Part shown: piece by piece, positions 1-64,000 of the stretch
Position numbering within the stretch: position 1 is the stretch's first letter
Layout of the letters: every line of letters begins with the position of its first letter
Assembly: GCA_029262415.1 (NCBI GenBank)
Contig: JAJCZL010000034.1
Span: 62,001-126,000 of the forward strand
DNA: 64,000 nt
Source of the DNA: Deltaproteobacteria bacterium
GTDB lineage: Bacteria; Desulfobacterota; Binatia; UBA1149; JAJCZL01
Direction: 5' to 3'
Program-made: the position numbers and the translations under genes
Notes under the pieces: model-generated
The model's database searches: none
Seen by the model: only the letters and a program-made list of their open reading frames with translations
What the model was told of the DNA's origin: nothing

Positions 1-71
1 GTTTGTGTTCAGTGAACTCGCAGGCGCGGCGCATCAGGCCTGGTCGATTGCCCGCACCGCTGCGTAGTGGT
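1..71. other. window edge, no gene assigned
   Basis: These bases lie downstream of the minus-strand FAD oxidase stop codon. I see no start codon with a ribosome-binding site and no hairpin with a T-tract. They may be spacer or the beginning of a gene that continues outside the window. Confidence 0.3.
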
Positions 72-1700
72 TCAGTCGCGTTCGCGAACCAGCACGCCGG
101 GGTTCATGATCCCGCGTTCGTCAAGGCTTTGTTTCGCCGCCGCCAGCGCGCGACCGAAACCGTCGGGCCGTTGTTGCTCGTACCATTGGGTATGGTCACG
201 GCCGATCGCGTGGTGATGGGTGATGGTGCCGCCAAGTCGGATGATCGCCTCGCCCGCGGCGGCCTTGATCTCGTCCCATTGTTCGAGCTGACTCGACGGT
301 ACGCTCGGCGCCATTACGGTGAAGTAGGGAGCAGGGCCGTCGGGGTAGGCGTGCGTGAACCTGCAGGTGACGGTGCCGGCTCCGCAGATCCTTGCCAACG
401 CGTCGTCAATTTCGCTGACAATGCCGCGGTGCAACTCTTCGAAACGATTCCAAGTGACGGCCGTCTCGAAGGTCTCTGAGATGTAGCCACAGCCGACGAT
501 TGCGTCGCGTAAGTATGGTGCGCGAAGGAATGCGTTGCGCCATGCCCCCGCCGCCCCGTCACGTTCTCCTTCTTCGGTTTTCTTGGTGGCACCCGCGCCG
601 TCGGCCGTTTGACCGCCGCAGTCGCGACAGCATTCGAGCGCCCGCTGCATCCATGCATCTAAGGGATGATCGGCGGATTCAAAACCGACGATCAACACCG
701 CGTGGCCGGCGTCCCCGGCGCCGTTGGTTTCGGCTTCTGCGGCGTCGAGCAGCCGCAGGTTGGAAGGATACAGGCCCGCCTGTGATACCGCGCGAACGGC
801 TTGTGCGGCTGCATAAAAGTCGGCGAAACGCACCGAGGCCGACGCACGGAACACCGGTCTGTCCTGCAAACGCATCCAAGCCTCGGTGATCACGCCGAGT
901 GATCCTTCGGAGCCGATAAACATACGATCAGGGCTCGGGCCTGCGCCCGAGCCGGGTAGGCGACGCGATTCGATCAGACCCGAAGGGGTAAGCACCCTGA
1001 GCGATTCAACGAAATCGTCGATGTGGGTGTACAGAGTGGCGTAGTGGCCGCCCGCACGGGTGGCTATCCATCCTCCGAGAGTCGAGAACTCAAACGATTG
1101 CGGGAAGTGACGCAGCGTCAGCCCGTGGGGTCGCAAACCGTCTTCAAGCGCAGGTCCGAATATTCCCGCCTGAATGCGCGCGGCGCGCGAGACTTCATCG
1201 ATCTCGAGCACCCGGTCCAAGCGCGAGAGGTCGAGTGAGACTGCTCCACGATAGCCGTCGCCGATGCGCGGTTCGACGCCTGCAACCACACTCGATCCGC
1301 CGCCGTATGGAATCACGGCAACACCGGCGTGTGTTGCCCAGTCGAGTACTGCATCGACGTCTTGTTCGTTGCTCGGAAACGCGACAAAGTCCGGCGCGTT
1401 GGTGAAATCGCGGCGAAAGGCGCGCACGATGTCGCGGAACGACTTCCCGTAGGTGTGCGATGCGCGGTCGAAAGGGTGCTCGGAAAACGTGCCGTCGAGA
1501 ATCGGAGGCGAGGCCAGGCGTGGTTTACGCAACTCGATCTCGGCCAGGGTGGGCGGCGACACGATTTCAGGGGCTTGCGTTCCGAACCGTGCTGCGAGCA
1601 AGCCGCCGATCATTTGCTGGTGTTCGCGGTCCGGTGCCTCCTCTTCGTAACCCCAGCCCCAGAACTTTCGCGTGCGGGTTTCGCTCTTAGTGCTGCCCAT
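72..1700 (-). CDS. FAD-binding oxidase, alkyldihydroxyacetonephosphate synthase (AGPS)-like
   Basis: VAO/PCMH-type flavoprotein of about 542 residues. The FAD-binding half carries PYGGGSSVVAGVEP at residues 131-144, the pyrophosphate loop of the alkyl-DHAP synthase group. The C-terminal substrate domain contains THHHAIGRDH near residue 500, matching the His-rich active-site loop of AGPS proteins. AGPS exchanges the acyl chain of acyl-DHAP for a fatty alcohol in ether-lipid synthesis, but many bacterial homologues act on other 2-hydroxyacids, so the substrate is not certain. The frame stays open upstream to 1934. I place the start at the ATG at 1700 because MGSTKSETRTRKFWGWGYEEE-like N-termini are typical of the family and the longer version would overlap the divergent lipoprotein gene. 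Confidence 0.85.
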   Translation of the reverse strand: MGSTKSETRTRKFWGWGYEEEAPDREHQQMIGGLLAARFGTQAPEIVSPPTLAEIELRKPRLASPPILDGTFSEHPFDRASHTYGKSFRDIVRAFRRDFTNAPDFVAFPSNEQDVDAVLDWATHAGVAVIPYGGGSSVVAGVEPRIGDGYRGAVSLDLSRLDRVLEIDEVSRAARIQAGIFGPALEDGLRPHGLTLRHFPQSFEFSTLGGWIATRAGGHYATLYTHIDDFVESLRVLTPSGLIESRRLPGSGAGPSPDRMFIGSEGSLGVITEAWMRLQDRPVFRASASVRFADFYAAAQAVRAVSQAGLYPSNLRLLDAAEAETNGAGDAGHAVLIVGFESADHPLDAWMQRALECCRDCGGQTADGAGATKKTEEGERDGAAGAWRNAFLRAPYLRDAIVGCGYISETFETAVTWNRFEELHRGIVSEIDDALARICGAGTVTCRFTHAYPDGPAPYFTVMAPSVPSSQLEQWDEIKAAAGEAIIRLGGTITHHHAIGRDHTQWYEQQRPDGFGRALAAAKQSLDERGIMNPGVLVRERD

Positions 1701-1842
1701 AGGAACAGCATAGTCTCGGGTTGCGCGTTGCGGCAAGTCCTTCGTACTGGGGATACGCCGGCGTACAAGAAATATTCCGGCGTGCAAGAGATGCTTGGGC
1801 CCGAGCCTCGCAAGTTTTCGTGCTGCTGTTATAAGCATATCC

Positions 1843-3330
1843 ATGAATGAATCTCCGCAGTCCAGTGGGTCGCAGCTGGTTGTCGCGCTGTGTACCGCCG
1901 TGTTGTTTAGTGTTGTCGGCGGCTGTGTCACCACCCGATTAGCGGTTCCGGCGCTACCTTCTTCAGCCGACCCTTCGATCGAGATTTCAAACCTTTCGCG
2001 TGAGATCGATCACGCAAGGGCCGAGAGCCTCGCGGCGCTTGCGCCCGACTGGTTTTCTAAGGCGCAAGAATCGCTCGCCGACGCGCGCCGACGACACGAC
2101 CAGAGTCGCGGTTCGGCAGAGGTTCTTGGCAGTGTTGCGCGCGGTCGCGCACAGCTCGACAAGGCTTTCCAATCGGCCGAGATCGCCGGCAACGTCCTGG
2201 CTAAGCCGATCGACGCGCGTCAAGCAGCCCGTGTCAGCGGTGCCACAGAATACGAAGCGGCATACGCCGATATCGAACGGAGTTTTCTCGAGCTTACCCG
2301 CGCGGTTGAAGGCGGCGACATCGATTGGGCGAAGCGTCGCAGCGGGGATGTCGCGTCTGCCTACCGCTCACTTGAGTTGCGAGCGATAAAGGAGAAAACG
2401 CTAAGCGACATCGGTAGGCAGATCGGCCAGGCACGTGCCGACGGTGCAGCGGAATACGCGCCCGTCACCCTATCTGAAACGCAACGCAAGCTCTTTGACC
2501 TGGAAGCTTTCATCACCGCCCAGCGCTATGCGCGCGCGGAGATGAACGAACGCGCGGCCGCGGTGCTGGCTGATGCGAAACGCCTGGTGCATATTACGCG
2601 GCGCGCGCGTGCCGTCTCAGTATCGAATCCTGAACTCGTCGTTCTCGAGGAGAGCGCTAACCTTGCGCGGCTGGCCAAGGGGCTGTCGCTGCCCGACCTG
2701 CGTGAGCGTACCTTCGAGAAGCGTTGGCGCGGCGTCGAGAATGCGATCCTCGAGCTGCGCAACGACCGCGACTTTTTGGTTGAGAAGAACCGCCAATCAC
2801 GTGCCGAATTGGCCCAGCTCCGCGTCAACCTCGCGGTCTTGGAAGGCAAGAGCGCCGAGGAGCGCGCGCGTTTGGAGCACCTGGAGGACGAGCGACGTTT
2901 TGCGCGGGTTTACGATGAGGTCAGCGCGTACTTCGCGCCTGAGGAGGCGAAAGTTTACAAGCAGTCCGACCGGCTGGTCCTGAGGCTGCGCGGGCTGTCG
3001 TTTCCGGTCGGCACGGCGACCCTTTCCGCTGAGAGTTACGGTCTACTCGCGAAAGTACAGAAATCGATTCGCGCGTTCGGCGACTCATCGGTCACAGTAG
3101 AAGGACATACCGATGACACCGGGCCGGCGGCACTCAACGAACACCTCTCGCAAAAGCGGGCCGAAGCCGTGAAGGCCTATCTGGTTTCCAACAATGTGTT
3201 GCCCGGCGAGCGTATAACCGCAGTTGGTAAGGGGTTCTCCGACCCGCTGGCCAGCAACAAGAACGCTGAGGGTCGAGCCGTGAACCGCCGCATCGACGTC
3301 ATTATCGAACCGGCAGTCGCAGCCCGTTAG
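1843..3330 (+). CDS. OmpA-family lipoprotein with DUF4398-like N-terminal region
   Basis: Predicted outer-membrane lipoprotein of about 495 residues. The start MNESPQSSG is followed by a hydrophobic stretch ending in VVGGC, a plausible lipobox. The middle is long, helical and charged, with a DUF4398-like segment (ALAPDWFSKAQESLADARRR) and coiled-coil heptads around residues 330-370. The last 110 residues form an OmpA-like peptidoglycan-binding domain, with VEGHTDDTG, LSQKRAEAVKAYL and NRRIDVII visible. It probably ties the outer membrane to peptidoglycan. The frame is open 48 bases further upstream, but the ATG at 1843 starts a proper signal peptide. The next gene begins within about 40 bases, so the two may be cotranscribed. 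Confidence 0.85.
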   Translation: MNESPQSSGSQLVVALCTAVLFSVVGGCVTTRLAVPALPSSADPSIEISNLSREIDHARAESLAALAPDWFSKAQESLADARRRHDQSRGSAEVLGSVARGRAQLDKAFQSAEIAGNVLAKPIDARQAARVSGATEYEAAYADIERSFLELTRAVEGGDIDWAKRRSGDVASAYRSLELRAIKEKTLSDIGRQIGQARADGAAEYAPVTLSETQRKLFDLEAFITAQRYARAEMNERAAAVLADAKRLVHITRRARAVSVSNPELVVLEESANLARLAKGLSLPDLRERTFEKRWRGVENAILELRNDRDFLVEKNRQSRAELAQLRVNLAVLEGKSAEERARLEHLEDERRFARVYDEVSAYFAPEEAKVYKQSDRLVLRLRGLSFPVGTATLSAESYGLLAKVQKSIRAFGDSSVTVEGHTDDTGPAALNEHLSQKRAEAVKAYLVSNNVLPGERITAVGKGFSDPLASNKNAEGRAVNRRIDVIIEPAVAAR

Positions 3331-3369
3331 GACGGCCGCGAGCTGTCAGCCCCGATTGTCAGTGTCCTG

Positions 3370-4380
3370 ATGCCGGTGCGCGACGGCGCGGCGTTTCTCC
3401 CTGAGGCGTTGGAATCTCTTTACGCGCAAGACGAGATCGCTTGGGAACTCGTGGTAGTCGATGACGGTAGCACCGACGCAACAGCGTCGATTCTTGCCCG
3501 CGCCTCGCGAGCGGATCGGCGGATTCGTACGTTGTGTACCCACGCAGGCGAGCGCGGTATTGTGCCGGCGCTCAACCTCGCGCTCGAAACCGCGCGTGGC
3601 ACCTACTGCGCACGCTTGGACTGCGACGACCTCATGCATCCTACGCGGCTGCGTTCGCAAGGTGATGCGTTGGCCGGCGATCCGTCGCTGTTTGCAGTGA
3701 CCTGCCGGGTCGAAGGATTCCCAACCGATGCGCTCGGTGCGGGTATGGCCCGCTACCTCGCGTGGCAGAATGCTCTTCTCGATCCGCACTCGATCGCAGT
3801 TTCGCGATTCATCGAGTCCCCGGTTCTACATCCAAGTGTCATGCTCGGTACCAAGCGTTTACGTGCCCTCGGCGGGTGGCGCGACCACGACTGGCCGGAA
3901 GATTGGGACCTATTCCTACGTGCGTTCGAGGCCGGTTACAGCATACTAAGGGTTCCCGAGACGCTGTATCGGTGGCGCCAGCACCCCGGCCAGGCGACCC
4001 GTCATCAGGCGAGGTATGACGAGAAGGCGTTTGCCCGCGCCCGCGCGCACTATCTGGCAAGACACCTTAAAGATTGTTTCGCGGGGCGCGAGATCTGGAT
4101 TCTCGGAGCCGGACCGGTCGGCAAGAGGCTTGGCGCCGGCTTGGCCGGCTGCGGTGCGCAGCCGGCCGGATTTGCCGACCTGGATGCAAAAAAGATCGGG
4201 ACCACGGTTGGACGGCGGCCGAACGCATGGCCTGTGACTGACTATGAGTCGTTGCGTCCCAAGCAGGGCGGGGTTGTTGCCCTTGCTGCGGTCGGCTCGC
4301 TCGGTGCGCGCGACATGATACGCGAACGTCTCGAGGGCTGGGGATGGCGCGAAGGCGAGGATTATTTGGCCGCAGCTTAG
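3370..4380 (+). CDS. family 2 glycosyltransferase with C-terminal Rossmann-like domain
   Basis: GT-A fold glycosyltransferase of about 336 residues. The nucleotide-binding motif VVDDGSTD is near residue 33 and the metal-binding region CARLDCDDLMHPTRL near residues 79-93. A later acidic motif, DWPEDWDLFLR, fits a catalytic-base region. The last 95 residues begin GREIWILGAGPVGKRLGAG, a glycine-rich dinucleotide-type loop that is not part of the GT2 fold. ATG 3370 is the only conventional start, but it removes the first beta strand (residues SAPIVSVL lie upstream in frame). A CTG at 3343 would restore that strand and may be the real initiator. Substrate and acceptor are unknown. Confidence 0.85.
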   Translation: MPVRDGAAFLPEALESLYAQDEIAWELVVVDDGSTDATASILARASRADRRIRTLCTHAGERGIVPALNLALETARGTYCARLDCDDLMHPTRLRSQGDALAGDPSLFAVTCRVEGFPTDALGAGMARYLAWQNALLDPHSIAVSRFIESPVLHPSVMLGTKRLRALGGWRDHDWPEDWDLFLRAFEAGYSILRVPETLYRWRQHPGQATRHQARYDEKAFARARAHYLARHLKDCFAGREIWILGAGPVGKRLGAGLAGCGAQPAGFADLDAKKIGTTVGRRPNAWPVTDYESLRPKQGGVVALAAVGSLGARDMIRERLEGWGWREGEDYLAAA

Positions 4381-4491
4381 CGGCCTGCTTCCGGCCGGGG
4401 GTTTCGCCTCTCCCCTCAGGCCTGCGCCTGGCGTATGTGTAACGGCTGAGCCCGTCCGAAGCCGACGTGTTCGCAAGGAGACGAAGTCCAC

Positions 4492-6126
4492 ATGACGATG
4501 CAAACTACGCCGCTGCTGATGTCGAAGCTCATGGACAGGGGTGCGTGGGTGCAGCCAACCGAGGAGATCGTAACCAAGACCGCGATGGGGAGCCACCGCC
4601 AAACCCACGCCGAGACCCGCCGCCGTGCGCACCGGCTTGCCAACGCGCTTGCCGCCTTCGGTATCAAGCAGGGCGACCGAGTGGCGAGCTTCATGTGGAA
4701 CGGGTCGCGTCATCTCGAGATGTATCACGCAGTGCCGTCGATGGGTGCGGTGCTGCATACGCTGAACATTCGGCTCTCGGCGCGCGACCTTGAATACATC
4801 GTCAACCACGCCTCCGATCGGGTCATCGTCGCCGACGAGGACGTCGCCAAGATCCTCGAACCGCTCATCGGCAAGATCCCGACCGTCGAGCTTTTCATCG
4901 TTTGCTGTGAAGACGGGTCGTTTTCTACCAAGCTACCGGGTGCGATCGATTACGAGGAGTTCATCAAAGACCAGCCCGATACCTTCGAGTGGCCGCAACT
5001 CGACGAGAACGCACCGATGGGGCTGTGTTACACCAGCGGAACCACCGGAAATCCTAAGGGTGTCATGTACACGCACCGCTCGACCTATCTGCATACCATC
5101 TCGACGAGCATCACCGACGTCATGGGACTTTCGGCGCTGGATTGCCTGTGCGGCATCGTGCCGATGTTCCATGCGATGGGGTGGGGGTTGCCGTTTTCTG
5201 CGACGATGCTTGGCGCCAAGCAGGTCTACCCCCACCGGTTTATGGACGCCGCGAGCGTCCTCGATTTGTTCGCGGGCGAGCGCGTCACTCTCTCGGCCGG
5301 CGTACCGACGATTTGGCAGGGGGTGCGACACGCCATCGAGGCCGAGCCGGGGCGTTGGGATCTCTCCTCGCTAACGCGTGTCACTTGCGGGGGGTCCGCG
5401 CCGCCTGTCAGTCTGATCCGTTGGTTCTACGAAGAACTCGGTGTCGAGATGATACAGGGATGGGGGATGACCGAAACCAACCCGCTGGGCACGATCTCAC
5501 GGCGGGTTTCAAAGCGCGGGGAAGAGCGGCTAACCGACCAAGAAAAGTTCGCCAACAACGCCAAAGCGGGGCTCGTTATCCCTGGTTTGGAGATCGAGAT
5601 TGTCGACGACGGATTCAACCCGTTGCCCCACGACGGTGAGTCGGTGGGCGAACTGCTGATCCGCGGGCCGTGGATTGCAGCGGAGTACTATCACGACCCA
5701 CAGCCGGAAAAATTCCACGACGGCTGGCTGGTCACCGGAGACGTTGCGAAGATCGATGCCGATCAGTACCTGATCATCGCCGATCGCTCCAAAGATTTGA
5801 TCAAGTCGGGTGGAGAATGGATATCGTCGGTAGATTTGGAAAACCACATCGTCGCGTTGCCCGGCGTTGCGCAGGCTGCCGTGGTCGCGCAGCCTCACCC
5901 GAAATGGGACGAGCGGCCCGTCGCGATCGTAGTGAAGGTGCCGGATTCGGATCTATCCAAGGAGAATGTCATCGATCACTGCGCTAGGGTGTTCGCAAAG
6001 TGGCAGCTGCCCGACGATGTGTTGTTCGAGAGTTCGATCCCGATGACCTCGACGGGCAAGATCGATAAGAAGGTGATCCGCGTAGGGCTTACCGAGAGGG
6101 GGTACAAGTTACCCGATCTGACCTAA
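4492..6126 (+). CDS. long-/medium-chain fatty acid-CoA ligase (AMP-forming)
   Basis: Member of the adenylate-forming enzyme superfamily, 544 residues, normal length for FadD/AlkK-type ligases. It activates a carboxylic acid with ATP to an acyl-AMP and then to the CoA thioester. Core motifs are complete: the P-loop YTSGTTGNPKGVMYTH (about residues 181-196), the A5-type GWGMTETNPLG, the A7-A8 region GDVAKIDADQYLIIADR with SKDLIKSGGEW, and the catalytic lysine region STGKIDKK at the C-terminus. A purine-rich AAGGAG lies about 13 bases ahead of the ATG. Chain-length preference cannot be read from the sequence. It stands alone between a glycosyltransferase and a molybdoenzyme. Confidence 0.9.
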   Translation: MTMQTTPLLMSKLMDRGAWVQPTEEIVTKTAMGSHRQTHAETRRRAHRLANALAAFGIKQGDRVASFMWNGSRHLEMYHAVPSMGAVLHTLNIRLSARDLEYIVNHASDRVIVADEDVAKILEPLIGKIPTVELFIVCCEDGSFSTKLPGAIDYEEFIKDQPDTFEWPQLDENAPMGLCYTSGTTGNPKGVMYTHRSTYLHTISTSITDVMGLSALDCLCGIVPMFHAMGWGLPFSATMLGAKQVYPHRFMDAASVLDLFAGERVTLSAGVPTIWQGVRHAIEAEPGRWDLSSLTRVTCGGSAPPVSLIRWFYEELGVEMIQGWGMTETNPLGTISRRVSKRGEERLTDQEKFANNAKAGLVIPGLEIEIVDDGFNPLPHDGESVGELLIRGPWIAAEYYHDPQPEKFHDGWLVTGDVAKIDADQYLIIADRSKDLIKSGGEWISSVDLENHIVALPGVAQAAVVAQPHPKWDERPVAIVVKVPDSDLSKENVIDHCARVFAKWQLPDDVLFESSIPMTSTGKIDKKVIRVGLTERGYKLPDLT

Positions 6127-6163
6127 CCGCCCACGCGGGCGGGCTGATTACGTTTCGGATACG

Positions 6164-8359
6164 ATGGCAACTCCAAGAGTAAAAGCCGGTGGCGGTCTGG
6201 CGGCTGTTCTTTACACGCTGCGCAAAGGCCGCGAGGCCGGTGGTATGCTCAGGCTTTACCGGCGTCTGCGCTCGCGTAACGCGTGCAAGACCTGCGCGCT
6301 CGGCATGGGCGGTCAGTCCGGAGGCATGGTCAACGAGGCCGGGCAGTTTCCCGAGGTGTGCAAGAAGTCGGTCCAGGCCCAAGCCGGCGATATGGCCGGC
6401 GCAATCGAAGAGGCGTACTTCGCGCAAACTCCGATCTCGGAGATGGCCGAACTAGGCTCGGCGAGGCTCGAGCGATTGGGGCGACTGACGTTCCCGATCG
6501 TGGCCGGGCCCGACGACAAGCACTTTCGCCGCATCGGTTGGGGCAAGGCTTTTCAGATGGCAGCCGCAGCGTTGCGCAGCAGCGAACCAGACCGCACGTT
6601 TTTTTATTCTTCGGGACGTTCGAGCAACGAGGCCGCCTATCTGTTTCAGCTGGTTGCGCGCGCGTACGGTACCAACAACGTCCATAACTGTTCGTACTAC
6701 TGCCACGCGGCATCCGGGGTGGCGCTCTCGAAGGTATACGGTTCCACCACTGCATCGCTCACGCTCGATGATCTCGACAAAGCCGACCTTGCGCTGGTGG
6801 TCGGTTGCAACCCGGCCTCCAACCACCCGCGTTTGCTGACCAAGCTCATGCACCTCAAGCGTCGCGGCGGCAAGGTCATCGTGATCAATCCGTTGCGCGA
6901 GCTCGGGCTTGAACGTTTTCGCGTGCCCTCGGACTGGCGCAGCATGTTGTTCGGGTCGAAGATCGCCGACCTCTACATTCAACCTCACATCGGCGCCGAC
7001 GTTGCACTCCTCAAGGCGATTCTGAAGGCTTTGCTCGAGGCCGAGTCGCTCGACTACGGGTTCATCGAGCACTTCGCCGGCGGCTGGGACGAAGTGCAGG
7101 ACGACATCCGCGAGTCGTCATGGAACGAACTCCTCTCCGCTGCCGGAGTGTCGCGCCACGAGGTCGAGCAAGCAGCCGAGATGATCGCGCGCTCCGAGCG
7201 CGGGGTTTGTTTGTGGGCGATGGGACTTACCCATCATAAGAATGGCGTCGACAATGTTCTCGCGCTTTCCAACATCGCGCTTGCGCGCGGCTGGCTCGGT
7301 CGGGTCGGCGCGGGACTGTTGCCCGTGCGCGGGCATTCCAACGTGCAAGGTGTCGGCTCGTGCGGCGTTGCGCCGAAAGTGAAGAAGGCGTTCACCGAGC
7401 GGATGGAGCAACTCTACGGCTTCAAGATGCCCGTCGGGCAAGGACAGCACACCTACGCGTCGATGGCGGCTGCGCACGACGGGGACATCGATGCAGCACT
7501 GCTGCTCGGCGGCAACCTCTTCGCCAGTAATCCCGACAGGGCATGGGCCTCGGTGGCGTTACGGCGGATCCCGTTCACGTGTTCGGTGACCACCAAGTTG
7601 AACGAAGGCCATGTTATCGGGCGTGGCAAGACCTCGCTGGTGTTGCCGGCGCTGGCGCGAGACGAAGAAAGCCAACTCACCACGCAGGAATCGATGTTTA
7701 ATTTTGTACGCATTTCCGACGGCGGTTCGCCCGCGGTCGACGGCGAGATGCGTTCAGAGGTAGCGATCATCGCTGCGCTCGCCGAACGGCTGTTGCCGGC
7801 GGTGGGCGTTAACTGGCAGGCGATGCAGTCGCATCGGCGCTTGCGTGAAGAAATGGCGCGAGTGGTTCCAGGTTACGCCGCCATCGCTGAAGTAGACGAG
7901 CAGCGCCGCGAGTTCCAGATTGACGGCCGCACGTTTCACGAGCCGCGTTTCGCGACACCCGATGGTAAGGCCCGTTTCGTCATCACCGGGCTTCCGAAGT
8001 TTCGGCCCAAGCCGGGTGAGTTCCGCTTGATGACAATTCGATCTGAAGGCCAGTTCAATACCGTCGTTTACGACGAAGAGGATTTGTACCGGGGAAACAC
8101 CCACCGCAACGTGGTGATGATAGCCGCCGAAGACGCCGAAGAGCTTGGTGTGACTGAAGGAGAATCGGTCGTCGTCGATACCGATACCGGCAGCATGGCT
8201 GTGCAAGTATCTATCGTGCAGCTTAGGCCCGGAAATATCGCAATGTACTATCCCGAGGCCAACGCGATCGTCCCGCGCGAACTCGACCCTGCGTCAAGAA
8301 CCCCGGCGTTCAAGTCTATTTGTGCGCGGCTGCGCAAGATCGGGACCTCAGTCGTTTAG
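6164..8359 (+). CDS. FdhF/YdeP-family molybdopterin oxidoreductase alpha subunit
   Basis: Protein of 731 residues resembling the YdeP/FdhF group of molybdopterin-dependent oxidoreductases. The N-terminus has CKTCALGMGG and then EVCKK. This looks like an incomplete 4Fe-4S ligand set compared with true formate dehydrogenases. The motif YCHAASGVALS (about residues 181-191) places Cys where FdhF has selenocysteine; the codon is TGC. The molybdopterin-guanine-dinucleotide binding stretches VVGCNPASNHPR and VIVINPLRELGLERFR are present, and the C-terminal molydopterin-binding domain holds TIRSEGQFNTVVYDEEDLY. Family members may use formate or unknown substrates. No partner subunit or fdhD is nearby. 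The stop overlaps the convergent aspartoacylase-family gene by 12 bases. Confidence 0.88.
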   Translation: MATPRVKAGGGLAAVLYTLRKGREAGGMLRLYRRLRSRNACKTCALGMGGQSGGMVNEAGQFPEVCKKSVQAQAGDMAGAIEEAYFAQTPISEMAELGSARLERLGRLTFPIVAGPDDKHFRRIGWGKAFQMAAAALRSSEPDRTFFYSSGRSSNEAAYLFQLVARAYGTNNVHNCSYYCHAASGVALSKVYGSTTASLTLDDLDKADLALVVGCNPASNHPRLLTKLMHLKRRGGKVIVINPLRELGLERFRVPSDWRSMLFGSKIADLYIQPHIGADVALLKAILKALLEAESLDYGFIEHFAGGWDEVQDDIRESSWNELLSAAGVSRHEVEQAAEMIARSERGVCLWAMGLTHHKNGVDNVLALSNIALARGWLGRVGAGLLPVRGHSNVQGVGSCGVAPKVKKAFTERMEQLYGFKMPVGQGQHTYASMAAAHDGDIDAALLLGGNLFASNPDRAWASVALRRIPFTCSVTTKLNEGHVIGRGKTSLVLPALARDEESQLTTQESMFNFVRISDGGSPAVDGEMRSEVAIIAALAERLLPAVGVNWQAMQSHRRLREEMARVVPGYAAIAEVDEQRREFQIDGRTFHEPRFATPDGKARFVITGLPKFRPKPGEFRLMTIRSEGQFNTVVYDEEDLYRGNTHRNVVMIAAEDAEELGVTEGESVVVDTDTGSMAVQVSIVQLRPGNIAMYYPEANAIVPRELDPASRTPAFKSICARLRKIGTSVV

Positions 8360-9445
8360 GGTGTCGTCGGGGTCGTAAGCCGCTTGAAAGGCCTCAACGC
8401 GGCGGGCTGCCTTGGCGGTCTGGTCAAAAAGCGCGAGGTGGTAGAGAGCGTCGCCTTCGTTGAGCAGCGGCAGCTGGGTGCGGCCGATGACGATCCCGGC
8501 CACCGGTGATTCGACCCTCGCCTCGGTCTGCTGGAGAGGATCTACGATGGTAACGAGCGTATCGCCCTTGGCGACGCGCGCGCCGAGACCGACCCCGTTG
8601 TAGAGCAAGCCCCCGGAGGGGGCTCGCACCCATTGGCTCGATCGCGCGACCAGCGGCCGTATCGGCGGGCGTTTGGACTCGATAGCGGGCAGCATGTCGA
8701 TCGCTCGCATTACTGAAACGACGCCGCGGACGCCGGCCTTGATCGAGACCTCGTCGAAGCGCAGTGCTTCACCGGCTTCGTATAAGAGCATCGGGATCTT
8801 TTCTTCGAGCACCGCCTGGCGCAGCGAACCGTCGCGTACGTCTGCGTTCAGGATTACCGGCGCGCCAAACGCGTGCGCTAGGCGCTCGGTTTCCGGTTCG
8901 TCCAGGCAAGCGCGAATCTGCGGTAAGTTGGTACGATGGACCGCGGCCGTGTGCAGGTCGATGCCGTGTGTGCAGTGACGGGCGATTTCGCACATGAATG
9001 TGTCGGCCAGACGTGCGGCGAGCGATCCGGTAGCTGATCCGGGAAACGATCGGTTCAGATCGCGGCGGTCGGGTAGATAGCGGGTCTGCATGGCGAACCC
9101 GTAGATGTTGACGACGGGTATAGCGATGAGCGCACCACGAAGGCGCTTCATTGCGCTGAGCCTGAGAAGTCTCCGGACAATCTCGACGCCGTTGATTTCG
9201 TCGCCGTGGATCGCGGCCGCAACGAACATCACCGGTCCCGGCTTCCTGCCGTTCACCACAAATGTCGGCACTACTACGTCCCCCTGGGCGTAGTGTTGAC
9301 CGACACGTACCGCGACCCGTTGCCGCATGCCGGGCAGCACTTCGACTCCTGCGATCGTGATCGGGCCGCTGCCTTTGGGCTGACTTTTCACGCGCTTCTT
9401 CGGCTCAGTGCTTAACCTTGTCACGCGTGTTGCCGTGCTTGGCAT
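8348..9445 (-). CDS. succinylglutamate desuccinylase/aspartoacylase-family zinc hydrolase
   Basis: M14-type zinc carboxypeptidase fold, about 365 residues. Zinc and catalytic motifs are visible: [11 protein letters not shown] (His and Glu ligands, near residue 70) and GIDLHTAA (second His). The C-terminal beta domain includes [24 protein letters not shown]. The family cleaves N-acyl amino acids, and a large branch travels with RimK-type ligases, as here. The ATG at 9445 overlaps rimK by 41 bases; a GTG at 9424 gives a shorter overlap and is an alternative start. It is the last gene of the RimB-RimK-peptidase run, which suggests that it trims or hydrolyses a product made by the ligase. That role is inferred from position only. 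Confidence 0.85.
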
Positions 9446-10310
9446 TCTTTTCGATGAACTCGATGATCTTGCCGGCGACGTTCATTCCGGTCGCCCCCTC
9501 GATCCCTTGCAGTCCGGGAGAAGAGTTGATTTCCATGACTACGGGGCCGTGGTTGGAGCGCAGCAGGTCGACGCCGGCGACGTTCAAGCCCATGGCCTTT
9601 GCCGCGCGGGTCGCGGTCATACGTTCTTCGGGCGAGAGCCTGACCGTCGTGGCGCTTCCACCGCGGTGAAGGTTGGAGCGGAACTCACCTTCCGCGCCTT
9701 GTCTTTTCATTGCGGCGACGACTCGGTCTCCGATCACAAAGCAGCGTAGATCGGCTCCGCCGGCTTCCTTGATGAATTCTTGAACGAGAATGTTCGCGTC
9801 AAGCCCGCGGAAAGCTTCGATAACCGAGGTTGCCGCCTGATGGGTCTCTGCGAGCACCACGCCGATCCCCTGCGTCCCTTCGATCAGCTTGATCACCAAC
9901 GGCGCGCCGCCGACGATGTTAACCAGGCCCTCGATGTCTTGGGTAGAGTTGGCGAAGCCGGTTACCGGCAGGCCGATCCCGCGGCGCGCGAGCAGCTGAA
10001 GCGAACGGAGCTTGTCGCGCGACCGCGAGATCGCCTGTGATTCGTTGACCGCATAGACGCCGGTCATCTCGAACTGGCGCACGACGGCGGTGCCGTAAAA
10101 CGTCTGCGAAGCTCCGATTCGAGGAATGACGGCATCGTAGCCCTCGAGTGCCTCCCCTTGATAGATGACAGACGGCCTGTGCGAGGTGATGTTCATGTAG
10201 CAGCGCAGGTAATCGATGACGTGGACTTCGTGACCCATGGCCAGCGCGGCTTGCTTGAGGCTGTTAGTCGAGTACAGGCTCGCTTTGCGGGAGAGAATTC
10301 CTATCTTCAT
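9405..10310 (-). CDS. rimK: RimK-family alpha-L-glutamate ligase (ATP-grasp)
   Basis: ATP-grasp ligase, 301 residues, the usual RimK length. It begins [18 protein letters not shown], as in E. coli Rim[19 protein letters not shown] forms the ATP-grasp lid and lysine region, and [19 protein letters not shown] supplies the Mg-binding Glu/Asn at the C-terminus. In E. coli RimK adds glutamate residues to the C-terminus of ribosomal protein S6 and can make poly-alpha-glutamate. The start overlaps the stop of the RimB-like gene by four bases (ATGA), so the two are almost certainly translationally coupled. No LysW-type carrier gene is nearby, which argues against the LysX/ArgX branch. Confidence 0.9.
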
Positions 10311-10789
10311 TCTGTTTTCCTTGCTGTGGGTCTACCGAGTACGAACGAACGACCGGAGTCGATCAAAGCTTTGCCGCGCACCGCCTGGCGACCGAGTAGC
10401 ATCCGGAACCCCATGTCGTCGCGCGCCGTGAGTGTCAGTTCAATGTTCCACATATGGCGTCCCAGCGCCACGCGCGTCTCAATGACCGGACGGCGGTCTA
10501 CGGTTCCGCCCGAGTTGCGCACGTTGCGGAGTTCGAGAAGGGCGGCCTCTGCGGTGACTTCGCCGCGAGACGTGCGCTGTTGGGGGTGGATGCGAAAGCG
10601 GACGTAGGGCTGGTCGTCGCGGGTGAAAAATTCGATCTTGTGTGCGTGAAGCGAGGACGAGCGTGCGCCGGTATCGACCTTGGCTTTGATGGCGTCGATG
10701 CCAAGGTCGGGGAGTGAGGCCCATTCTCGCCATCCGATCAAATCGGCGGATCGCGCCGGTCTTGCGTATTCATTTCTGATTTTATTCAT
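10307..10789 (-). CDS. rimB: RimB-like retropepsin-type aspartic protease (DUF785 family)
   Basis: Protein of 160 residues in the retropepsin-like family often labelled ATP-dependent zinc protease. The catalytic signature [13 protein letters not shown] is near residue 37, and the C-terminal [11 protein letters not shown] is also typical. [13 protein letters not shown] at the N-terminus is the standard opening of the family. In Pseudomonas, RimB is encoded beside RimK and removes the glutamate tail that RimK adds to S6. Direct coupling to rimK here supports the same ligation/removal pair. The gap to the peroxiredoxin gene upstream is about 55 bases. Confidence 0.85.
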
Positions 10790-10844
10790 CAGTGCTGCGG
10801 TCCACCGGTACGGGCGCGCGACGCGCGTTCAGATCGGTTGAGGC

Positions 10845-11348
10845 CTACTTTATGTATGCGAGAATCTCGTCCGCATGGGTGTTCGGGTCGACTTTCGCCG
10901 TGGCGTGCGTAATCACGCCCTGCTCGTCGATCAGGTAGCTGATGCGGCTCGCGAATCCGGAATCGCCGGCACCGTACTTGTTGCCGACTGCGAAATCGTC
11001 GTCGCAGAGTAACGGGAAGGGGAACTCGAACTTCTCGGCAAACGCGCAGTTGTCAGCAACCTCGTCGTAGCTGATGCCGAGCACCTGTACGCCGCGATCG
11101 ACGAACTCCTGGTGCCGGTCGCGAAGCTTCTTGCCCTCGAGCGTACAGCCGGGGGTGTCGGCCTTGGGGTAAAACCACAGCAGCACCTTTTTGCCGCGGT
11201 AGTCTGAAAGCCGGACCTCGTTGCCTTCATGCGTTTTGACGGTGAAGTCGGGGGCCTGGGCGCCGACTTCGAGCATCTCGGGCTTGCGCAGCATCGAAGT
11301 GACGCCGTTCTTGACGAAGCGGAGGACTTTCAGTGGGGAAACGGTCAT
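10845..11348 (-). CDS. bcp: thioredoxin-dependent peroxiredoxin, Bcp/PrxQ type
   Basis: Peroxiredoxin of 167 residues that reduces peroxides with a cysteine. The peroxidatic motif PKADTPGCTLEG is clear. In alpha2-type Bcp proteins a resolving cysteine follows five residues later; here the sequence reads CTLEGKKLRD, so it is absent. Another Cys, in VADNCAFAEKF, sits roughly where alpha3-type PrxQ enzymes keep their resolving cysteine, so it is probably an alpha3 atypical 2-Cys enzyme; a 1-Cys mechanism is the alternative. It lies 10 bases downstream of the gamma-carbonic anhydrase gene and is probably in the same operon. Confidence 0.9.
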   Translation of the reverse strand: MTVSPLKVLRFVKNGVTSMLRKPEMLEVGAQAPDFTVKTHEGNEVRLSDYRGKKVLLWFYPKADTPGCTLEGKKLRDRHQEFVDRGVQVLGISYDEVADNCAFAEKFEFPFPLLCDDDFAVGNKYGAGDSGFASRISYLIDEQGVITHATAKVDPNTHADEILAYIK

Positions 11349-11358
11349 AGGCGGGATT

Positions 11359-11922
11359 TTACTTCAGATCCTCATCGGATTGCACACGGCGGTGGGTCGC
11401 CGCCAACCACTGCTGGTACTCTTTGCCCACCCAGGTTCGATGGTCGCCGCGCGCATAGGCGGCGGCGTTGCGGTGGTAGAGCCACGCGTTGACGCGGTTG
11501 GCGCGCGAGGAGTCGACTTTTTTGATCGTTTTCGCCGGAACACCGGCGATGATTGAGCCGGGCTCAAAGACTGAATTCTCGGTGATGAACGCGCCGCCGG
11601 CCACGATCGACCCCTTACCGACTACCGCGCCGTCCATGATTGTGGCGTTGATTCCAACCAAGCAGTGATCATCGATGGTCGCGCCGTGCACGGTTGCATG
11701 GTGGGTGATCGAACAGAACTCGCCGATGCTGGTTGGGTTGTCGTAGCCGACGTGGATCATCACGAAGTCTTGGATGTTGGTCATGCGGCCGATCGACACG
11801 CTTGCACACTCGGCGCGAATTACCGCGTTGGGCCATATCGAGCACCCTTCGGCGATCTTGATGTTACCGTACATTTGAACGCCCGGCGCGATCCAAACAC
11901 TGTTGTGCACTCCTTCGTGCAT
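11359..11922 (-). CDS. gamma-carbonic anhydrase-family hexapeptide-repeat protein
   Basis: Left-handed beta-helix protein of 187 residues built from hexapeptide repeats. The metal-binding histidines characteristic of Cam/CaiE/YrdA proteins are visible in VMIHVGYDNP and ITHHATVHGATI. Such proteins bind Zn or Fe as trimers. Some are active carbonic anhydrases, while many YrdA-like members have no proven activity. The start codon lies one base from the stop of the alpha/beta hydrolase gene, so these two genes are coupled. Confidence 0.85.
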   Translation of the reverse strand: MHEGVHNSVWIAPGVQMYGNIKIAEGCSIWPNAVIRAECASVSIGRMTNIQDFVMIHVGYDNPTSIGEFCSITHHATVHGATIDDHCLVGINATIMDGAVVGKGSIVAGGAFITENSVFEPGSIIAGVPAKTIKKVDSSRANRVNAWLYHRNAAAYARGDHRTWVGKEYQQWLAATHRRVQSDEDLK

Positions 11923-11923
11923 T

Positions 11924-12817
11924 CTAAGCCCTTCTGGGAGTTCTGGGAATCGAGTGTTCCCAGTCGGCGAGCAGTGCCCGCACGGCAGCGATGAACGCGA
12001 GTGGTTGGTCGAGGATCAGATGGTGGTAGGCCTGCGGTATCTCGACAATCGGTGCGTTGCGGTCGAGCAGCTCGTACATGTAGGCACCGATCTCGGGTCC
12101 AACCAAGTCGCTGTATTCGGCGCGCAGGATGGCGACTCTGCAGCGCGTGTCGGCCAAGTACTCGTTCATCGGTTTGGGGTCACTGCGAAGGAACACGCGC
12201 GGGTCGAACTTCCACGTCCACCCGGCTTCGGTCTGCTTGAGCGAGTGGCGCGCGACGTGCTCGACGATGTAATCGTTTTCGCAGGGCTGTGGCGGCATCA
12301 AGTGGAAATGCTTTTGCGCCTCTTCGAGTGTCGGGTAGGTTTTGGGGTTGCGGAACATGCGTCCGCGCTCACCTTCTTCGCTCTCGGGTGCGGGTTTGCG
12401 CACCGGCGAGTCGACGACGATTGCACCCGCAAGTCGGTCGCCGAAAAGCGCTGCAGCAACGATCGTCACGAAGCCGCCGAGGCTGTGCCCGATGACGATC
12501 GGCGGCGCTTTGAAGCCGGCGTGCTCGGTAACAGCCATGACCTCTTCGGCCCAAATATTGCGCGGGTATTCCTCGCGGCGCCCGCTGTCGCCGTGGCCCG
12601 ACAGGTCGGGGGCGACGACGTGGTAGTCGTGGGTCAGCAACGGAGCGAGAAAACTCCACCAGTGTGCGTGGGCCGCGCCGCCGTGAACCAGTACCAGCCC
12701 GGGTTTTTCCCGGTCCCCCCAGCGGAGGTAGTGTATGGTGCAGCCGCGAACCTCGACTGCACAGTCCTCACTCGAGGCGGCCAGAGCCTCGATGAACCAT
12801 TTCGGTTTGATAGTCAT
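11924..12817 (-). CDS. alpha/beta-fold hydrolase
   Basis: Single-domain hydrolase of about 297 residues. The oxyanion region VLVHGGAAHAHWW, nucleophile elbow GHSLGG, acidic residue region EYSDLVGPE and catalytic His in QAYHHLILDQP form a complete Ser-Asp-His set. I start at MTIKPKWFIEAL (ATG 12817) because this matches the normal N-terminus of related esterase or epoxide-hydrolase-like proteins; 13 more codons upstream are open. The substrate is unknown. It leads the minus-strand run that continues through carbonic anhydrase, Bcp, RimB and RimK. Confidence 0.85.
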   Translation of the reverse strand: MTIKPKWFIEALAASSEDCAVEVRGCTIHYLRWGDREKPGLVLVHGGAAHAHWWSFLAPLLTHDYHVVAPDLSGHGDSGRREEYPRNIWAEEVMAVTEHAGFKAPPIVIGHSLGGFVTIVAAALFGDRLAGAIVVDSPVRKPAPESEEGERGRMFRNPKTYPTLEEAQKHFHLMPPQPCENDYIVEHVARHSLKQTEAGWTWKFDPRVFLRSDPKPMNEYLADTRCRVAILRAEYSDLVGPEIGAYMYELLDRNAPIVEIPQAYHHLILDQPLAFIAAVRALLADWEHSIPRTPRRA

Positions 12818-12910
12818 CGGCCCACCAGGTTGCAGGAGGGCGAGCGCTGAGTACATACCCAGGCGGGGAGCACTTGCCGAGTCAGGACTGCGTGTTAAAA
12901 CTTAAGCGAT

Positions 12911-13129
12911 ATGGTCAAGAAAGGCGTAAGCAGCGAAATCTATTCAGGGACAGTCCGGACGTTCTTCACGCGCAAGAAGGCCGACGAGTTTGCAGAGTAC
13001 GCCGCGAACCTCGGTTACCGCACAAAGACGCTCGCGGTCCCCCAGCTCGACGAACAAGGCGCAGGTTATTCGGTGACCGTGTTGCCGAAAGCGCTCCCCG
13101 ATCAGGAACCGTTCCGCAAGGGCGGCTGA
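12911..13129 (+). CDS. small conserved-looking protein, possibly SPOR-like
   Basis: Short protein of 72 residues, MVKKGVSSEIYSGTV to EPFRKGG. The pattern of a short strand, KKADEFAEYAANLGYRT helix and YSVTVLP strand resembles half of a SPOR or RNP-like fold, but I do not recognise a family. There is no signal peptide or membrane segment. Its last 28 bases overlap the convergent membrane-protein gene. Codon use is like the neighbours, which supports a real gene. Confidence 0.55.
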   Translation: MVKKGVSSEIYSGTVRTFFTRKKADEFAEYAANLGYRTKTLAVPQLDEQGAGYSVTVLPKALPDQEPFRKGG

Positions 13130-13479
13130 GATCCCCGCAGCTGGGCCACCGTTACCACCGCCATCCATCCGGCACAGATGAGCAGTCCGAGAGTTTCACG
13201 CTTGGCCTCTTCTGCCATCCACCCGCCGTCCCCGCCCGGATAGTTGGCAACGGCCAGCACAATAAACATCGGCAGCCCGAGAGGGGCCAGGAAACGGAAA
13301 TTCTGTTGTGCCGAGGACACGCACGCGAGAGTGGCGAATCCGTACAGCGCCAACCACAGCCAACGGTCCGGATCGTTGAACTGAACAAGGGTAAAAGCCG
13401 CGAATACGCAGGCCATGAATATGTTTGCCGCTCTCACCGGTTGTGCGGCCATTATAGGGGTTTCAGCCGATCGCGTCAT
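13102..13479 (-). CDS. TMEM220-like small membrane protein
   Basis: Integral membrane protein of about 125 residues with four predicted helices. The segment FTLVQFNDPDRWLWLALYG matches the VQYNDPDPxxWxxxYG signature of the transmembrane 220 family, which has no known function. ATG 13452 is an alternative start. The 3' end overlaps the convergent 72-residue protein gene. Confidence 0.7.
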   Translation of the reverse strand: MTRSAETPIMAAQPVRAANIFMACVFAAFTLVQFNDPDRWLWLALYGFATLACVSSAQQNFRFLAPLGLPMFIVLAVANYPGGDGGWMAEEAKRETLGLLICAGWMAVVTVAQLRGSQPPLRNGS

Positions 13480-13552
13480 TCATTGATGCTCCGACCTTCC
13501 TTGGCTACTGTTGCGCGGCTCATGCGAACCATTCTCGGAGGCAACAACGCCC

Positions 13553-14782
13553 ATGGCACGGATTAACGACAATTACCTCAAACTTGCCGCCGGGTACCTG
13601 TTTCCGGAGATCGGTCGGCGGGTGGCGGCTTTCCAGACCGACAATCCCGAGGTCCGGCTGATCAGGCTCGGGATCGGCGACGTGGTCCTGCCGCTGCCCA
13701 AATCGATTCGCCGCGCGATGCACCGCGCGGTCGATGAGTTGGGGACCGAAAAGCACTTTCACGGTTACGGGCCCGAGCAGGGCTACGGGTTTCTCCGCGA
13801 AGCGATCGCGGAGAACGACTTCCGCGCGCGCAGCGTCGATGTTGACGCCGACGAAGTGTTCGTCTCCGACGGATCAAAGTGTGACAGCGGCAATATCCAA
13901 GAGATTTTTCATGTCGATGCGGTGGTGGCCGTACCCGACCCGGTTTACCCGGTCTACGTTGATACCAACGTTATGGCGGGACGCACCGGGCAGCCCGACC
14001 GGCACGGCCGCTACGAGGGCATCGTTTATCTGCCTTGCACGAAGGAGAACGGATTTTTGCCGGCGCCGCCGACCCGCGAAGTGGATCTGGTCTACCTTTG
14101 TTTCCCCAACAACCCGACCGGAACCGTGGCCGGCAGAGACGCATTGGCCGGATGGGTCGACTACGCGAAGCGCAGCGGTGCGATCTTGTTGTTTGATGCC
14201 GCCTACGAGGCCTACATCACCCAGGACGGTATTCCGCATTCGATTTTTGAGATTCCCGGCGCGCGTGAGGTCGCGATCGAGTTCCGCAGTTTCTCCAAGA
14301 ACGCCGGTTTCACCGGTACGCGTTGTGCGTATGTGGTTATCCCGAAAGAACTCACCGGCCGCGCCGCGGACGCAAGCGCGACCTCGATCCACAAGCTTTG
14401 GAACCGCCGGCACACGACCAAGTTTAACGGCGCGTCTTATCCGGTACAGGCCGGAGCGGCTGCCGCGTATACCGATCAAGGCAAAAGGGAAATTCGCGAA
14501 CGTGTGGACTACTATCTCGCCAATGCCGCCATTATCCGCGCGGGCCTCATCGACCTCGGGCTGGCTGTCTACGGTGGTATCAATGCGCCGTATGTGTGGG
14601 TTGAAACCCCTGATGGGATGGGCTCGTGGGAGTTCTTCGACAAGCTTCTCAACCAAGCCCATGTAGTCGGAACACCCGGCGCGGGATTCGGTTCGTGTGG
14701 CGAGGGGTTCTTTCGGCTTTCGGCTTTCGGCAAACGCGAGGCTGTCGAAGAAGCGATTGAGCGGATCCGGACGCGGCTGTAG
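13553..14782 (+). CDS. dapL: LL-diaminopimelate aminotransferase
   Basis: PLP fold-type I aminotransferase of 409 residues that converts tetrahydrodipicolinate directly to LL-diaminopimelate for lysine and peptidoglycan synthesis. The N-terminus [19 protein letters not shown] and the phrase [16 protein letters not shown] are diagnostic for DapL. The PLP lysine lies in [12 protein letters not shown], and CFPNNPTGT is the cofactor-binding Asn/Pro motif. GGAGG ends about 11 bases before ATG 13553, which decides this start over the open frame upstream. DapL is found in plants, Chlamydiae, cyanobacteria and several deep bacterial lineages including deltaproteobacterial groups. Confidence 0.95.
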
Positions 14783-14791
14783 CCTGCTGTT

Positions 14792-16999
14792 ATGAGTGTG
14801 CGGCCCGCGATTCACGCTAACGTTGAGGACTGCGTAGAGAACACGCTTACACGAGTCGGCAAACGCATCGGGCTGGCGATGCCGCTCGGGCTCGGCAAGC
14901 CGAACCGCATTGCCAACGAGTTCTTCCGCCGCGCACGCGCCGACCGGACGATCAAGCTGCGCATCCTGACCGGCCTGACACTTGAGCGGCCGAGGTGGAA
15001 CAACGGGCTCGAACAGCGATTCCTCGAACCGCTTGCCGCGCGGATTTTCGGGGACTACCCCGATCTTGCCTACGCGACCGCGCGTCGTGACGGTTCGTTG
15101 CCCCCGAATGTGGAGGTCGTCGAGTTCTTTTACCCGCCCGCGTCATTGCTGTCCAATGAATCGGCCCAGCAAAGCTATATCAGCGCTAACTACACCCAGG
15201 TGGTTCGCGATCTGTCCGCCTTAGGCGTCAACGTGCTCGGACAACTCGTTGCGCCTCATCCGGACGGAGAGGCGCGCTACAGCCTGAGCTGCAACACCGA
15301 CTTGTCGCTCGACCTGCTCGATCGGCTCGATGCCGGGCGCGCAGCCGGCGGTCACATCGCGTTCTTGGGTGAAGTGAATCGGAACTTGCCGTACATGGGC
15401 GGAGAGGCTGAGGTCGAAGCCGCACGCTTCGACGGGCTGGTCGAGTCGCAGCGTTATACGTTCGACCTTTACGGACCGCCGAACCCGGCGGTATCGACCG
15501 CTGACTACATGATCGCTATGCACGCCGCGTGTCTGATCAAGGACGGCGGGACCCTACAGCTCGGCATCGGCGCGATGGCTGATGCGGTGACCTATGCGCT
15601 GCAACTGCGGCACCAGGAGAACGAGGTGTTCCGCAAGATCGTTGGTGCGGCCGATCTCGTCGATCCACGGCGCGCTCCGGTCGCAGACTGGGGTGGACTC
15701 GAACCGTTTGAGCAGGGCCTCTATGCATCGACCGAAATGTTGGTAGCCGGTTACCTCGAGTTGTATCGTAGCGGGATCCTCAAGCGTGCGGTGTACGACG
15801 ACGCCGGAATACAAAGCGCCGTCGACGCGCGCGGCGGCGGCGAGTACGTCGATCGTGCGCTCCTCGAGTCGTTGCTCGAGTCCGGCGCAGTTGCGGAAAA
15901 GCTCGATGCGGAGGGCTTTTCGCTACTGGTGCGGTCCGGAGTATTTCGCGATGGGCTCGAATTCCGCGAGGGCCGTATTCGCACCCCCGATGCCCGCGTG
16001 GTTCCGATCGACATGAGCGAGATACGATCGCTCGACGAAGTCGAAAAGCACTGTCTCGGAACCACGCTGCGGGGAGGGGTGATTGCGCATGCGGGATTCT
16101 TCTTGGGGCCGCGTGCCTTCTACGATGCGCTTTCAGGGATGGATGTCGCAGAGCGCGACCTTTTCCGCATGACGCGTATTTCTTTCGTGAACCAACTCTA
16201 CGGAGACGAGTTACTCAAACGCGCGCAACGCCGTCACGCGCGCTTCCTCAACACCGGACTGATGGCGACTGCGACCGGTGCCATCGTCTCCGACGGTCTC
16301 GAGGATGGCCGCGTGCTCAGTGGTGTCGGCGGCCAATACAATTTCGTGGCGATGGCGCACGCGCTCGAAGATGCGCGTTCGATCTTGATGATTCGTGCAG
16401 TACGGATGAGCGATGGCGATGCCGTCTCGAACGTCGTTTGGAACTACGGGCACACGACGATTCCCCGCCACCTGCGCGACATCGTGGTGACTGAGTACGG
16501 AATCGCCGACCTACGTGGCAAGCGTGACGATGCGGTGATCGATCAGATGATTTCAATCGCCGACTCGCGCTTTCAAGATGAACTTGTCAAGCGGGCCATA
16601 CGCGCGCACAAACTTCCCAAGAGCTACCGAATCCCAGACCGCTACCGCAACAATAACCCCGAACGGCTCGAGACTTTGCTGTCGCCCTACCGCAACTTGG
16701 GCACCACTGTTACGCCGGGTAAACCGGGCAAGCCTAAAATGTTCGCGCGGTTCCCCTACGGGACCGACTACACCGACGAAGAAATCGTCTTAGGTGCTGC
16801 GCTCAAGGCGCTGTCGGCGAAGCTCGACACTCGTGAGTTCTCATTCACCGATCTGAGTAAGCTTGGGTCGTTGGTTTCTGCACCGAAGTCGGCGGCACCT
16901 TATCTCGAGCGTCTCGGCCTTGAAGACCCGCAGACAATCTCCGAGACGATCATGCAAAAGGCTGCGTTGTTCGGCCTCGAACTGATCGACGCGATCTGA
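14792..16999 (+). CDS. acetyl-CoA hydrolase/transferase family protein, long form
   Basis: CoA-transferase fold protein of 735 residues, longer than the common 430-510 residue Cat1/Ach1 or 4-hydroxybutyrate CoA-transferase type. The C-terminal catalytic domain is recognisable from DIVVTEYGIADLRGKRDDA and the following helix. The N-terminal half contains IGLAMPLGLGKPNRIANEF and LIKDGGTLQLGIGAMADA, typical of the substrate/CoA domain. About 120 further residues after the canonical end (from about residue 610) are unassigned. It is separated from dapL by nine bases and may share its transcript. The preferred acyl group is unknown. Confidence 0.88.
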   Translation: MSVRPAIHANVEDCVENTLTRVGKRIGLAMPLGLGKPNRIANEFFRRARADRTIKLRILTGLTLERPRWNNGLEQRFLEPLAARIFGDYPDLAYATARRDGSLPPNVEVVEFFYPPASLLSNESAQQSYISANYTQVVRDLSALGVNVLGQLVAPHPDGEARYSLSCNTDLSLDLLDRLDAGRAAGGHIAFLGEVNRNLPYMGGEAEVEAARFDGLVESQRYTFDLYGPPNPAVSTADYMIAMHAACLIKDGGTLQLGIGAMADAVTYALQLRHQENEVFRKIVGAADLVDPRRAPVADWGGLEPFEQGLYASTEMLVAGYLELYRSGILKRAVYDDAGIQSAVDARGGGEYVDRALLESLLESGAVAEKLDAEGFSLLVRSGVFRDGLEFREGRIRTPDARVVPIDMSEIRSLDEVEKHCLGTTLRGGVIAHAGFFLGPRAFYDALSGMDVAERDLFRMTRISFVNQLYGDELLKRAQRRHARFLNTGLMATATGAIVSDGLEDGRVLSGVGGQYNFVAMAHALEDARSILMIRAVRMSDGDAVSNVVWNYGHTTIPRHLRDIVVTEYGIADLRGKRDDAVIDQMISIADSRFQDELVKRAIRAHKLPKSYRIPDRYRNNNPERLETLLSPYRNLGTTVTPGKPGKPKMFARFPYGTDYTDEEIVLGAALKALSAKLDTREFSFTDLSKLGSLVSAPKSAAPYLERLGLEDPQTISETIMQKAALFGLELIDAI

Positions 17000-17075
17000 C
17001 GAGAATATTCCGGTCGAGGTCGTTTTTTGTGTGTTTTGTCTGTGGCACCTGCTCCGGGGTGGGTATGGTAGCAGT

Positions 17076-17528
17076 GTGCGAAGGCGAGATTCGAGAGCGT
17101 TCCGTTTGCTGTTCGCTGCCGTGTTAGCGTGTTTCTTGCCGGCCTGTGGCGGGAGCGGTGACAGGATCACCGTGCATTTCGGTCTGCTCGGCAGTGGCGG
17201 AACCTGCTCTGCCTTGACGATCCGGGTCGATACGCTCGATCTGTTCCTGACCGGGACTGATCTAAGCGACGCTACGTGCGTGCCGGACACGGTTTTCCTC
17301 GCGACCTGTGTCTTTGACCAGAGTCTCAGCCCAACCGGCAAGCTTGACGTGTCTTTCTCCGGGCCGAATTGCGTAATTCCCGACATTTCCAACCTCTTTA
17401 CTTGTAGTTTGACCGGGTCGCTGGGCGACGTTCAGAGCGAATCGCGACTCACCCAACACGACTGCGGTGCGGGCGCACCCACGCTTTGCGTGGACGATTC
17501 TCCCTGCGTCACAGGCGTAGTTTTCTAG
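17076..17528 (+). CDS. hypothetical Cys-containing lipoprotein
   Basis: About 150 residues starting at GTG 17076 (VRRRDSRAFRLLF). The hydrophobic segment ends in FLPACGGSG, a good lipobox. The mature part has eight or more cysteines spread through short beta-rich segments, such as GGTCSALTIRV and CGAGAPTLC, which suggests a disulfide-stabilised exported protein. I do not recognise a family. The frame continues 45 bases further upstream, but that extension would put charged sequence ahead of the signal. It precedes the giant Cys-repeat protein, also exported. Confidence 0.6.
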   Translation: MRRRDSRAFRLLFAAVLACFLPACGGSGDRITVHFGLLGSGGTCSALTIRVDTLDLFLTGTDLSDATCVPDTVFLATCVFDQSLSPTGKLDVSFSGPNCVIPDISNLFTCSLTGSLGDVQSESRLTQHDCGAGAPTLCVDDSPCVTGVVF

Positions 17529-17721
17529 ACCTGACCGTGCTTTCCTCGCAGACGCCACGGCATCTGCGTTGCCCGGTGTCGTCGAATCCTACCCAGCAAG
17601 AAACTTCCGCGGTGCGCTATTCGCGTCGATACAATGGTGGGCAAGTTCCGTGCTCTCGCGCATGGGGGGCGCTACGCCCTTCACGCTGTTGGAGTAGCGC
17701 GATGACCGAGGAGTTAGGTGG

Positions 17722-20718
17722 ATGCAGGGAGCGGATCAACTACGCCGTATCGTATTCATAACGCTGGCCATGCTGGTCGCGAGCCTTGTTTTTGTCGCTC
17801 GAGTGGGCGCGGAGCCCGGCCAGGTGCGGACTGTCCGCAAGATCAGCGCTACCCACGGGTCGCTGCGTGCGCCGATCGAGGCGCGCGACCAATTCGGTGC
17901 GGCAGTGGCGGCGATTGGCGATCTTGACGGTGACGGGCTCGATGAGATAGCGGTCGGTGCGGTCGGAGATGACGACGGGGGATCGGGAACCGGTGCGGTT
18001 TGGATCGTTTCTCTGCACAGCGACGGTTCCGTTAAGGGGCAAAAGAAGATCAGCGCCGCGTCCGGCGGCTTCTCGGGCGCGCTCAGCGCTGCGGATCTAT
18101 TTGGGCGCTCGGTGACCGCGCTCGGTGATCTCGACAACGACGGGATCCCAGACATCGCTGTCGGTGCTTCGCAGGATGACGACGGCGGCCGCAACAACGG
18201 TGCCGTATGGGTTATGTTTCTCAACTCCGACGGGTCTGTAAAGCGACATACGAAAATCAGTGAGACCAGCGGCGGGTTCAAGGGATTGCTGGACAGCTCT
18301 GACAACTTCGGAGCCTCGGTGGCCGGACTCGGCGATATCAACGGCGACGGTACGCCGGATCTCGCTGTCGGCTCACCTTTCGACGATGACGGCGGTAACG
18401 ATCGCGGGGCTGCTTATGTCTTGTTCCTCACACCCTCCGGCACGGTTTCTGGATATCGTAAGATTGCTGACGGTGGCGGCTCATTAGACGGGCACCTGCA
18501 CAACAACGACCGATTCGGCGAGGCGCTGGCGAGCGCCGGTGACATCAATGGCGACGGCATCGGAGATCTCGTGGTCGGTGCCCCGCGCAGCGACGAGGTC
18601 GGCTCCAACAGCGGCGCGGTTTGGGTGTTGCAACTGACCGCCGACGGTTCAGTTGCTGTGCAGACTTCGATCAACGGTAGCGGCGGCAACCTTCCCGGCG
18701 TGCTCAGCAGCAACGACAGGTTCGGCTATGCGGTGGCCAAGATCGGTGACCTGGACGGCGACGGGCGATCGGAGATCGCTGTTGCAGCTAACGGCGACGC
18801 CGGCGGTGGGTTCGAACGCGGAGCCTACTATGTTCTCGGACTGAAGGACGACGGCTCGGTGCAGTGGTCGCAGAAAGTTTCGCATCAGACCGGTGGCTTT
18901 CCCGGTCTGCTCGACGACAAAGACAACTTTGGGTCGGCATTGGCCGGTTATCCAGACCTCGATGGTGACGGCAGCCCGGAAATTCTCGTCGGCGCGTTAA
19001 ATGACGACGACGGCGAGTCGGACCGCGGCGCGCTCTACGTCCTCGGCTTGGACAGAGCGGTGTGCGGCGACGGTGTTCTCGAGGGGTCCGAACAGTGCGA
19101 CGATGGCAACACCGCCGGCGCTGACTGTTGTTCGCCGGACTGCGTTTTCGAGCCCGCACGCGCTTCGTGCAGCGACGGAAATACCTGCAACGGCGCGGAA
19201 GCCTGCGATGGGATTGGCACGTGTGTTGCCGGTACTGCACTGGTTTGCGACGACGGAAATGTTTGCACCGACGATCTCTGCGACGCGCTATCAGGCTGTG
19301 TGATCAGGAACAACACCGCATCGTGCGAAGACGGGAGCTCTTGTACAGTAGGTGATACCTGTGCCGCAGGGGTTTGCACGGCAGGGGCGACTGCTGATTG
19401 TAACGACGGTAACGTTTGCACCGACGACGCCTGTAGCGAGTTGATCGGCTGTCTCAATACTCCCAACGCCGTGACCTGTGACGACGGGAACTTATGTACC
19501 GTCGGCGACACCTGCAGCGCAGGGACCTGCACCGCGGGCGAGCCGCTCGTTTGTGATGACGGCAACTTGTGTACTGACGAAACGTGTGCGCCGAGCCGGG
19601 GCTGTGTTGTCTCCGCCAATACTGTGCCGTGCGACGACTCAAACGTCTGTACCGATGGTGATGTCTGCTCGGCTGGGACGTGTGTGGGCGGCGATCCGGT
19701 TGTGTGTGACGATGCCAATGCGTGTACTGATGAGACGTGCGACCCCGTAGGCGGGTGCGCGGCGGCACCGAACGACGCTGCGTGCGATGACGGTGATCCG
19801 TGTACCGCCGAGACCGTGTGTTCCGCGGGCGCATGCACAGTTGCTGCGACCGATGTATGCGATGATGGGAACCCGTGCACCGATGATGCCTGTGACGCTT
19901 CGGCTGGTTGTACCCACAGTAACAACCAAGGCACGTGCGACGATGGAGATCTCTGTACCACCGGCGAGGTCTGCTGGGATGGCGAGTGCGGCGGGGGCTC
20001 GCGTCTGGTTTGCGATGACGGCAACCCTTGCACCGACGATTTCTGCGACATGGAGATCGGTTGCGCCGTTGCCGATAACGCAGACCCCTGCGATGACGGC
20101 AACGCGTGTACCTCCGGCGACCGGTGCACCCGGGGTGCTTGCGCAGCCGCAGGGCCGCTGCGTTGCGATGACGGCAACGTGTGTACCGACGACACGTGTG
20201 AACCCTCGGTTGGCTGCCTGGTGGTGAACAATGCCGCGCCATGTGACGACGGAAATCTCTGTACTGCCGACGACGTCTGCCGCGAAGGCGAGTGCGCACA
20301 GAGCGAACCGGTCGTATGTGACGACGGCAATGTTTGTACCGATGACTTTTGCGACCCGGCGCAGGGATGCTTCGCCGTAGCCAACACCGCACCGTGTGAC
20401 GATCGAGACCTTTGCACCTTCGCCGACCGCTGTGCCGATGGCGAATGCACCGCCGGTATCGCGGCCGACTGCGACGACGGAAACGTTTGCACCGAAGACG
20501 CATGTAACTTCGCGATTGGCTGTATCTACGAGGTCAACGTGCAGGACTGTGACGACGATGATTCGTGCACGCTCGCCGACCGCTGTCTGGAGGGGGCGTG
20601 CGTAGGCGGCGACCGCAATTATTGCGACGAACTTGCGGCCCACGCCGGCGATCTAGATTTCGGCAACGTGATGGCCGATGTGCAGGGCCTGGCAGTCGTT
20701 TTTCCGGAGCCCGAGTGA
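17722..20718 (+). CDS. secreted FG-GAP propeller protein with tandem Cys-rich CDDGNxCTDD repeats
   Basis: Exported protein of 998 residues. The signal segment VFITLAMLVASLVFVARVGA is followed by six FG-GAP repeats to about residue 440 (FGAAV, FGRSV, FGASV, FGEAL, FGYAV, FGSAL), each with a DxDGDG-type calcium loop such as GDLDGDG, as in integrin-like beta-propellers. A myxococcal-type Cys motif, CGDGVLEGSEQCDDGN, then leads into about 19 four-cysteine units of 25-26 residues. A short acidic tail ends the protein, with no obvious cell-wall or sorting signal. It is probably an extracellular or surface adhesion/binding protein; the ligand is unknown. Repeat number may vary between strains. Confidence 0.9.
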   Translation: MQGADQLRRIVFITLAMLVASLVFVARVGAEPGQVRTVRKISATHGSLRAPIEARDQFGAAVAAIGDLDGDGLDEIAVGAVGDDDGGSGTGAVWIVSLHSDGSVKGQKKISAASGGFSGALSAADLFGRSVTALGDLDNDGIPDIAVGASQDDDGGRNNGAVWVMFLNSDGSVKRHTKISETSGGFKGLLDSSDNFGASVAGLGDINGDGTPDLAVGSPFDDDGGNDRGAAYVLFLTPSGTVSGYRKIADGGGSLDGHLHNNDRFGEALASAGDINGDGIGDLVVGAPRSDEVGSNSGAVWVLQLTADGSVAVQTSINGSGGNLPGVLSSNDRFGYAVAKIGDLDGDGRSEIAVAANGDAGGGFERGAYYVLGLKDDGSVQWSQKVSHQTGGFPGLLDDKDNFGSALAGYPDLDGDGSPEILVGALNDDDGESDRGALYVLGLDRAVCGDGVLEGSEQCDDGNTAGADCCSPDCVFEPARASCSDGNTCNGAEACDGIGTCVAGTALVCDDGNVCTDDLCDALSGCVIRNNTASCEDGSSCTVGDTCAAGVCTAGATADCNDGNVCTDDACSELIGCLNTPNAVTCDDGNLCTVGDTCSAGTCTAGEPLVCDDGNLCTDETCAPSRGCVVSANTVPCDDSNVCTDGDVCSAGTCVGGDPVVCDDANACTDETCDPVGGCAAAPNDAACDDGDPCTAETVCSAGACTVAATDVCDDGNPCTDDACDASAGCTHSNNQGTCDDGDLCTTGEVCWDGECGGGSRLVCDDGNPCTDDFCDMEIGCAVADNADPCDDGNACTSGDRCTRGACAAAGPLRCDDGNVCTDDTCEPSVGCLVVNNAAPCDDGNLCTADDVCREGECAQSEPVVCDDGNVCTDDFCDPAQGCFAVANTAPCDDRDLCTFADRCADGECTAGIAADCDDGNVCTEDACNFAIGCIYEVNVQDCDDDDSCTLADRCLEGACVGGDRNYCDELAAHAGDLDFGNVMADVQGLAVVFPEPE
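19168..20625 (+). repeat. coding tandem repeat, about 19 units of 75-78 bp
   Basis: The C-terminal half of the FG-GAP protein is an alternating array of two related four-Cys units. One has the form CDDGNVCTDDxCxxxxGC and the other CDDGNLCTxxDxCxxGxC, together about 51 residues or 153 bp. The DNA words TGCGATGACGGCAAC and GTGTACCGACGA recur with synonymous changes, so the array is old enough to have diverged at the DNA level but is strongly held at the protein level. Confidence 0.9.
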
Positions 20719-20756
20719 GCACGTTGCCGTCGCCGGCCTGACCAAAACTCAGCCCA

Positions 20757-20782
20757 AAAAACCCGCGGAATAGGCGGTGGCC
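20757..20782 (-). terminator. candidate Rho-independent terminator of the 56-residue protein gene
   Basis: On the minus strand, directly after the stop codon of the small gene, CCACCGC is followed by a short spacer, GCGGG and a run of six T. The stem is short and has one bulge, so this is a weak but well-placed candidate between two convergent genes. Confidence 0.4.
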
Positions 20783-20783
20783 G

Positions 20784-20954
20784 TCAGTCTGCGATTGCCA
20801 CCGGCAGTGGCACTCTGATGAAGCTCTTCACGTCTACGATTCTTACGTCGACGACGCCCTCCGCGTCGGCCGATTCGATGCCCTGTCCGCAACGCACGGC
20901 GAGCAGGGCGGCGATGATCGTCAAAATCACTTTGGTGTAGCGGTCGGTCGGCAT
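20784..20954 (-). CDS. small exported or membrane-anchored protein, 56 residues
   Basis: Short gene on the minus strand, starting MPTDRYTKVILTIIAALLAV and ending LPVAIAD. GGAGGG lies five bases before the ATG, an excellent ribosome-binding site, and a possible terminator follows. One hydrophobic helix (residues 8-20) is followed by DAEGVVDVRIVDVKSF. Proteins with the pattern DRxTKxxLTxIAxxL, then VDVRIV and LPV, are common as uncharacterised small proteins in several bacterial phyla; this is recognition from memory, not a search. It could be an anchored periplasmic peptide. Function unknown. Confidence 0.65.
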   Translation of the reverse strand: MPTDRYTKVILTIIAALLAVRCGQGIESADAEGVVDVRIVDVKSFIRVPLPVAIAD

Positions 20955-21057
20955 GGCATCCCTCCGGCCCCGGAGGCCACCAGGTCATCACAGCGCAGCG
21001 TGCGCGGCAAGCTCTAGGTAGCCTCGCGGATTTCGTCTGCGTGGAGGTACTCGAAAA

Positions 21058-21411
21058 ATGTCTCGACTGGTGGTGCTGGAACTACGTACTCAGCCCTCAT
21101 CCTCAACTGTGAGGTCGACCTCTAGAATCGCGATCAGGTCGTCGTACCGGCGCATGTATTGGTATCAACAGCACGTACAGTTTTTGTATTGGCTCACCGG
21201 GGGCTTGGCGCGGCCCGTCTATAGAAGTTGGCTGCTCGCCCGCGAGCGTGAGCATCTGATCAACATCCGGTTCGGCGCGCTTGACTATCGCACGGCATGG
21301 TCGCGCTGCTCCGATTGGCTTGCGGATGTTGAGTTCTCCGTGTTCATGGAAAGAATCTTTGCCGGTCAGACTGACGAGGCTCTAGACTCGGCGCGTAGGC
21401 TCGCCGCCTGA
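21058..21411 (+). CDS. hypothetical protein, weakly supported
   Basis: Open frame of 117 codons. The first 30 residues are Ser/Arg-rich and look non-coding. The part from ATG 21151 (MYWYQQHVQFLYWLTGG) to the end is more protein-like, with aromatic and charged helices (SWLLAREREHLINIRFG, DWLADVEFSVFMERIF). I recognise no family. If real, the start is more likely 21151. It sits at the edge of the accessory pocket. Confidence 0.35.
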   Translation: MSRLVVLELRTQPSSSTVRSTSRIAIRSSYRRMYWYQQHVQFLYWLTGGLARPVYRSWLLAREREHLINIRFGALDYRTAWSRCSDWLADVEFSVFMERIFAGQTDEALDSARRLAA

Positions 21412-21777
21412 TTTTCCCGCCCCCTCATCTGGGGCGAAGTCCAAAATTAGAAACAGGGTACGTGTACCACAGCTGCTCGTTAGGGGGATCGGAAACTCGT
21501 TTTCGTTGTTCTCAATGACTTTGTTTTCGACTATAAGCGTAGTCTGAGCGGGTCGGATGTCTGCACAACGGGCGCGTCGGGAGGTGGTGCTTGCTTATCG
21601 GCGTTGGCGTCGATCATGCGATACGCGAGGCGCACGCAGGTTTCCGAAAACGAACCGAGGAATTTACGAGGCGAAGAGTTTGCGACATGACGCGTGAGTC
21701 GGCGGATAGAGGGGTTATCAGTGATTCTGCGCGGCCTTACGCGAAGGCGTCCGACGAGAATACTTCGAAATGAGGTG
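21412..21777. other. intergenic accessory DNA, no convincing gene
   Basis: About 370 bases between a doubtful ORF and the repeat-flanked cassette. A 6-bp GC hairpin (CGCCCC/GGGGCG at 21418-21436) has no T-tract. An open frame of 60 codons at 21591-21773 has no ribosome-binding site and an unlikely composition. The 7-mer GGTTATC near 21713 is inverted relative to GATAACC inside the first direct repeat, about 70 bases away. Confidence 0.4.
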
Positions 21778-21819
21778 GTGTCCGATAACCAGCCTTACGT
21801 CGCCCTCTGCGTCGCGATA
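21778..21819 (+). repeat. left direct repeat flanking the AT-rich cassette
   Basis: Begins GTGTCCGATAACCAG and ends CCCTCTGCGTCGCGATA. The copy at 22644-22686 shares the first 11 bases exactly and GCCCTCTGCGTCGC near the end, with a diverged middle. The two copies bound the only markedly AT-rich segment of the window, consistent with a recombination or insertion boundary. It does not match a consensus integron attC site clearly. Confidence 0.6.
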
Positions 21820-21834
21820 CGCATATAAGCGTAT
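21817..21834. repeat. inverted repeat ahead of the cassette gene
   Basis: ATACGC, six-base AT loop, GCGTAT forms a perfect six-base stem. It lies 20-40 bases upstream of the cassette start codon, within the leader, so it could be part of a promoter, operator or recombination site. Evidence is structural only. Confidence 0.4.
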
Positions 21835-21856
21835 TCATAAAAACTCGGAGGTGGCA

Positions 21857-22619
21857 ATGAAGAAAATATTGCATTTTGCGTAGCTCTGCTGACAGGATTT
21901 ATACTCACAATTACTCTTGCTCATTCTGCAGAGGCGCAGTGTGAATGGATATGCGACGCAAATGGACAGCCTGTTCTTCTTCCCATTGAATGTCGTAATC
22001 AAACCATCTCTCACCGCACTGTCGACCAGACGAAAACTAACATCCCAGACATAACGACGTCGACTGAGCGAATGCAACATATTTTTGCGAATGCTGATGA
22101 CGGAAAAACAATAAACAATACAAGAACGGTCAGAGGATCCGCTATTATTCTAGAAAGATGGTGTGACGCAAACAACCGTATACACACGAAAACAACATTA
22201 CTGCTTGCCAAAAAAACTGTATTAAATTACTGTCAAACCATAAGCGAACAAAACATTGCAATGTCGAACTCATGTTTAAAATCACCGATTCGCCTGCAGG
22301 GAGGGGCACGGTCATTCATGAAGACCTCAAGAGGAGAGACATACGACGATTTGGCAACGTCATAACCATTCAATCCAAGCAGTTTGGAGAAATTATTATT
22401 GATGGTATTGGTGCTGTGCTAGATCAAGCGACACGAACGTTCAGCCGAGTTGCAGGTGACAAATTTTGTTTCATTGATATTGCACGAACTTTCATTCTTG
22501 AACCCCACTCGAATTCACTGCCGGCGTTCTTTCCAGAAGACACAAATTGGAATTCTGAATGGATTACCAATAAAAATACGTTTTCCCACGCGTATTTCTG
22601 CGCCAAAATACTGGGATAA
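21857..22619 (+). pseudogene. AT-rich gene for a secreted protein, apparently broken by two frameshifts
   Basis: ATG 21857 follows GGAGG at a five-base spacing. After eight codons the frame stops, but reading one base over from 21880 gives VALLTGFILTITLAHSAEAQ and continues to a TAA at 22363. A third frame, open from at least 22170, ends at 22619 with FCAKILG. Adding one T in the TTTT run near 21877 joins MKKILHF to the signal peptide. A second one-base change between about 22180 and 22260, for example at the A6 run near 22211, joins the rest into a protein of roughly 250 residues with paired cysteines (CEWICD, WCDANN, NYC). I know no homologue. The codon choice (AAA, ATT, ACA, AGA) is unlike all neighbours, which indicates transfer. 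Real decay and indel errors in the assembly cannot be told apart here. Confidence 0.55.
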
Positions 22620-22643
22620 CATTGTCGAAAGATATCGTGAACC

Positions 22644-22686
22644 GTGTCCGATAAGCAGTTTTTCGCCTGCCCTCTGCGTCGCAATA
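22644..22686 (+). repeat. right direct repeat flanking the AT-rich cassette
   Basis: Begins GTGTCCGATAAGCAG and ends CCCTCTGCGTCGCAATA, 24 bases after the last cassette codon. It repeats the sequence at 21778 in the same orientation, and GC content returns to the window norm within about 40 bases. Confidence 0.6.
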
Positions 22687-22722
22687 AATTTGCAAATGCG
22701 CTCTAGCGCTTGATACCACACA

Positions 22723-23526
22723 CTATTTCGGGTCGGAGAACTCCGGCGCGCGCTTCTGCATGTTCGCCGCGATCGATTCGAGCTGGTTGGGTGAGCCGAG
22801 TAACCTGCCCTGCAACGCCGCTTCTAACTTCAAGCCGCCTTTGGGCTCGAGGATTCGCGATTGATCAAGCAGGTTCTTGCCCGCGCGGATCGCGTCGGGC
22901 GACTTACCCGCAATCAGGTGGGCCATTTCCAGCGCCGCGTGTTTGGGGTCGTCGGCTGCGTGTGAGCACACGCCGAGTTCGACCGCTTCTGTTCCCGAGA
23001 AAATCCGCCCGGTGAAGGTGAGTTCTTTGGCGACGTCGTCGCGGACCAGGCGGCGCAGGGTTTGTGTGCCGCTCATGTCGGGGATCAGGCCCCACTTGAT
23101 CTCCATGACCGAGAGCCGTGCGTCGGGTTTGACGAAACGGATATCGGTGCCCAGCGCGATCTGCAGTCCGCCGCCGTAGCAGTGGCCATGAACGGCGGCG
23201 ATCACGGGTACCGGAACTTCCGTCCACACCCAGGCAGGTGACTGTGCGGTGTTGGCAATCGCGCCGTTGTCGCGGGCGAACAGCCCGGCGCCGGTCTCGC
23301 TGCCGTCTCCCATGGCCATGAAGCTGGCGAAGTCGAGGCCGGCGCAAAACGACGGCCCGGCGCCGCTCAGAACCACGGCGCGGACGGCTTTGTTGTCGGC
23401 GAGGTCTTTGCCGACGGCGGTCAGTGCCTTGAACATCGCGCCGTCAAGGGCGTTGTGCTTGTCCGGGCGGTTCATACACACATCAGCCACACCGCCGTCA
23501 ATGTTGATAGTTACGCGATCAGGCAT
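22723..23526 (-). CDS. enoyl-CoA hydratase/isomerase (crotonase) family protein
   Basis: Crotonase-fold protein of 267 residues, normal length. The oxyanion-hole signature VLSGAGPSFCAGLDFASF is near residues 52-69 and AAVHGHCYGGGLQIALGTD near 115-133. At the two usual acid/base positions the sequence reads MEIKWGLIPDMSGTQTL. The first glutamate of enoyl-CoA hydratase 1 is not conserved and an Asp occupies the second region, as in many dienoyl-CoA isomerase-like members. The product is therefore a CoA-ester hydratase or isomerase of unknown substrate. A strong RBS, GGAGG, lies just after the hairpin at 23542-23596. Confidence 0.87.
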   Translation of the reverse strand: MPDRVTINIDGGVADVCMNRPDKHNALDGAMFKALTAVGKDLADNKAVRAVVLSGAGPSFCAGLDFASFMAMGDGSETGAGLFARDNGAIANTAQSPAWVWTEVPVPVIAAVHGHCYGGGLQIALGTDIRFVKPDARLSVMEIKWGLIPDMSGTQTLRRLVRDDVAKELTFTGRIFSGTEAVELGVCSHAADDPKHAALEMAHLIAGKSPDAIRAGKNLLDQSRILEPKGGLKLEAALQGRLLGSPNQLESIAANMQKRAPEFSDPK

Positions 23527-23541
23527 TTTAAAACCTCCACG

Positions 23542-23596
23542 AAAAAGGGGTCGAATACGCTTCCCCGGACTGTTGGTAGAAGCTATCGACCCCTTT
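23542..23596 (-). terminator. strong hairpin with U-tract between decarboxylase and crotonase genes
   Basis: A perfect 11-base inverted repeat (AAAGGGGTCGA / TCGACCCCTTT) encloses a second short stem (GCTTC / GAAGC). On the minus strand the outer stem is followed by five U and then, within about 15 bases, the GGAGG of the crotonase gene. It has the form of an intrinsic terminator for the decarboxylase gene. Because it stands in the crotonase leader it could also act as an attenuator. Confidence 0.7.
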
Positions 23597-23616
23597 GGTA
23601 CGGCTACTGCGGCCGT

Positions 23617-24996
23617 TCAACCAGTTTTACGTTCCGAGGCACTTTCATCCGACTCGACGACGTCATCCCAAATTTGCGTTCGTAAAACGTCGTCGACCGT
23701 TTCGGCACGGCGTACCAGCTTGAGCGTGCCCTCCTGGTCTATCGCATAAACGGCGCTGCGCGGGCGCGTGAACTGGTTGGAACGTGCGATCGAGTACGCG
23801 CCGATGTCCATGATGACGAACGGCGAGCCTTCTTTGGGTTCCGGCACTTCCTTCTCGAAATAGAGCACGTCTTGGGTCGCCAGAGTCGGCCCGGCGATGT
23901 TGTACTCGGTCACCGTCGCGTCGGGGCGCGTACCCGGTACGACTAAGCGCCATTCTGAGAAGAACAGGTTCTCGGGGATGTCGTTGATCGAGATATCGGT
24001 GAACAGCCAGTTGTTTTTGAGAATCTCGATGCGTCCGACGATCAACGTTGCGCTCGAGACTATGCAGCGACCGGGCTCGAGCGACAGCTGCGGCTTGAGT
24101 CCGGTGGTTCGGCAAAGCTGATTGAAATGGTTGCCGATGGCTTGGCCGAACTCGTCGATCGACTTTACGTCGGCTTCCAGACGTCCGAACCGCTCAAGAA
24201 TCTTAGCCAGACGAATCCGGCGCGACAACCGCATGTTGCGCATGCTTTGGGCCGGATAGCCGCCGCCGAGGTTGATCTCGGCAATTTCGACGTTGTGTTT
24301 CTTGAAGTCCGCTATCAACTCGAAGATCCTGTCGAGCGTGGTCAAGTAACGGCTCGGCGTAAACACCTGCGAGCCGATATGGGTCATTATGCAGGTCAAC
24401 GTCAGGTTGGGCAGGCCGTTGATCGCGACGCCCATCGTCAGAGCCTGATCGATCGGGTATCCGAACTTCTTCTTGTAGGTTGAGATGACCTTGTCGTAGT
24501 AGGGTTTGGCCAGCGACGGATCGATGCGCATCCCGACGTTGACTTTCTTGCCGAGGCGGCCGGCGATCTCGTTGATCATACGGGCTTCGGTCATCGACTC
24601 GATGTCGATCATGTGGATACCCATGGTCAGGGCTTCTTCGATCTCGGCTTCGGTTTTGCGCGGGCCGTCGAAGACGATGTTCTCAGGCTTCATTCCGGCA
24701 CGCCGCGCGAGCTCGAGGTCGAGCGCGCCGGAAACTTCTGCGCCGCAGCCTTCTTTACGCATTGTGGAGATCACCACGCTCTCGAAGTTCGACTTAACCG
24801 AGTAGTAACACTTCAACCCCTCGACCATGGAGAAGGCCTCGCGGAAGCGCCGGTAGTTGTCGACGAGCTGTCCGACCGACACCAGATAGAACGGGGTTGG
24901 GTGCGTGTCGGAGAGTTCGGCGAGGTCGTGGCCGTCGAAGGTAGCTTTTCCTGCGCTATCCCACTCAAAATGTTGGTTCTTGTCGTTGCTGGACAT
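23617..24996 (-). CDS. type III PLP-dependent decarboxylase homologue (DapDC/ODC fold), atypical active site
   Basis: Alanine-racemase-fold enzyme of 459 residues, related to diaminopimelate, ornithine and carboxynorspermidine decarboxylases. The PLP lysine is in YYSVKSN (about residue 68), MTHIGSQVF provides the conserved HxGS, NLGGGYP the glycine loop, and EPGRCIV the phosphate-binding EPGR. In the canonical enzymes a CESxD motif contributes the catalytic cysteine; here the equivalent reads GPTLATQDVL, so Cys and Glu are replaced and only Asp is kept. GAYSIARSNQFTRPRS is conserved. It may have a different reaction, or take the cysteine from elsewhere. I would not call it lysA without a search. 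Confidence 0.8.
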   Translation of the reverse strand: MSSNDKNQHFEWDSAGKATFDGHDLAELSDTHPTPFYLVSVGQLVDNYRRFREAFSMVEGLKCYYSVKSNFESVVISTMRKEGCGAEVSGALDLELARRAGMKPENIVFDGPRKTEAEIEEALTMGIHMIDIESMTEARMINEIAGRLGKKVNVGMRIDPSLAKPYYDKVISTYKKKFGYPIDQALTMGVAINGLPNLTLTCIMTHIGSQVFTPSRYLTTLDRIFELIADFKKHNVEIAEINLGGGYPAQSMRNMRLSRRIRLAKILERFGRLEADVKSIDEFGQAIGNHFNQLCRTTGLKPQLSLEPGRCIVSSATLIVGRIEILKNNWLFTDISINDIPENLFFSEWRLVVPGTRPDATVTEYNIAGPTLATQDVLYFEKEVPEPKEGSPFVIMDIGAYSIARSNQFTRPRSAVYAIDQEGTLKLVRRAETVDDVLRTQIWDDVVESDESASERKTG

Positions 24997-25390
24997 CTTC
25001 GGTCAGGCCTCCAAGAGATCGATGCGTAAACTAGTTCGGCCGCGCAATGACGAGTCTCCCGGTGCTGTTTGCGACCCCCGCGGCTCTGGGTGGCCGGACA
25101 TGGGGGTGGCTCTAGCGGCTCGATTCGGGAGTGTCGCGCTTGCAGCGAGTCGAGCGTCAGAGTGTAAAAGGGTTTCGCAGGGGAAACAATGCCGAATCGC
25201 GCGTTTCGATAACCATTTTGTGGGTTTGCGCTCCCGATTGGGTGGGCGTCCAGACGCGTTGCGCGCCGGCCATGCGGCTGCGTTGAGCTTTGCGCTGCAT
25301 TGAGCTCTGCAATCTACGGCCTTGGGCGCTCGCGCCGGTTGCCGCGCGGCGGCCCTGCCTTCTACACGCGGCATCGGCTACAAGGCCACG
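24997..25390. other. divergent intergenic region
   Basis: About 395 bases separate the divergent decarboxylase and acyltransferase genes. Short frames exist on both strands but lack ribosome-binding sites and look non-coding. No strong inverted repeat or T-tract was noticed. It should hold both promoters, though I could not identify convincing -35/-10 pairs. Confidence 0.4.
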
Positions 25391-26575
25391 ATGCCGTTCC
25401 GCCCGCAGTGCCCTGAAACGGCTGTCCAGCTCAGGATTCAGGCCGGCCTCAAGGGCATCGATGCGCGCGCTTGGGACCGCTTGGTCGGGTCCGGAGACCC
25501 GTTTCTGGAGTACGGTTTCCTGGCCGCGATGGAGGAATCCGGCGTGGTCGGCGAAGCAACCGCGTGGCAACCTCGTTACGTCATCATGGAACGCAAGGGG
25601 ACGCTCGTCGGCGCCGTCCCCTTGTTTATCAAGTGGGACTCCTACGGCGAGTTTATTTTCGACTGGCAGTGGGCGCAGGCCTTCCAACGCTCGGGTATAC
25701 CTTACTATCCCAAAGGCGTGGTCGCGGCGCCGTTTACGCCGGCCGCAGGACCGCGGATTTTGTTGGCCGATCCGGCCGTTGCTTCCAACCCCGCGGATGC
25801 CGCTGCGATGATCGGGTTCATGAACGAGTTCTCCGCTGCCGAGGGGCTGTCGGGTATTCATGCGTTGTTTTGCACCGAGGCAGAGCAGAGGCTTCTCGGC
25901 GAACAAGGGTACGCGCCGAGACTCACCCACCAGTTTCACTGGATCAACCAGGGGTACCAAACCTTCGAGGACTATCTTGGCGCGCTGCGCTCAAAGAAGC
26001 GCAAGCAAATCCGACGTGAGCGCGAATCGGTGCTGAACTCGGGGGTCGAGATCGAGGTTTTCAGCGGCGAGGCGCTGCGCGAAGAGCACCTCGAGGCGAT
26101 GTGGAAGCTTTACGTCGCCAACGCGCAGCGTGCGTGGGGGCAGATGTATCTGAACCGGGCGACCTTCGATTTGCTGCTGGAGTACTGTCGCCACACTCTG
26201 TTACTGGTCATGGCGCGGGCTGGTGACGAGTGGATCGGCGGATCGTTGTGCTTCGTGAAGGGTCCCAACCTTTACGGCCGCTATTGGGGGGCCACGTGCT
26301 TCGTGCCCAACCTGCACTTCGAGTGTTGCTACTACCGCCTGATCGAGCACGCGATTGAACAGCGACTCGAACTGTTCGAAGCCGGCGCTCAAGGTGAGCA
26401 CAAGTTCTTACGCGGCTTTGTCGCCAGTCCTACCTACAGTGCGCATCGTATCGAGCATCCTGGCGCACGCCGGGCGATTGAGGGCTTTCTCGATGAGGAA
26501 CGTCGCCACGGCGCCGAAACGATCGCCGGCTACAACCGCGTTTCACCGGTAAAAACCGTACGCCGCGGCGCCTGA
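25391..26575 (+). CDS. GNAT-fold acyltransferase, DUF482/FemAB-like (peptidogalycan biosynthesis family)
   Basis: Protein of about 394 residues matching the family annotated as peptidogalycan biosynthesis or DUF482. Characteristic stretches include DPFLEYGFLAAMEESG, AVPLFIKWDSYGEFIFDW, LRSKKRKQIRRERE and the C-terminal FEAGAQGEHKFLRGF with TYSAH. The fold is a double GNAT like FemX, which adds amino acids to lipid- or peptidoglycan-linked substrates, but this branch has no settled substrate. I chose ATG 25391 because upstream codons are Arg/Ala-rich and unlike the family. Confidence 0.85.
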   Translation: MPFRPQCPETAVQLRIQAGLKGIDARAWDRLVGSGDPFLEYGFLAAMEESGVVGEATAWQPRYVIMERKGTLVGAVPLFIKWDSYGEFIFDWQWAQAFQRSGIPYYPKGVVAAPFTPAAGPRILLADPAVASNPADAAAMIGFMNEFSAAEGLSGIHALFCTEAEQRLLGEQGYAPRLTHQFHWINQGYQTFEDYLGALRSKKRKQIRRERESVLNSGVEIEVFSGEALREEHLEAMWKLYVANAQRAWGQMYLNRATFDLLLEYCRHTLLLVMARAGDEWIGGSLCFVKGPNLYGRYWGATCFVPNLHFECCYYRLIEHAIEQRLELFEAGAQGEHKFLRGFVASPTYSAHRIEHPGARRAIEGFLDEERRHGAETIAGYNRVSPVKTVRRGA

Positions 26576-26779
26576 TCGGGGTTCGCGGGCTGCGGATCTG
26601 TTCTTGTCGGCAAATTGCGCCATAATCTCGGCGTAGGGTCCGGACTAGAGCCGCGATTGGAGGCGGCCCGCACGGTGCGTGTTTTGCCTCTTGACGGGAG
26701 CCGATCCGGCCTTAGAAAACTTAGACTTGTTTGGAGGCGATCCGGCCCGCTTGGGCCGCGTCTTTGCCGGGAGGATGCG

Positions 26780-27124
26780 ATGGCCGAAGGGCCTGGCGAC
26801 AAGCAGCCACGGAGCAGCGATCCGCGTGAAGAAGTCCTCACGCGCGAGCGCGCGAAGATAAAGAAGCCGCAGATGTACCAAGTGGTATTGCTCAACGACG
26901 ATTACACGCCGATGGAGTTCGTGACTTGGGTGCTGACGGCGGTTTTTCACAAGCCTGCGGCAGAGGCGCAGCGCTTGATGTTGCAGGTTCACCAGACCGG
27001 CCGCGGCGTTTGCGGTGTATTCACCCACGATGTTGCGCGGACCAAGGCTATCCAGGTGCAATCGCTTGCGCGACGTCACGAGCACCCGTTGGAAGCAAAG
27101 CTCGAGGCGATAGGCTCGGCCTGA
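26780..27124 (+). CDS. clpS: ClpS, ATP-dependent Clp protease adaptor
   Basis: N-recognin of 114 residues that delivers proteins with destabilising N-terminal residues to ClpAP. The binding-pocket residues are present: LLNDDYTPMEFV (Asn-Asp-Asp) and VHQTGRGVCGVF (His). The acidic and charged N-terminal extension that engages ClpA is about 28 residues long. ATG 26780 follows a GGGAGG sequence; the frame is open further upstream but unlike ClpS. clpA begins 33 bases downstream, the usual operon. Confidence 0.95.
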   Translation: MAEGPGDKQPRSSDPREEVLTRERAKIKKPQMYQVVLLNDDYTPMEFVTWVLTAVFHKPAAEAQRLMLQVHQTGRGVCGVFTHDVARTKAIQVQSLARRHEHPLEAKLEAIGSA

Positions 27125-27157
27125 GCCGAGCCGGCCGATGAGGGCCGGGACGATACG

Positions 27158-29527
27158 ATGTTGATTTCAGAAGAACTCGAAAACACTCTGCGCCGTGCTT
27201 TCGATCGCGCAAAGGCGAGCCGCCATGAGTTCATCTCGCCCGAGCATTTGCTACTCGCGCTGACCGACGATCCGGTCGCCTCCGATGTGTTGGTCAACTG
27301 TGGTGCCGACCTTGAATCGCTGCGCGCCGAGGTTGACGGGTTCCTCGACGACACGATGCCGAGCTATCCGCTGCCCGGAGGTTTCGAGCCGTCCGGCGAC
27401 GACGACGGCGCAGCCGATCACCTGCTCCACGCGCCGACTGGGCCGAGCGCGGCGGACGAGCACGCTGGATTGCCCACTTCGGCGGAGATTCCGGACCCCC
27501 AGTACACTCTTTCGGCCCAATTCGTTTTACAGGTCGCGGCCGCGCATGTGCAGTCGAGCGGCAAAGACCAGGTTGACGGCGGTAACGTGCTGGTCGCCTT
27601 GTTCCGCCAGGAGGACACCCACGCTGTGTACTTTCTGGGCAAGCACGACATCCACCGTTTGGACGTCCTGCGCTATATCTCGCACCGGGTATCGAAACTG
27701 CCGCAGTCACGCCCGGGCGGAGCCGGAGGCCCGGGTGGGTTTGGCGGTCCCGATGAGACGGAGGGTGAGGGGCCGTCGAAAGAGCCGCTGGCTGCATTTT
27801 GTACCGACCTCAATGAGAAGGCCGCCGCGGGTAAGATCGACCCGTTGATCGGACGCGCCGAAGAACTCGACCGCGCGATTCATATTCTTGCCCGTCGGCG
27901 TAAGAACAACCCGATATTCGTCGGCGATGCCGGTGTCGGCAAGACGGCGATTGTCGAAGGGCTCGCGTTGCGTATCAACGAGGGCGAGGTCCCGGCTTGT
28001 CTGCTTGGCGCGACCATCTACGCACTCGACATGACCGCACTGCTTGCGGGTACCCGTTACCGCGGCGACTTCGAAGAGCGTCTACAAGCCGTCGTCGAGG
28101 AGATAAAAGCCGACCCCGAGAACAAGATTCTCTTCGTAGATGAAATCCAAAACATCATTGGTGCCGGTTCTGTTGCCGGCGGGGCGATGGACGCCTCGAA
28201 CATGCTCAAGCCCGCGCTCGCCGCCGGAGAAATCAAGTGCATCGGCACGACGACGTACAAGGAATACCGGCAGGTCTTCGAGAAGGACCAAGCCTTGTCG
28301 CGTCGCTTCCAGAAGATCGAAGTCAACGAGCCGTCCCCTGATGAAACCGCGCAGATCATCAAAGGACTACAGCCACGCTACGAAGAGTTTCACGGCATTA
28401 CCTACTCGCCATCCTCGATTAAGGCGACGGTCGAGTTGTCGACCAAGTACATCCACGATCGCTTCCAGCCCGACAAAGCCATCGACGTAATGGACGAGGT
28501 CGGTGCTGAAGTGAAGCTCCGCAACCGCGACGAGAAGAAAACTCCGAAAGTTACCCCGCGCGACGTCGAACGTATGGTCTCGCGGATTGCCAAGGTTCCG
28601 ACCCAGACGGTTCAGATCGACGACAGAAAGCGCCTGGAAACGCTCGGTCGTGACATGAAGTTCCTGGTGTACGGACAAGACGACGCGATCGACGGCGTCG
28701 TCAACGCTATCCGGCTGTCCCGCGCGGGACTCGGCGAGCCCGAAAGGCCGATCGGTTCGTTCTTGTTTTGCGGACCGACCGGTGTCGGCAAAACCGAGGT
28801 TGCCCGTCAGCTGGCTAAGACGCTGGGGATCGAGTTCGTCCGTTTCGACATGAGCGAGTACATGGAGAAGCACGCGGTCTCGCGTCTGATCGGATCACCG
28901 CCGGGCTATGTCGGCTTTGACCAAGGCGGCCAGCTCACTGAGGCGATCCACCGCAATCCTCATGCCGTGCTGTTGCTTGACGAGATCGAGAAAGCACACG
29001 AGGACATTTATAATGTGCTGTTACAGGTGATGGACTATGCCACGCTGACCGACAACAACGGCCGCAAGACCGATTTCTCCCAGGTCATCGTGATCATGAC
29101 GACCAACACGGGGGCGCGTGAAAGCATGGCCAACGCGATCGGCTTCGAGCAAAAGCAGTCGTTCGGTGAGAAGAACACCAAGGCAATCGAGCGTCAGTTC
29201 TCGCCGGAGTTTCGCAACCGCCTTACGGCAATCGTGCAGTTCAGCTCGCTCGACATGCGGATCGCCGAGCAGATCGTCGAAAAGATGGTCGGCGAGCTTG
29301 AAGTCAGGCTGAAAGCCAAGAACATCACGCTGGTGCTTGAGGATTCAGCCCGAACCTGGCTGGCCGAGCGCGGCTTTGATGCGCAGTACGGCGCGCGCCC
29401 GTTGCGCCGACTGATTGAGTCGGAGATATCACACAAGCTGAGTTCGGAGATTCTCTTTGGCGAACTCGCCAAGGGCGGTCAGGTGACGATTGCCGAGCGT
29501 GACGGCAAACTCGTGTTTGAGTACTGA
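27158..29527 (+). CDS. clpA: ClpA, AAA+ unfoldase of the ClpAP protease
   Basis: Class I Clp/Hsp100 unfoldase of 789 residues. The N-domain (residues 1-180) docks ClpS. The first AAA+ module has Walker [10 protein letters not shown] near residue 257 and Walker [11 protein letters not shown]; the second has GPTGVGKTE near 541 and [18 protein letters not shown], near residue 660, is the IGF-type loop that docks ClpP, so this is ClpA and not ClpB or ClpC. Compared with E. coli ClpA the N-domain carries an extra acidic, Gly/Pro-rich insert around residues 67-108 ([19 protein letters not shown]), and the linker near 185-205 is Gly-rich ([14 protein letters not shown]). The ClpP gene itself is not in the window. 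Confidence 0.95.
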
Positions 29528-29547
29528 GCGCAGGCAGCGGAGACGAC

Positions 29548-29982
29548 ATGGCAGACGAAAAGCACAGCAGCGGAGCCGAGTTCGAGGCCTGCGGCGCGAG
29601 GTCAGACAGTCAATGGCGCCAAGAACTCACGCGTGAACAGTACGAGGTGCTTCGCGATAGGGGCACCGAGCGGCCGTTCACAGGAAAGTACAACGACTGC
29701 AAGGACGAAGGGGTCTATCGCTGCGCCGGCTGCGGCAATGAGCTGTTTAGTTCACGGACGAAGTTCGATTCGGGCACCGGCTGGCCGAGCTTTTTCCAGC
29801 CGTTATCTTCGGATGCGGTACGCGAAGAGCCGGATGCGAGCGCCGGCATGACTCGTACCGAAGTTGTGTGCGCTAAGTGCGACGGGCATCTTGGCCACGT
29901 CTTTGACGACGGTCCGGGGCCGGCCGGGCGCCGCTACTGCATGAACTCGGTCTCGCTCGATCTCCAACCTGACGACGAGTAG
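29548..29982 (+). CDS. msrB: peptide-methionine (R)-S-oxide reductase MsrB
   Basis: Repair enzyme of 144 residues that reduces methionine-R-sulfoxide in proteins. Both zinc Cys pairs are present ([11 protein letters not shown] and [12 protein letters not shown]), as are the substrate motif GTGWPSF and the catalytic Cys in [11 protein letters not shown]. Length is normal for a free-standing MsrB. It starts 20 bases after clpA and probably belongs to the same transcript, joining protein repair with protein turnover. Confidence 0.95.
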
Positions 29983-30023
29983 CATAACGCGTACAGGGGT
30001 AGTTGCCGCGGCGGTTTTTGATC

Positions 30024-31067
30024 ATGAGTTCTTTGCTTGAATCCGTCCAGGGGATGACTGTCGGCGCTGTGATGCAGCTCCCGCGTGGGGCGTTGTCAGC
30101 GATTGCCGGCGCACCGCTGGAGATCGACCGCAACAAGTTAGACTTGCATGTCCAGGCGTTGTTCCAGCTGATGAACGCCTCGCGGCGGCCGCGTTCCGAG
30201 GCGCTACCCGTTGAAGACGCGCGCATCGAGTTGAAAAAAATCATACACGCCGTTGGTGTCGTCGGGTCGCCGGAGGTCTCAGCGGTTGATGAGACTTTCA
30301 TCGGACCCACCGGCCCGGTGCCGATTCGTATCTACCGTCCGCGCACTGCGCCCGCGAGTGCTCCGGTCCTCGTGTACTACCACGGCGGTGGTTGGGTGAT
30401 CGGAGATCTCGATACCCACGACGGAATTTGCCGAACTATTACCGAAAAGATTCGCTGCATAACGCTTGCGGTCGACTACAGACTTGCGCCTGAGAACCCG
30501 TTTCCAGCGGCGGTCGACGATGCGCTCGCCGCTTTTCGTTGGGCTGCCGCTAACGCGCGCCGCCTGGGCGGCGATCCCGAACGCGTAGGTGTCGGTGGTG
30601 ACAGCGCGGGCGCGAACCTCGCGGCCGTGGTCAGTCAGCTGGCTGTAGGGCAGGGCGGCTCCGCGCCGTTTCTCCAGGCCTTGTTCTTTCCGCCGACCAA
30701 CCTTTCCACCGAGACAGCCTCCTACGAGCTGTTCGCGGAGGTTCCACCGTTGTACCGATCGACGGCTCGCTGGTTCCATGATCACTATTTGCCGCGTCGC
30801 GAGCAGCGCAGTGATCCGCGATGTTCGCCTCTGTTGGCGGACAAGCTCGATAGCTTGCCGCGTGCGTATGTTGCAACCGCGGGGTTTGACGTCTTACGCG
30901 ACGAAGGCATCGCCTATGCCGATCGGCTGCGGGTCTGCGGAGTCGAGGTTGAACACCGCCACCATCCCGAACTGCCCCACGGGTACAGCCAAATGGGCCG
31001 CGTGGTCCCCGAAGCGGCAGAGGCTTTTGACCAAGACTTAGCGGCGATTAGGCGTTTGTTCGGCTGA
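30024..31067 (+). CDS. alpha/beta hydrolase of the hormone-sensitive lipase (HSL) family
   Basis: Esterase of about 347 residues. The HSL oxyanion motif YYHGGGWVIGD, nucleophile GGDSAGANLA, acid region GFDVLRDEG and catalytic His in ELPHGYSQMG make up a complete active site. The N-terminal cap (residues 1-80) includes LHVQALFQLMNA. Members hydrolyse short-chain acyl esters; the natural substrate is unknown. ATG 30024 is preferred to an upstream in-frame start because the MSSLLESVQG N-terminus is more typical. Confidence 0.88.
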   Translation: MSSLLESVQGMTVGAVMQLPRGALSAIAGAPLEIDRNKLDLHVQALFQLMNASRRPRSEALPVEDARIELKKIIHAVGVVGSPEVSAVDETFIGPTGPVPIRIYRPRTAPASAPVLVYYHGGGWVIGDLDTHDGICRTITEKIRCITLAVDYRLAPENPFPAAVDDALAAFRWAAANARRLGGDPERVGVGGDSAGANLAAVVSQLAVGQGGSAPFLQALFFPPTNLSTETASYELFAEVPPLYRSTARWFHDHYLPRREQRSDPRCSPLLADKLDSLPRAYVATAGFDVLRDEGIAYADRLRVCGVEVEHRHHPELPHGYSQMGRVVPEAAEAFDQDLAAIRRLFG

Positions 31068-31104
31068 ACGGCGCCGCGATCCATGACTTCGGCGGTGGCG
31101 CGCG

Positions 31105-31872
31105 CTAGGTGGTGAGGCGGCGACTGATGATTCGCCGCGACGACAGCAGCAGCACGGTCGAGAGGCCGAAGGTGTATGCGAGGTCCCACAACACCTGTAG
31201 TGAGAATTCGCCGCTAAAGGCCGCACGCGCGAGCCGCACCGGATGCAGCAGCGGTAAGACTTCAGCCACCATCATCCACCCGGATGACAAGCGTTCCTCG
31301 AGCGGGAAGAATACTCCTGAAAACAGGAACAGCGGTGTCAGGAACAACGTGAAGTAGAAGCTGAATAAGTCGATGGTGTACACGCGCAGCGAGTACGCCA
31401 TACCGATCGCTGAGAACAATAACCCAGCCAGCGGCACCAGTGGAATCGCCAGCAGTGCATGCGGCATCGGCGCGAGCCCAAACGCCGCAACGACAAGGAA
31501 GAACGCGCCGCCGTAAATCGACGCGCGCGTAACGCCCCATAGTGCTTCGCCGACGAGCACGTCGTCGGGTTCGATCGGCGTCGTAAGCATCGCATCGTAG
31601 GCTTTTTCGTAGGTCAGTCGTACGTAGATGTTGTAGGTGACTTCGAAGCTCGCGCCTTGCATAGCGGCAACCATCACCAACCCCGGGGCTATGTATTCGA
31701 CGTAAGACATACCCGCCATCTCGGTAATGTAGCTGCCGACACCAACGCCCATCGCAGCCAGGTAGAGGACCGGCTCGAAGAAGTTCGGCAGCAGGCTGGT
31801 CTTCCAGGTTCGTGCGTACATCGCGGCGTTGCGCCGCAAGACTGCGAGTGCGTGCGGCACCGAAACGCTCAC
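31105..31872 (-). CDS. ABC-2 type transporter permease
   Basis: Membrane permease of 255 residues with about six helices. The N-terminal amphipathic segment LRRNAAMYARTWKTSLLPNF and the later SGVFFPLEE match the NodJ/DrrB-type ABC-2 permeases. These work with a separate ATPase to export lipids, polysaccharide or drugs. The start overlaps the stop of the ATPase gene by four bases, so the two are coupled. The cargo cannot be judged. Confidence 0.88.
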   Translation of the reverse strand: MSVSVPHALAVLRRNAAMYARTWKTSLLPNFFEPVLYLAAMGVGVGSYITEMAGMSYVEYIAPGLVMVAAMQGASFEVTYNIYVRLTYEKAYDAMLTTPIEPDDVLVGEALWGVTRASIYGGAFFLVVAAFGLAPMPHALLAIPLVPLAGLLFSAIGMAYSLRVYTIDLFSFYFTLFLTPLFLFSGVFFPLEERLSSGWMMVAEVLPLLHPVRLARAAFSGEFSLQVLWDLAYTFGLSTVLLLSSRRIISRRLTT

Positions 31873-32795
31873 GCTCCTCCTTCCAGGCGGGTTCCCGTCA
31901 AGGTAAGGAACACGTCTTCGAGATTGGTCGGCCGTACGACCATGTTGCCGAGGTCTTCCGGGTCTGCTTCGCGTAGTCGGGCCAACAGTGGGGCGGCGTC
32001 GTTGAGGTAGACGGTTGTACGGCGACCGATGCGGAGCGGACGGCCTGAGATCGACAAACCTTGCAGCAGTGCAGCGTCGTCGTCGGCGTCGATTTCGAAT
32101 TCGACCGCCTCGCGTGCGAGGTGCTCACGGATCAGCGCTTTGGGCGCACCTTCGGCGATCACGCGTCCTTGGCTGAAGATCGCCAGCTCGTCGCAGAGAC
32201 GTTCCGCCTCGTCCATGTAGTGAGTTGTCAGCAGGACAGTGGTGCCTTCGCGGCGTAACTCGCGCACCAACTCCCAAAGAGTTACGCGCACGGCTGGGTC
32301 GAGCCCGGTGGTTGGTTCGTCGAGAATCAACAGCTCCGGCTTGCTCATCAGGGATAGCGCCACCGCAAGCCGCCGCTGGAACCCGCCCGAGAGGGTCTTC
32401 ACCGGCATGCCTGCGTGGGAGTCGAGCTCGAGTCGCTCCATGAGGTCGCGTGCACGGCGGTCGAGCTCAACGCCGGAAAGCAAGTGGTAGCGGCCGAAGA
32501 CCTTGAGGTTATCGTAGACATCGAGTGCTTCGATCATCACGGTGTCTTGAAGCGTGACGCCTATCCGCGAGCGCACGGCGCGGCCGTGCTTGACGGAGTC
32601 TAAGCCGAAGACCTTTATGCTACCGATATCGGGACGGGTTACCCCGTAGGTCATTCGCAGCGTCGTGGTTTTGCCCGCACCGTTAGGGCCGAGCAGTCCG
32701 TAACAAGCGCCCTTGGGTACCCGCAGGTTGAGCGCGTCAACTGCAATACGGTTGCCGAAGCGTTTGCTGACGTTTTCGGCTTCGATGACATGCAT
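31869..32795 (-). CDS. ABC transporter ATP-binding protein (NodI/DrrA-like)
   Basis: ATPase of 308 residues. Walker A is GPNGAGKTTTL (about residue 37), the signature LSGGFQRRLAVA near 137, and Walker B LLILDEPTTGLDP near 157. The C-terminal 70 residues form the regulatory extension usual in ABC-2 exporters. It lies upstream of and overlaps its permease gene, and is divergent from aat across about 90 bases. Confidence 0.92.
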   Translation of the reverse strand: MHVIEAENVSKRFGNRIAVDALNLRVPKGACYGLLGPNGAGKTTTLRMTYGVTRPDIGSIKVFGLDSVKHGRAVRSRIGVTLQDTVMIEALDVYDNLKVFGRYHLLSGVELDRRARDLMERLELDSHAGMPVKTLSGGFQRRLAVALSLMSKPELLILDEPTTGLDPAVRVTLWELVRELRREGTTVLLTTHYMDEAERLCDELAIFSQGRVIAEGAPKALIREHLAREAVEFEIDADDDAALLQGLSISGRPLRIGRRTTVYLNDAAPLLARLREADPEDLGNMVVRPTNLEDVFLTLTGTRLEGGA

Positions 32796-32885
32796 GTCGA
32801 TGGGACAATGTACCCGGTTGCGGGCCCATGTGCGACGGCTGGCAAGCCGGGCGGGCCGGGACTATCCTGCAGCCGAGAGTCGTAC

Positions 32886-33587
32886 ATGCCCGTATACCAG
32901 CTTGCACCGGAGATTGTGTTTCCGCCAGTCGATCATGCCGAGGACGGCTTGCTGGCAGTTGGCGGAGACCTGCGCCCCGAACGCCTGGTAGCTGCGTACG
33001 CTAACGGGGTATTCCCGTGGCCGCACCAGGGATATCCGATGCTGTGGTTCTCACCGGATCCGCGTTTCGTGTTGCGCCCGTCGCAGTTGCACGTCGCGCG
33101 CAGTTTGCGCAAGACCTTGCGCAAACGGTTCTACGACCTCCGTATGGACACTGCCTTTGCCGAGGTGATGGAGGGCTGCGCACGCGCCTACCGCGGTGAC
33201 GGAATCGGCACCTGGATCACCGATGAAATGAAATCGGCCTACTGTGAGCTGCACCGTCTCGGCTTTGCGCACTCGGTTGAGGCTTGGCGCGATGGTGTGT
33301 TGGTAGGGGGCCTGTATGGCGTTTCGCTCGGTGGCTGCTTTACCGGCGAATCGATGTTCACCTTGGAAGACGATGCGTCAAAGGCTGCTTTCGTTTGGCT
33401 GGTGAGACAGTGCGAGGCGTGGAATTTTGATCTGATCGATTGCCAAACCGAAAGTGCGCATCTCGCGCGCTTCGGTGCGCAGGACTGGTCGCGCGGCGTG
33501 TTTATCGAGGCTTTACGGCGGTCACGCGCGCAGCCGACGCGGCGGGGGCGGTGGAGTTTTGATGAAGATTTTGACGGCGCCGCTTGA
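32886..33587 (+). CDS. aat: leucyl/phenylalanyl-tRNA-protein transferase
   Basis: Enzyme of 233 residues that attaches Leu or Phe from aminoacyl-tRNA to proteins with N-terminal Arg or Lys, creating ClpS ligands. Signature segments are FPWPHQGYPMLWFSPDPR, GGCFTGESMF, DDASKAAFVWL and DLIDCQTESAHLARFGA. ATG 32886 (MPVYQLAPEIVFPPV) is chosen because family members begin at this point; upstream in-frame codons overlap the divergent promoter. clpS and clpA lie 3.4-6 kb away on the same strand, so the pathway is grouped. Confidence 0.95.
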   Translation: MPVYQLAPEIVFPPVDHAEDGLLAVGGDLRPERLVAAYANGVFPWPHQGYPMLWFSPDPRFVLRPSQLHVARSLRKTLRKRFYDLRMDTAFAEVMEGCARAYRGDGIGTWITDEMKSAYCELHRLGFAHSVEAWRDGVLVGGLYGVSLGGCFTGESMFTLEDDASKAAFVWLVRQCEAWNFDLIDCQTESAHLARFGAQDWSRGVFIEALRRSRAQPTRRGRWSFDEDFDGAA

Positions 33588-33603
33588 TTGAGGCGGCGCC
33601 GTC
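33573..33603. terminator. 11-bp perfect hairpin between convergent genes
   Basis: GACGGCGCCGC and GCGGCGCCGTC form a perfect 11-base stem with a nine-base loop. The aat stop codon is in the loop, and the right arm touches the stop codon of the rhodanese gene. It probably ends transcription from both sides, although neither side has a strong T-tract. Confidence 0.55.
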
Positions 33604-34032
33604 TTAGCTTTGGAATTCAGCGGTCTCGCGTCCGGCTGCTTTCCATCCTTTAATACCACTCGGCAGGACGGCGACGTTGGAGTAGCCGGCATCGACGGCT
33701 TTCGAAGCGGCTCTCGGTGCGGCCGAACATTTCTCGCTCGAACAATAGAACACCAGTTGCTCGGCTTTGTCGGCGGGGAGTTCTTTGGCGACGTCGTATT
33801 CTCCGTAGGTCGACAACAAGACCGCTCCAGGGATCACGCCGTACTCCTCGCGCGTCGAGGCGCTGTTCGCGTCTACGGCGGTCGCCGATTTGGTCGCTAG
33901 CAGGTCGGCGACCTGTTCGACGTCGAACTGCGTGAACTTGGCGTGGGCGTCTCCACTGGGTGAACAACCGAGCGAAAAAGTGGCCACGGCCAAAAAGGTA
34001 AGGAGCGGGATTAAGATTCCTAAGCTACGCAT
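33604..34032 (-). CDS. rhodanese-like lipoprotein
   Basis: Exported protein of 142 residues. The signal segment TFLAVATFSLGCSPSGD contains a lipobox at FSLGC. The rhodanese domain has AVDANSASTREEYGVIPGAV and the active-site loop FYCSSEKCSAAPRAA, with the catalytic Cys in CSSEKC, and ends GIKGWKAAGRE. It probably moves sulfur or senses redox state in the periplasm. Start to start with the divergent GNAT-NUDIX gene is about 80 bases. Confidence 0.85.
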   Translation of the reverse strand: MRSLGILIPLLTFLAVATFSLGCSPSGDAHAKFTQFDVEQVADLLATKSATAVDANSASTREEYGVIPGAVLLSTYGEYDVAKELPADKAEQLVFYCSSEKCSAAPRAASKAVDAGYSNVAVLPSGIKGWKAAGRETAEFQS

Positions 34033-34114
34033 TCTGATACCTCGTAATGGTGCTAGACTTGGCGCGGCGCCGCCTGAACGTTACCAGAAGGGTCAAACCG
34101 CCGCGAGTCCCAAT

Positions 34115-35200
34115 ATGCGTGATTACGAAATCCACGTTGAAGCGGTCGATTGGCACGAAAGTGCTGAAGTACTGGCCGATCTGCGCCGTGAGGTCTTCGT
34201 TGCCGAGCAGGGCATCGACCCGCGTGCCGAGTTTGATGGGCGCGACCCGGTGTGCGTCCACCTCGCCGCGTGGCGGAGCACGGCCGATGGCCGCGAATTG
34301 ATCGGAACCGCCCGGCTTGAACAGAACGGGCGGCTTGGGCGTATGGCTGTCCGCGCCCCGTGGCGTGGACGCGGTGCCGGTTCGCTGCTTTTGCGCCACG
34401 GGCTCGAGGAAGCCGATCGTCTCGGTCTTGCCCGTGTCCTCGTGCACGCACAAAGCACTGCCGCCAAGTTCTATCACGGGCGAGGGTTCTTCTTCGATGG
34501 GCCCGAGTTCATCGAGGCCGGACTTTCGCACCGCGCGATGCTGTACGCGCTCGATGGGATCATCGAACCGATGGCGTCGGAGTTCACCCATGGCCCGTTG
34601 CTACGCGATCGGCTCGCGCGCAACATGAAGAGGTTTTCACCGCGGTCGCACTACGACGCCGACAAGCGGCGTGCGGGGGTGGCGCTCGCCATTGTCGCTA
34701 ACGATGCCGGGCAGGCCTGTTTCGTGTTGACTAAGCGTCAGGCGAAGCTCCGCCGTCACGGCGGCCAATGGGCGTTGCCCGGCGGTAGCGCCGATGAAGG
34801 CGAGACACCAACCGACGCTGCTCGCCGCGAGCTGCGCGAAGAAGTCGCGCTTGAAAGCAAAGCCGACGACATACTCGGGGTTCTCGATGACTACGAGACG
34901 CGCTCGGGCTTTGTGATTACGCCGGTGGTTCTATGGGCTGCCGACGATGCGGTCCTTGAGCCCGATCAGGTCGAGGTCGCCGGCATCTATCGCGTCCCGC
35001 TCTCGCTGCTCGAGCACCCGGAGGTTCCGCAACTGCGGAGCATACCCCAAAGCAATCGCCCGCTGATCTCGCTCCCGATTCTCGGAACCAAGATCCATGC
35101 CCCCACTGCCGCGTTGGTTTACCAGTTGCGCGAGGCGGCGGTTCACGGCCGCTCGACACGCGTAAACGGATTTGAGCAGCCGGTTTTCGCCTGGCGCTAG
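34115..35200 (+). CDS. GNAT acetyltransferase fused to a NUDIX (CoA-pyrophosphatase-like) domain
   Basis: Two-domain protein of about 361 residues. Residues 1-150 are an ElaA-like GNAT domain, with REVFVAEQGIDPRAEFD, LGRMAVRAPWRGRGAGSLLL (acetyl-CoA loop) and KFYHGRGFF. Residues 165-361 are a NUDIX hydrolase with GGQWALPGGSADEGE and ARRELREEVALE, a nearly complete Nudix box whose last Gly is Ala. The spacing and ETRSGFVITPVV resemble the NudL/YeaB CoA diphosphatases. A single protein could both use acetyl-CoA and cleave CoA. The frame runs further upstream through the divergent gene, so I start at ATG 34115 where GNAT homology begins. Confidence 0.85.
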   Translation: MRDYEIHVEAVDWHESAEVLADLRREVFVAEQGIDPRAEFDGRDPVCVHLAAWRSTADGRELIGTARLEQNGRLGRMAVRAPWRGRGAGSLLLRHGLEEADRLGLARVLVHAQSTAAKFYHGRGFFFDGPEFIEAGLSHRAMLYALDGIIEPMASEFTHGPLLRDRLARNMKRFSPRSHYDADKRRAGVALAIVANDAGQACFVLTKRQAKLRRHGGQWALPGGSADEGETPTDAARRELREEVALESKADDILGVLDDYETRSGFVITPVVLWAADDAVLEPDQVEVAGIYRVPLSLLEHPEVPQLRSIPQSNRPLISLPILGTKIHAPTAALVYQLREAAVHGRSTRVNGFEQPVFAWR

Positions 35201-35301
35201 CCTGTTTCCGTGCATGACGGCCTCGGGCCGGACGGATCCGATGGTCCCATAGGCAGAGGTTTTCCTGGCCGTGAACGCTCGGTTCGGGCTAGAATGGCGG
35301 C

Positions 35302-35775
35302 ATGAAGCGGATTGCGGGCGTCACTCTCGGTTTGTTGTTGGGGTTGTTCATGGCCGGCGGTGGGGTGCGCGCGGGCGGCGTTGATGTCGGCTCGCTGGAG
35401 GTTGAGCAATGGATACAAGGCCGGGGCTCGCTTGCGACCTCCGAGGTTACGCTGCTGGTGTTTTGGGAGGCGTGGTGTCCGCACTGCCGCACGGCGATGC
35501 CGCGGGTAAACGAGTTTTATCGTGACTTCGCTGCTGCCGGTTTGAATGTCATCGGTTTGACCAGGGCGACCCGCGGGATCACCGAGGCGCAGATTCGCGA
35601 CTACCTACGCGACAAGAACATCGGCTTCCCAATCGGCAAAGAGAAAGACGGCGGCATGTCCGCGAAGCTGGATATCGACGGTGTTCCTTCTGCGGTGGCG
35701 ATTCGTGACAACCAGATCATCTGGCGTGGACACCCTTCGAGAATTACTGAGAAGACGATTCGGCGGTGGCTATAA
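35302..35775 (+). CDS. exported thioredoxin-like (TlpA-type) protein
   Basis: Periplasmic protein of 157 residues with signal segment VTLGLLLGLFMAGGGVRA. The thioredoxin fold carries FWEAWCPHCRTAMPRV, a CPHC active site typical of thiol oxidoreductases, and the cis-Pro region DGVPSAVAI. It may reduce or oxidise envelope disulfides or assist cytochrome maturation. The following membrane-protein gene begins one base after its stop. Confidence 0.88.
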   Translation: MKRIAGVTLGLLLGLFMAGGGVRAGGVDVGSLEVEQWIQGRGSLATSEVTLLVFWEAWCPHCRTAMPRVNEFYRDFAAAGLNVIGLTRATRGITEAQIRDYLRDKNIGFPIGKEKDGGMSAKLDIDGVPSAVAIRDNQIIWRGHPSRITEKTIRRWL

Positions 35776-35776
35776 G

Positions 35777-36106
35777 ATGGCTGCTTCCGGACTAGCAGGC
35801 TTTGCCGGCGGTTTCATCGTAATGTACCTGCTCTGTCAGGTATCAGCGTTGCGCCGCTGGGAAGGATGGTGGTGGACCAGTGCCCTCCTGCCGGCATCGG
35901 TGATCTCGCTGATCGCGGCCAAGATCATCTACGAGATCGGCGTTGACATCGACAGCCACGCGTTGTGGCCGCTCGAAGCATTGCTTTGGAGTGCGGGTGG
36001 ATTGGGATTCCTGAGCGCGCTCTATCTCGCGAAGGGTGTCGCCGAACTCACCGGAGCCGACGCGCTTGCCGACCCGGCCGATCCCGGGGATTCTTCGCAG
36101 GAATGA
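35777..36106 (+). CDS. small membrane protein of unknown function
   Basis: About 109 residues with three hydrophobic helices (GLAGFAGGFIVMYLLCQV, TSALLPASVISLIAA and ALLWSAGGLGFLSALYLA) and an acidic Asp/Pro-rich tail. No family recognised. It is tightly coupled to the thioredoxin-like gene, which suggests a shared envelope job. Confidence 0.65.
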   Translation: MAASGLAGFAGGFIVMYLLCQVSALRRWEGWWWTSALLPASVISLIAAKIIYEIGVDIDSHALWPLEALLWSAGGLGFLSALYLAKGVAELTGADALADPADPGDSSQE

Positions 36107-36166
36107 CCGTGCAACTCACCGCCTTGGCCGATTGCCCGGCCTGAGGCGGCGTGGTAGCCCGTTGAC

Positions 36167-37051
36167 ATGACTGATACACCGCAACGAATCGTAAAGGATT
36201 CGATGATCGGCCTGGACATGGCGGACATCGATCGCTGGTCGGACCGCGTTACGGTGATCCTTGGGCAGAACCCGGGACCGTTTACCGGGCCTGGAACCAA
36301 CACCTATCTGGTCGGCACCGGGCCGACTCGGATTCTTCTCGATTCTGCGCAAGGCGGGGAGGCCTACATCGATCTTCTCGAGCGCGCTCTTGCCGAGGCG
36401 GTCGATGCCGGGAATCGATCCGCCCGTATCGAACGGATAGTTTTGACCCACGCGCACCCCGACCACATCGGTGGTATTGAGGATGTCTTCGAAAGATTCG
36501 GCATTGTCCCGGTGCTTAAGAAGCCGTGGCCGAAACACGACCGTGGTCTGGTGCTCGAAGAGATAGGCGAGGGTGCGGTCATCCGCGTCGAGGGCGCGAC
36601 GCTGCGTGCGCTGTGGACGCCGGGCCATGCGCGGGACCATCTGTGTTTCTTACTCGAAGAGGAAAACGCGTTGTTCTCAGGCGACATGGTCCTCGGCGCC
36701 GGGACGACGGTGATTCCTCGCGACGGCGACCTCGGCGAGTACCTAGACGGGCTCCAGCGGTTGCTCGAACTCGACGTCGACCTGATCTACCCCGCGCACG
36801 GTCCGCGCATCACCAAACCCGAAGACAAGATCCGTTCTTACATAGAACACCGGGCGCTGCGCGATTCGCAGATCCTCGGTGTGTTGGGTGACGGCGTGGA
36901 TTTGGTTTCGGCGATGGTAGAGCGGATCTACAGCGACGTTCCCGCCTTTTTGCACACCGCGGCGGGGGTCTCGGTCGAAGCGCACCTGCGCAGGCTCGTG
37001 GACCAAGGCGCCGTTATTCGCAAGGGCCAACGCTGGTCGCTGCGTAGGTAA
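36167..37051 (+). CDS. metallo-beta-lactamase-fold hydrolase, LACTB2-like
   Basis: MBL-fold protein of 294 residues. THAHPDHIGG (near residue 95) is the HxHxDH metal motif; TPGHARDHLCF, FSGDMVLG and PAHGPRI supply the remaining ligands. A C-terminal winged-helix-like segment, HLRRLVDQGAVIRKGQRWSL, and GPGTNTYLVG at the start are typical of LACTB2-type enzymes, some of which are RNases. The stop overlaps the convergent thioesterase gene by 38 bases. Confidence 0.88.
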   Translation: MTDTPQRIVKDSMIGLDMADIDRWSDRVTVILGQNPGPFTGPGTNTYLVGTGPTRILLDSAQGGEAYIDLLERALAEAVDAGNRSARIERIVLTHAHPDHIGGIEDVFERFGIVPVLKKPWPKHDRGLVLEEIGEGAVIRVEGATLRALWTPGHARDHLCFLLEEENALFSGDMVLGAGTTVIPRDGDLGEYLDGLQRLLELDVDLIYPAHGPRITKPEDKIRSYIEHRALRDSQILGVLGDGVDLVSAMVERIYSDVPAFLHTAAGVSVEAHLRRLVDQGAVIRKGQRWSLRR

Positions 37052-37472
37052 GCGACGAAGGGGCTCGGTCGCCTTGGTAGAAGAACCGCCCGTGCGAACG
37101 GGCGATGACTCTGTCGGCCAGACGGGCCTCTGAGTGGACCACCGCGTAGCGTTCGTGGCTGTCGTCCTCGATCCATGCCGTGAACTCGATTTCCTTTTCG
37201 ACCGGACACGGGGCCTCGTAGCGTACGGTAAGTTCACCGGTCACGACGTAAGTTCGGCGCCCGAAGAACACCACTGCGCACGAAACCTCGTCGAAAATTG
37301 TCGCGACGATGCCGCCATGGGCTATATCGGGGGCACCGTGAAAGCGTTGCGCGATTGTGTGGCGGGACACCACCCGTTGGCCGTCGCCGAAAAAACGCAG
37401 ACCGATCCCGGTTTGGTTGCTGGCCGAGCAGCCAAAACAGCCGCGATCGTCCGGAAAAATCAGTTCTTCCAC
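37014..37472 (-). CDS. hotdog-fold thioesterase, PaaI-like
   Basis: Protein of about 152 residues with the hotdog core. CFGCSASNQTGIGLRF and AHGGIVATIFDEV, including the His-Gly-Gly and acidic catalytic residue, are characteristic of acyl-CoA thioesterases. I prefer the GTG at 37472. It lies five bases after the stop of the acyl-CoA synthetase gene, with AGAAAGG as a ribosome-binding site, whereas the longer frame to 37514 overlaps the upstream gene. Pairing with a synthetase suggests making and releasing the same class of acyl-CoA. Confidence 0.82.
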   Translation of the reverse strand: MEELIFPDDRGCFGCSASNQTGIGLRFFGDGQRVVSRHTIAQRFHGAPDIAHGGIVATIFDEVSCAVVFFGRRTYVVTGELTVRYEAPCPVEKEIEFTAWIEDDSHERYAVVHSEARLADRVIARSHGRFFYQGDRAPSSLTYAATSVGPCE

Positions 37473-37477
37473 AGTGC

Positions 37478-39289
37478 TTACCTTTCTAGAAGGTTCAGAC
37501 GTTCGGCGGCACAAAAGGTTTTCCGAAGGTCGCGGTAGCCGTCGGCATCGAAAGGTTCGTAGGTCTTGTCGCCACGTTCTCGTCTATACAGCGGATCGGG
37601 AATCTTAGTTGGGTCGAAATGCTGGGCTTTCAGGTTACGCACGAGGATCTTCTGCGTGCCCGTGTACTCGAAGTCGGCTACAACGCGTACGAAATCCGGG
37701 AACCATTTACGGTCCATGCCGCCGTCGGTGACCTGTTTCTCGCAGAAATCGAAGAAGTCTTGCGCGTCAAACTGCGCACCATCGCGGATCTTGACAGCGG
37801 CCATGACCAGCTCGTCGGATACCGCGCAAGGAACACCATAGGCTGCGGCGAGAACGATGTCGGGATGTTCGCAGATCAGGCGTGCGACCTGCAAGGCGGA
37901 GAAGTTTTCCCCGTCTTTGCGGATCCAGTCATCGGTGCGTCCATCGAAGTAGAGGTATCGTTTGCCGTCGCTGACCAGCACGTGGCCCAGGTCGCCGGAG
38001 TGATACACCCCGTCGCGATACTTAGAACTGGTGGCTTCTTTGTTGCCGAAGTACCCCTGGAAGAGCGCGGTGTCCGCCGCTACCCGGCAGATCTCGCCGA
38101 CCGCTTGCTCGTAGTTTGTGATCTTGCCATCGCCGTCGAGTTCGGCTGGGGGGCATTCGGCACCGGCCTCGTTGAGGATCTTGACCGCGGCGTCTTCTAT
38201 CACGCCGACACTGCCGCGAGGGTCTTTGAGGCGGCGGAACGTCGAGATTGCGGCTTCTGTCGAACCGTAGAGTTCGAACATGTCCTCGAGGCCCAACCAA
38301 TCGCTGAATAGGTCAATATCCGGCGGCGCAGCCCCGTTTCCGACCGCGTAGCGCAGCTTGTTGTTGGGGTGGTTGGTTACCTCGGCGCGCAGCCTGGCTT
38401 CGTCGTCGCCGTATTGTTTGCGCAAGTGGCTGAGCACGTAGTGGACAGGTTCGCCGACGTAGTTCCAGTACGTCGCGCCGTACTTTGTGATGTCAGGGAC
38501 GAAGTTGCTGGCGCTGAAGCGTTCGCGGATACCGACGGTCCCGCCGACCCAGAACGCCGGCATCGCACAAATGAACATCGAGTTAGAGTGAAACAGCGGC
38601 ATGCACGCGTAGCCGACGTCCTCGCGGCCGAGTTCCATGCGCGCCGAGACTGCCATGCCGATGGCAGTCAGTTTCATGTGGTTGTTGTTGATGCCCTTGG
38701 GTAGTCCCGTCGTCCCCGAGGTGTAAATGATCATCAGGTTGGTGTCGGGCGTAACGTTGACGTCTGGGTAAGACGGATGCTCGGCGGCGACCTCCGCGGC
38801 GATGCATGCATGGAGGTCGCGCGAAGCGTCGACATCGCCGCCCTCGCTCGGCAATACCAGGATGTTCTCCCGCGCGACGTTTCCCAGCTTGTCGCAGACT
38901 TTCTCGAGCTCTTCGGCGTAGCGCTCATCGACGACAACGACACGGGCTCCCGAACTGTTAATCACACCTGCCAGTGTCTCGCCGCGAAGCCCGGTGTTGA
39001 CGCCGAACAGTGTCAGTCCGGCGACACCGCATGCGCCGAACAACGACATCAGCTCCAGGTGATTGTCGAGCAGCATCGCGACGTGCCCCGGGTGTTTCTC
39101 GTCGATCGCGCCGAGTCTGCCTAACAGGAAGTTCGCTGTGCGAGCGCATTCGTCGCGGTAGCGGCCGTAGGTCCAGCTGCGGTCGTGTTGGCGCAGGAAA
39201 ACTCTGCTTGAAGCCTCGGGGTGTTCGGCACGGGCTTGGATCTGCGCACGGAGGGTGAAGTCCGCCTCGAAATGCATCGGGTTACTCAA
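37478..39289 (-). CDS. acyl-CoA synthetase, FATP/very-long-chain type
   Basis: AMP-forming ligase of 603 residues, resembling the VLACS/FadD6 group. YTSGTTGLPKGINNNHMK is the P-loop, LYGSTEAAI the adenine motif, and YHSGDLGHV, then FDGRTDDWIRKDGENFS, the hinge and A8 region. GNGAAPPDIDLFSDW is also typical of the FATP branch. It probably activates long-chain, branched or steroid-type acids. It leads a two-gene operon with the thioesterase and is divergent from the MATE gene. Confidence 0.9.
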   Translation of the reverse strand: MSNPMHFEADFTLRAQIQARAEHPEASSRVFLRQHDRSWTYGRYRDECARTANFLLGRLGAIDEKHPGHVAMLLDNHLELMSLFGACGVAGLTLFGVNTGLRGETLAGVINSSGARVVVVDERYAEELEKVCDKLGNVARENILVLPSEGGDVDASRDLHACIAAEVAAEHPSYPDVNVTPDTNLMIIYTSGTTGLPKGINNNHMKLTAIGMAVSARMELGREDVGYACMPLFHSNSMFICAMPAFWVGGTVGIRERFSASNFVPDITKYGATYWNYVGEPVHYVLSHLRKQYGDDEARLRAEVTNHPNNKLRYAVGNGAAPPDIDLFSDWLGLEDMFELYGSTEAAISTFRRLKDPRGSVGVIEDAAVKILNEAGAECPPAELDGDGKITNYEQAVGEICRVAADTALFQGYFGNKEATSSKYRDGVYHSGDLGHVLVSDGKRYLYFDGRTDDWIRKDGENFSALQVARLICEHPDIVLAAAYGVPCAVSDELVMAAVKIRDGAQFDAQDFFDFCEKQVTDGGMDRKWFPDFVRVVADFEYTGTQKILVRNLKAQHFDPTKIPDPLYRRERGDKTYEPFDADGYRDLRKTFCAAERLNLLER

Positions 39290-39421
39290 CGGTTATGCTC
39301 CTTTTGATGGGGAAAAGGCTCGGCCTCCTCTTCTATGGCGCGGGCACGGGTCAGAAAAGCCCTCCATCCAATCGTGCGGGGATTGGCCCCGCTGCGGGTT
39401 CCTTCTACAGTTCCGTGTTTC

Positions 39422-40957
39422 ATGCGCGCCGAAGAGCCACCTGAGGACTCCGCTCAGACCGATATCCCCGGCGAATCGCTGGATCCGGAGTCCGCTCCGG
39501 CGCTACCGGCGGCCTCGCTGGCCAGCCACGCCCTCGCCGCGCTCACGAGTGTACGCGAGGCCGCGCGCACGGTCCGCCCGTCTGCGAAGATCGGGACAGT
39601 CGCGGACATCTGGCGCTTGGCGTGGCCGGTGATGCTCTCGCAGTTCCTCGTCAACGCCGTCAGCATCGTAGACATCGCGATGGTCGGCAGGCTGGGTGCC
39701 GATTCTGTCGCGGCTGTCGGCTACGCGGCCCAGTTTTTCTTCCTTGCGCAGTCTGCGTTGATTTCGGTCGGGTTCGCCTGCGTTGCGCTCGTCGCACAAT
39801 CGCTCGGTGCCGGTGACCGCGAGAGCGCACGCCAAGCGACGGCTGCGTCGTTCTGCGTGTCGGTGCTCACTGCGCTTGCACTTACAGTTCCGATTCTGGC
39901 CGCTCCGCGCACGTGGCTCAATCTACTCAGCGCCGAACCACACGTTATCGAGCGGACGCTTCCGTACCTACGCCTTTTGCTCTGCTCGGCGTCGTTGCTC
40001 GGCCTGTCGATGGTCTTCGATGCGTCGCTGCGTGCCGACAAGAACACCACCACGCCCATGCTGATCGCACTCGCGGTGACGTTGGTCAAGGTTGCGCTGA
40101 ATATTTTGTTGATCTTCGGGGTGGCTGGGTTTCCTCGTCTCGAACTGGTTGGCGCTGGGATTGCCACGGTAGTGTCTCAGGTGGTTGGCGTCGCCTGCTA
40201 TATCTTTGTTGCACGCAGCCGCCCCGCATCGACGATCGCAGTACGGCGTGCGGATCTGCGGCCTGCTTGCACGCGTGTTGCCGATGTACGGCGCATCGCT
40301 TTGCCGGGAGTGCTTGAGCGGGTGGTACTGAACTTTGCGCTGCTCAGCTACTTTGCCATTCTTGGGGCCTATGGGACGGTTGCCGTTGCCGCGTATACGG
40401 TCGGCGTGCGCGTGCTTTCGTTTTCATGGATTCCCGGCACCGGATACGCGGCTGCGGCGGCGACTCTGGTCGGTCAGGCGCTTGGTGCCGGATCGCCAAA
40501 GCGTGCCGAACGGGTTGGCTGGAGTGCCGCCGGTCTCGCCGTCGCGACGGCTATACCCCTGGGCGCGGCGTGCGCGCTGGGACGCTTCGAACTTGCCGCG
40601 CTTTTCATCGACGACGCGGAGACCATCCAGACTCTGGGGCCGTTCATGCTCTGTGTCGCGCTCGCGCAGCCGATGCTGCAACTTCACTTCACCCTCGGTG
40701 GCGCGCACCGCGGCGCGGGAGATACCTGGACGCCGATGTTGGCCGCGACGTTGGGCAACTGGGTGTTCCGTGTTCCGCTTGCGGTGCTCGCCGGGGTCGT
40801 GTTGCATACCGAACTGGTGTGGATTTGGGCTGCACTGATCGTCGATCACGCAGCTAGGGCAGTGTGGTTGTTGTGGAGTTTCCGGCGTGGGGGTTGGAAG
40901 CAGCGCGCCGCTAGGATCACCTCTCGGCAGCATCCCGGGTCGTCCGCCGCTCGCTGA
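39422..40957 (+). CDS. MATE-family multidrug/solute exporter
   Basis: Polytopic membrane protein of about 511 residues with 12 predicted helices in two similar halves. RLAWPVMLSQFLVNAVSIVD at the first helix and GTGYAAAATLVGQALGAG in the second half are typical of NorM/DinF-type Na+ or H+ antiporters. An upstream ATG at 39335 is also possible; neither has a clear ribosome-binding site. The stop overlaps the convergent response-regulator gene by 41 bases. The substrate is unknown. Confidence 0.88.
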   Translation: MRAEEPPEDSAQTDIPGESLDPESAPALPAASLASHALAALTSVREAARTVRPSAKIGTVADIWRLAWPVMLSQFLVNAVSIVDIAMVGRLGADSVAAVGYAAQFFFLAQSALISVGFACVALVAQSLGAGDRESARQATAASFCVSVLTALALTVPILAAPRTWLNLLSAEPHVIERTLPYLRLLLCSASLLGLSMVFDASLRADKNTTTPMLIALAVTLVKVALNILLIFGVAGFPRLELVGAGIATVVSQVVGVACYIFVARSRPASTIAVRRADLRPACTRVADVRRIALPGVLERVVLNFALLSYFAILGAYGTVAVAAYTVGVRVLSFSWIPGTGYAAAAATLVGQALGAGSPKRAERVGWSAAGLAVATAIPLGAACALGRFELAALFIDDAETIQTLGPFMLCVALAQPMLQLHFTLGGAHRGAGDTWTPMLAATLGNWVFRVPLAVLAGVVLHTELVWIWAALIVDHAARAVWLLWSFRRGGWKQRAARITSRQHPGSSAAR

Positions 40958-41306
40958 TGCGGTCGACCGCCTCGACGATATCGGCCAACGTGAACGGCTT
41001 CTCGATGAAGTGAGCTATGTTCGAACGTAGCACCTCACGTTTGAGTCCAGGTGACGGATAGCCGGTAATTAAGACCGTCTCCATCCCCGGCTTGCTTTTC
41101 TCCAGCTGTGCACTGACCTCGATGCCGTCGATGTCGTTGTTCAACATCCAGTCTACGACGAGAATGTCGGGCTTGAACTCGTTTCCGATCTTGATGGCGT
41201 CGTGTCCGCCACGGGCGGTTCGCACATCGTAGTTCTCGTCCTCGAGCGCGAGCGCCAAGTACTTGCGGTATGTTTCGACGTCGTCGACAACTAAAACTTT
41301 TGTCAT
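40917..41306 (-). CDS. single-domain response regulator
   Basis: CheY-like receiver of 129 residues with no output domain. The acidic pocket is VDDVE, the phospho-acceptor is Asp52 in VVDWML, and the switch Thr81 (LITGYP) and Lys103 (FIEKPF) are present. It starts four bases after the histidine kinase stop, so the pair is clearly one system. Output must pass through a protein elsewhere. Confidence 0.92.
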   Translation of the reverse strand: MTKVLVVDDVETYRKYLALALEDENYDVRTARGGHDAIKIGNEFKPDILVVDWMLNNDIDGIEVSAQLEKSKPGMETVLITGYPSPGLKREVLRSNIAHFIEKPFTLADIVEAVDRISERRTTRDAAER

Positions 41307-41310
41307 TGGG

Positions 41311-42504
41311 TCATTCTCCTGTGTCGGTCGTGCGGGATGAAGGAAGCGTGATTTTCATGGTGGTGCCTGCTCCGAGTTGTGTGGCAACCTCAATGGTCCC
41401 TTTGTGTTCTGTTACGATCCCATGAGTGATGCTCAATCCGAGGCCGGTGCCGCCCTTATCGCGTCGGGTAGTGAAGAAAGGATCGAAAAGATTCTTGACG
41501 GCTTCTGGTTTGACGCCTGGACCATCGTCGCGTATCCAGACCGATATCGAGCCGTCCGCGTTTTGTCGGGTTTGGATTTCAACGGTGGACGATCCTGCCT
41601 CGAAGCCGTTTCTGACGAGGTTCACAATGACCTGGGTTATCTCTGTTTCGTTGAACGAGACCCGAGGCAAATCTTCGCCGAGCGCCAATTCGAGTGTCCC
41701 GTTCCATTCTTCCGCGTACGAGTTCACCAGCGCAGATGCGCGGCGTATCGCGTCATTGATGTCGCCCGGCAGCTTCTCCGCGGTCTCTTCGCGCGCGAAC
41801 TGAAGGACGCTCTGAACGATGTCGCCGCAGCGTGCCGCCTCGGAGGCGATGTCGGTTAACGCTTCTATGGTACGCGGGTTGGTTTCGTTGTCCCTGGCGA
41901 ACTCTGCCGCGAGAAGGATGGCGCCGATAGGATTGTTGATTTCGTGCGCGATGCCGGCCGCGAGTGTACCAATCGACGCCAAACGTTCGGATCGGCGCGC
42001 ATCGCGCTCGGCCTGCTTCCTGGTTGTTATGTCTTCGGCAATCCCGATCATGTACGCAGTCTGGCCGTCTGCGCCTCGCACCGGGAATGAGCGGTCCCAA
42101 ATCCACCGCATCGCCCCATCTGGGCGTAGGATGCGGTACTCTTCCGCGTAGGAGTCCGCTTCCCAGATTTCCGCGAACCTAGCCGAGACGCGTCCATGGT
42201 CCTCGTGGTGGATCGCCTCTTGCCAGACGAGAGGAGATTCGTAGAGACTCTTGAGCTCTCGTCCCCAAACACGTTCGAAAGCAGGGCTTACGTAGAGGAG
42301 TTGGTTGGTGCGGCGGTCGAGCATCCAGATCACTTCGTTGATGTTGTCGAGGAAGGTGCTGAAGAGCTGATCACGCTCGACGAAGCGGCGTCTGCGGTTG
42401 GCACGGTCGTTGAGCCGTTGCTCGAGTTCACTCACCCTTGCCTGCAAGAGCCTGACGTTGCTCTGTTCGCCGACGGCGAGATCTTTTGGCCTGGTTGTCC
42501 CCAT
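41311..42504 (-). CDS. soluble PAS-domain sensor histidine kinase
   Basis: Protein of 397 residues without membrane helices. A short coiled coil (residues 18-45) leads to a PAS/PAC domain (about 45-160, ending GIAEDITTRKQAERDAR). The H-box is SIGTLAAGIAHEINNPIG with His187, and the catalytic domain has VIVNLVRNGFEA, DDGPGVK and GTGLGLSITHGIV. The PAS domain may bind haem, flavin or a small molecule; no ligand residue can be assigned from sequence alone. Partner of the single-domain regulator immediately downstream. Confidence 0.92.
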   Translation of the reverse strand: MGTTRPKDLAVGEQSNVRLLQARVSELEQRLNDRANRRRRFVERDQLFSTFLDNINEVIWMLDRRTNQLLYVSPAFERVWGRELKSLYESPLVWQEAIHHEDHGRVSARFAEIWEADSYAEEYRILRPDGAMRWIWDRSFPVRGADGQTAYMIGIAEDITTRKQAERDARRSERLASIGTLAAGIAHEINNPIGAILLAAEFARDNETNPRTIEALTDIASEAARCGDIVQSVLQFAREETAEKLPGDINDAIRRASALVNSYAEEWNGTLELALGEDLPRVSFNETEITQVIVNLVRNGFEAGSSTVEIQTRQNADGSISVWIRDDGPGVKPEAVKNLFDPFFTTRRDKGGTGLGLSITHGIVTEHKGTIEVATQLGAGTTMKITLPSSRTTDTGE

Positions 42505-42519
42505 AGCCCGTCGCGTCTG

Positions 42520-43737
42520 CTATCCCTTTGTGCCGATGGCTTCGGCACCGCCGATCCGTTGGATCTCGGCATGGTTGAATCCTGCCTCGGCAAGTACTGC
42601 GTGGGTGTGCTCTCCGAGCCGAGGTGGTGGGCCTTTCGGGGCGGTGTCATAGCCCGCGAAATCCACAGGGCCGGCTACTGCAGTGGTCTTTCCTTGCCCC
42701 CCGGGTTGCTCGACCTCGACGAATGCTCCGGCGGCGTGGGCCTGCGGATCGGCGATTACGTCTTCGAGCGTCTGTACCGGTGACCACCAGAGATCTTCGG
42801 CGTCCAGCCGCGTCGCCCATTCAGCCAGTGGACGTTTGGCGAACTCGAGATCAAGCAAGGCGATCAGCGCTTGGCAGTTCTCCGAGCGCAGGCCCGGCGT
42901 CGCGTAGTCGGGGTCGGTTTCCAAGTCGGTCCGCTCGACGGCGCGTAATACCTTGGGCCAGTGACGCACGGCTTCCAAGCCGAGTAGCCACAGCCAACGC
43001 TCGTCACCGGTCTTGTAACAGTTGACTAACGGTACTCGATAACGCGACCGTGACATGGTCTTGGTGTGCCAACCGAGATCGATGTGGGTACCGATATCCC
43101 ATCCGATCGTGTACATGCCGGTGCGTAGAAGCGATGTTTCTACCAGGCCGCCTGCGCCGGTGCGTTCGCGCTTGAACAGCGCCGCGGAAATACCCGACAG
43201 TAAGGTTATGCCGGTCACGTGATCCCCCAGTGCCGGACGACACGGCGACGGATCGCCGGCGCTGCGCGACAAAAGATGCGCGATTCCCGATCGTGCCCAG
43301 AACGCGCCGACGTCGTAGGCCGCACGGTCAGATTCTGGGCCGCTGCGCCCGTAACCAGTTACACACGCATACACCAGGCGTGGATTTCTGGTTCGCAGCG
43401 TCTCCGGGTCCAGGCCGAGCTTTGTTAGTGCGCGCTGGCGCATATTCGTAATAAAGACATCGGCGCCGTCGATGAGTCGCGACGCGGCCTCGCGGCCCCC
43501 CTCGGTGCGCAAGTCGAGTACGATGCTGCGTTTGCCGCGGTTGTCCAGATTGAAAGGCGGCGCGGTAGCGCCGTCCATCCCGGAGCTGGCTCCGAAGACG
43601 CTGCGTTGGGGGTCGCCGCTAGGCGCTTCGATCTTAATGACGTCGGCTCCCCAGTCGGCCATCAGGCCGGCCGCGGCCGGGCCGGCCACCCACATGCTCA
43701 GCTCGATGACCCGGATCCCTTCGAAAATCGTCTGCAT
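42520..43737 (-). CDS. CaiB/BaiF family CoA transferase
   Basis: Class III CoA transferase of about 405 residues. FEGIRVIELSMWVAGPAA is the canonical N-terminus, DWGADVIKIEAPSGDP follows, and PALGDHVTGITLLSGISAAL contains the catalytic Asp. GEHTHAVLAEAGF near the C-terminus is also characteristic. Substrates range from carnitine and formyl-oxalate to 2-methylacyl-CoA (racemases of the family). The ATG at 43737 fits the family start better than the one at 43749. It lies 15 bases upstream of the histidine kinase gene on the same strand. Confidence 0.9.
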   Translation of the reverse strand: MQTIFEGIRVIELSMWVAGPAAAGLMADWGADVIKIEAPSGDPQRSVFGASSGMDGATAPPFNLDNRGKRSIVLDLRTEGGREAASRLIDGADVFITNMRQRALTKLGLDPETLRTRNPRLVYACVTGYGRSGPESDRAAYDVGAFWARSGIAHLLSRSAGDPSPCRPALGDHVTGITLLSGISAALFKRERTGAGGLVETSLLRTGMYTIGWDIGTHIDLGWHTKTMSRSRYRVPLVNCYKTGDERWLWLLGLEAVRHWPKVLRAVERTDLETDPDYATPGLRSENCQALIALLDLEFAKRPLAEWATRLDAEDLWWSPVQTLEDVIADPQAHAAGAFVEVEQPGGQGKTTAVAGPVDFAGYDTAPKGPPPRLGEHTHAVLAEAGFNHAEIQRIGGAEAIGTKG

Positions 43738-43788
43738 CTTCACCAACATACAACCACAGCGGATTTGCTAACCATAGCGGAAAAATTT

Positions 43789-43816
43789 TGAACGATTCGC
43801 CGCCCAGGTGCGTATT
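43789..43816 (+). promoter_or_regulatory. candidate ECF sigma-dependent promoter
   Basis: TTTTGAAC, then 17 bases, then CGTATT, about 40 bases before the first PspC gene. GAAC -35 and CGT-type -10 elements with this spacing are common for ECF promoters, and the operon encodes an ECF factor, so autoregulation is plausible. This is one instance only; no second copy was used to test it. Confidence 0.35.
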
Positions 43817-43856
43817 ACCGACCGTTAAGTGACCAAAACCCATCGAGGAGGGGATC

Positions 43857-44243
43857 ATGGCTGAAATGAAAGATTGTCCGTATTGCGCCGAGGAGATTCG
43901 CGCCCAGGCGGTCCGATGTCCACATTGCCGCAGCAGAATTCAGGGGCTTGACCGCGACCAGTGGTACCGCGACCACGAGGAGGCGCGTGTGGCGGGGGTG
44001 TGTGCCGCAGTGGCCAAGGCCTTTGCGGTATCGCCGGGGGTTGTGCGCGCCGGGTTCGTCCTCGCCTCGTTCTTCCATCTGCTCGGGCCGATCGTCTATG
44101 GGTTTTTGTGGCTGGCCATCCCCGGCCGTCGCGGCGAGGACTCGATCCTCGAGCGCTTGCTCCGGCGTGCTCTCGATGCCGCCTCGCGGTTCGGAGGCAA
44201 ATGCACCCGTGACAAGCGTCACCCCGCTGGGGGGGCGTGCTAA
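43857..44243 (+). CDS. zinc-ribbon PspC-domain membrane protein (first copy)
   Basis: Protein of 128 residues. CPYCAEEIRAQAVRCPHCRS is a four-Cys zinc ribbon, followed by a linker, VAGVCAAVAKAFAVSP and a hydrophobic helix GFVLASFFHLLGPIVYGFLW, the PspC core. PspC proteins act at the inner membrane in phage-shock or envelope stress. A strong GAGGAGGGG precedes the ATG. It is the first gene of the operon containing an ECF sigma factor, and resembles the fourth gene along its whole core. Confidence 0.85.
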   Translation: MAEMKDCPYCAEEIRAQAVRCPHCRSRIQGLDRDQWYRDHEEARVAGVCAAVAKAFAVSPGVVRAGFVLASFFHLLGPIVYGFLWLAIPGRRGEDSILERLLRRALDAASRFGGKCTRDKRHPAGGAC

Positions 44244-44269
44244 CCGCGCGGCCGTGGTAAGCCGATGGA

Positions 44270-44848
44270 ATGGCGAGCGATGAAGAACTGGTCGCGGCGC
44301 TCGCGGGCGGAGACGAGCGGGCGTTCGAAGAGTTGGTCGTCAGATACCGGCAGCGGTTGTTCGCTTTTGTCTATCGTCACACCGGCGGGCCGGACGCGGA
44401 CGATATCGTCCAAGAGACGTGGATGCGGATCCTGCGCGCCGCAGGTTCATTCGACTCGCGCAAGCGGTTTACGACTTGGCTCTTTCAGGTCGCTCTCAAC
44501 CTTTGCCGGGATTTTGGCCGCCGCAGACGCGTTCGCGGACCAGAGGCCGAGTCCGGCTGCAACGGCGAAGAACAAGACGTCGAAAGCGAGGCCTCTTCCG
44601 TTATGGTCGAAGACGCTGCAGCCGCGCGTATCGATGCGGAACGGTTCCTTGCCCGCTTGCCGGAGGAGCAACGTGAAGTTTTGATCCTGCGCTTTCACGC
44701 CGATCTAAGCGAGCACGAGATCGCCGATCTACTCGGGTGTCCTCCCGGCACCGTGAAAAGCCGCATACACTACGCGCTCGCGCGGCTTGCCAAAGCGGCA
44801 GCTGCCAGTGGCGACGGATCGCGCGTGGATCGTGCGAAGAAATCATAG
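44270..44848 (+). CDS. ECF-family RNA polymerase sigma factor
   Basis: Sigma-70 family factor of 192 residues with only regions 2 and 4. Region 2 is FEELVVRYRQRLFAFVYRH with DADDIVQETWMRILRAA and FTTWLFQVALNLCRDFGRR; region 4 is ARLPEEQREVLILRFHADLS with GCPPGTVKSRIHYALARL. The linker (residues 90-120) is acidic and long. It begins 26 bases after the first PspC gene and is followed by its probable anti-sigma factor. Confidence 0.93.
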   Translation: MASDEELVAALAGGDERAFEELVVRYRQRLFAFVYRHTGGPDADDIVQETWMRILRAAGSFDSRKRFTTWLFQVALNLCRDFGRRRRVRGPEAESGCNGEEQDVESEASSVMVEDAAAARIDAERFLARLPEEQREVLILRFHADLSEHEIADLLGCPPGTVKSRIHYALARLAKAAAASGDGSRVDRAKKS

Positions 44849-44857
44849 GGAGCGGAG

Positions 44858-45340
44858 ATGCCCAAACGCGTGAACGACGATCGTGACAAGCTACGTCCGG
44901 CATTGGAGGATCACGTTACCTCGTGCGAGGTTTGCGAGTCCGATCCTATCGACCTCGCAGCGGCTGAAGCGCTGCTGTGTTCGTTGTCCTCGGTCCGGCC
45001 GAGCGATGCATCGACCGAGGCGCTGCTGCGTATGGCCCGAGTCGAGCTCGCGCGCAACGCAGCGTGGGTGCAGCGGCGACGTATCACAGCCGCGATTGCA
45101 TTGGCGATGCTGCCGCTGCCGTTGATTGCTTTCTACGGAGTCGCGGTTGTGTCATTCGTCGGTTCGGTTGCGGCCAAGCTGCTCCCCGAGAGCGTGGCTG
45201 CGTATGTTACTACGGCCTACGCCGCGTCGATCGTTCTCGTCTACGCATCGACCTACGCGGCGGTCCCGCTGCTTCTCGACCGCTTCCGAGCCGGCTATCC
45301 GGGCGTGCGAGCACTGCGACCCGATGGAGTCCCGTCATGA
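44858..45340 (+). CDS. membrane anti-sigma factor with ZAS-like motif
   Basis: Protein of 160 residues. The N-terminal cytoplasmic part has DHVTSCEVCES, an HxxxCxxC zinc anti-sigma motif. Two or three membrane helices follow (ITAAIALAMLPLPLIAFYG, VAVVSFVGSVAA and TTAYAASIVLVYASTYAA). It should hold the upstream sigma factor at the membrane until a signal arrives. Its stop overlaps the start of the second PspC gene (ATGA). Confidence 0.82.
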   Translation: MPKRVNDDRDKLRPALEDHVTSCEVCESDPIDLAAAEALLCSLSSVRPSDASTEALLRMARVELARNAAWVQRRRITAAIALAMLPLPLIAFYGVAVVSFVGSVAAKLLPESVAAYVTTAYAASIVLVYASTYAAVPLLLDRFRAGYPGVRALRPDGVPS

Positions 45341-45639
45341 AAACCTGCCCCTATTGCGCCGAAGAAATCCGCGATGCTGCGATCAAGTGCCGCTACTGCG
45401 GCAGCAATCTCGGCACCGGGCCGGTTGGCCGTGAGTGGTACCGAAAGCGTGAAGGGAAGATGATCGCTGGCGTCTGCTCAGGGCTTGCCGACCAGTTCAG
45501 TCTATCCGTTACCGCTATGCGTGTCGCTGCAGTTGTGCTCACGCTGATGGGTGCGGGGTGGGGGGTGTTGATCTACATCGTACTGTGGATCGTCATGCCG
45601 TACGGCCGTCGGACACACGTGGTTTTGGAGTCTCGCTAG
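45337..45639 (+). CDS. zinc-ribbon PspC-domain membrane protein (second copy)
   Basis: Protein of 100 residues. CPYCAEEIRDAAIKCRYCGS is the zinc ribbon; REWYRKREGKMIAGVCSGLA leads into the PspC membrane helix LTLMGAGWGVLIYIVLWIV. It shares the layout and much of the sequence with the first copy but lacks that protein's basic C-terminal tail. It is translationally coupled to the anti-sigma gene. The last four bases overlap the convergent phosphatase gene. Confidence 0.87.
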   Translation: MKTCPYCAEEIRDAAIKCRYCGSNLGTGPVGREWYRKREGKMIAGVCSGLADQFSLSVTAMRVAAVVLTLMGAGWGVLIYIVLWIVMPYGRRTHVVLESR

Positions 45640-46121
45640 CGACTCATACCTTTGTTGTCCGCACGCAACCTGTCGACCAGAGCGAGAGAGGCCTCGTGAA
45701 TCATCTCGTAGACCTTGTCGAACCCCGACGCTCCTCCGTAGTAGGGATCGGGTACCTCGTCGATCCCGAGGTGCGGTGCGAGCGCCAAGAACATCTCGAT
45801 CTTGTGCTCGGCTCCGGCCGGACACAGCTCGAGCAGGTCTGCGTAGTTCTGGCGATCCATCGCGAATATGTGGTCGTATTCGCTGAAGTGCGAGCGCACC
45901 ACCGGTTGCGCACGGTGCGCTGAGAGGTCAACGCCGTGCAGGCGCGCGGTTTCGACGGCACGGCGATCGGCGCCCGCGCCGCCATGGTGGCCGTATGTAC
46001 CCGCCGAATCTGCGTCGATGCGGTCACGCAGGCCGGCCTCGTCGATCAACGATACGAAGACGCCATGCGCCGTCGGCGATCGGCAGATATTGCCCAGGCA
46101 TACGAACAATACTCTGATCAT
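45636..46121 (-). CDS. low-molecular-weight protein-tyrosine phosphatase
   Basis: Enzyme of about 161 residues. FVCLGNICRSPTAHGVF holds the CX5R active site at the N-terminus, and DEVPDPYYGGASGFDKVY supplies the catalytic Asp-Pro. In bacteria these enzymes often control polysaccharide export kinases, but no such kinase is nearby. ATG 46121 starts at the invariant IRVLFVCLGN; the open frame extends 11 codons upstream. It lies 25 bases downstream of ispH. Confidence 0.92.
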   Translation of the reverse strand: MIRVLFVCLGNICRSPTAHGVFVSLIDEAGLRDRIDADSAGTYGHHGGAGADRRAVETARLHGVDLSAHRAQPVVRSHFSEYDHIFAMDRQNYADLLELCPAGAEHKIEMFLALAPHLGIDEVPDPYYGGASGFDKVYEMIHEASLALVDRLRADNKGMSR

Positions 46122-46146
46122 CTGGTCGCAGTCCTGCCGGGTGTGG

Positions 46147-47103
46147 TTACGCACGCGATGCGTCTTCGCGCAAACCTTTCGGCAGCGGGAACGTGATGCT
46201 TTCTATAGCGGTTTCCAGGTGTTCGACGGAGGTGCAGCCGAGCTTGCGTAGATGGACGATGGCCTCTTGAACGAGTCGTTCCGGGGTCGACGCGCCCGCA
46301 GTGAGACCGATGGTTTCGACACCGTCGAGCCAAGCCGGGTTGATGTCGGATGCTGATTCGATGAGCCGTGCACGGCTGTTGTGGTTTCCGGCAACCTCGA
46401 CGAGGCGATTGGCATTGCTCGAGGTCGGCGATCCGATTACGAGAATCAAGTCGCTACGCGCGGCGAGCTCCTTGACGGCGGACTGGCGGTTCTGTGTGGC
46501 ATAGCAAATGTCGTCCTTCTTGGGCGCATTCACCTTTGGAAACCGGCGGCGTATCTCGGCGATGATGTCTCGCGTATCGTCGACCGAGAGCGTGGTCTGC
46601 GTCACCACTGCAACCCGGTTCGGATCGGGGACTTCGATCGTTGCGACGTCTTCGACGGTCTCGATCAGTTGCATATCGTCAGGCGCGTGGCCCAGCGTTC
46701 CTTCTACTTCTACGTGGCCGCGGTGGCCGATTAAGAGGATGTTGTAGCCCTCGCGCGCGTAGCGGAGCGCTTCAATATGCACCTTGGTAACCAACGGGCA
46801 GGTTGCGTCGATAACACGCAGCTTACGACCGTCCGCATCGTGGCGGACTTTGGGCGAGACGCCGTGTGCACTGAACACCAGCAGGCTTCCTTCCGGAACG
46901 TCGCCGGGGTCGTCGACGAAGATCGCACCACGCGAGCGCAAGTCGTCGCAGACGTGTCGGTTGTGGACGATCTCGTGGCGCACGTAGACCGGCGGTCCGT
47001 AGCGCTCGAGAACCAGATCGACAATCTCAATCGCATAGCTCACCCCTGCGCAAAAACCGCGGGGTGAGGCGACGAGAAGCTTACGTTGGGGAGGTGCCGA
47101 CAC
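46147..47103 (-). CDS. ispH: 4-hydroxy-3-methylbut-2-enyl diphosphate reductase
   Basis: Last enzyme of the MEP isoprenoid pathway; makes IPP and DMAPP from HMBPP with a 4Fe-4S cluster. The three cluster cysteines are in SPRGFCAGV, DATCPLVTKVH and DDICYATQNRQ. HEIVHNRHV and VFSAHGVSP, the two conserved His motifs, and the TQTTLS motif are intact. I prefer the GTG at 47103 because homologues begin a few residues before KLLVASPRGFC; the frame also has an ATG at 47208 with a 35-residue extension. The gene is divergent from the GST gene. Confidence 0.94.
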   Translation of the reverse strand: MSAPPQRKLLVASPRGFCAGVSYAIEIVDLVLERYGPPVYVRHEIVHNRHVCDDLRSRGAIFVDDPGDVPEGSLLVFSAHGVSPKVRHDADGRKLRVIDATCPLVTKVHIEALRYAREGYNILLIGHRGHVEVEGTLGHAPDDMQLIETVEDVATIEVPDPNRVAVVTQTTLSVDDTRDIIAEIRRRFPKVNAPKKDDICYATQNRQSAVKELAARSDLILVIGSPTSSNANRLVEVAGNHNSRARLIESASDINPAWLDGVETIGLTAGASTPERLVQEAIVHLRKLGCTSVEHLETAIESITFPLPKGLREDASRA

Positions 47104-47251
47104 CGCGCCAGAGTGCCGCAGATGATTGCGCGGGACAAGCCACGGGGCCGCCCTCGAGAGGCTACCGACCTTAGAGCGATCGTTTGACGCACGTGCGTAC
47201 GAAGACATAGTCTTGCCGCGTGGCTTGGTATTGTTTGTCCGAGGAGTCTCT

Positions 47252-47998
47252 ATGCCCGAGGTAACTCTTCACCAGTTTCTCTCTTCGCACTTCAACGACA
47301 AGGTCAGGTGGGCGCTCGCCTACAAGGGCATCCCTCATGACCGGGTAGACTATTTACCGGGACCGCATGCAGCGGCGATCGCCAAGCTCTCAGGCGGTAA
47401 AACCAGTACTCCGTTGCTGCAAACCGCGTCCGGATACATTTCGGGCTCGGCCGAGATCATCGATCACCTTGAACAAGCCTATCCCGAACAAGCCTTGTAT
47501 CCGGCCGACGATCGCTTGCGCGCTGAAGCCCTGGCATTGCAGAAGCGTTTCGATGCAGAGGTCGGCCCGGCGACGCGCACGACGGTGTTTTCGATCTTCA
47601 TTAATGAGCCGAACTACATGGTTGAGACATTCGGCTGGACCAAACCGCGGCTTAAGCTCATCGGCTATCGAGCGATGTTGCCGATGGTCAAACCCATCAT
47701 TGCTAAGGCCAACGGTGTGGATTCACAGGAGAGCATCGACCGGGCGTTTGAGGTCAGTCGAAAAGCTCTGGATGAGGTTGCGAGCAAGTCGGCCGCGACC
47801 GGATATCTGGTAGGCGATCGCTTCAGCGTTGCCGACCTGACCGCGGCTGCGCTGCTGTGCCCTTTGGTGCGGGTCGAACACCCTGACATGGCCAGACGCG
47901 AGCCGATCCCGGCATCGTTCATCGAGTACTTGGCCCTGTGGAAGGACCACCCGGGAGCTGCTTGGGTCAAACGCCAGTACGCGGAGAACCGTCCGTGA
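47252..47998 (+). CDS. glutathione S-transferase family protein
   Basis: Protein of about 248 residues: thioredoxin-like N-domain (HFNDKVRWALAYKGIPHDRV, STPLL, SGSAEIIDHLEQAYP) and helical C-domain (GDRFSVADLTAAALLCPLV). The N-terminal residues LHQFLSSHFNDKVR fit the class with Ser or Asn near the catalytic position. GAGGAG precedes ATG 47252 by about six bases, which rules out the longer upstream frame. The role, detoxification or a specific lyase reaction, is unknown. Confidence 0.9.
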   Translation: MPEVTLHQFLSSHFNDKVRWALAYKGIPHDRVDYLPGPHAAAIAKLSGGKTSTPLLQTASGYISGSAEIIDHLEQAYPEQALYPADDRLRAEALALQKRFDAEVGPATRTTVFSIFINEPNYMVETFGWTKPRLKLIGYRAMLPMVKPIIAKANGVDSQESIDRAFEVSRKALDEVASKSAATGYLVGDRFSVADLTAAALLCPLVRVEHPDMARREPIPASFIEYLALWKDHPGAAWVKRQYAENRP

Positions 47999-48490
47999 AG
48001 ACGCCCGAACTAGACGCCGGGTCGCACACGGTTGGTCGGCGCTGCGCTCCTGCGCGTGTACCGAATCGGAAACGAGAATTTTTGGATCGACGAAGTCTTC
48101 CAACTCGAGGTTTCCTCTCAACCCCTTTCTTGAGATCATCGCAAACTACCGTCCCAATGTAGACTACCGGCTCTTGGTCCGCGATCAGGCCCCGTTGTCG
48201 CATTTCCTTTATCGTTTCGTTGCCAGCCCCGGTGTTGGTGAGGCCTGGGCGCGGCCTGTTCCGACGCCGTTCAGGCTGAGGCTGAGACCGCGGGTAGCGC
48301 TGCGCCGTTGCCCGACGCGTCTGTTTGGCTGGCAATTGGCCGCGACTGGAACGACGATGCCGACCGTTGTTTGAAGCTGCTGGGCTCCGCGGTCGAAGTG
48401 GCAGAACGGCGCGAATTCGTCGGCATCGAACTCATCCGTCTATAAAGGCGATGCGATCGCGCAGCCTGCCGAGATCGCGTTTCTATAAGA
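47999..48490. other. long gap with a gene-like fragment but no complete gene
   Basis: About 490 bases between the GST and the cyclase gene. The 3' part contains a protein-like reading frame without a start (see 48242). The rest has several short overlapping frames, none with a ribosome-binding site. No tRNA-like or terminator structure was seen. It may be a decayed gene. Confidence 0.4.
48242..48445 (+). pseudogene. possible gene remnant without start codon
   Basis: An open frame between TGA 48239 and TAA 48443 reads as a plausible protein tail: LPDASVWLAIGRDWND, then RCLKLLGSAVEVAERREF and VGIELIRL. No ATG, GTG or TTG with a ribosome-binding site begins it, and the frame upstream is closed. 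It could be the end of a gene whose front has been lost or frameshifted. Family not recognised. Confidence 0.3.
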
Positions 48491-49123
48491 TTACGCCGGA
48501 ATCGCGAGCTCGCGCGGCACCTGGCGCCACGGCACGTCGAACAGCCGGACAGGCTCCTGCAGGCCGTCGAGTGTTTCCGTCCCGATTTCGTGAAAGTGGA
48601 AACCCTTGCCCGCAGTCAGCAGACGCACGACATCGGATACCACCACGCGGCCACCCGGGGCACGCTCGGCGATACGCGAGGCGATGTTGACCGCAGCGCC
48701 GAAGATGTCGCCATTGTCGACCACGGGTGCGCCGGTGTTCAATCCGATGGCCACCTGCAGCGGCGGGCCCTGAGTGGTCGAGTTGTAGTCGTCGCAGTCG
48801 CGCTGGATTTCGACGGCACATTCGAGCGCACGCGCTGCAGACAGAAAGTAGGACATGATACCGTCACCGGTCTGCTTGACCTCGACCCCGCCCATGTTGG
48901 CCAGCGACTTGCGCACGATCCGGTTGTGGGTGCGGACCAGGGCAAGGGCGCGCTTGTCGCCGATTTCTTCGGTGAGCCCCGTGTAACCCTCGATGTCGGT
49001 GAAAAGGATCGTGAGGTCTACGGGCCCGAGCAATTCGGGCTGCCCCGAGGCGAGGCCGAGAACCGTCCTGGCGAGCGGGACAAGCCTTGATATTTCGCGT
49101 TTGAGGTCGGTTCTCAGGTCCAT
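48491..49123 (-). CDS. adenylate/guanylate cyclase catalytic-domain protein
   Basis: Class III nucleotide cyclase of about 210 residues with no membrane segment. TILFTDIEGYTGLTEE provides the first metal Asp, VEVKQTGDGIMSYFLSA the second, and NTGAPVVDNGDIFGAAVNIASRI the conserved substrate/transition-state region. The N-terminal 45 residues (DLKREISRLVPLARTV) form a short helix instead of a sensor domain. An in-frame GTG at 49141 adds six residues and is an alternative start. Whether it makes cAMP or cGMP cannot be decided here. Confidence 0.88.
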   Translation of the reverse strand: MDLRTDLKREISRLVPLARTVLGLASGQPELLGPVDLTILFTDIEGYTGLTEEIGDKRALALVRTHNRIVRKSLANMGGVEVKQTGDGIMSYFLSAARALECAVEIQRDCDDYNSTTQGPPLQVAIGLNTGAPVVDNGDIFGAAVNIASRIAERAPGGRVVVSDVVRLLTAGKGFHFHEIGTETLDGLQEPVRLFDVPWRQVPRELAIPA

Positions 49124-49254
49124 GGTTTTCAGTCCCGGCACAGATTTCCGCTGTTTTACGTGCCTTTGAGACTATAACGCATCGCAGCGTTTGCCGCAAT
49201 GCGTTAATGATAATACCGCGATCGACGCTGATGGGCCACCCGGGTGACTTACCG

Positions 49255-52200
49255 CTAGGCCCCTTGCCGCCTGGTGGCCGACTGGTAGCTCTTTTCGCTA
49301 ATCCCCGCCTGCTGCGCTTCGAACCAGCTGCAGAGGACCGGCAGGACGACAAGAGTGAGCAGCGTATTGCTGAGAATTCCGCCGATCACGACAGTAGCGA
49401 GCGGACTTTGAACCTCGGCTCCCACGCCGGTGTTGATCGCCATGGGTACGAACCCGACAGCCGCCACCAGTGCTGTCATCAACACGGGTCGCAGGCGGGC
49501 GTGGCAGCCTTCGCGGATCGCTTCGCTGTGCGCAGCACCATCGTCTAGTCGCTGCTTGATGAACGTCATCAGCACCAGTCCGTTGAGAATGGCGACCCCG
49601 CTCAGTGCGATGAATCCGATAGCTGCACTGACCGTAAACGGCATCCCTCGCAGCGCCAGTGCGCCGACGCCCCCGACCGCTCCGAGCGGTATGCCGGTTG
49701 CGACGATCAGCACGTCGCGCACGGTGCCCAAGCTCACGTACAGCAGCACTAGAATGAGGCACAGCGTAAGCGGCAGGATGAACGCGAGTCGGCGGTTCGC
49801 GCGCTCTAGATTTTCGAACTGGCCGCCCCAGTCGATGGTGTAGCCCTCGGGCAGGTTCACCTCGGCGGCGATGCGCTGCTGCGCCTCGGTGACAAAGCTG
49901 CCCGCATCGCGTCCTCGTACGTTGGCTTGCACGGTGATCCGCCGCCGACCCCATTCACGGTTGATGGTCGATGGACCTTCGGCGTGGACGAGTTTTGCAA
50001 CGCTACTGAGCGGCAGTATCGGTCCCGCGGCGGTCGGTATAAGGGTATCGGCGAGCGCGTCTGAGTCGGTGCGTTGGCGGTCGGGTAAGCGTACGACCAA
50101 CGGGAAGCGCCGCTGTCCTTCGCGAATCTCGCCGACGGTCTTGCCGCCTACGGCTTCTACTACGTTGAGCACGTTTCGGGTCTGCAGGCCGAAACGTGCG
50201 AGCGCTCGTGAATCGACCTCTATCTTGAGCACCGGGAGGCCGGTTACTTGCTCTGCCGAGACATCTGCTGCGCCGGGGACGGTCAGGAGCACCCGTTGAA
50301 TTTCGTCGGAGATCCTTGTGAGGGTATCAAAATCGTCGCCGTATACCTTGATTCCGAGATCGGAGCGGATGCCGGCAATCATCTCGTTCATCCTCATTTC
50401 GATCGGCTGGGTGAACGCAAGATTTTGGCCGGGCAGGTCGGCTAGTAGGGTGTTGAGCTGCTCGGTGAGTTCGCCCTGGGTGTGAGCCTTCGTCCATTCT
50501 GTTCGCGGATGTAGCGTAATGAAGATGTCTGTAAGCTCGATCCCCATGGGGTCCGTGGCGACCTCAGCGGTACCGATGCGGCTCCAGACGCGGTCGATTT
50601 CATCGGGAAACGCTGCCAGTATCAGCTGCTCCATGCGGGAGTTGTAGTCCGTCGATTCGCCGATCGATACGCCGGCCTGACGGATCGTGTTGATGACCAG
50701 AGCTCCTTCCTGAAGCTTCGGCAAGAACTCCGTGCCCAGGTTCGTCGCAGCGATTCCCGCCATAGCTACGAGTGCAAGTGCGAGCGCGACGACTGTTCGG
50801 CGAAAGCGCAACGCAAGCTCGAGTGCCGGCGTGTATAGCTGTCGTGCGCGTTGAACGAGCCAGGGCTCTTTCGCCTTGCTGCGCGCGGGCAGCAAGAGGC
50901 TCGCAAGAACCGGCATCAGTGTAAGCGACAGCACCAACGAGCCCAGCAACGCGAAGATCATCGTCAGCGCCATGGGGCGGAACAGTTTTCCTTCGACTCC
51001 TTCGAGCGTGAGGATGGGTAGGAAGACGATCATGATGATGAGCTCACCGAACATTGTCGGCTTGCGCACTTCGATTGCTGCATCACGAATGGTGTCGAGC
51101 CACGGCTTGTCAGTGCGCAGGGCCGCATGCCGGACGCAGTTCTCGATCATGATCACCGAGCTATCCACTATCAGCCCGAAGTCGATCGCGCCAAGGCTTA
51201 GCAGGCTTGCGGCGATGCCGGCTTGGATCATGAACTCCGCGGCAAAGACCATCGAGAGCGGAATTGCGGCGGCGACGATCAACCCGGCGCGCAGGTTTCC
51301 GAGGAACGCGAACAGAACGCCGACCACAAGTAGCGCTCCTGCCACGAGGTTGTGCCTGACGGTGTCGATCACCTTGTCGACGAGGTGTGTACGGTCGTAG
51401 ACGACCTCTAGCGTCACGTCTTCAGGTAGTGCCTCTTGCGCCAGCATGAGTTGAGCTTTGAGGGCGCGCGTCACCACGTGACTATTGCCACCCATCAACA
51501 TGAAACCGAGACCGAGAACCGCTTCTCCTTTGCCCTGAGCTGTTACCGCCCCTTGGCGAATCTCTGTACCGATCTCGACCTGCGCCACGTCGTGCACGTA
51601 AACGGGAGCACCGTCGTATGATGAGACCACGATGTTGCCGATTTCGCCTACGTCGGTGGTTAAGCCGAGACCGTGAACGAGTACCGACTCACCGGCCGTG
51701 ACTATCTGTCCGCCGCCGACGCTTTTGTTGTTGGCTTCCAGTGCCGCGAACACGTCCTCGAATGTGAGGCCGAATTTGATTAAGCGTTTGGGCTCGACGA
51801 CGACGTGGTATTGCTTCTCGAATCCGCCCCAGGAATTCACCTCAGCGACGCCCGGCACCTTGCGAAGTTCAGGCTTGACGACCCAGTCGTGCAACTCTCG
51901 GAGCTCGGTCAATGTACGCTCGGGATTGTCGGAGGTCATCGTGTAGTGGAACACCTCGCCCAAGCCCGTCGAGATGGGTCCAAGCTCTGGTCGCTCCGGT
52001 CCTTCGGGCAAGTCTACGGTCCGGAGGCGTTCACTCAGAAGCTGCCGCGCCGTATAGATGTGAGTGTCATCATCAAAGGTAGCGACCACCTGAGATAGCC
52101 CGAATTTCGAGACCGAGCGTACGTTTACGAGGCCGGGAAGCCCACCGATCTCGAGCTCGATTGGCAGCGTTATCTGCTGCTCTACCTCAATCGGGTTTAG

Positions 52201-52365
52201 CGACGGAGCAACGGTGTTTATCTGCACCTGCACGGGGGTGGTGTCTGGAAAAGCATCTATTGGGATACTGCCGACGGCGCGGATACCGACCGCAAACAAC
52301 ACTGCTGCAGCTATGCAGACGAGCAGACGATTACGTAGCGATAAGTCGATAATCCGATTGAGCAT
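49255..52365 (-). CDS. czcA: CzcA/CusA-family heavy-metal RND efflux pump
   Basis: Inner-membrane HME-RND transporter of 1036 residues, standard length, with 12 helices and two large periplasmic loops. The proton-relay helix reads IDFGLIVDSSVIMIENCVRH. QPIEMRMNEMIAGIRSDLG resembles the CzcA/CnrA substrate region more than that of CusA, so divalent ions such as Zn, Co, Cd or Ni are favoured over Cu/Ag; this is a judgement from motif similarity. The gene follows its adaptor by three bases and ends the operon. Confidence 0.93.
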   Translation of the reverse strand: MLNRIIDLSLRNRLLVCIAAAVLFAVGIRAVGSIPIDAFPDTTPVQVQINTVAPSLNPIEVEQQITLPIELEIGGLPGLVNVRSVSKFGLSQVVATFDDDTHIYTARQLLSERLRTVDLPEGPERPELGPISTGLGEVFHYTMTSDNPERTLTELRELHDWVVKPELRKVPGVAEVNSWGGFEKQYHVVVEPKRLIKFGLTFEDVFAALEANNKSVGGGQIVTAGESVLVHGLGLTTDVGEIGNIVVSSYDGAPVYVHDVAQVEIGTEIRQGAVTAQGKGEAVLGLGFMLMGGNSHVVTRALKAQLMLAQEALPEDVTLEVVYDRTHLVDKVIDTVRHNLVAGALLVVGVLFAFLGNLRAGLIVAAAIPLSMVFAAEFMIQAGIAASLLSLGAIDFGLIVDSSVIMIENCVRHAALRTDKPWLDTIRDAAIEVRKPTMFGELIIMIVFLPILTLEGVEGKLFRPMALTMIFALLGSLVLSLTLMPVLASLLLPARSKAKEPWLVQRARQLYTPALELALRFRRTVVALALALVAMAGIAATNLGTEFLPKLQEGALVINTIRQAGVSIGESTDYNSRMEQLILAAFPDEIDRVWSRIGTAEVATDPMGIELTDIFITLHPRTEWTKAHTQGELTEQLNTLLADLPGQNLAFTQPIEMRMNEMIAGIRSDLGIKVYGDDFDTLTRISDEIQRVLLTVPGAADVSAEQVTGLPVLKIEVDSRALARFGLQTRNVLNVVEAVGGKTVGEIREGQRRFPLVVRLPDRQRTDSDALADTLIPTAAGPILPLSSVAKLVHAEGPSTINREWGRRRITVQANVRGRDAGSFVTEAQQRIAAEVNLPEGYTIDWGGQFENLERANRRLAFILPLTLCLILVLLYVSLGTVRDVLIVATGIPLGAVGGVGALALRGMPFTVSAAIGFIALSGVAILNGLVLMTFIKQRLDDGAAHSEAIREGCHARLRPVLMTALVAAVGFVPMAINTGVGAEVQSPLATVVIGGILSNTLLTLVVLPVLCSWFEAQQAGISEKSYQSATRRQGA

Positions 52366-52368
52366 CGT

Positions 52369-53754
52369 CTACTCCACGCAACCAGCGCCTAACCGGGAGA
52401 TCTGCAGTTGCGACTTGACCAAGTAGCTGTGTGAAACAACGATGTCGTTATCGGGCCCGAGATCTCCGACAACAGCGACTTGCCCGTCGGCTTTGGCCTC
52501 AACACGCACGGGGCGAGCTTCGAACAGGTTCTGCTCGAGCTGGACGAACACGAAATGTCTGCCTTCAATCTGCTGCAGAGCCGAAGCTGGTATAAGCACC
52601 GCCTTTTCCGAGTGGTGCGTGAGAATACGGGCACGCGCGAACATATTCGCGCGCAGCAGACCGTCCGGATTTGGAATCTCGACACGGGCGCGGGCCATAC
52701 GCGTACGGTCATCGACCTGAGCGGCAAGCCAGGTAAGCCTCCCGACAAATCTCTGGTCGGCTGCCGGTTCTACATTGAGCTCAACCAGTTGCCCCAAGCG
52801 GACCTCTGCGAGTCGCGCCTCTGGGATGCTCAGTATCGCCCACATCACCGAACGGTCAGCCAACACGAAGAGCGTGTCGCCCTCACGCACCAATGAGCCC
52901 TGCACCGCGTTTCGCTCGATGATCTCACCCGCAAACGGCGCGCGGAGTTCCAGCGCAGCGGGGTCGATAGTTTTTTCGTGCAGGTCGGCGATTTGTTCTT
53001 CAGCGAAGCCGAGTGTACGCAGCCGTTGGTAGTTCGCTTGATAGACAGCCTGCGCTTCCTGCGCCTCTCGTTCTGCGCTTATTCGCTGGGAATACAGCCG
53101 CCGTTCGCGCTCGAGAGTTTGCTTGGCGAGAATCATCTTCGCGACGGCCTCGGCGATGGTCGCAGAGGAGACCGTCGCGAGTAGTTCTCTCGTCTCGACT
53201 TTAGCGCCAAGGTCGACCTTGACGTTTCGGATGATGCCACCGACCGGAACGGCGACGTGTGCCAGCTTGTTCTGGTCGAACGCTATCTCGGCGTAGCTCT
53301 CAATGCCTGATGAGATCGGCCCGAGTTCTGGTTTCCCAACCTCAATCCCGGCTTTTTCCGCCGCATCAGCCGAGGCGAAGCGAATCTTCAGACCACGCCC
53401 CGACGTGATCGTAGCGGCTAACTCCGGGTGGCAGATCCCGCACTCGTCTTCCGCAACACCGTGCTCATCGCACATGAGTCGGTTAGCAGTCTGTTCCGCT
53501 CCGGTTGCACCCTCTGCATCGCGACCCTCATCGCTCGAAGAGGGCTTGTCTTTCAGTTCCGGATGACAGATGAAGCACTCGTCCTCATACACCTCGTGCT
53601 CGTTACAATAGAGCCGCTTCGGGTCGATCGAAGCTTTGGACGACGACTCTGCGGCGAAGGTAGATCCTGATTGTGCAAGCGCCGTCGCAGCCTGGGGCGC
53701 CTTCGCTGCAAGGATTGCGCCGATGATTACGACCGCAAGTGTTTGTATTCTCAT
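52369..53754 (-). CDS. czcB: CzcB-type RND periplasmic adaptor with two Cys/His metal-binding motifs
   Basis: Membrane-fusion protein of 461 residues with signal segment LAVVIIGAILAAKAPQA. Residues 50-67 and 95-112 hold the same pattern, CxEHxVxEDECxICHPEL, joined by an acidic Ser/Asp linker. These look like paired metal-binding sites ahead of the adaptor core. The core has the barrel-sandwich halves (VPVGGIIRNVKVDLGAKV and LRAPFAGEIIERNAVQGS) around a hairpin. It links the RND pump to the outer-membrane channel and may hand metal to the pump. It lies 23 bases after czcC. Confidence 0.92.
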   Translation of the reverse strand: MRIQTLAVVIIGAILAAKAPQAATALAQSGSTFAAESSSKASIDPKRLYCNEHEVYEDECFICHPELKDKPSSSDEGRDAEGATGAEQTANRLMCDEHGVAEDECGICHPELAATITSGRGLKIRFASADAAEKAGIEVGKPELGPISSGIESYAEIAFDQNKLAHVAVPVGGIIRNVKVDLGAKVETRELLATVSSATIAEAVAKMILAKQTLERERRLYSQRISAEREAQEAQAVYQANYQRLRTLGFAEEQIADLHEKTIDPAALELRAPFAGEIIERNAVQGSLVREGDTLFVLADRSVMWAILSIPEARLAEVRLGQLVELNVEPAADQRFVGRLTWLAAQVDDRTRMARARVEIPNPDGLLRANMFARARILTHHSEKAVLIPASALQQIEGRHFVFVQLEQNLFEARPVRVEAKADGQVAVVGDLGPDNDIVVSHSYLVKSQLQISRLGAGCVE

Positions 53755-53777
53755 ATCTGTTCCCGTTGCTTCTTAAT

Positions 53778-55193
53778 CTAGTTGGTCTTGGACGTCTCAC
53801 GTAGCTGCGAGAGTGGCCGTGCCACAGCGCTCTCAAGCGCGACAGCAGCACGCCAGTAGTCCCAGAGAGACTCGATGTAGGAGAACTCAGCGTCTACGAG
53901 ATCGTTTTGAACGACCACGAGCTTCAAGAGGTCGATTTTGCCCTCGCGATAGGCGGTTTCGATAAAGCGGAAGTTCTCGCCGACTCGCGAAAGCGCTTCG
54001 GTCTCGTATAGCGACAAAACGTTGACAGCCGCATCATAGGCGCGGTAGGCGTCGCCAACCTCACCGCGAACGGCTAACGCAGCGGCGCGACGATCGTATT
54101 CGGCCTGGGCGTGGCGGCCGCCGAGTACGCTCAGCTCGGCCTGTTTGCGGTCAAACACTGGGAGCGGAAACATGATTCTGCCGCCGACGATGCGGTCTCT
54201 CTCACCATCGGCCCCGACCTCTTCTTCGTAGAAGGCACCGAGCGTCACGTTGGGTACGATTGAGCGACGGGTTAGTCGCTGCTCGGCCTCGACGCGCCGG
54301 ATTTCCGCGCGGCGCGCGCGCAAATCCGGACGCCTCTCGAGTGCAACGGCGACCAGAGCTGTCGGATCGAACGCGACCGGCTCGATTGGGAGACCGCCTT
54401 GCGGTTCGAGCCGACCCAGTGGCTCCCGGCCTAGTAGGCGCTCCAACTCGAGCAGCGAGGTTTTGTAGTCGCGGTCGGCCTGGAAGGCGTCTCGGCGCGA
54501 CCGGCCATCGCGAATCACCGCCAGATTCTCATCAAGCTTGGCAACTTCTCCGCTCCGAAAGCGCACGGTAGTCGCTTCACGCAGCCGGCTGTTGAGTTCG
54601 GAGGTTTTCTTGAACAGCTCGAGCCGACGCCGCAAATACAGGCTTTTGTAGAAGGCTTCCTTGACACGCGCGCACAAGAGTCGCTCGAAGTCATCGACTT
54701 CAGCCTGGGCTCGGGCGAGGCCCTGCTCGGCCTCTTCAATGCGCTTGCCGCGCTGCCCGGCAATCTCAACCTCGATCGCCAACTCGGCTTCGGGTTGGAT
54801 GTCGCCACCGCCTTGCTCGAAGCGTCGCCGGCCCGCCCCGACTCCGATCTGGGGGTTGAACGGATTCCAGTAGCGCGCCTTGGAAAGGTGTCCATGCGCA
54901 ACGGTGAGCTCCTGCCGCACCGCCAGCAGCTCCGGATTGTTCTCCAGAGCTGCCGTAAGAGCCGCCTCGAGGGTGATCTCATCTTTGAGTTGTCCGGCTG
55001 AGGGCGCTCGAACATTGAGGTCACTCTGGGCGAGCGCGACTGCCGAGCCTCTAGCCGATGGTGGTGGCTTCGGCGGGTCGGAACCGGCACCGGCCAAGCT
55101 AGACGAGGTAATCGTCAGTAGGACCGCTACCGCCTGCAGCGGACGCGTACACTTGTAATGTGAATATGTGGACCAACAAACACTCATAATCAT
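53778..55193 (-). CDS. czcC: TolC/CzcC-family outer-membrane efflux protein
   Basis: Outer-membrane factor of about 471 residues. The signal segment AVAVLLTITSSSLAGAG is followed by the usual two TolC repeats: ALTAALENNPELLAVRQEL in the first half and LVAVALERRPDLRARRAEI in the second, each leading into long coiled-coil helices. ATG 55193 is preferred to the open upstream frame because GGAAG precedes it. It lies about 90 bases after the small secreted-protein gene and opens the pump genes proper. Confidence 0.9.
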   Translation of the reverse strand: MIMSVCWSTYSHYKCTRPLQAVAVLLTITSSSLAGAGSDPPKPPPSARGSAVALAQSDLNVRAPSAGQLKDEITLEAALTAALENNPELLAVRQELTVAHGHLSKARYWNPFNPQIGVGAGRRRFEQGGGDIQPEAELAIEVEIAGQRGKRIEEAEQGLARAQAEVDDFERLLCARVKEAFYKSLYLRRRLELFKKTSELNSRLREATTVRFRSGEVAKLDENLAVIRDGRSRRDAFQADRDYKTSLLELERLLGREPLGRLEPQGGLPIEPVAFDPTALVAVALERRPDLRARRAEIRRVEAEQRLTRRSIVPNVTLGAFYEEEVGADGERDRIVGGRIMFPLPVFDRKQAELSVLGGRHAQAEYDRRAAALAVRGEVGDAYRAYDAAVNVLSLYETEALSRVGENFRFIETAYREGKIDLLKLVVVQNDLVDAEFSYIESLWDYWRAAVALESAVARPLSQLRETSKTN

Positions 55194-55282
55194 TCTTCCA
55201 AAGCATTGGGAGACTTCCCCCGGGTGGTTGCGAGGAGTACTTGCCACGCCAAAAGATTCGGCGCGCTCGAACGACTATGGTC

Positions 55283-55711
55283 TCAGACGAGAAGAACGAT
55301 TGTAGAGATCGCCTCGCGTGTGCGATCGGGCAAGAGGATCTGTGGAAGCAGCCGCAGCTGCCGATGGGTAGGCGTGGTGAAAAGCAGGGGGACGGCAATG
55401 GTAGTGACGGCTGATGCTATGGAGTACACGTCATCGGTAGCACGCGAGGATGCAGCCCGTAGTGACGCCGGAAGGGTTAGGGATACATCGACACACGCGT
55501 CCTCTCCGAACAGCTCGGACTCGCCGTAAGGCCGCTTGTCCGGGTTCGCTAACCCACCGCAGCAAGTGAGTTGCGTCAGCCGTGTTTCGATCGCGACGCT
55601 TCCGTCGCCATCCACGCACAGGACAAGGCCCGCTGCCGAGCTGGTGCTCGCGATGAGCTGAACCAGTAGGCAGAGCCATGCAAAGGCGGTTTTGAGGGCG
55701 TATCGGGTCAT
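55283..55711 (-). CDS. small secreted protein at the head of the metal-efflux operon
   Basis: Exported protein of 142 residues with signal segment FAWLCLLVQLIASTSSAAG. The mature part has LVLCVDGDGSVAIE, a CC pair in TQLTCCGG and ACVDVSLTLP, a pattern I associate with small periplasmic proteins beside czc/cus operons. Four cysteines and acidic residues could bind metal. No family name can be given with confidence. It shares strand and spacing with czcCBA, so coexpression is likely. Confidence 0.65.
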   Translation of the reverse strand: MTRYALKTAFAWLCLLVQLIASTSSAAGLVLCVDGDGSVAIETRLTQLTCCGGLANPDKRPYGESELFGEDACVDVSLTLPASLRAASSRATDDVYSIASAVTTIAVPLLFTTPTHRQLRLLPQILLPDRTREAISTIVLLV

Positions 55712-55783
55712 CGATGCTCGCAGCCTACTAGGGTACTCTGTTTGGTGGGACGCGTCACTTAAAAATATCTCTGCAGCCTGTGC

Positions 55784-56998
55784 CTACGCGGCGCGAGGTT
55801 TTCGCTGAGCGACCACGGGTGTCGCCTCAAAGTTGGACTTGCCGGTGCCGCCACGACTGAAGAGCGGCATCAGCGGTTGGGTATTGCGTTGCAGAAGCCA
55901 GCGTTCGAGCAGCACGTTTTGCGCGAACCAGCGGCGCCCGATCAAGCGGCGCCCGACTGCGCCGTAGAGGCTGCGCGGCACCAAGCTGTGTGCAGCAAGA
56001 CGCGCGTGCCGCCGGCCGCCGAAGCGCTCGTGCAGTGCGCGGCGGTAGGTATTGAGGTTGTGCTGGGTGAAACCACCGGCTCCGTGGGCGGAGACCAGCG
56101 ACTGTGCGGCGATCAGTCCTGATTCGACGGCGGGCCGAATGCCTTCGCCGCTGCGTCGTGCCGCTACTCCGGCGGCGTCGCCGACGAGCAGCACACGATC
56201 ACCAACCGGGTCGCGGCTTGAGTCGCGGTACATCGTATAGGCGTGGCCGCGCAGGCGCTTGGCTGTAGCGGGAGAGATCCTTGCACTGCGTTTGAGGAAG
56301 TCGATGAATTCGCCGACGTGTTCGTTGATGCGCAGGCCGCCCTTGCGGCCCATGCCGATATTTAAGTAGCGACCCTTACGAAACGCCCAGCCGAAGCCGT
56401 TTAGATCCCTTGCTATGAAGAGTTCGGGGACGTGGGGCAATACTTTGCAACGTGCTTCTTCGTCGTCCTCCAGAAAGTACTCGGCCTCCTGCGCGGCGAT
56501 CACGGCGTGACCGCGTTTAGCGCCGAGCCTGCGGGCGATTGGGCAAAAATGTCCGCCCGCACCCACCAGCAAGGGTGCGGTGAAGGCGCCGTTAACCACC
56601 CAGTTGTCGTCGCCGTCGCGGCTTAGCGACTCGAGCGAACGGCCCAGCCGCAGTCGCGCGCCGCTTCTTTCGAGCAAGAATCGATCGAATTCGGTTCTGC
56701 GGATGCCGTAGCTAACCGCCCGGGCGTAGTTCACCTCCCGAGAGTTTCCGCCGACCAGCCCGACGCGAAAACCGGTGATGGGCTGCAACGTGTTGGCTGT
56801 GGCGTAGTCGCGCAGGGTGATGCCGAGCTCGGCGACGAGGGCCGGGGTTATCCAACCGGCGCAGACCTTGTCACGGGGAAAATTGGCGCGGTCGACCACA
56901 ACGACGCGCAAACCGGCGCTGCGCACGGCCCACGCGCAGGCAGCGCCGCTTGGGCCGCCGCCTACAATGATAACGTCGGTTTCTTCCACACCGACCAC
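55784..56998 (-). CDS. geranylgeranyl-reductase-family FAD-dependent oxidoreductase
   Basis: Flavoprotein of about 404 residues. DVIIVGGGPSGAACAWAV is the Rossmann dinucleotide motif, ANFPRDKVCAGW the family-specific loop, and VLLVGDAAGVAARRSGEGI the second FAD motif. Members reduce prenyl chains of lipids or quinones or act as monooxygenases. The frame is open to 57211, but the upstream part is Arg/Ser-rich. I take the GTG at 56998 (a second GTG at 56989 is possible). It is divergent from the moxR operon. Confidence 0.85.
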   Translation of the reverse strand: MVGVEETDVIIVGGGPSGAACAWAVRSAGLRVVVVDRANFPRDKVCAGWITPALVAELGITLRDYATANTLQPITGFRVGLVGGNSREVNYARAVSYGIRRTEFDRFLLERSGARLRLGRSLESLSRDGDDNWVVNGAFTAPLLVGAGGHFCPIARRLGAKRGHAVIAAQEAEYFLEDDEEARCKVLPHVPELFIARDLNGFGWAFRKGRYLNIGMGRKGGLRINEHVGEFIDFLKRSARISPATAKRLRGHAYTMYRDSSRDPVGDRVLLVGDAAGVAARRSGEGIRPAVESGLIAAQSLVSAHGAGGFTQHNLNTYRRALHERFGGRRHARLAAHSLVPRSLYGAVGRRLIGRRWFAQNVLLERWLLQRNTQPLMPLFSRGGTGKSNFEATPVVAQRKPRAA

Positions 56999-57156
56999 GC
57001 TAGCCCCCGAACGCGCGGTCAGGAACAGCCTTTGAAGGTCAGACCGATGTCTGGTGCGGATTCTGGAACTCGACGAGCGCATGCGTACAATACGTGTCAG
57101 CCGAGCATCGGCTGCGGGCCTAGGGCCCGCATTCACTACATAAGAGGAAGGTGAGT

Positions 57157-58158
57157 ATGAGCAGCGAGACTGCAACGGAGTCGATGAACGCGCTTTGCGA
57201 AGCCGAGACATCGCGTTTCGGGGCGAATTTGGTCAACGAAATCGCCAAGGTTCTGGTCGGGCAGGAGGTCATGGTGACACGCATCCTGACCGGGTTGCTG
57301 ACCGGCGGACACGTTTTGCTCGAGGGCATGCCGGGGCTGGCTAAGACGCTGACCGTGCGCACCTTGGCCGCTGCGGTCAACACCGGGTTCTCGCGTATCC
57401 AGTTTACGCCCGACATGTTGCCCGCCGACGTCGTCGGCACCGAGATTTTTAACCCAAAAGAAGGAACGTACTCGGTAAAAAAAGGGCCGATATTTTCCAA
57501 CCTGGTTCTCGCCGACGAGATCAACCGCGCGCCGGCTAAGGTGCAGGCGGCCTTGCTCGAGGCGATGCAGGAGCGCCAGGCCACGATCGGGGGCAAGACC
57601 TACTTAATGGAAGAACCGTTCTTGGTTCTTGCAACGCAAAACCCGATTGAACAAGAGGGCACCTATCCGTTGCCCGAGGCGCAGGTCGACCGTTTCATGA
57701 TGAAGGTGAAGGTCGGCTATCCCTCCAAGGAAGAAGAACGCCGCGTCCTCGACCGGATGGGCAGCGGACAGGAGCTGCCCGAGGTGTCGGCAGTCTGTAC
57801 AATCGCCGACATTTCGGCCGCACGTAAGAGTGTGGCCGAGGTGTTCGTCGACGATAAAGTCCGTGACTATATCGTTGACCTTGTTCGTGCCACACGCGAT
57901 CCTGAATCCGCCGGTGTCGAGGGCCTGGACGGCATGATCGAGTTCGGAGCCTCGCCGCGCGCGTCGCTCTGGTTAATGCGTGCCGCCAAAGGCCACGCGT
58001 TTTTGCAGGGCCGCAACTATGTGACTCCGCACGATATCAAGTCGCTCGCGCCCGATGTGTTGCGCCACCGGGTCAGCCCGACCTACGAGGCTGAGGCCGA
58101 GGGCAAGACCTCCGAGGATTTGATCCAACGCATTCTCGACAGCGTGTTGGTCCCCTGA
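57157..58158 (+). CDS. MoxR-family AAA+ ATPase
   Basis: AAA+ chaperone of 333 residues. Walker A is [16 protein letters not shown], Walker [22 protein letters not shown], sensor 1 [19 protein letters not shown] with DRF. MoxR proteins insert cofactors or mature VWA-domain partners, several of which follow in the same operon. AGAGGAAGG lies just before ATG 57157; a GTG six bases earlier is the alternative start. Confidence 0.93.
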
Positions 58159-58171
58159 CGCACTAGGCCGG

Positions 58172-59113
58172 ATGCTCGCCCGCGACATCATTCGCCGTGT
58201 CCGCGAAATACAGGTGCGCACCGGACGGCACGTTGCCGATGTGCTCGCCGGTGGCTACGTATCTGTATTCAAGGGGGGCGGGATCGAGTTTGAAGAGGTG
58301 CGGCCTTATGTCGCCGGCGACGACATTCGCGCTATCGATTGGAATGTCACCGCGCGCACCGGCGAGCCGTACATCAAGCGCTACGTCGAAGAGCGTCAAC
58401 TGACACTCATGTTGATGGCCGACGTTTCAGCATCGCAAGACTTCGGCTCAGATGCGCGCTCCAAACGTGACGTTGCTGCGGAGCTGTGTGCACTGTTGGC
58501 CTTCTCGGCGATCCGTAACGACGACAAAGTCGGCTTGGTTTTGTTCCACAACGGCGTGGAGCAATACATCCCTCCACGCAAAGGCAACAAGCACGCGCTG
58601 CGCGTGGTGCGCGAGGTACTGGCCCACGGTGCCGAGAACGAAGGTGCCGATGCCGGTCTAGCTGTAAATTCGCGCGCGCGCCGCCTGCGCACCCCACGCC
58701 AAGGCACCGATATCGCACGAGCGGTCGAGTTCTTGATGTCGGTGACGAAGCGTAAGACGGTGTGCTTCGTGGTCAGCGACTACTTCGACGACCACTTCGA
58801 ACGGGCGTTGCAAACCGCCAACCAGCGTCACGATGTCATCGCGGTGTTGGTGACCGATCCACGCGAACTCGAAGTTCCGCCGGTCGGACTCGTCCAGCTG
58901 CGTGATGCGGAGAGCGGGCGCATCGGTGTTTACGACACCTCTTCGCGATCCTTCCGCGCTGCACTCGCGCGCGATGCCGACGCGCGAGTACAGGGGTTGG
59001 AGAAACGCCTGCGTTCGTCCGGAATAGACTTCGTTCACGTCGATGCCTCACGCTCGGTCGTAGACCCATTGGTGCGCTTTTTCCGAATGCGCGATCGGAG
59101 GAAACGTAAGTGA
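58172..59113 (+). CDS. DUF58-domain protein of the Bat operon
   Basis: Protein of 313 residues. YVAGDDIRAIDWNVTARTG is the DUF58 signature and LMLMADVSASQDFGS opens a VWA-like fold with a DxSxS metal site. No membrane segment. It is the usual partner of MoxR. The stop overlaps the GTG of the next gene by four bases, and it starts 13 bases after moxR. Confidence 0.9.
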   Translation: MLARDIIRRVREIQVRTGRHVADVLAGGYVSVFKGGGIEFEEVRPYVAGDDIRAIDWNVTARTGEPYIKRYVEERQLTLMLMADVSASQDFGSDARSKRDVAAELCALLAFSAIRNDDKVGLVLFHNGVEQYIPPRKGNKHALRVVREVLAHGAENEGADAGLAVNSRARRLRTPRQGTDIARAVEFLMSVTKRKTVCFVVSDYFDDHFERALQTANQRHDVIAVLVTDPRELEVPPVGLVQLRDAESGRIGVYDTSSRSFRAALARDADARVQGLEKRLRSSGIDFVHVDASRSVVDPLVRFFRMRDRRKRK

Positions 59114-60153
59114 TATTCGCTTCGCCGGGCACTGCCGTCAGGGCCGCGTTCTTCGCGGGCGCTTTGACGATAACGTCGGCCGTCGTTGCTCCGACTCGCG
59201 TGACTGCCGATGACGGTGCAGCGACCGCTGCAACCGCTGTTGTAGAGACCCAAAGCGAGCGCGGCCCGGTGAGCGCCCGCGTCAGTGTCACACCGGGAGA
59301 ACCGCGCATCGGCGACCCGGTCGAGTTGCGCCTGATCGTAGTGGCCGAGTCCGGCGTCGAGCTGCTGATGCCCGAATTCGGTCGTTCCCTGGAGCGCTTC
59401 CGGGTTGTCGGTTTCGTGCCGCGCGAAAGTGTAGACCCGCAAGGGAGAACGGTTTTCGAGCAACGCTATACGCTCGAGTTGTCCTCTTCGGGCGAAGCCG
59501 CAATTCCGCCGATCATCGTCGAGTTCGTAGATCACCGCGATGGTAGCCAACTTGCCCCCGAAGGCGAAGACGCCTACGAGTTGGTCACTGAGCGATTGCC
59601 GTTCCGTGTCGACTCGGTGGTTCCGAAGCCGGCCGCGGCCGATCTGGTTCCGCCGTTGGGCGAACTCGCCTTGCATTCGCAGCGAGGTCCGCTGGCGCGG
59701 GTATTGATCGTCGGCGTGTTGTTGTGCGCCGCGCTTGCCGTTGCCGTGGGGGTGTTTCTCGTGCGTCGTCGCCGAGGCGATCCAAGCAAGAGTGCGTACG
59801 AAGAGGCCCGCGCCGAACTCGACGCTTTAATGGCAAGACCGCGCCCCGGTCCGGGTCAGGTCGCAGCATTTTTCGTAGCGTTGAGTACGGTCGTGCGCCG
59901 CTATCTCGAGCGACGCTTTGAGTTGCGTGCCCCGGAGCTGACTACCGAAGAGTTCCTCGTCGAAGCCGGCGCGTCTCCCGATCTCGGTCACGAGCATCAG
60001 CTGATGTTGCAACACTTCTTACACCGCGCCGACATGGTGAAGTTCGCGCGTATGATTCCAGGTGCCGATGATATCGAATTGGCGGTTCAGGCCGCGTCGC
60101 GATTCTTGGATGAAACCGGTGCGCAGGCCGAGAGCGATACCGATGCCGCTTAA
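59110..60153 (+). CDS. BatD/DUF4381-like membrane protein
   Basis: Protein of 347 residues. A signal-like N-terminus (AFFAGALTITSAVVA) is followed by a beta-rich region with ARVSVTPGEPRIGDPVEL and RVVGFVPRESVD, as in BatD/oxygen-tolerance proteins. One membrane helix (VLIVGVLLCAALAVAVGVF) follows, then a cytoplasmic tail with AAFFVALSTVVRRYLERRF, as in DUF4381. It therefore combines features of both families. It is coupled to the genes on both sides by overlaps. Confidence 0.8.
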   Translation: MIFASPGTAVRAAFFAGALTITSAVVAPTRVTADDGAATAATAVVETQSERGPVSARVSVTPGEPRIGDPVELRLIVVAESGVELLMPEFGRSLERFRVVGFVPRESVDPQGRTVFEQRYTLELSSSGEAAIPPIIVEFVDHRDGSQLAPEGEDAYELVTERLPFRVDSVVPKPAAADLVPPLGELALHSQRGPLARVLIVGVLLCAALAVAVGVFLVRRRRGDPSKSAYEEARAELDALMARPRPGPGQVAAFFVALSTVVRRYLERRFELRAPELTTEEFLVEAGASPDLGHEHQLMLQHFLHRADMVKFARMIPGADDIELAVQAASRFLDETGAQAESDTDAA

Positions 60154-61168
60154 CTTCGAGTTTCGTGATCCTTGGCTGCTGCTCGCGTTGGTCGCGGCAC
60201 CGTTGGTCTACGCCGCTGCGGCGCGTGTTGCCAACGTCTTGACCTACTCAAATCTCTCGATCGTTGATGGCGCGCCTCGTTCGCTGCGCATGAGGTTGGC
60301 GAACCTGCCTGCTCTCTTCCTTGCAGTAGCGTTCGCGGCGACCGCTATCGCCTTGGCGGGTCCGCGTACGGGTGATGCCACCACCGTCGTTCGTCGCGAA
60401 GGGATCGCGATCGTGATGGCGGTGGATCGGTCCGGGTCGATGCTCGCGGTCGATTTCGCGCGTAACCGCGAAAGCATTAGCCGGCTCGATGCAGTCAAAG
60501 ACGTTTTCCACGAGTTTGTCAGCGGCGGCGACGCGGGTGACGGGAGACCCCACGACCTTATCGGCATCGTCGGGTTCGGCACCTACGCCGACAGTATCTG
60601 CCCTTTGACCCTCGACCACGCCAACCTTCTGGCGATTCTCGACCAACTCGAGGTCCCCACCGAGCGGGCCGAACAGTCGACCGCGGTCGGCGAAGGACTG
60701 GGTCTTGCGTTGGAACGTCTGCGCGAGAGCGATGCGGTTTCGAAAGTCGTGGTGTTGCTCACCGACGGTGTCAGTAACGCCGGTGAGCTCGCTCCGCTTG
60801 CGGCTGCCGAACTGGCGGCCGACCATCAGGTGCGCGTGTACACGGTCGGTGTTGGAACCACCGGATACGCGCCGATACCGGTGCCGTCGCGAAGCGGTCG
60901 TACGGTGCTGCAACGTGTCTACGTCGAGATCGACGAGGAGACACTCAAGCAGGTCGCCGAACGTACGGGAGGCCGTTACTTTCATGCCCGCGATGCCAAA
61001 GGCCTGGTTGAGGTATATCGCGAAATCGATCGCTTGGAGAAAAGCGAGATCAGCGAAGTCCGCTACCTTCAATACCGCGAGCACTATGCCTGGGCGGCGG
61101 TTCCGGCGCTCGGATTCTTACTTGCCTCCGCACTCGCAGGCGCGACCGTGTTTCGGAGGCTGCCGTGA
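60143..61168 (+). CDS. BatA-type VWA-domain membrane protein
   Basis: Protein of 341 residues that begins MPLNFEFRDPWLLLAL, the normal BatA N-terminal helix. A second helix (ALFLAVAFAATAIALAG) precedes a VWA domain with the metal site VMAVDRSGSMLA and later VVLLTDGVSNAG; a C-terminal helix (AVPALGFLLASALAGATVF) ends it. It overlaps the end of the BatD-like gene by 11 bases and the GTG of the next gene by four. Bat proteins have been linked to stress tolerance and envelope integrity; their mechanism is unclear. Confidence 0.9.
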   Translation: MPLNFEFRDPWLLLALVAAPLVYAAAARVANVLTYSNLSIVDGAPRSLRMRLANLPALFLAVAFAATAIALAGPRTGDATTVVRREGIAIVMAVDRSGSMLAVDFARNRESISRLDAVKDVFHEFVSGGDAGDGRPHDLIGIVGFGTYADSICPLTLDHANLLAILDQLEVPTERAEQSTAVGEGLGLALERLRESDAVSKVVVLLTDGVSNAGELAPLAAAELAADHQVRVYTVGVGTTGYAPIPVPSRSGRTVLQRVYVEIDEETLKQVAERTGGRYFHARDAKGLVEVYREIDRLEKSEISEVRYLQYREHYAWAAVPALGFLLASALAGATVFRRLP

Positions 61169-64000
61169 ATTCGTTCCGCTTTGCGAGCCCGGAGTACGGC
61201 CTGTTGCTGTGGCTGGTGGCGGCCCTTGGCGCGCTGCTGGTTTGGTTGGATCAGCGCGGCGGGACGTTGCTTGCGCGCTTTGTGTCCACCGCGATGGCCA
61301 AACGACTGGTCGTCCAACACGGTCTGCTGAGGCGCCTTTCGCGGATCGGATTGTTAACCGCGGCCGGGGTGTTCCTAGTTCTGGCGTTGATGCGGCCGCA
61401 GTGGGGCATGCGCTTTGTTCAGACCCCACGCATGGGCGCCGAGATCATGGTGGCGCTTGACGTCTCGCGATCGATGCTGGCCGAGGACGTCGCACCAAAC
61501 AGGCTCGAGCGCGCCAAAGCCGAGCTGCGCGACCTGTTGCCATATTTGAAGGGAGACAAAGTCGGGCTGATCGCGTTTGCGGGGCGCGCAAGCGTGATTT
61601 CCCCGCTCACCCCCGACTTCGGCTTCTTGCGCCTGGTGTTGGATAGCACGGGCCCAAACAGCGTCAGCCGCGGCGGTACCGACCTCGCCGAACCGATTCG
61701 CAAAGCGGTAGACGGATTCGGTGCGCAAGGGGATCTTTCGCGCACCCTGTTGCTCATCACTGACGGCGAAGATCACGACGAGTTTGCGATTGAGGCCGCC
61801 AAGGCCGCCGCCGAACGCGGCGTACGCATCCTTGCGATCGGGTTCGGTGACGAAGCCGGTAGCGACATCCAGATAACCGATCAGCGTACCGGTGTCGCAA
61901 AACCGCTGCGTGACGCCGACGGCAATGTGGTGATCTCGAAGCTCAACGGTTCGCTGCTGCGCGAACTGGCACGTGAGACCGGTGGTGCGTACGTGCCCGC
62001 GGGTACCGGCGTTCTCGATTTGGAGTCGATCTACTCGCGTCACATCGCACCTCTGGTGCGCGGACGGCTCGACGGAGAGAGCCGCAGTGTGCGCGACGAA
62101 GGCTTTCAGTGGCCGTTGCTCGCCGCACTGGTAAGCCTGCTCGGCGCCGCGTTTATCGGTACGCGCGGTTCGGCTTTCGCTGTGGTTGCGCTCGTCGTCT
62201 TGTCGCTTCCGGCCTCGGCCACTGCGCAAGAAGAGCGCGCGACGCGTAGCGCGTACAACACCGGGCTCGAAAAGCTGACCACAGGGGAACTCGATCTTGC
62301 CGAGAGCGCGTTTGCTGAGGCACGCGAGAACGCACGCAACGACGGCGAGCTTCGCTACCGCGCAACCTACAATCTCGCCTGGGTGGATGTGCGGCGCGCC
62401 GATGCGGCGATCGAGACCGACCCGGCCGCGGCGCTGCAGGCGCTGGAGCACGCGGCCGATTGGTTCCGGCGCGCGGTGCAATTACGGCCCGAAGCGGAAG
62501 CGGCGCGCAAGAATCTCGAAGTCGTACTCTACCGGGCGATGGTATTGGCGGATGCGATTGCCGAACGCGAGGAGTCCGATCTCACCCAAGCGATCGTCGC
62601 GTTGATCGAAGCGCAGCGCGAACTGTCCGCGGCCGCAGCCGGAGTTCTCGAAGCCGGCATTGACGACCCCGCATTGCTGCGTCCGCCGCTGCGTGAACTC
62701 GCGGGAAAACAACTCGAACTCGACGCGCAAGCAGATGCGGCAGTGACTAAGGCGGCACGTGAATTTGACGCCATCCAGGCAAGAGATGAAGGCGAGCGGA
62801 CCCCTGAGGATGCAGCGCGTGCCGTGCAGCTGGCCGGCTCGATCCACTATCTGCATCGCGCCCGGGAGCGCGTCGGCCAAGCGCGCAGTGCGATGCGAAG
62901 GTTGGACGCCGAGCGCGCGTTTCGCCGCGGGGCGGCTGCGCTCGAAGAGCTCAAGCGCGCCCGCGACCAGCTCCTCGACCCGGTCACCGTTCTCGATGCG
63001 TTGGTTGCCGAAGCGTTGACGCAGGCCCGTTCTGCTTCGTTGCTTGCGGCCGCGCAGGCGAGGGTCAGCGAAGTCGAGGCGCCGACGTGGCTGACAACGG
63101 AATTCCTTGCCGAGCGGCAGGACACACAGAGTGAACGTATTGGCGAACTCGCCGCAGGGTTCGACGCCGTGCTCGAGCAGGGCGCAGCCGCACACGAGGC
63201 CGGAACCGAGCTCGATGAGGATGCGCTTTCGCTGCTCGCGCGGGTTGGCGAAGCCACTCCATTGGTTAGCGAAGCCCGCGATGCCTCGGTCCACGCCCAC
63301 ACTATCTTGCAGGGAGCTGCGGTGCGTGAAGCACTGCCGAGCCTACAGTTGGTGTTGCAGTCGCTGGCCGGCGCGCGCGAGCGGTTCCTCGATCTGCGTC
63401 GATTGGTCGAGTTGTTGCACAGCGAGCAGCTGCGGATCGCGCCCGCGATGGCGCCGGACGATACCGACCAAGTCGGAGAGTACGCGCCGCTCGCCGCCGA
63501 GTTGCAGCGCCGCAACCTCGAACGAACCGATCGTGTGAGCCGCTCGATCCGTGATGCCGAGCGAGCGCTCGAGCGGCCGGCGGGAGCCGCCGCTGCGACG
63601 GGTGCACAGGCACAACCGAACGAAGAACAAACCGCCGCCGAACGTGCGCGATTGCAAGCGGCCGCGCCTCTGCTCGACGCGGCTGCGGCGCGCATGCAAG
63701 AGACTGCGGCGATGTTGGAAGGTTTTGCGCAGGCCGCCGAACTCGACGAGGTTCGCGCGTCGATGGCCTCAGCCGAGCTGGCGACTGCTGAGCTTCGGCG
63801 CCTGTTTTTTTCGGTGGTCGAGCACCTGAAGGAGATCGCGGGTCTTCAACAAGACTTAAACGACCGTAGCGGCGCGCTGGCAACGCTTGCCGCCCACGCG
63901 ATGACAGGGGAGATTGCGGTTGCTTCCGGGCGACTTGCGCCGGAACAACAAACGCTGGGCGAACGCAGCCGCGCCGTTGCAGCGGCGCTGGCCGAGCATG
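61165..64000 (+). CDS. BatB-type VWA protein fused to TPR and long coiled coil (3' end cut by window)
   Basis: Open frame from GTG 61165 to the window edge, at least 945 codons without a stop. Residues 10-28 and 60-77 are membrane helices; the VWA domain follows with MVALDVSRSM (DxSxS metal site) and LLITDGEDHDE. Two more helices near 315-355 end in ASATAQ. Then comes a TPR-like stretch (SAYNTGLEKLTTGELDLAES, RYRATYNLAWVDVRRA), corresponding to BatC. The rest, from about residue 450, is Ala/Arg/Glu-rich helix of coiled-coil type. Typical BatB proteins are about 330-350 residues, so this is a BatB-BatC fusion with a large added region. It starts by GTGA overlap with batA. Confidence 0.85.
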   Translation, partial: MNSFRFASPEYGLLLWLVAALGALLVWLDQRGGTLLARFVSTAMAKRLVVQHGLLRRLSRIGLLTAAGVFLVLALMRPQWGMRFVQTPRMGAEIMVALDVSRSMLAEDVAPNRLERAKAELRDLLPYLKGDKVGLIAFAGRASVISPLTPDFGFLRLVLDSTGPNSVSRGGTDLAEPIRKAVDGFGAQGDLSRTLLLITDGEDHDEFAIEAAKAAAERGVRILAIGFGDEAGSDIQITDQRTGVAKPLRDADGNVVISKLNGSLLRELARETGGAYVPAGTGVLDLESIYSRHIAPLVRGRLDGESRSVRDEGFQWPLLAALVSLLGAAFIGTRGSAFAVVALVVLSLPASATAQEERATRSAYNTGLEKLTTGELDLAESAFAEARENARNDGELRYRATYNLAWVDVRRADAAIETDPAAALQALEHAADWFRRAVQLRPEAEAARKNLEVVLYRAMVLADAIAEREESDLTQAIVALIEAQRELSAAAAGVLEAGIDDPALLRPPLRELAGKQLELDAQADAAVTKAAREFDAIQARDEGERTPEDAARAVQLAGSIHYLHRARERVGQARSAMRRLDAERAFRRGAAALEELKRARDQLLDPVTVLDALVAEALTQARSASLLAAAQARVSEVEAPTWLTTEFLAERQDTQSERIGELAAGFDAVLEQGAAAHEAGTELDEDALSLLARVGEATPLVSEARDASVHAHTILQGAAVREALPSLQLVLQSLAGARERFLDLRRLVELLHSEQLRIAPAMAPDDTDQVGEYAPLAAELQRRNLERTDRVSRSIRDAERALERPAGAAAATGAQAQPNEEQTAAERARLQAAAPLLDAAAARMQETAAMLEGFAQAAELDEVRASMASAELATAELRRLFFSVVEHLKEIAGLQQDLNDRSGALATLAAHAMTGEIAVASGRLAPEQQTLGERSRAVAAALAEH

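Follow-up and report, generated by a model that had tools for sequence, protein, structure and literature searches.

The locus lies in a 64-kb window (the whole stretch of DNA analysed) on contig C34 and consists of one broken gene, predicted to encode a secreted protein, between two direct repeats. The features are summarized in Table 1.

Table 1. Features of the broken gene and its flanking repeats, in window coordinates
Feature	Position	Strand	Remarks
Left dif-like site	21778-21805	+	XerC-like arm 21778-21788, spacer 21789-21794, degenerate XerD-like arm 21795-21805; matrix score 20.3
Left copy of the repeat tail, GCCCTCTGCGTCGCGATA	21802-21819	+	94% over 18 nt
Putative ribosome-binding site, GGAGGTGG	21847-21854	+	Assigned from sequence
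First frame, MKKILHFA and stop	21857-21883	+	Start codon ATG 21857; stop 21881-21883
Second frame, remainder of the signal peptide, then the N-terminal portion of the mature protein	21859-22365	+	Open
Third frame, C-terminal part	22167-22619	+	Open
Right site copy	22644-22671	+	XerC-like arm 22644-22654 intact, spacer 22655-22660, XerD-like arm 22661-22671 poor; matrix score 9.2, within noise
Right copy of the repeat tail, GCCCTCTGCGTCGCAATA	22669-22686	+	

A gene apparently divided among three frames

The first-pass annotation had described a first frame that stops after MKKILHFA and a signal peptide that continues one frame over, and this was borne out by the ribosome-binding site, the ATG and the long open second frame. 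The second frame reads ...CVALLTGFILTITLAHSAEAQC... and completes a signal peptide ending in ...AHSAEA-QC (judged by eye). Since the start site and the signal peptide sit in different frames, the first switch is firm; a run of four T lies at or near the possible switch point.

A second switch had also been claimed to be necessary to reach the natural end. None of 5,000 dinucleotide shuffles of the region gave two open runs of 140 codons or more on the same strand, which favours the claim; 30 of them gave a single run of 168 codons or more on either strand. When the pieces were considered separately, the stretch before the third frame opens (21881-22166) was open in some plus-strand frame in 44 of the 5,000 shuffles and the tail after the stop of the second frame (22366-22616) in 205, so that the second switch is likely but not as sure as the first, and taken alone it stands at a chance level of about 4%. 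Its likely location is somewhere in 22167-22363. By a crude coding score, which used generic amino-acid frequencies, the third frame was positive in every 60-nt block from 22277 onward; the score prefers 22240-22280 for the switch, with a profile too flat for an exact placement within the interval. The annotation had suggested a run of six A near 22211 as a possible switch point. The run actually has seven A (22210-22216), and nothing marks it out among the other candidates.

The product is, as far as its sequence indicates, a secreted protein of a family without known relatives in the collections searched. Neither part had a Pfam match at E up to 1, and no relative of either part was found in 57 other genomes (one chance match only) or in the genome contigs, viral contigs or plasmids searched. 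Similar DNA was also absent from the plasmids and, in a search with the gene only, from the phages. Nor was a joined protein seen in a relative, since neither part had any relative in these searches. A weak match in genome G036 (E = 0.0085) was rejected, being short and lying in a GC-rich open frame. The second frame also matched polyubiquitin entries in the PDB (best E = 4.2e-22); these matches were rejected as well, since they stem from chains of tandem copies, single-stretch matches being weak and two-copy chains giving E values of 0.04 or worse; the PDB matches overall were judged spurious. Structure predictions of the two halves had mean pLDDT values of 36.2 and 40.3 and were of no use.

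The composition makes the gene look foreign. Its GC content is 0.418, compared with a contig mean of 0.615 (SD 0.026, in 763-nt segments), and the 763-nt segment with the lowest GC among the 160,000 bases examined starts at 21822, directly behind the left repeat. In a scan that skipped one segment length after each find, the only segment below 0.45 overlapped the gene. Between the left repeat and the ribosome-binding site lies a perfect short hairpin, ATACGC-N6-GCGTAT (21817-21834). To the left of the module, at 17722-20718, is a protein of 998 residues in which FG-GAP repeats occur together with numerous Cys-rich DDGN repeats. A small minus-strand open frame (20784-20954) resembles a signal-bearing peptide, and short stretches of its DNA sequence recur on contigs C42 and C78 at chance-level E values. 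To the right of the module is an enoyl-CoA hydratase gene (22723-23526).

The flanking repeats and their likeness to dif

The two 43-nt repeats (21778-21819 and 22644-22686) are direct, have 36 of 43 positions equal and start 866 nt apart. The left one reads GTCCGATAA-CCAGCC-TTACGTCGCCC and the right one GTCCGATAA-GCAGTT-TTTCGCCTGCC, so that the six-base spacers agree at three positions; the likeness of the two copies extends past the dif site into the tail. The tail pattern occurs at two places in the same genome at up to two mismatches, and at three mismatches at 15 more, compared with 10 for a backwards control. The whole repeat was found in none of the 147 other genomes of the class and in no viral contig, and a shortened pattern of it occurred at three unrelated places in the genome contigs, fewer than a rough estimate of chance. 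Two further candidate copies, a partial one near 20851 and an inverted one of 10 nt near 21592, were rejected as being at chance level. The comparison gave no empty site, and in the nearest relative, G001, another gene occupies the locus.

When the genome was searched for the chromosome-dimer resolution site, 46 matches with two mismatches or fewer were obtained, of which one, on contig C1, was perfect. This dif candidate reads GTCCGATAA-GATATA-TTATGTCAACT, and the GC skew of C1 changes from positive to negative about 20 kb from it, with one positive block beyond. Similar sites were present in 55 of 148 genomes of the class at up to one mismatch, some of them without a dif-type spacer. The names of the XerC and XerD arms in this host rest on resemblance to the published dif sites in Table 1 of PMC13141974. 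The left copy has in common with the dif candidate nine bases of the XerC arm, the spacer length of six and the start of the XerD arm. The pattern GTCCGATAA-N6-TT occurs at only five places in the genome, namely at the dif candidate, at the left and right copies of the window, and at one site each on C48 and C56, these two being identical; its backwards control occurs once. The XerD gene of the genome scored above the curated cut-off (342.7 against 329.6 bits) and a XerC-like protein below it (277.1 against 335.15 bits).

We then scored sites with a matrix built from 27 dif and dif-like sites, leaving out those of the window and the spacer positions. The scan covered 647,018 positions of the genome (C1 on both strands, C34 almost completely, and portions of C46, C48 and C56), and several of these parts were chosen because they hold sites, so that the ranks do not come from a random sample. 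The dif candidate scored 39.5, followed by C1:19715 (27.8), the sites on C56 and C48 (22.9 each), C1:18236 (21.0) and, sixth of all positions, the left copy; the next unrelated position scored 13.8. The maximum was 12.6 in the reversed sequence, and the largest of 20 column-shuffled maxima was 14.5, all below the left copy. Omission of the genome's own dif from the matrix changed the results little. Judged by these scores the left copy is dif-like, whereas the right copy is dif-like only through its alignment to the left one, its own score being noise.

The annotation had called the locus a cassette. The description was right in spirit, in that one small gene without known function lies between repeats as in integron gene cassettes, and the genome does have a complete integron integrase elsewhere (TIGR02249, 441.8 bits; contig C46, L049:9847-10866). 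Unlike those of integron cassettes, however, the flanks here lack attC boxes and a strong attC-like hairpin, and the integron reading was rejected: no pair of RYYYAAC and GTTRRRY boxes within 25-140 nt of each other was present on either strand of 20700-22900, and the folding z-scores of the two flanks were -1.25 to 0.79. An attC-like sequence, judged by eye, lies beside the integrase gene on C46; that integron is apart from the locus studied here.

Modules bounded by dif-like sites in the host class

Dif-like sites with other spacers bound gene modules in the same genome and in related uncultured genomes. On contig C1 (L106:18236-19742), a module of 1,479 nt carries a gene for a metallo-beta-lactamase-fold hydrolase, closest to SoxH-related models and below their cut-offs, between two direct dif-like sites. 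Genome G003 has modules of 3,367 nt, with a secreted-looking protein, and 2,651 nt, with a BNR-repeat protein; those of G005 are about 16.0 and 3.7 kb, and those of G042 and G110 are 971 and 1,176 nt, respectively. A module protein of G003 weakly matched DUF4215, which is related to the DDGN-repeat protein at window positions 17722-20718. In G119, the region L121:4911-8383 has HigB-type and HTH genes just outside a module of 2,575 nt; between the two dif-like sites of the module lie a gene for an IS91-type transposase, one for a PemK-type toxin and a small open frame, an arrangement like that of toxin-antitoxin-bearing dif modules.

Most of these pairs are direct: all four of L171, L173, L184 and L190 (the second L190 site being weak), those of L106, L121 and L123, and the three sites on contig C56 of G005. 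At L127 and L140 the second site is weak and oppositely oriented. The core in G000, G003 and G005 is part of a longer repeat of roughly 100-150 nt, and the left flanks of the three genomes are partly alike. The flanks of the window sites showed no likeness to the longer repeats of the same genome, and by sequence the window repeats are outside this family.

A model scan for dif-like sites gave a match in 116 of 145 genomes of the class at E up to 0.5, a threshold that admits chance matches; 10 of 20 loci picked from the matches had a site above a matrix score of 16 and 10 had none, so that the count of genomes includes weak or chance matches. A dif-like site adjoins the 3' end of a transposase gene of the IS91 type (Y2_Tnp) in each of three genomes (L130:913-2325, L172:1426-3100 and L121:5781-6862), and in the window's own genome the shared repeat ends before the transposase gene. 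IS91-type elements perhaps use or mimic dif, and some of the dif-like repeats may belong to transposons. Matches to a decarboxylase in G011 and G012 (L034 and L037) contain one TAG, possibly an ordinary end.

Origin of the locus

We tentatively favour the explanation that a foreign, AT-rich gene for a secreted protein was carried in a module of about 0.87 kb between direct dif-like sites, joined to the chromosome by Xer recombination, and then decayed, while considering this somewhat short of probable. The module would have arrived as a circle or borne by donor DNA, and the Xer recombinases of the host would have joined it to a dif-like site, with direct repeats as the result. Two small lesions that change the frame would afterwards have broken the passenger gene, and decay would have reached the right-hand site as well. 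Every step of the movement by Xer is inferred, and so are the reality of the lesions as mutations and the absence of a working product. In favour of the explanation are the open frames in excess of chance, the low GC directly behind the left repeat, the direct repeats themselves, the score of the left copy, the few places at which its pattern occurs, the XerD and XerC-like genes, and the direct dif-like pairs around other modules. Several observations speak against it, namely the low score of the right copy (9.2), the limited agreement of the spacers (3/6), the shared tail beyond the dif site, the failure to find an empty site and the chance level of the second switch taken alone. Passages of PMC13141974 report recombination for pairs of sites with identical spacers or with spacers that differ at a single position; judged from these passages, excision would be unlikely now, since the spacers agree at only three of six positions and the right XerD arm is poor.

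It is also conceivable, with a lower probability, that the gene is decayed and foreign and that the repeats are the ends of another type of element or a local duplication, their likeness to dif being incidental or borrowed. A right copy within noise and a tail shared outside the dif site would fit such repeats, as would the dif-like sites of other repeats that adjoin the 3' ends of IS91-type transposase genes in three genomes, where the motifs may be transposon-borne. The left copy, however, scores far above the reversed and column-shuffled controls, and it has nine bases, the spacer length and the start of the XerD arm in common with the dif candidate.

Decay, assembly indels and slippage had been offered as alternatives by the annotation; decay fits best of the three, an assembly error is possible and phase variation is unlikely. 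That the gene is intact in the organism, and that the breaks are errors of assembly or consensus or strain variation in a mixed sample, we regard as unlikely. No further stop is met on the way through the three frames, so that the breaks are small and few in number; the genome is a draft in 83 contigs, and one candidate site is a run of seven A, all of which would agree with such errors. Frame breaks do not look general in the assembly, however, because one or more well-scoring open frames remain in 12 of the 16 gaps between picked genes of the 64-kb window; of the gaps that have none, that of 2,004 nt around the gene is the longest. The picked genes of the window are likewise open without an obvious break, and two errors in 763 nt would form a local cluster. 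It is very improbable that the breaks are functional, by slippage as phase variation or by programmed frameshifting. The runs of T and A do lie at or near possible switch points, but runs of four T and seven A are short for phase-variable slippage, the full product would require two independent slips, nothing ties the second switch to the A run, and the collections searched gave no relative in which the pattern could be seen to be kept.

Among known systems, the locus is close to the dif (pdif) modules described in Acinetobacter plasmids and chromosomes (PMC6449649, PMC12907356 and PMC13141974). As there, a gene lies away from the main dif between two repeats; the left one has a XerC-like arm, a variable six-base spacer and a XerD-like arm and scores 20.3, while the right one aligns with it and scores 9.2, noise beginning at 13.8 and below. 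Modules elsewhere in the host class hold toxin-antitoxin-type and transposase genes. In Table 1 of PMC13141974, neighbouring pdif sites are inverse (C/D then D/C), whereas here direct sites surround a single module, both copies lying on the plus strand. The degenerate XerD arms, the tail repeat outside the site and the unrelated, uncultured host class are further differences. LME-1 of Legionella, an example of the integrative mobile elements exploiting Xer (IMEX; PMC9765430), is a mobile element that carries a dif mimic and inserts at dif. The locus resembles it in having direct repeats on both sides, of which here the left is dif-like by its score and the right, altered, scores as noise, and differs in being about 0.87 kb with one broken gene, away from the dif candidate. 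Integration at a chromosomal dif near the terminus is not what was found: the dif candidate is on C1 and the window on C34, where the GC skew is positive in all eight 20-kb blocks. Passages of PMC6449649 describe extra dif sites and their mobile elements as not common in bacteria other than Acinetobacter, citing one insertion in a Proteus prophage, and a literature search by title and the start of the abstract found no report of dif modules in hosts of this kind.

Taken by itself, the broken gene, apparently foreign, decaying and from a family without known members, has modest interest. The unexpected addition, at a gene that is decayed (or mis-assembled), is at least one dif-like border, which would weigh more if a module system is real. 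Rather doubtfully, the class may carry a chromosomal system of Xer-mobilised modules, far from Acinetobacter, of which the gene in the window would be one small, decaying member. Such a system would have dif-like sites of variable spacer, often within longer repeats specific to a genome or order and mostly direct, around modules of about 1 to 16 kb with genes for secreted proteins and hydrolases and genes of toxin-antitoxin and transposase types. The gene may thus be a decaying passenger that arrived by a little-described route, and if dif-like modules are common in this unrelated class, capture of genes by the Xer recombinases of the host, which works without an integrase of the element's own, would be a more general route.

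Follow-up and report, generated by a model that had tools for sequence, protein, structure and literature searches.

The window, that is, the whole stretch of 64,000 nucleotides that was analysed, contains four close-packed genes, all on the plus strand, which encode in order a PspC protein (PspC-A), an ECF sigma factor, a predicted anti-sigma factor and a second PspC protein (PspC-B). This is the gene order proposed in the initial annotation, and all four genes were called on that strand with tight spacing. The stop codon of the anti-sigma gene is overlapped by the ATG of PspC-B, and in most of the operons described below the anti-sigma and PspC-B genes, as well as the sigma and anti-sigma genes, overlap or almost touch. 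No pspF gene lies within the operon. The features of the locus are as follows, where counts out of 24 refer to the operons found in genomes of the same class.

43789-43818, plus strand: putative ECF-type promoter, composed of TGAAC (-35, 43789-43793), a 17-base spacer and CGTATTAC (-10, 43811-43818)
43845-43853, plus strand: ribosome-binding site GAGGAGGGG of PspC-A, by direct reading
43857-44243, plus strand: PspC-A, 128 aa, with zinc ribbon, PspC domain and C-terminal tail (PF04024, E = 7.8e-15)
43875-43928, plus strand: four-Cys ribbon of PspC-A (C7, C10, C21, C24), CxxC-x10-CxxC, in 24/24
44142-44195, plus strand: residues 96-113 of PspC-A, a segment near the C terminus that is amphipathic by its helical moment and is a candidate partner-binding element
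44270-44848, plus strand: ECF sigma factor, 192 aa, with sigma2 and sigma4 domains (Pfam)
44858-45340, plus strand: putative membrane anti-sigma factor, 160 aa, with cytoplasmic anti-sigma domain and two-TM region (model, profiles, context)
44912-44935, plus strand: H-x3-C-x2-C motif of the anti-sigma (H19, C23, C26), present in 17/24
45092-45295, plus strand: two-TM region of the anti-sigma, with invariant P88 and P137 (hydropathy, conservation)
45337-45639, plus strand: PspC-B, 100 aa, with zinc ribbon and PspC domain (PF04024, E = 7.3e-22; Zn_ribbon_3, 28.1 bits)
45346-45399, plus strand: four-Cys ribbon of PspC-B (C4, C7, C18, C21), invariant in 24/24

The sigma factor matches the Pfam models Sigma70_r2 (64.8 bits, E = 6e-18) and Sigma70_r4_2 (54.6 bits, E = 8e-15), scores 112 bits with TIGR02937, whose cut-off is 42.9, and its profile finds SigW and E. 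coli sigma-E among PDB entries. With 192 aa and no regions other than sigma2 and sigma4, it conforms to the ECF family, whose members have about 170-200 aa, and its own gene lies behind a GAAC/CGT-type promoter, which it is predicted to recognize. The closest NCBIfam equivalog is NF009166 (PRK12513), obtained with a score of 162.7, under its cut-off of 206.

The sigma protein was searched against 145 genomes of the same class, which yielded close orthologues in 24 of them, source genome included (E <= 1.4e-42), followed by a gap to E ~1e-28. In this search the 23 other orthologues are 49-59% identical over the matched part, and a separate comparison of the orthologues gave 47-56%. The order PspC-A, sigma, anti-sigma, PspC-B is kept at all 24 loci (23/23 besides the window), and the six next-best sigma loci of the class show no trace of the PspC operon. 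When these genomes were scanned with PF04024, each of the 24 carriers presented exactly two PspC genes, both inside the operon, which are also the only two found in the source genome; none of the 121 non-carrier genomes presented two, and 25 presented one. Given that the carriers fall in nine families of the class, the operon is patchy but old. A partial 16S sequence has apparently deltaproteobacterial features, and the class might be similar to Binatia.

In a wider sample of 395 genomes from the phylum, one further class, with three genomes in the collection, has the operon. It is complete in G184 and G219, with the same order and with the promoter present in both (2/2), and in G145 PspC-B alone was found, near a contig end. 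The next nearest ECF genes of this sample, in G178 and G446, have no PspC alongside. The four-gene unit noticed in the initial annotation is thus conserved, with sigma homologues adjoining PspC genes in 23/23 other class orthologues and in 2/2 second-class copies. Since order and promoter are kept throughout these copies, their conservation is far beyond chance, although the 24 class operons are not 24 independent events, as the class carriers share descent. Judging by this conservation, the four-gene unit is a real, conserved, putative stress switch of uncultured bacteria.

The wider neighbourhoods of eight operons, compared with crude gene calling, have no common flanking gene beyond close relatives. 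A contig scan with the sigma protein returned distant ECFs only, of 29-39% identity, with ribbon-PspC at none of those loci. On plasmids, the sigma factor and PspC-B as queries returned only unrelated ECFs and distant PspC domains, and a scan of viral contigs with the sigma profile returned three weak ECFs only.

A GAAC-N17-CGTATT sequence upstream of the genes had been suggested as an autoregulated promoter, and GAAC-N16/17-CGTA was found before every homologous operon examined (24/24 and 2/2). In the 24 class operons it lies 45-82 bases 5' of the PspC-A start, with a 17-base spacer in 23 cases and a 16-base spacer in one, while the chance expectation for GAAC-N16/17-CGTA, computed from first-order Markov versions of the upstream regions, is 0.36/24. 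When the upstream regions are aligned on the motif, information is high solely at TGAACC and GCGTATTAC-G, and near zero in most of the spacer and in the bases preceding the motif. As conservation is thus limited to the -35 and -10 elements, the promoter match does not simply reflect a recent shared ancestry of these regions. The operon promoter is probably read by the operon's own sigma factor, which would then be autoregulated.

The range of this promoter was assessed by pattern scans. In the source genome, TGAAC-N16/17-CGTAYYA yielded the operon site and one other site, which by eye appears to lie within an opposite-strand frame that the frame filter missed. Among 23 relatives, TGAACC-N15/16-CGTAYYAC yielded 25 sites, 19 at the operon and six elsewhere, with four for the reversed control; five of the six off-operon sites have an off-register 15-base gap. 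With a two-mismatch pattern, 27 genomes yielded 32 sites, 22 of them at the operon locus, with five for the control, and six of eight examined off-operon sites are inside predicted coding frames. The off-operon matches were considered as a possible regulon and rejected, given that they do not recur and are mostly within coding frames. No second recurrent promoter site was found in the scans of 23 and 27 genomes, which suggests the operon is the sigma factor's own main target, as far as pattern scans can tell; weaker promoters may escape them.

The PspC domain is well supported in both flanking proteins, with PF04024 scores of 54.9 bits (PspC-A) and 77.4 bits (PspC-B) against a cut-off of 25, and the Zn_ribbon_3 match in PspC-B is also above cut-off. 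The sequence CPYCAEEIR, which the initial annotation had noticed in both proteins, is N-terminal in each, within a CxxC-x10-CxxC ribbon, and all eight ribbon cysteines (four in PspC-A, four in PspC-B) are invariant in 24/24. Neither protein reaches the cut-off of 104 for TIGR02978, the equivalog of PspC in the classical Psp response (34.5 and 54.8 bits). In a tree of 56 PspC proteins, A and B are split by one change, with support 93/86 and in 92% of bootstrap trees; the second-class A rows lie on a long branch. According to this tree, the A and B types are distinct groups of long standing, and they hold fixed operon positions. They also differ in their tails: residues 96-113 of PspC-A present a helical moment of 1.84, matched by 0.4% of shuffles, and this fraction of shuffles is near or below 5% in most of the 24 orthologues, whereas the PspC-B tail is short and variable. 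The AlphaFold2 model of PspC-B is poor (pLDDT of 58.7) and was left out of the evidence. An apparently ribbon-free single PspC, with weak matches to the A and B profiles, was observed in class families f7 and f14 (L180, L181, L182).

These differences bear on a reading in which the operon is a case of plain cotranscription, the PspC proteins being ordinary stress proteins and the sole targets of the sigma factor, with no part in signalling and with two copies for dosage. The operon does look like a sole target, as such a reading would have it. However, PspC-A and PspC-B are distinct old types in fixed positions, the PspC-A tail is conserved, and PspC-A was not found alone while PspC-B was, and we consider plain cotranscription quite unlikely.

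No Pfam model covers the third protein, which is assigned as a putative anti-sigma factor on profiles and context, with the helices of its AlphaFold2 model also cited in favour. The best PDB sequence matches of a 24-member profile are ChrR, ChrR and RsiW, with E about 0.1, and the same profile also finds, with E values as low as 3.6e-8, zf-HC2 proteins just 3' of unrelated ECF genes. The zf-HC2 domain is typical of zinc anti-sigmas. The model, with a mean pLDDT of 84.8, contains helices at residues 5-22, 24-28, 33-43, 50-84, 86-108 and 111-146, i.e., a long fourth helix preceded by three short ones and followed by two more, which is compatible with the class I anti-sigma pattern of an N-terminal three-helix bundle plus a fourth helix. 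Foldseek and VIA-align returned no convincing match of the model to a solved fold, by which a known fold is neither shown nor excluded. As in class I anti-sigmas, the gene is ECF-adjacent and co-inherited, being directly 3' of the sigma gene in 24/24 class and 2/2 second-class operons.

Hydropathy indicates two membrane spans in the anti-sigma, with peaks at residues 80-98 and 122-140. This two-TM region, in which P88 and P137 are invariant, is the best conserved part of the protein, with a mean pairwise column identity of 0.39 versus 0.26 for the first three helices. The H-x3-C-x2-C motif, optional in class I anti-sigmas, occurs in 17/24 members, the window protein among them, and has been lost in 7/24, from at least three lineages. 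Given these losses, zinc binding by the anti-sigma is not a common sensing principle, and the anti-sigma's zinc probably does not act as the shared sensor. Together, the better conserved membrane region and the loss of the zinc motif make it more likely that the signal is sensed within the plane of the membrane.

The same losses weigh on a zinc or thiol-redox switch similar to ChrR or RsrA, in which the ribbons and H-x3-C-x2-C would lose zinc upon oxidation or metal shortage and the sigma factor would be freed. Such a switch would account for the eight ribbon cysteines being invariant, for the motif in 17/24 anti-sigmas and for the weak ChrR profile match, but not for the 7/24 that lack the motif. 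In addition, groups of class I anti-sigmas that mix zinc and non-zinc members are known and have been interpreted as having structural zinc (PMC7406223), and ribbon-PspC exists without any sigma factor (PMC11237479; also in G041 and G049). A zinc or redox switch is thus very unlikely. The PspC ribbons themselves may be a zinc sensor, a redox sensor, a brake or purely structural.

Reduced forms of the operon separate the two PspC proteins further. In genus g25, G036 (L177, C37:129000-136000) retains PspC-B and the promoter and, of the anti-sigma, only the membrane half, still in frame; this reading frame may represent an early stage of decay. Two sister genomes present further losses, with a decayed operon remnant and PspC-B in G029 and PspC-B alone in G049, so that G036 followed by G029 and G049 forms a natural reductive series. 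In G041, of a different family, a lone PspC-B lies upstream of a gene that reads as yebC. Altogether, four genomes from two families have lost the sigma factor yet still carry PspC-B. Every lone ribbon-PspC seen is of the B type, and PspC-A was never found alone. As PspC-A vanishes with the sigma factor and PspC-B persists, the two probably do not share one role, and this pattern suggests PspC-B is useful without the sigma factor and PspC-A is not.

The persistence of PspC-B is also relevant to a reading in which both PspC proteins are co-regulators, acting as brakes or sensors in a sensor complex of three membrane proteins, with the real targets of the sigma factor elsewhere behind weaker promoters. 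Although the four genes are co-inherited, with the overlapping or almost touching neighbours described above, and PspC is a known sensor and regulator in enterobacteria (PMC5596341), PspC-B outlives the sigma factor and PspC-A in four genomes and hence has a use of its own, and no second promoter recurs in 27 genomes. We therefore regard this reading as rather unlikely.

The reading we prefer, to which we assign a probability of roughly 0.62, sees the operon as an ECF switch that is self-contained and autoregulated, responds to membrane (envelope) stress and has the zinc-ribbon PspC pair as its main product. At rest, the sigma factor would be held by the N-terminal domain of the anti-sigma, which two membrane helices would anchor, leaving hardly any domain outside. 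A disturbance of the inner membrane would be felt by the membrane region of the anti-sigma, probably also by the PspC partners, and would free the sigma factor, which would then initiate transcription of its operon at TGAACC-N16-CGTATTAC. PspC-A and PspC-B would then rise together with the anti-sigma, and the new anti-sigma would reset the switch. In this scheme, PspC-B would be the likely effector that steadies the membrane, and for PspC-A a part in the switch itself is the likelier role. Binding between sigma and anti-sigma, the signal, and the roles of both PspC proteins are the parts that we infer.

A division of roles between PspC proteins has a precedent in Yersinia, given that PspBC has two independent roles there, activating the response and countering the toxicity of mislocalised secretins (PMC5596341). 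It is conceivable, and proposed here only tentatively, that these two jobs are divided in the present operon, with PspC-A, which would have a cytoplasmic amphipathic tail, acting directly on the anti-sigma/sigma pair and PspC-B protecting the membrane, in a response that would be wholly ECF-driven, would need neither PspF nor PspA and would have essentially its own operon as its regulon. With respect to PspA, there is no match to PF04012 in the source genome. PspA-like matches were found in 13/27 carriers and none in the other 14, and PspA is thus not a required partner, although the presence of such matches in 13 carriers means that freedom from PspA is shown for some carriers only, source genome included. 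The make-up of the operon, behind a promoter that its own sigma factor probably reads, points to a membrane response in which PspC would do without the classical regulators PspF and PspA.

In comparison with the classical Psp system of enterobacteria (PspF-PspA-PspB-PspC), the shared element is that PspC membrane proteins both sense damage to the inner membrane and act on it, PspBC being regulatory as well as protective (PMC5596341). The classical operon, however, depends on sigma-54 and on PspF held by PspA, whereas here an ECF sigma factor and a membrane anti-sigma are in the operon itself, the zinc-ribbon PspC proteins form a distinct pair, and PspA is undetected in the source genome. Lia-type and other PspA-free PspC systems (LiaFSR, HAAS-PadR, histidine kinase-PspC fusions) likewise tie PspC to a transcription regulator without PspA, as in the LiaR-controlled PspC protein of Streptococcus mutans (PMC7906467), yet their regulators are two-component or PadR-type. 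Zinc-ribbon PspC fusions are catalogued in a PSP survey (PMC11237479). PSP surveys also list PspA-free PspC contexts, with a linked sigma factor named only for Toastrack-type contexts (PMC11237479), and the terms "ECF" and "anti-sigma" are absent from the main texts of both surveys.

Among ECF systems, RpoE-ChrR and SigW-RsiW resemble the present unit in having a sigma2-sigma4 protein, an adjacent anti-sigma with an N-terminal helical domain, a GAAC/CGTA-type promoter and probable autoregulation. They differ from it in that the anti-sigma here has two TM helices with very little outside, and the main regulon is apparently its own two-PspC operon. SigY, an ECF sigma factor of Bacillus subtilis, also acts chiefly on its own operon, which encodes small membrane proteins but no PspC and has different partner proteins. 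The initial annotation knew of no described ECF switch built in this way, and in agreement with this no ECF/anti-sigma/PspC operon was found in the open literature searched, a coverage that does not extend to the main 2021 ECF catalogue. The unit may correspond to a catalogued but unstudied ECF group.

PspC is widespread, often without PspA, and the present unit ties it to an ECF sigma factor. With both PspC types in fixed positions and with operons reduced to PspC-B, what PspC does in regulation can be told apart from what it does in protection. The promoter is sharply defined and can be moved to a laboratory host for testing and, as it matches almost solely its own operon, it is a useful candidate for orthogonal ECF switches.

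Three side observations were made. In G178 (L235), at about position 2118, a TGAACC...CGTATA promoter-like site has an ECF gene of a neighbouring type on one side and a mercuric reductase-like gene on the other, with no PspC, and could be another local ECF switch. In the window, by-eye reading of the minus strand indicates a gene for a PAS-type histidine kinase and, after it, a receiver protein that stands alone and has no DNA-binding domain (40917-42504), and a small nucleotide-cyclase-like protein (LFTDIEGYTGLTEEIGD) adjoining an RND efflux gene (48491-49141).
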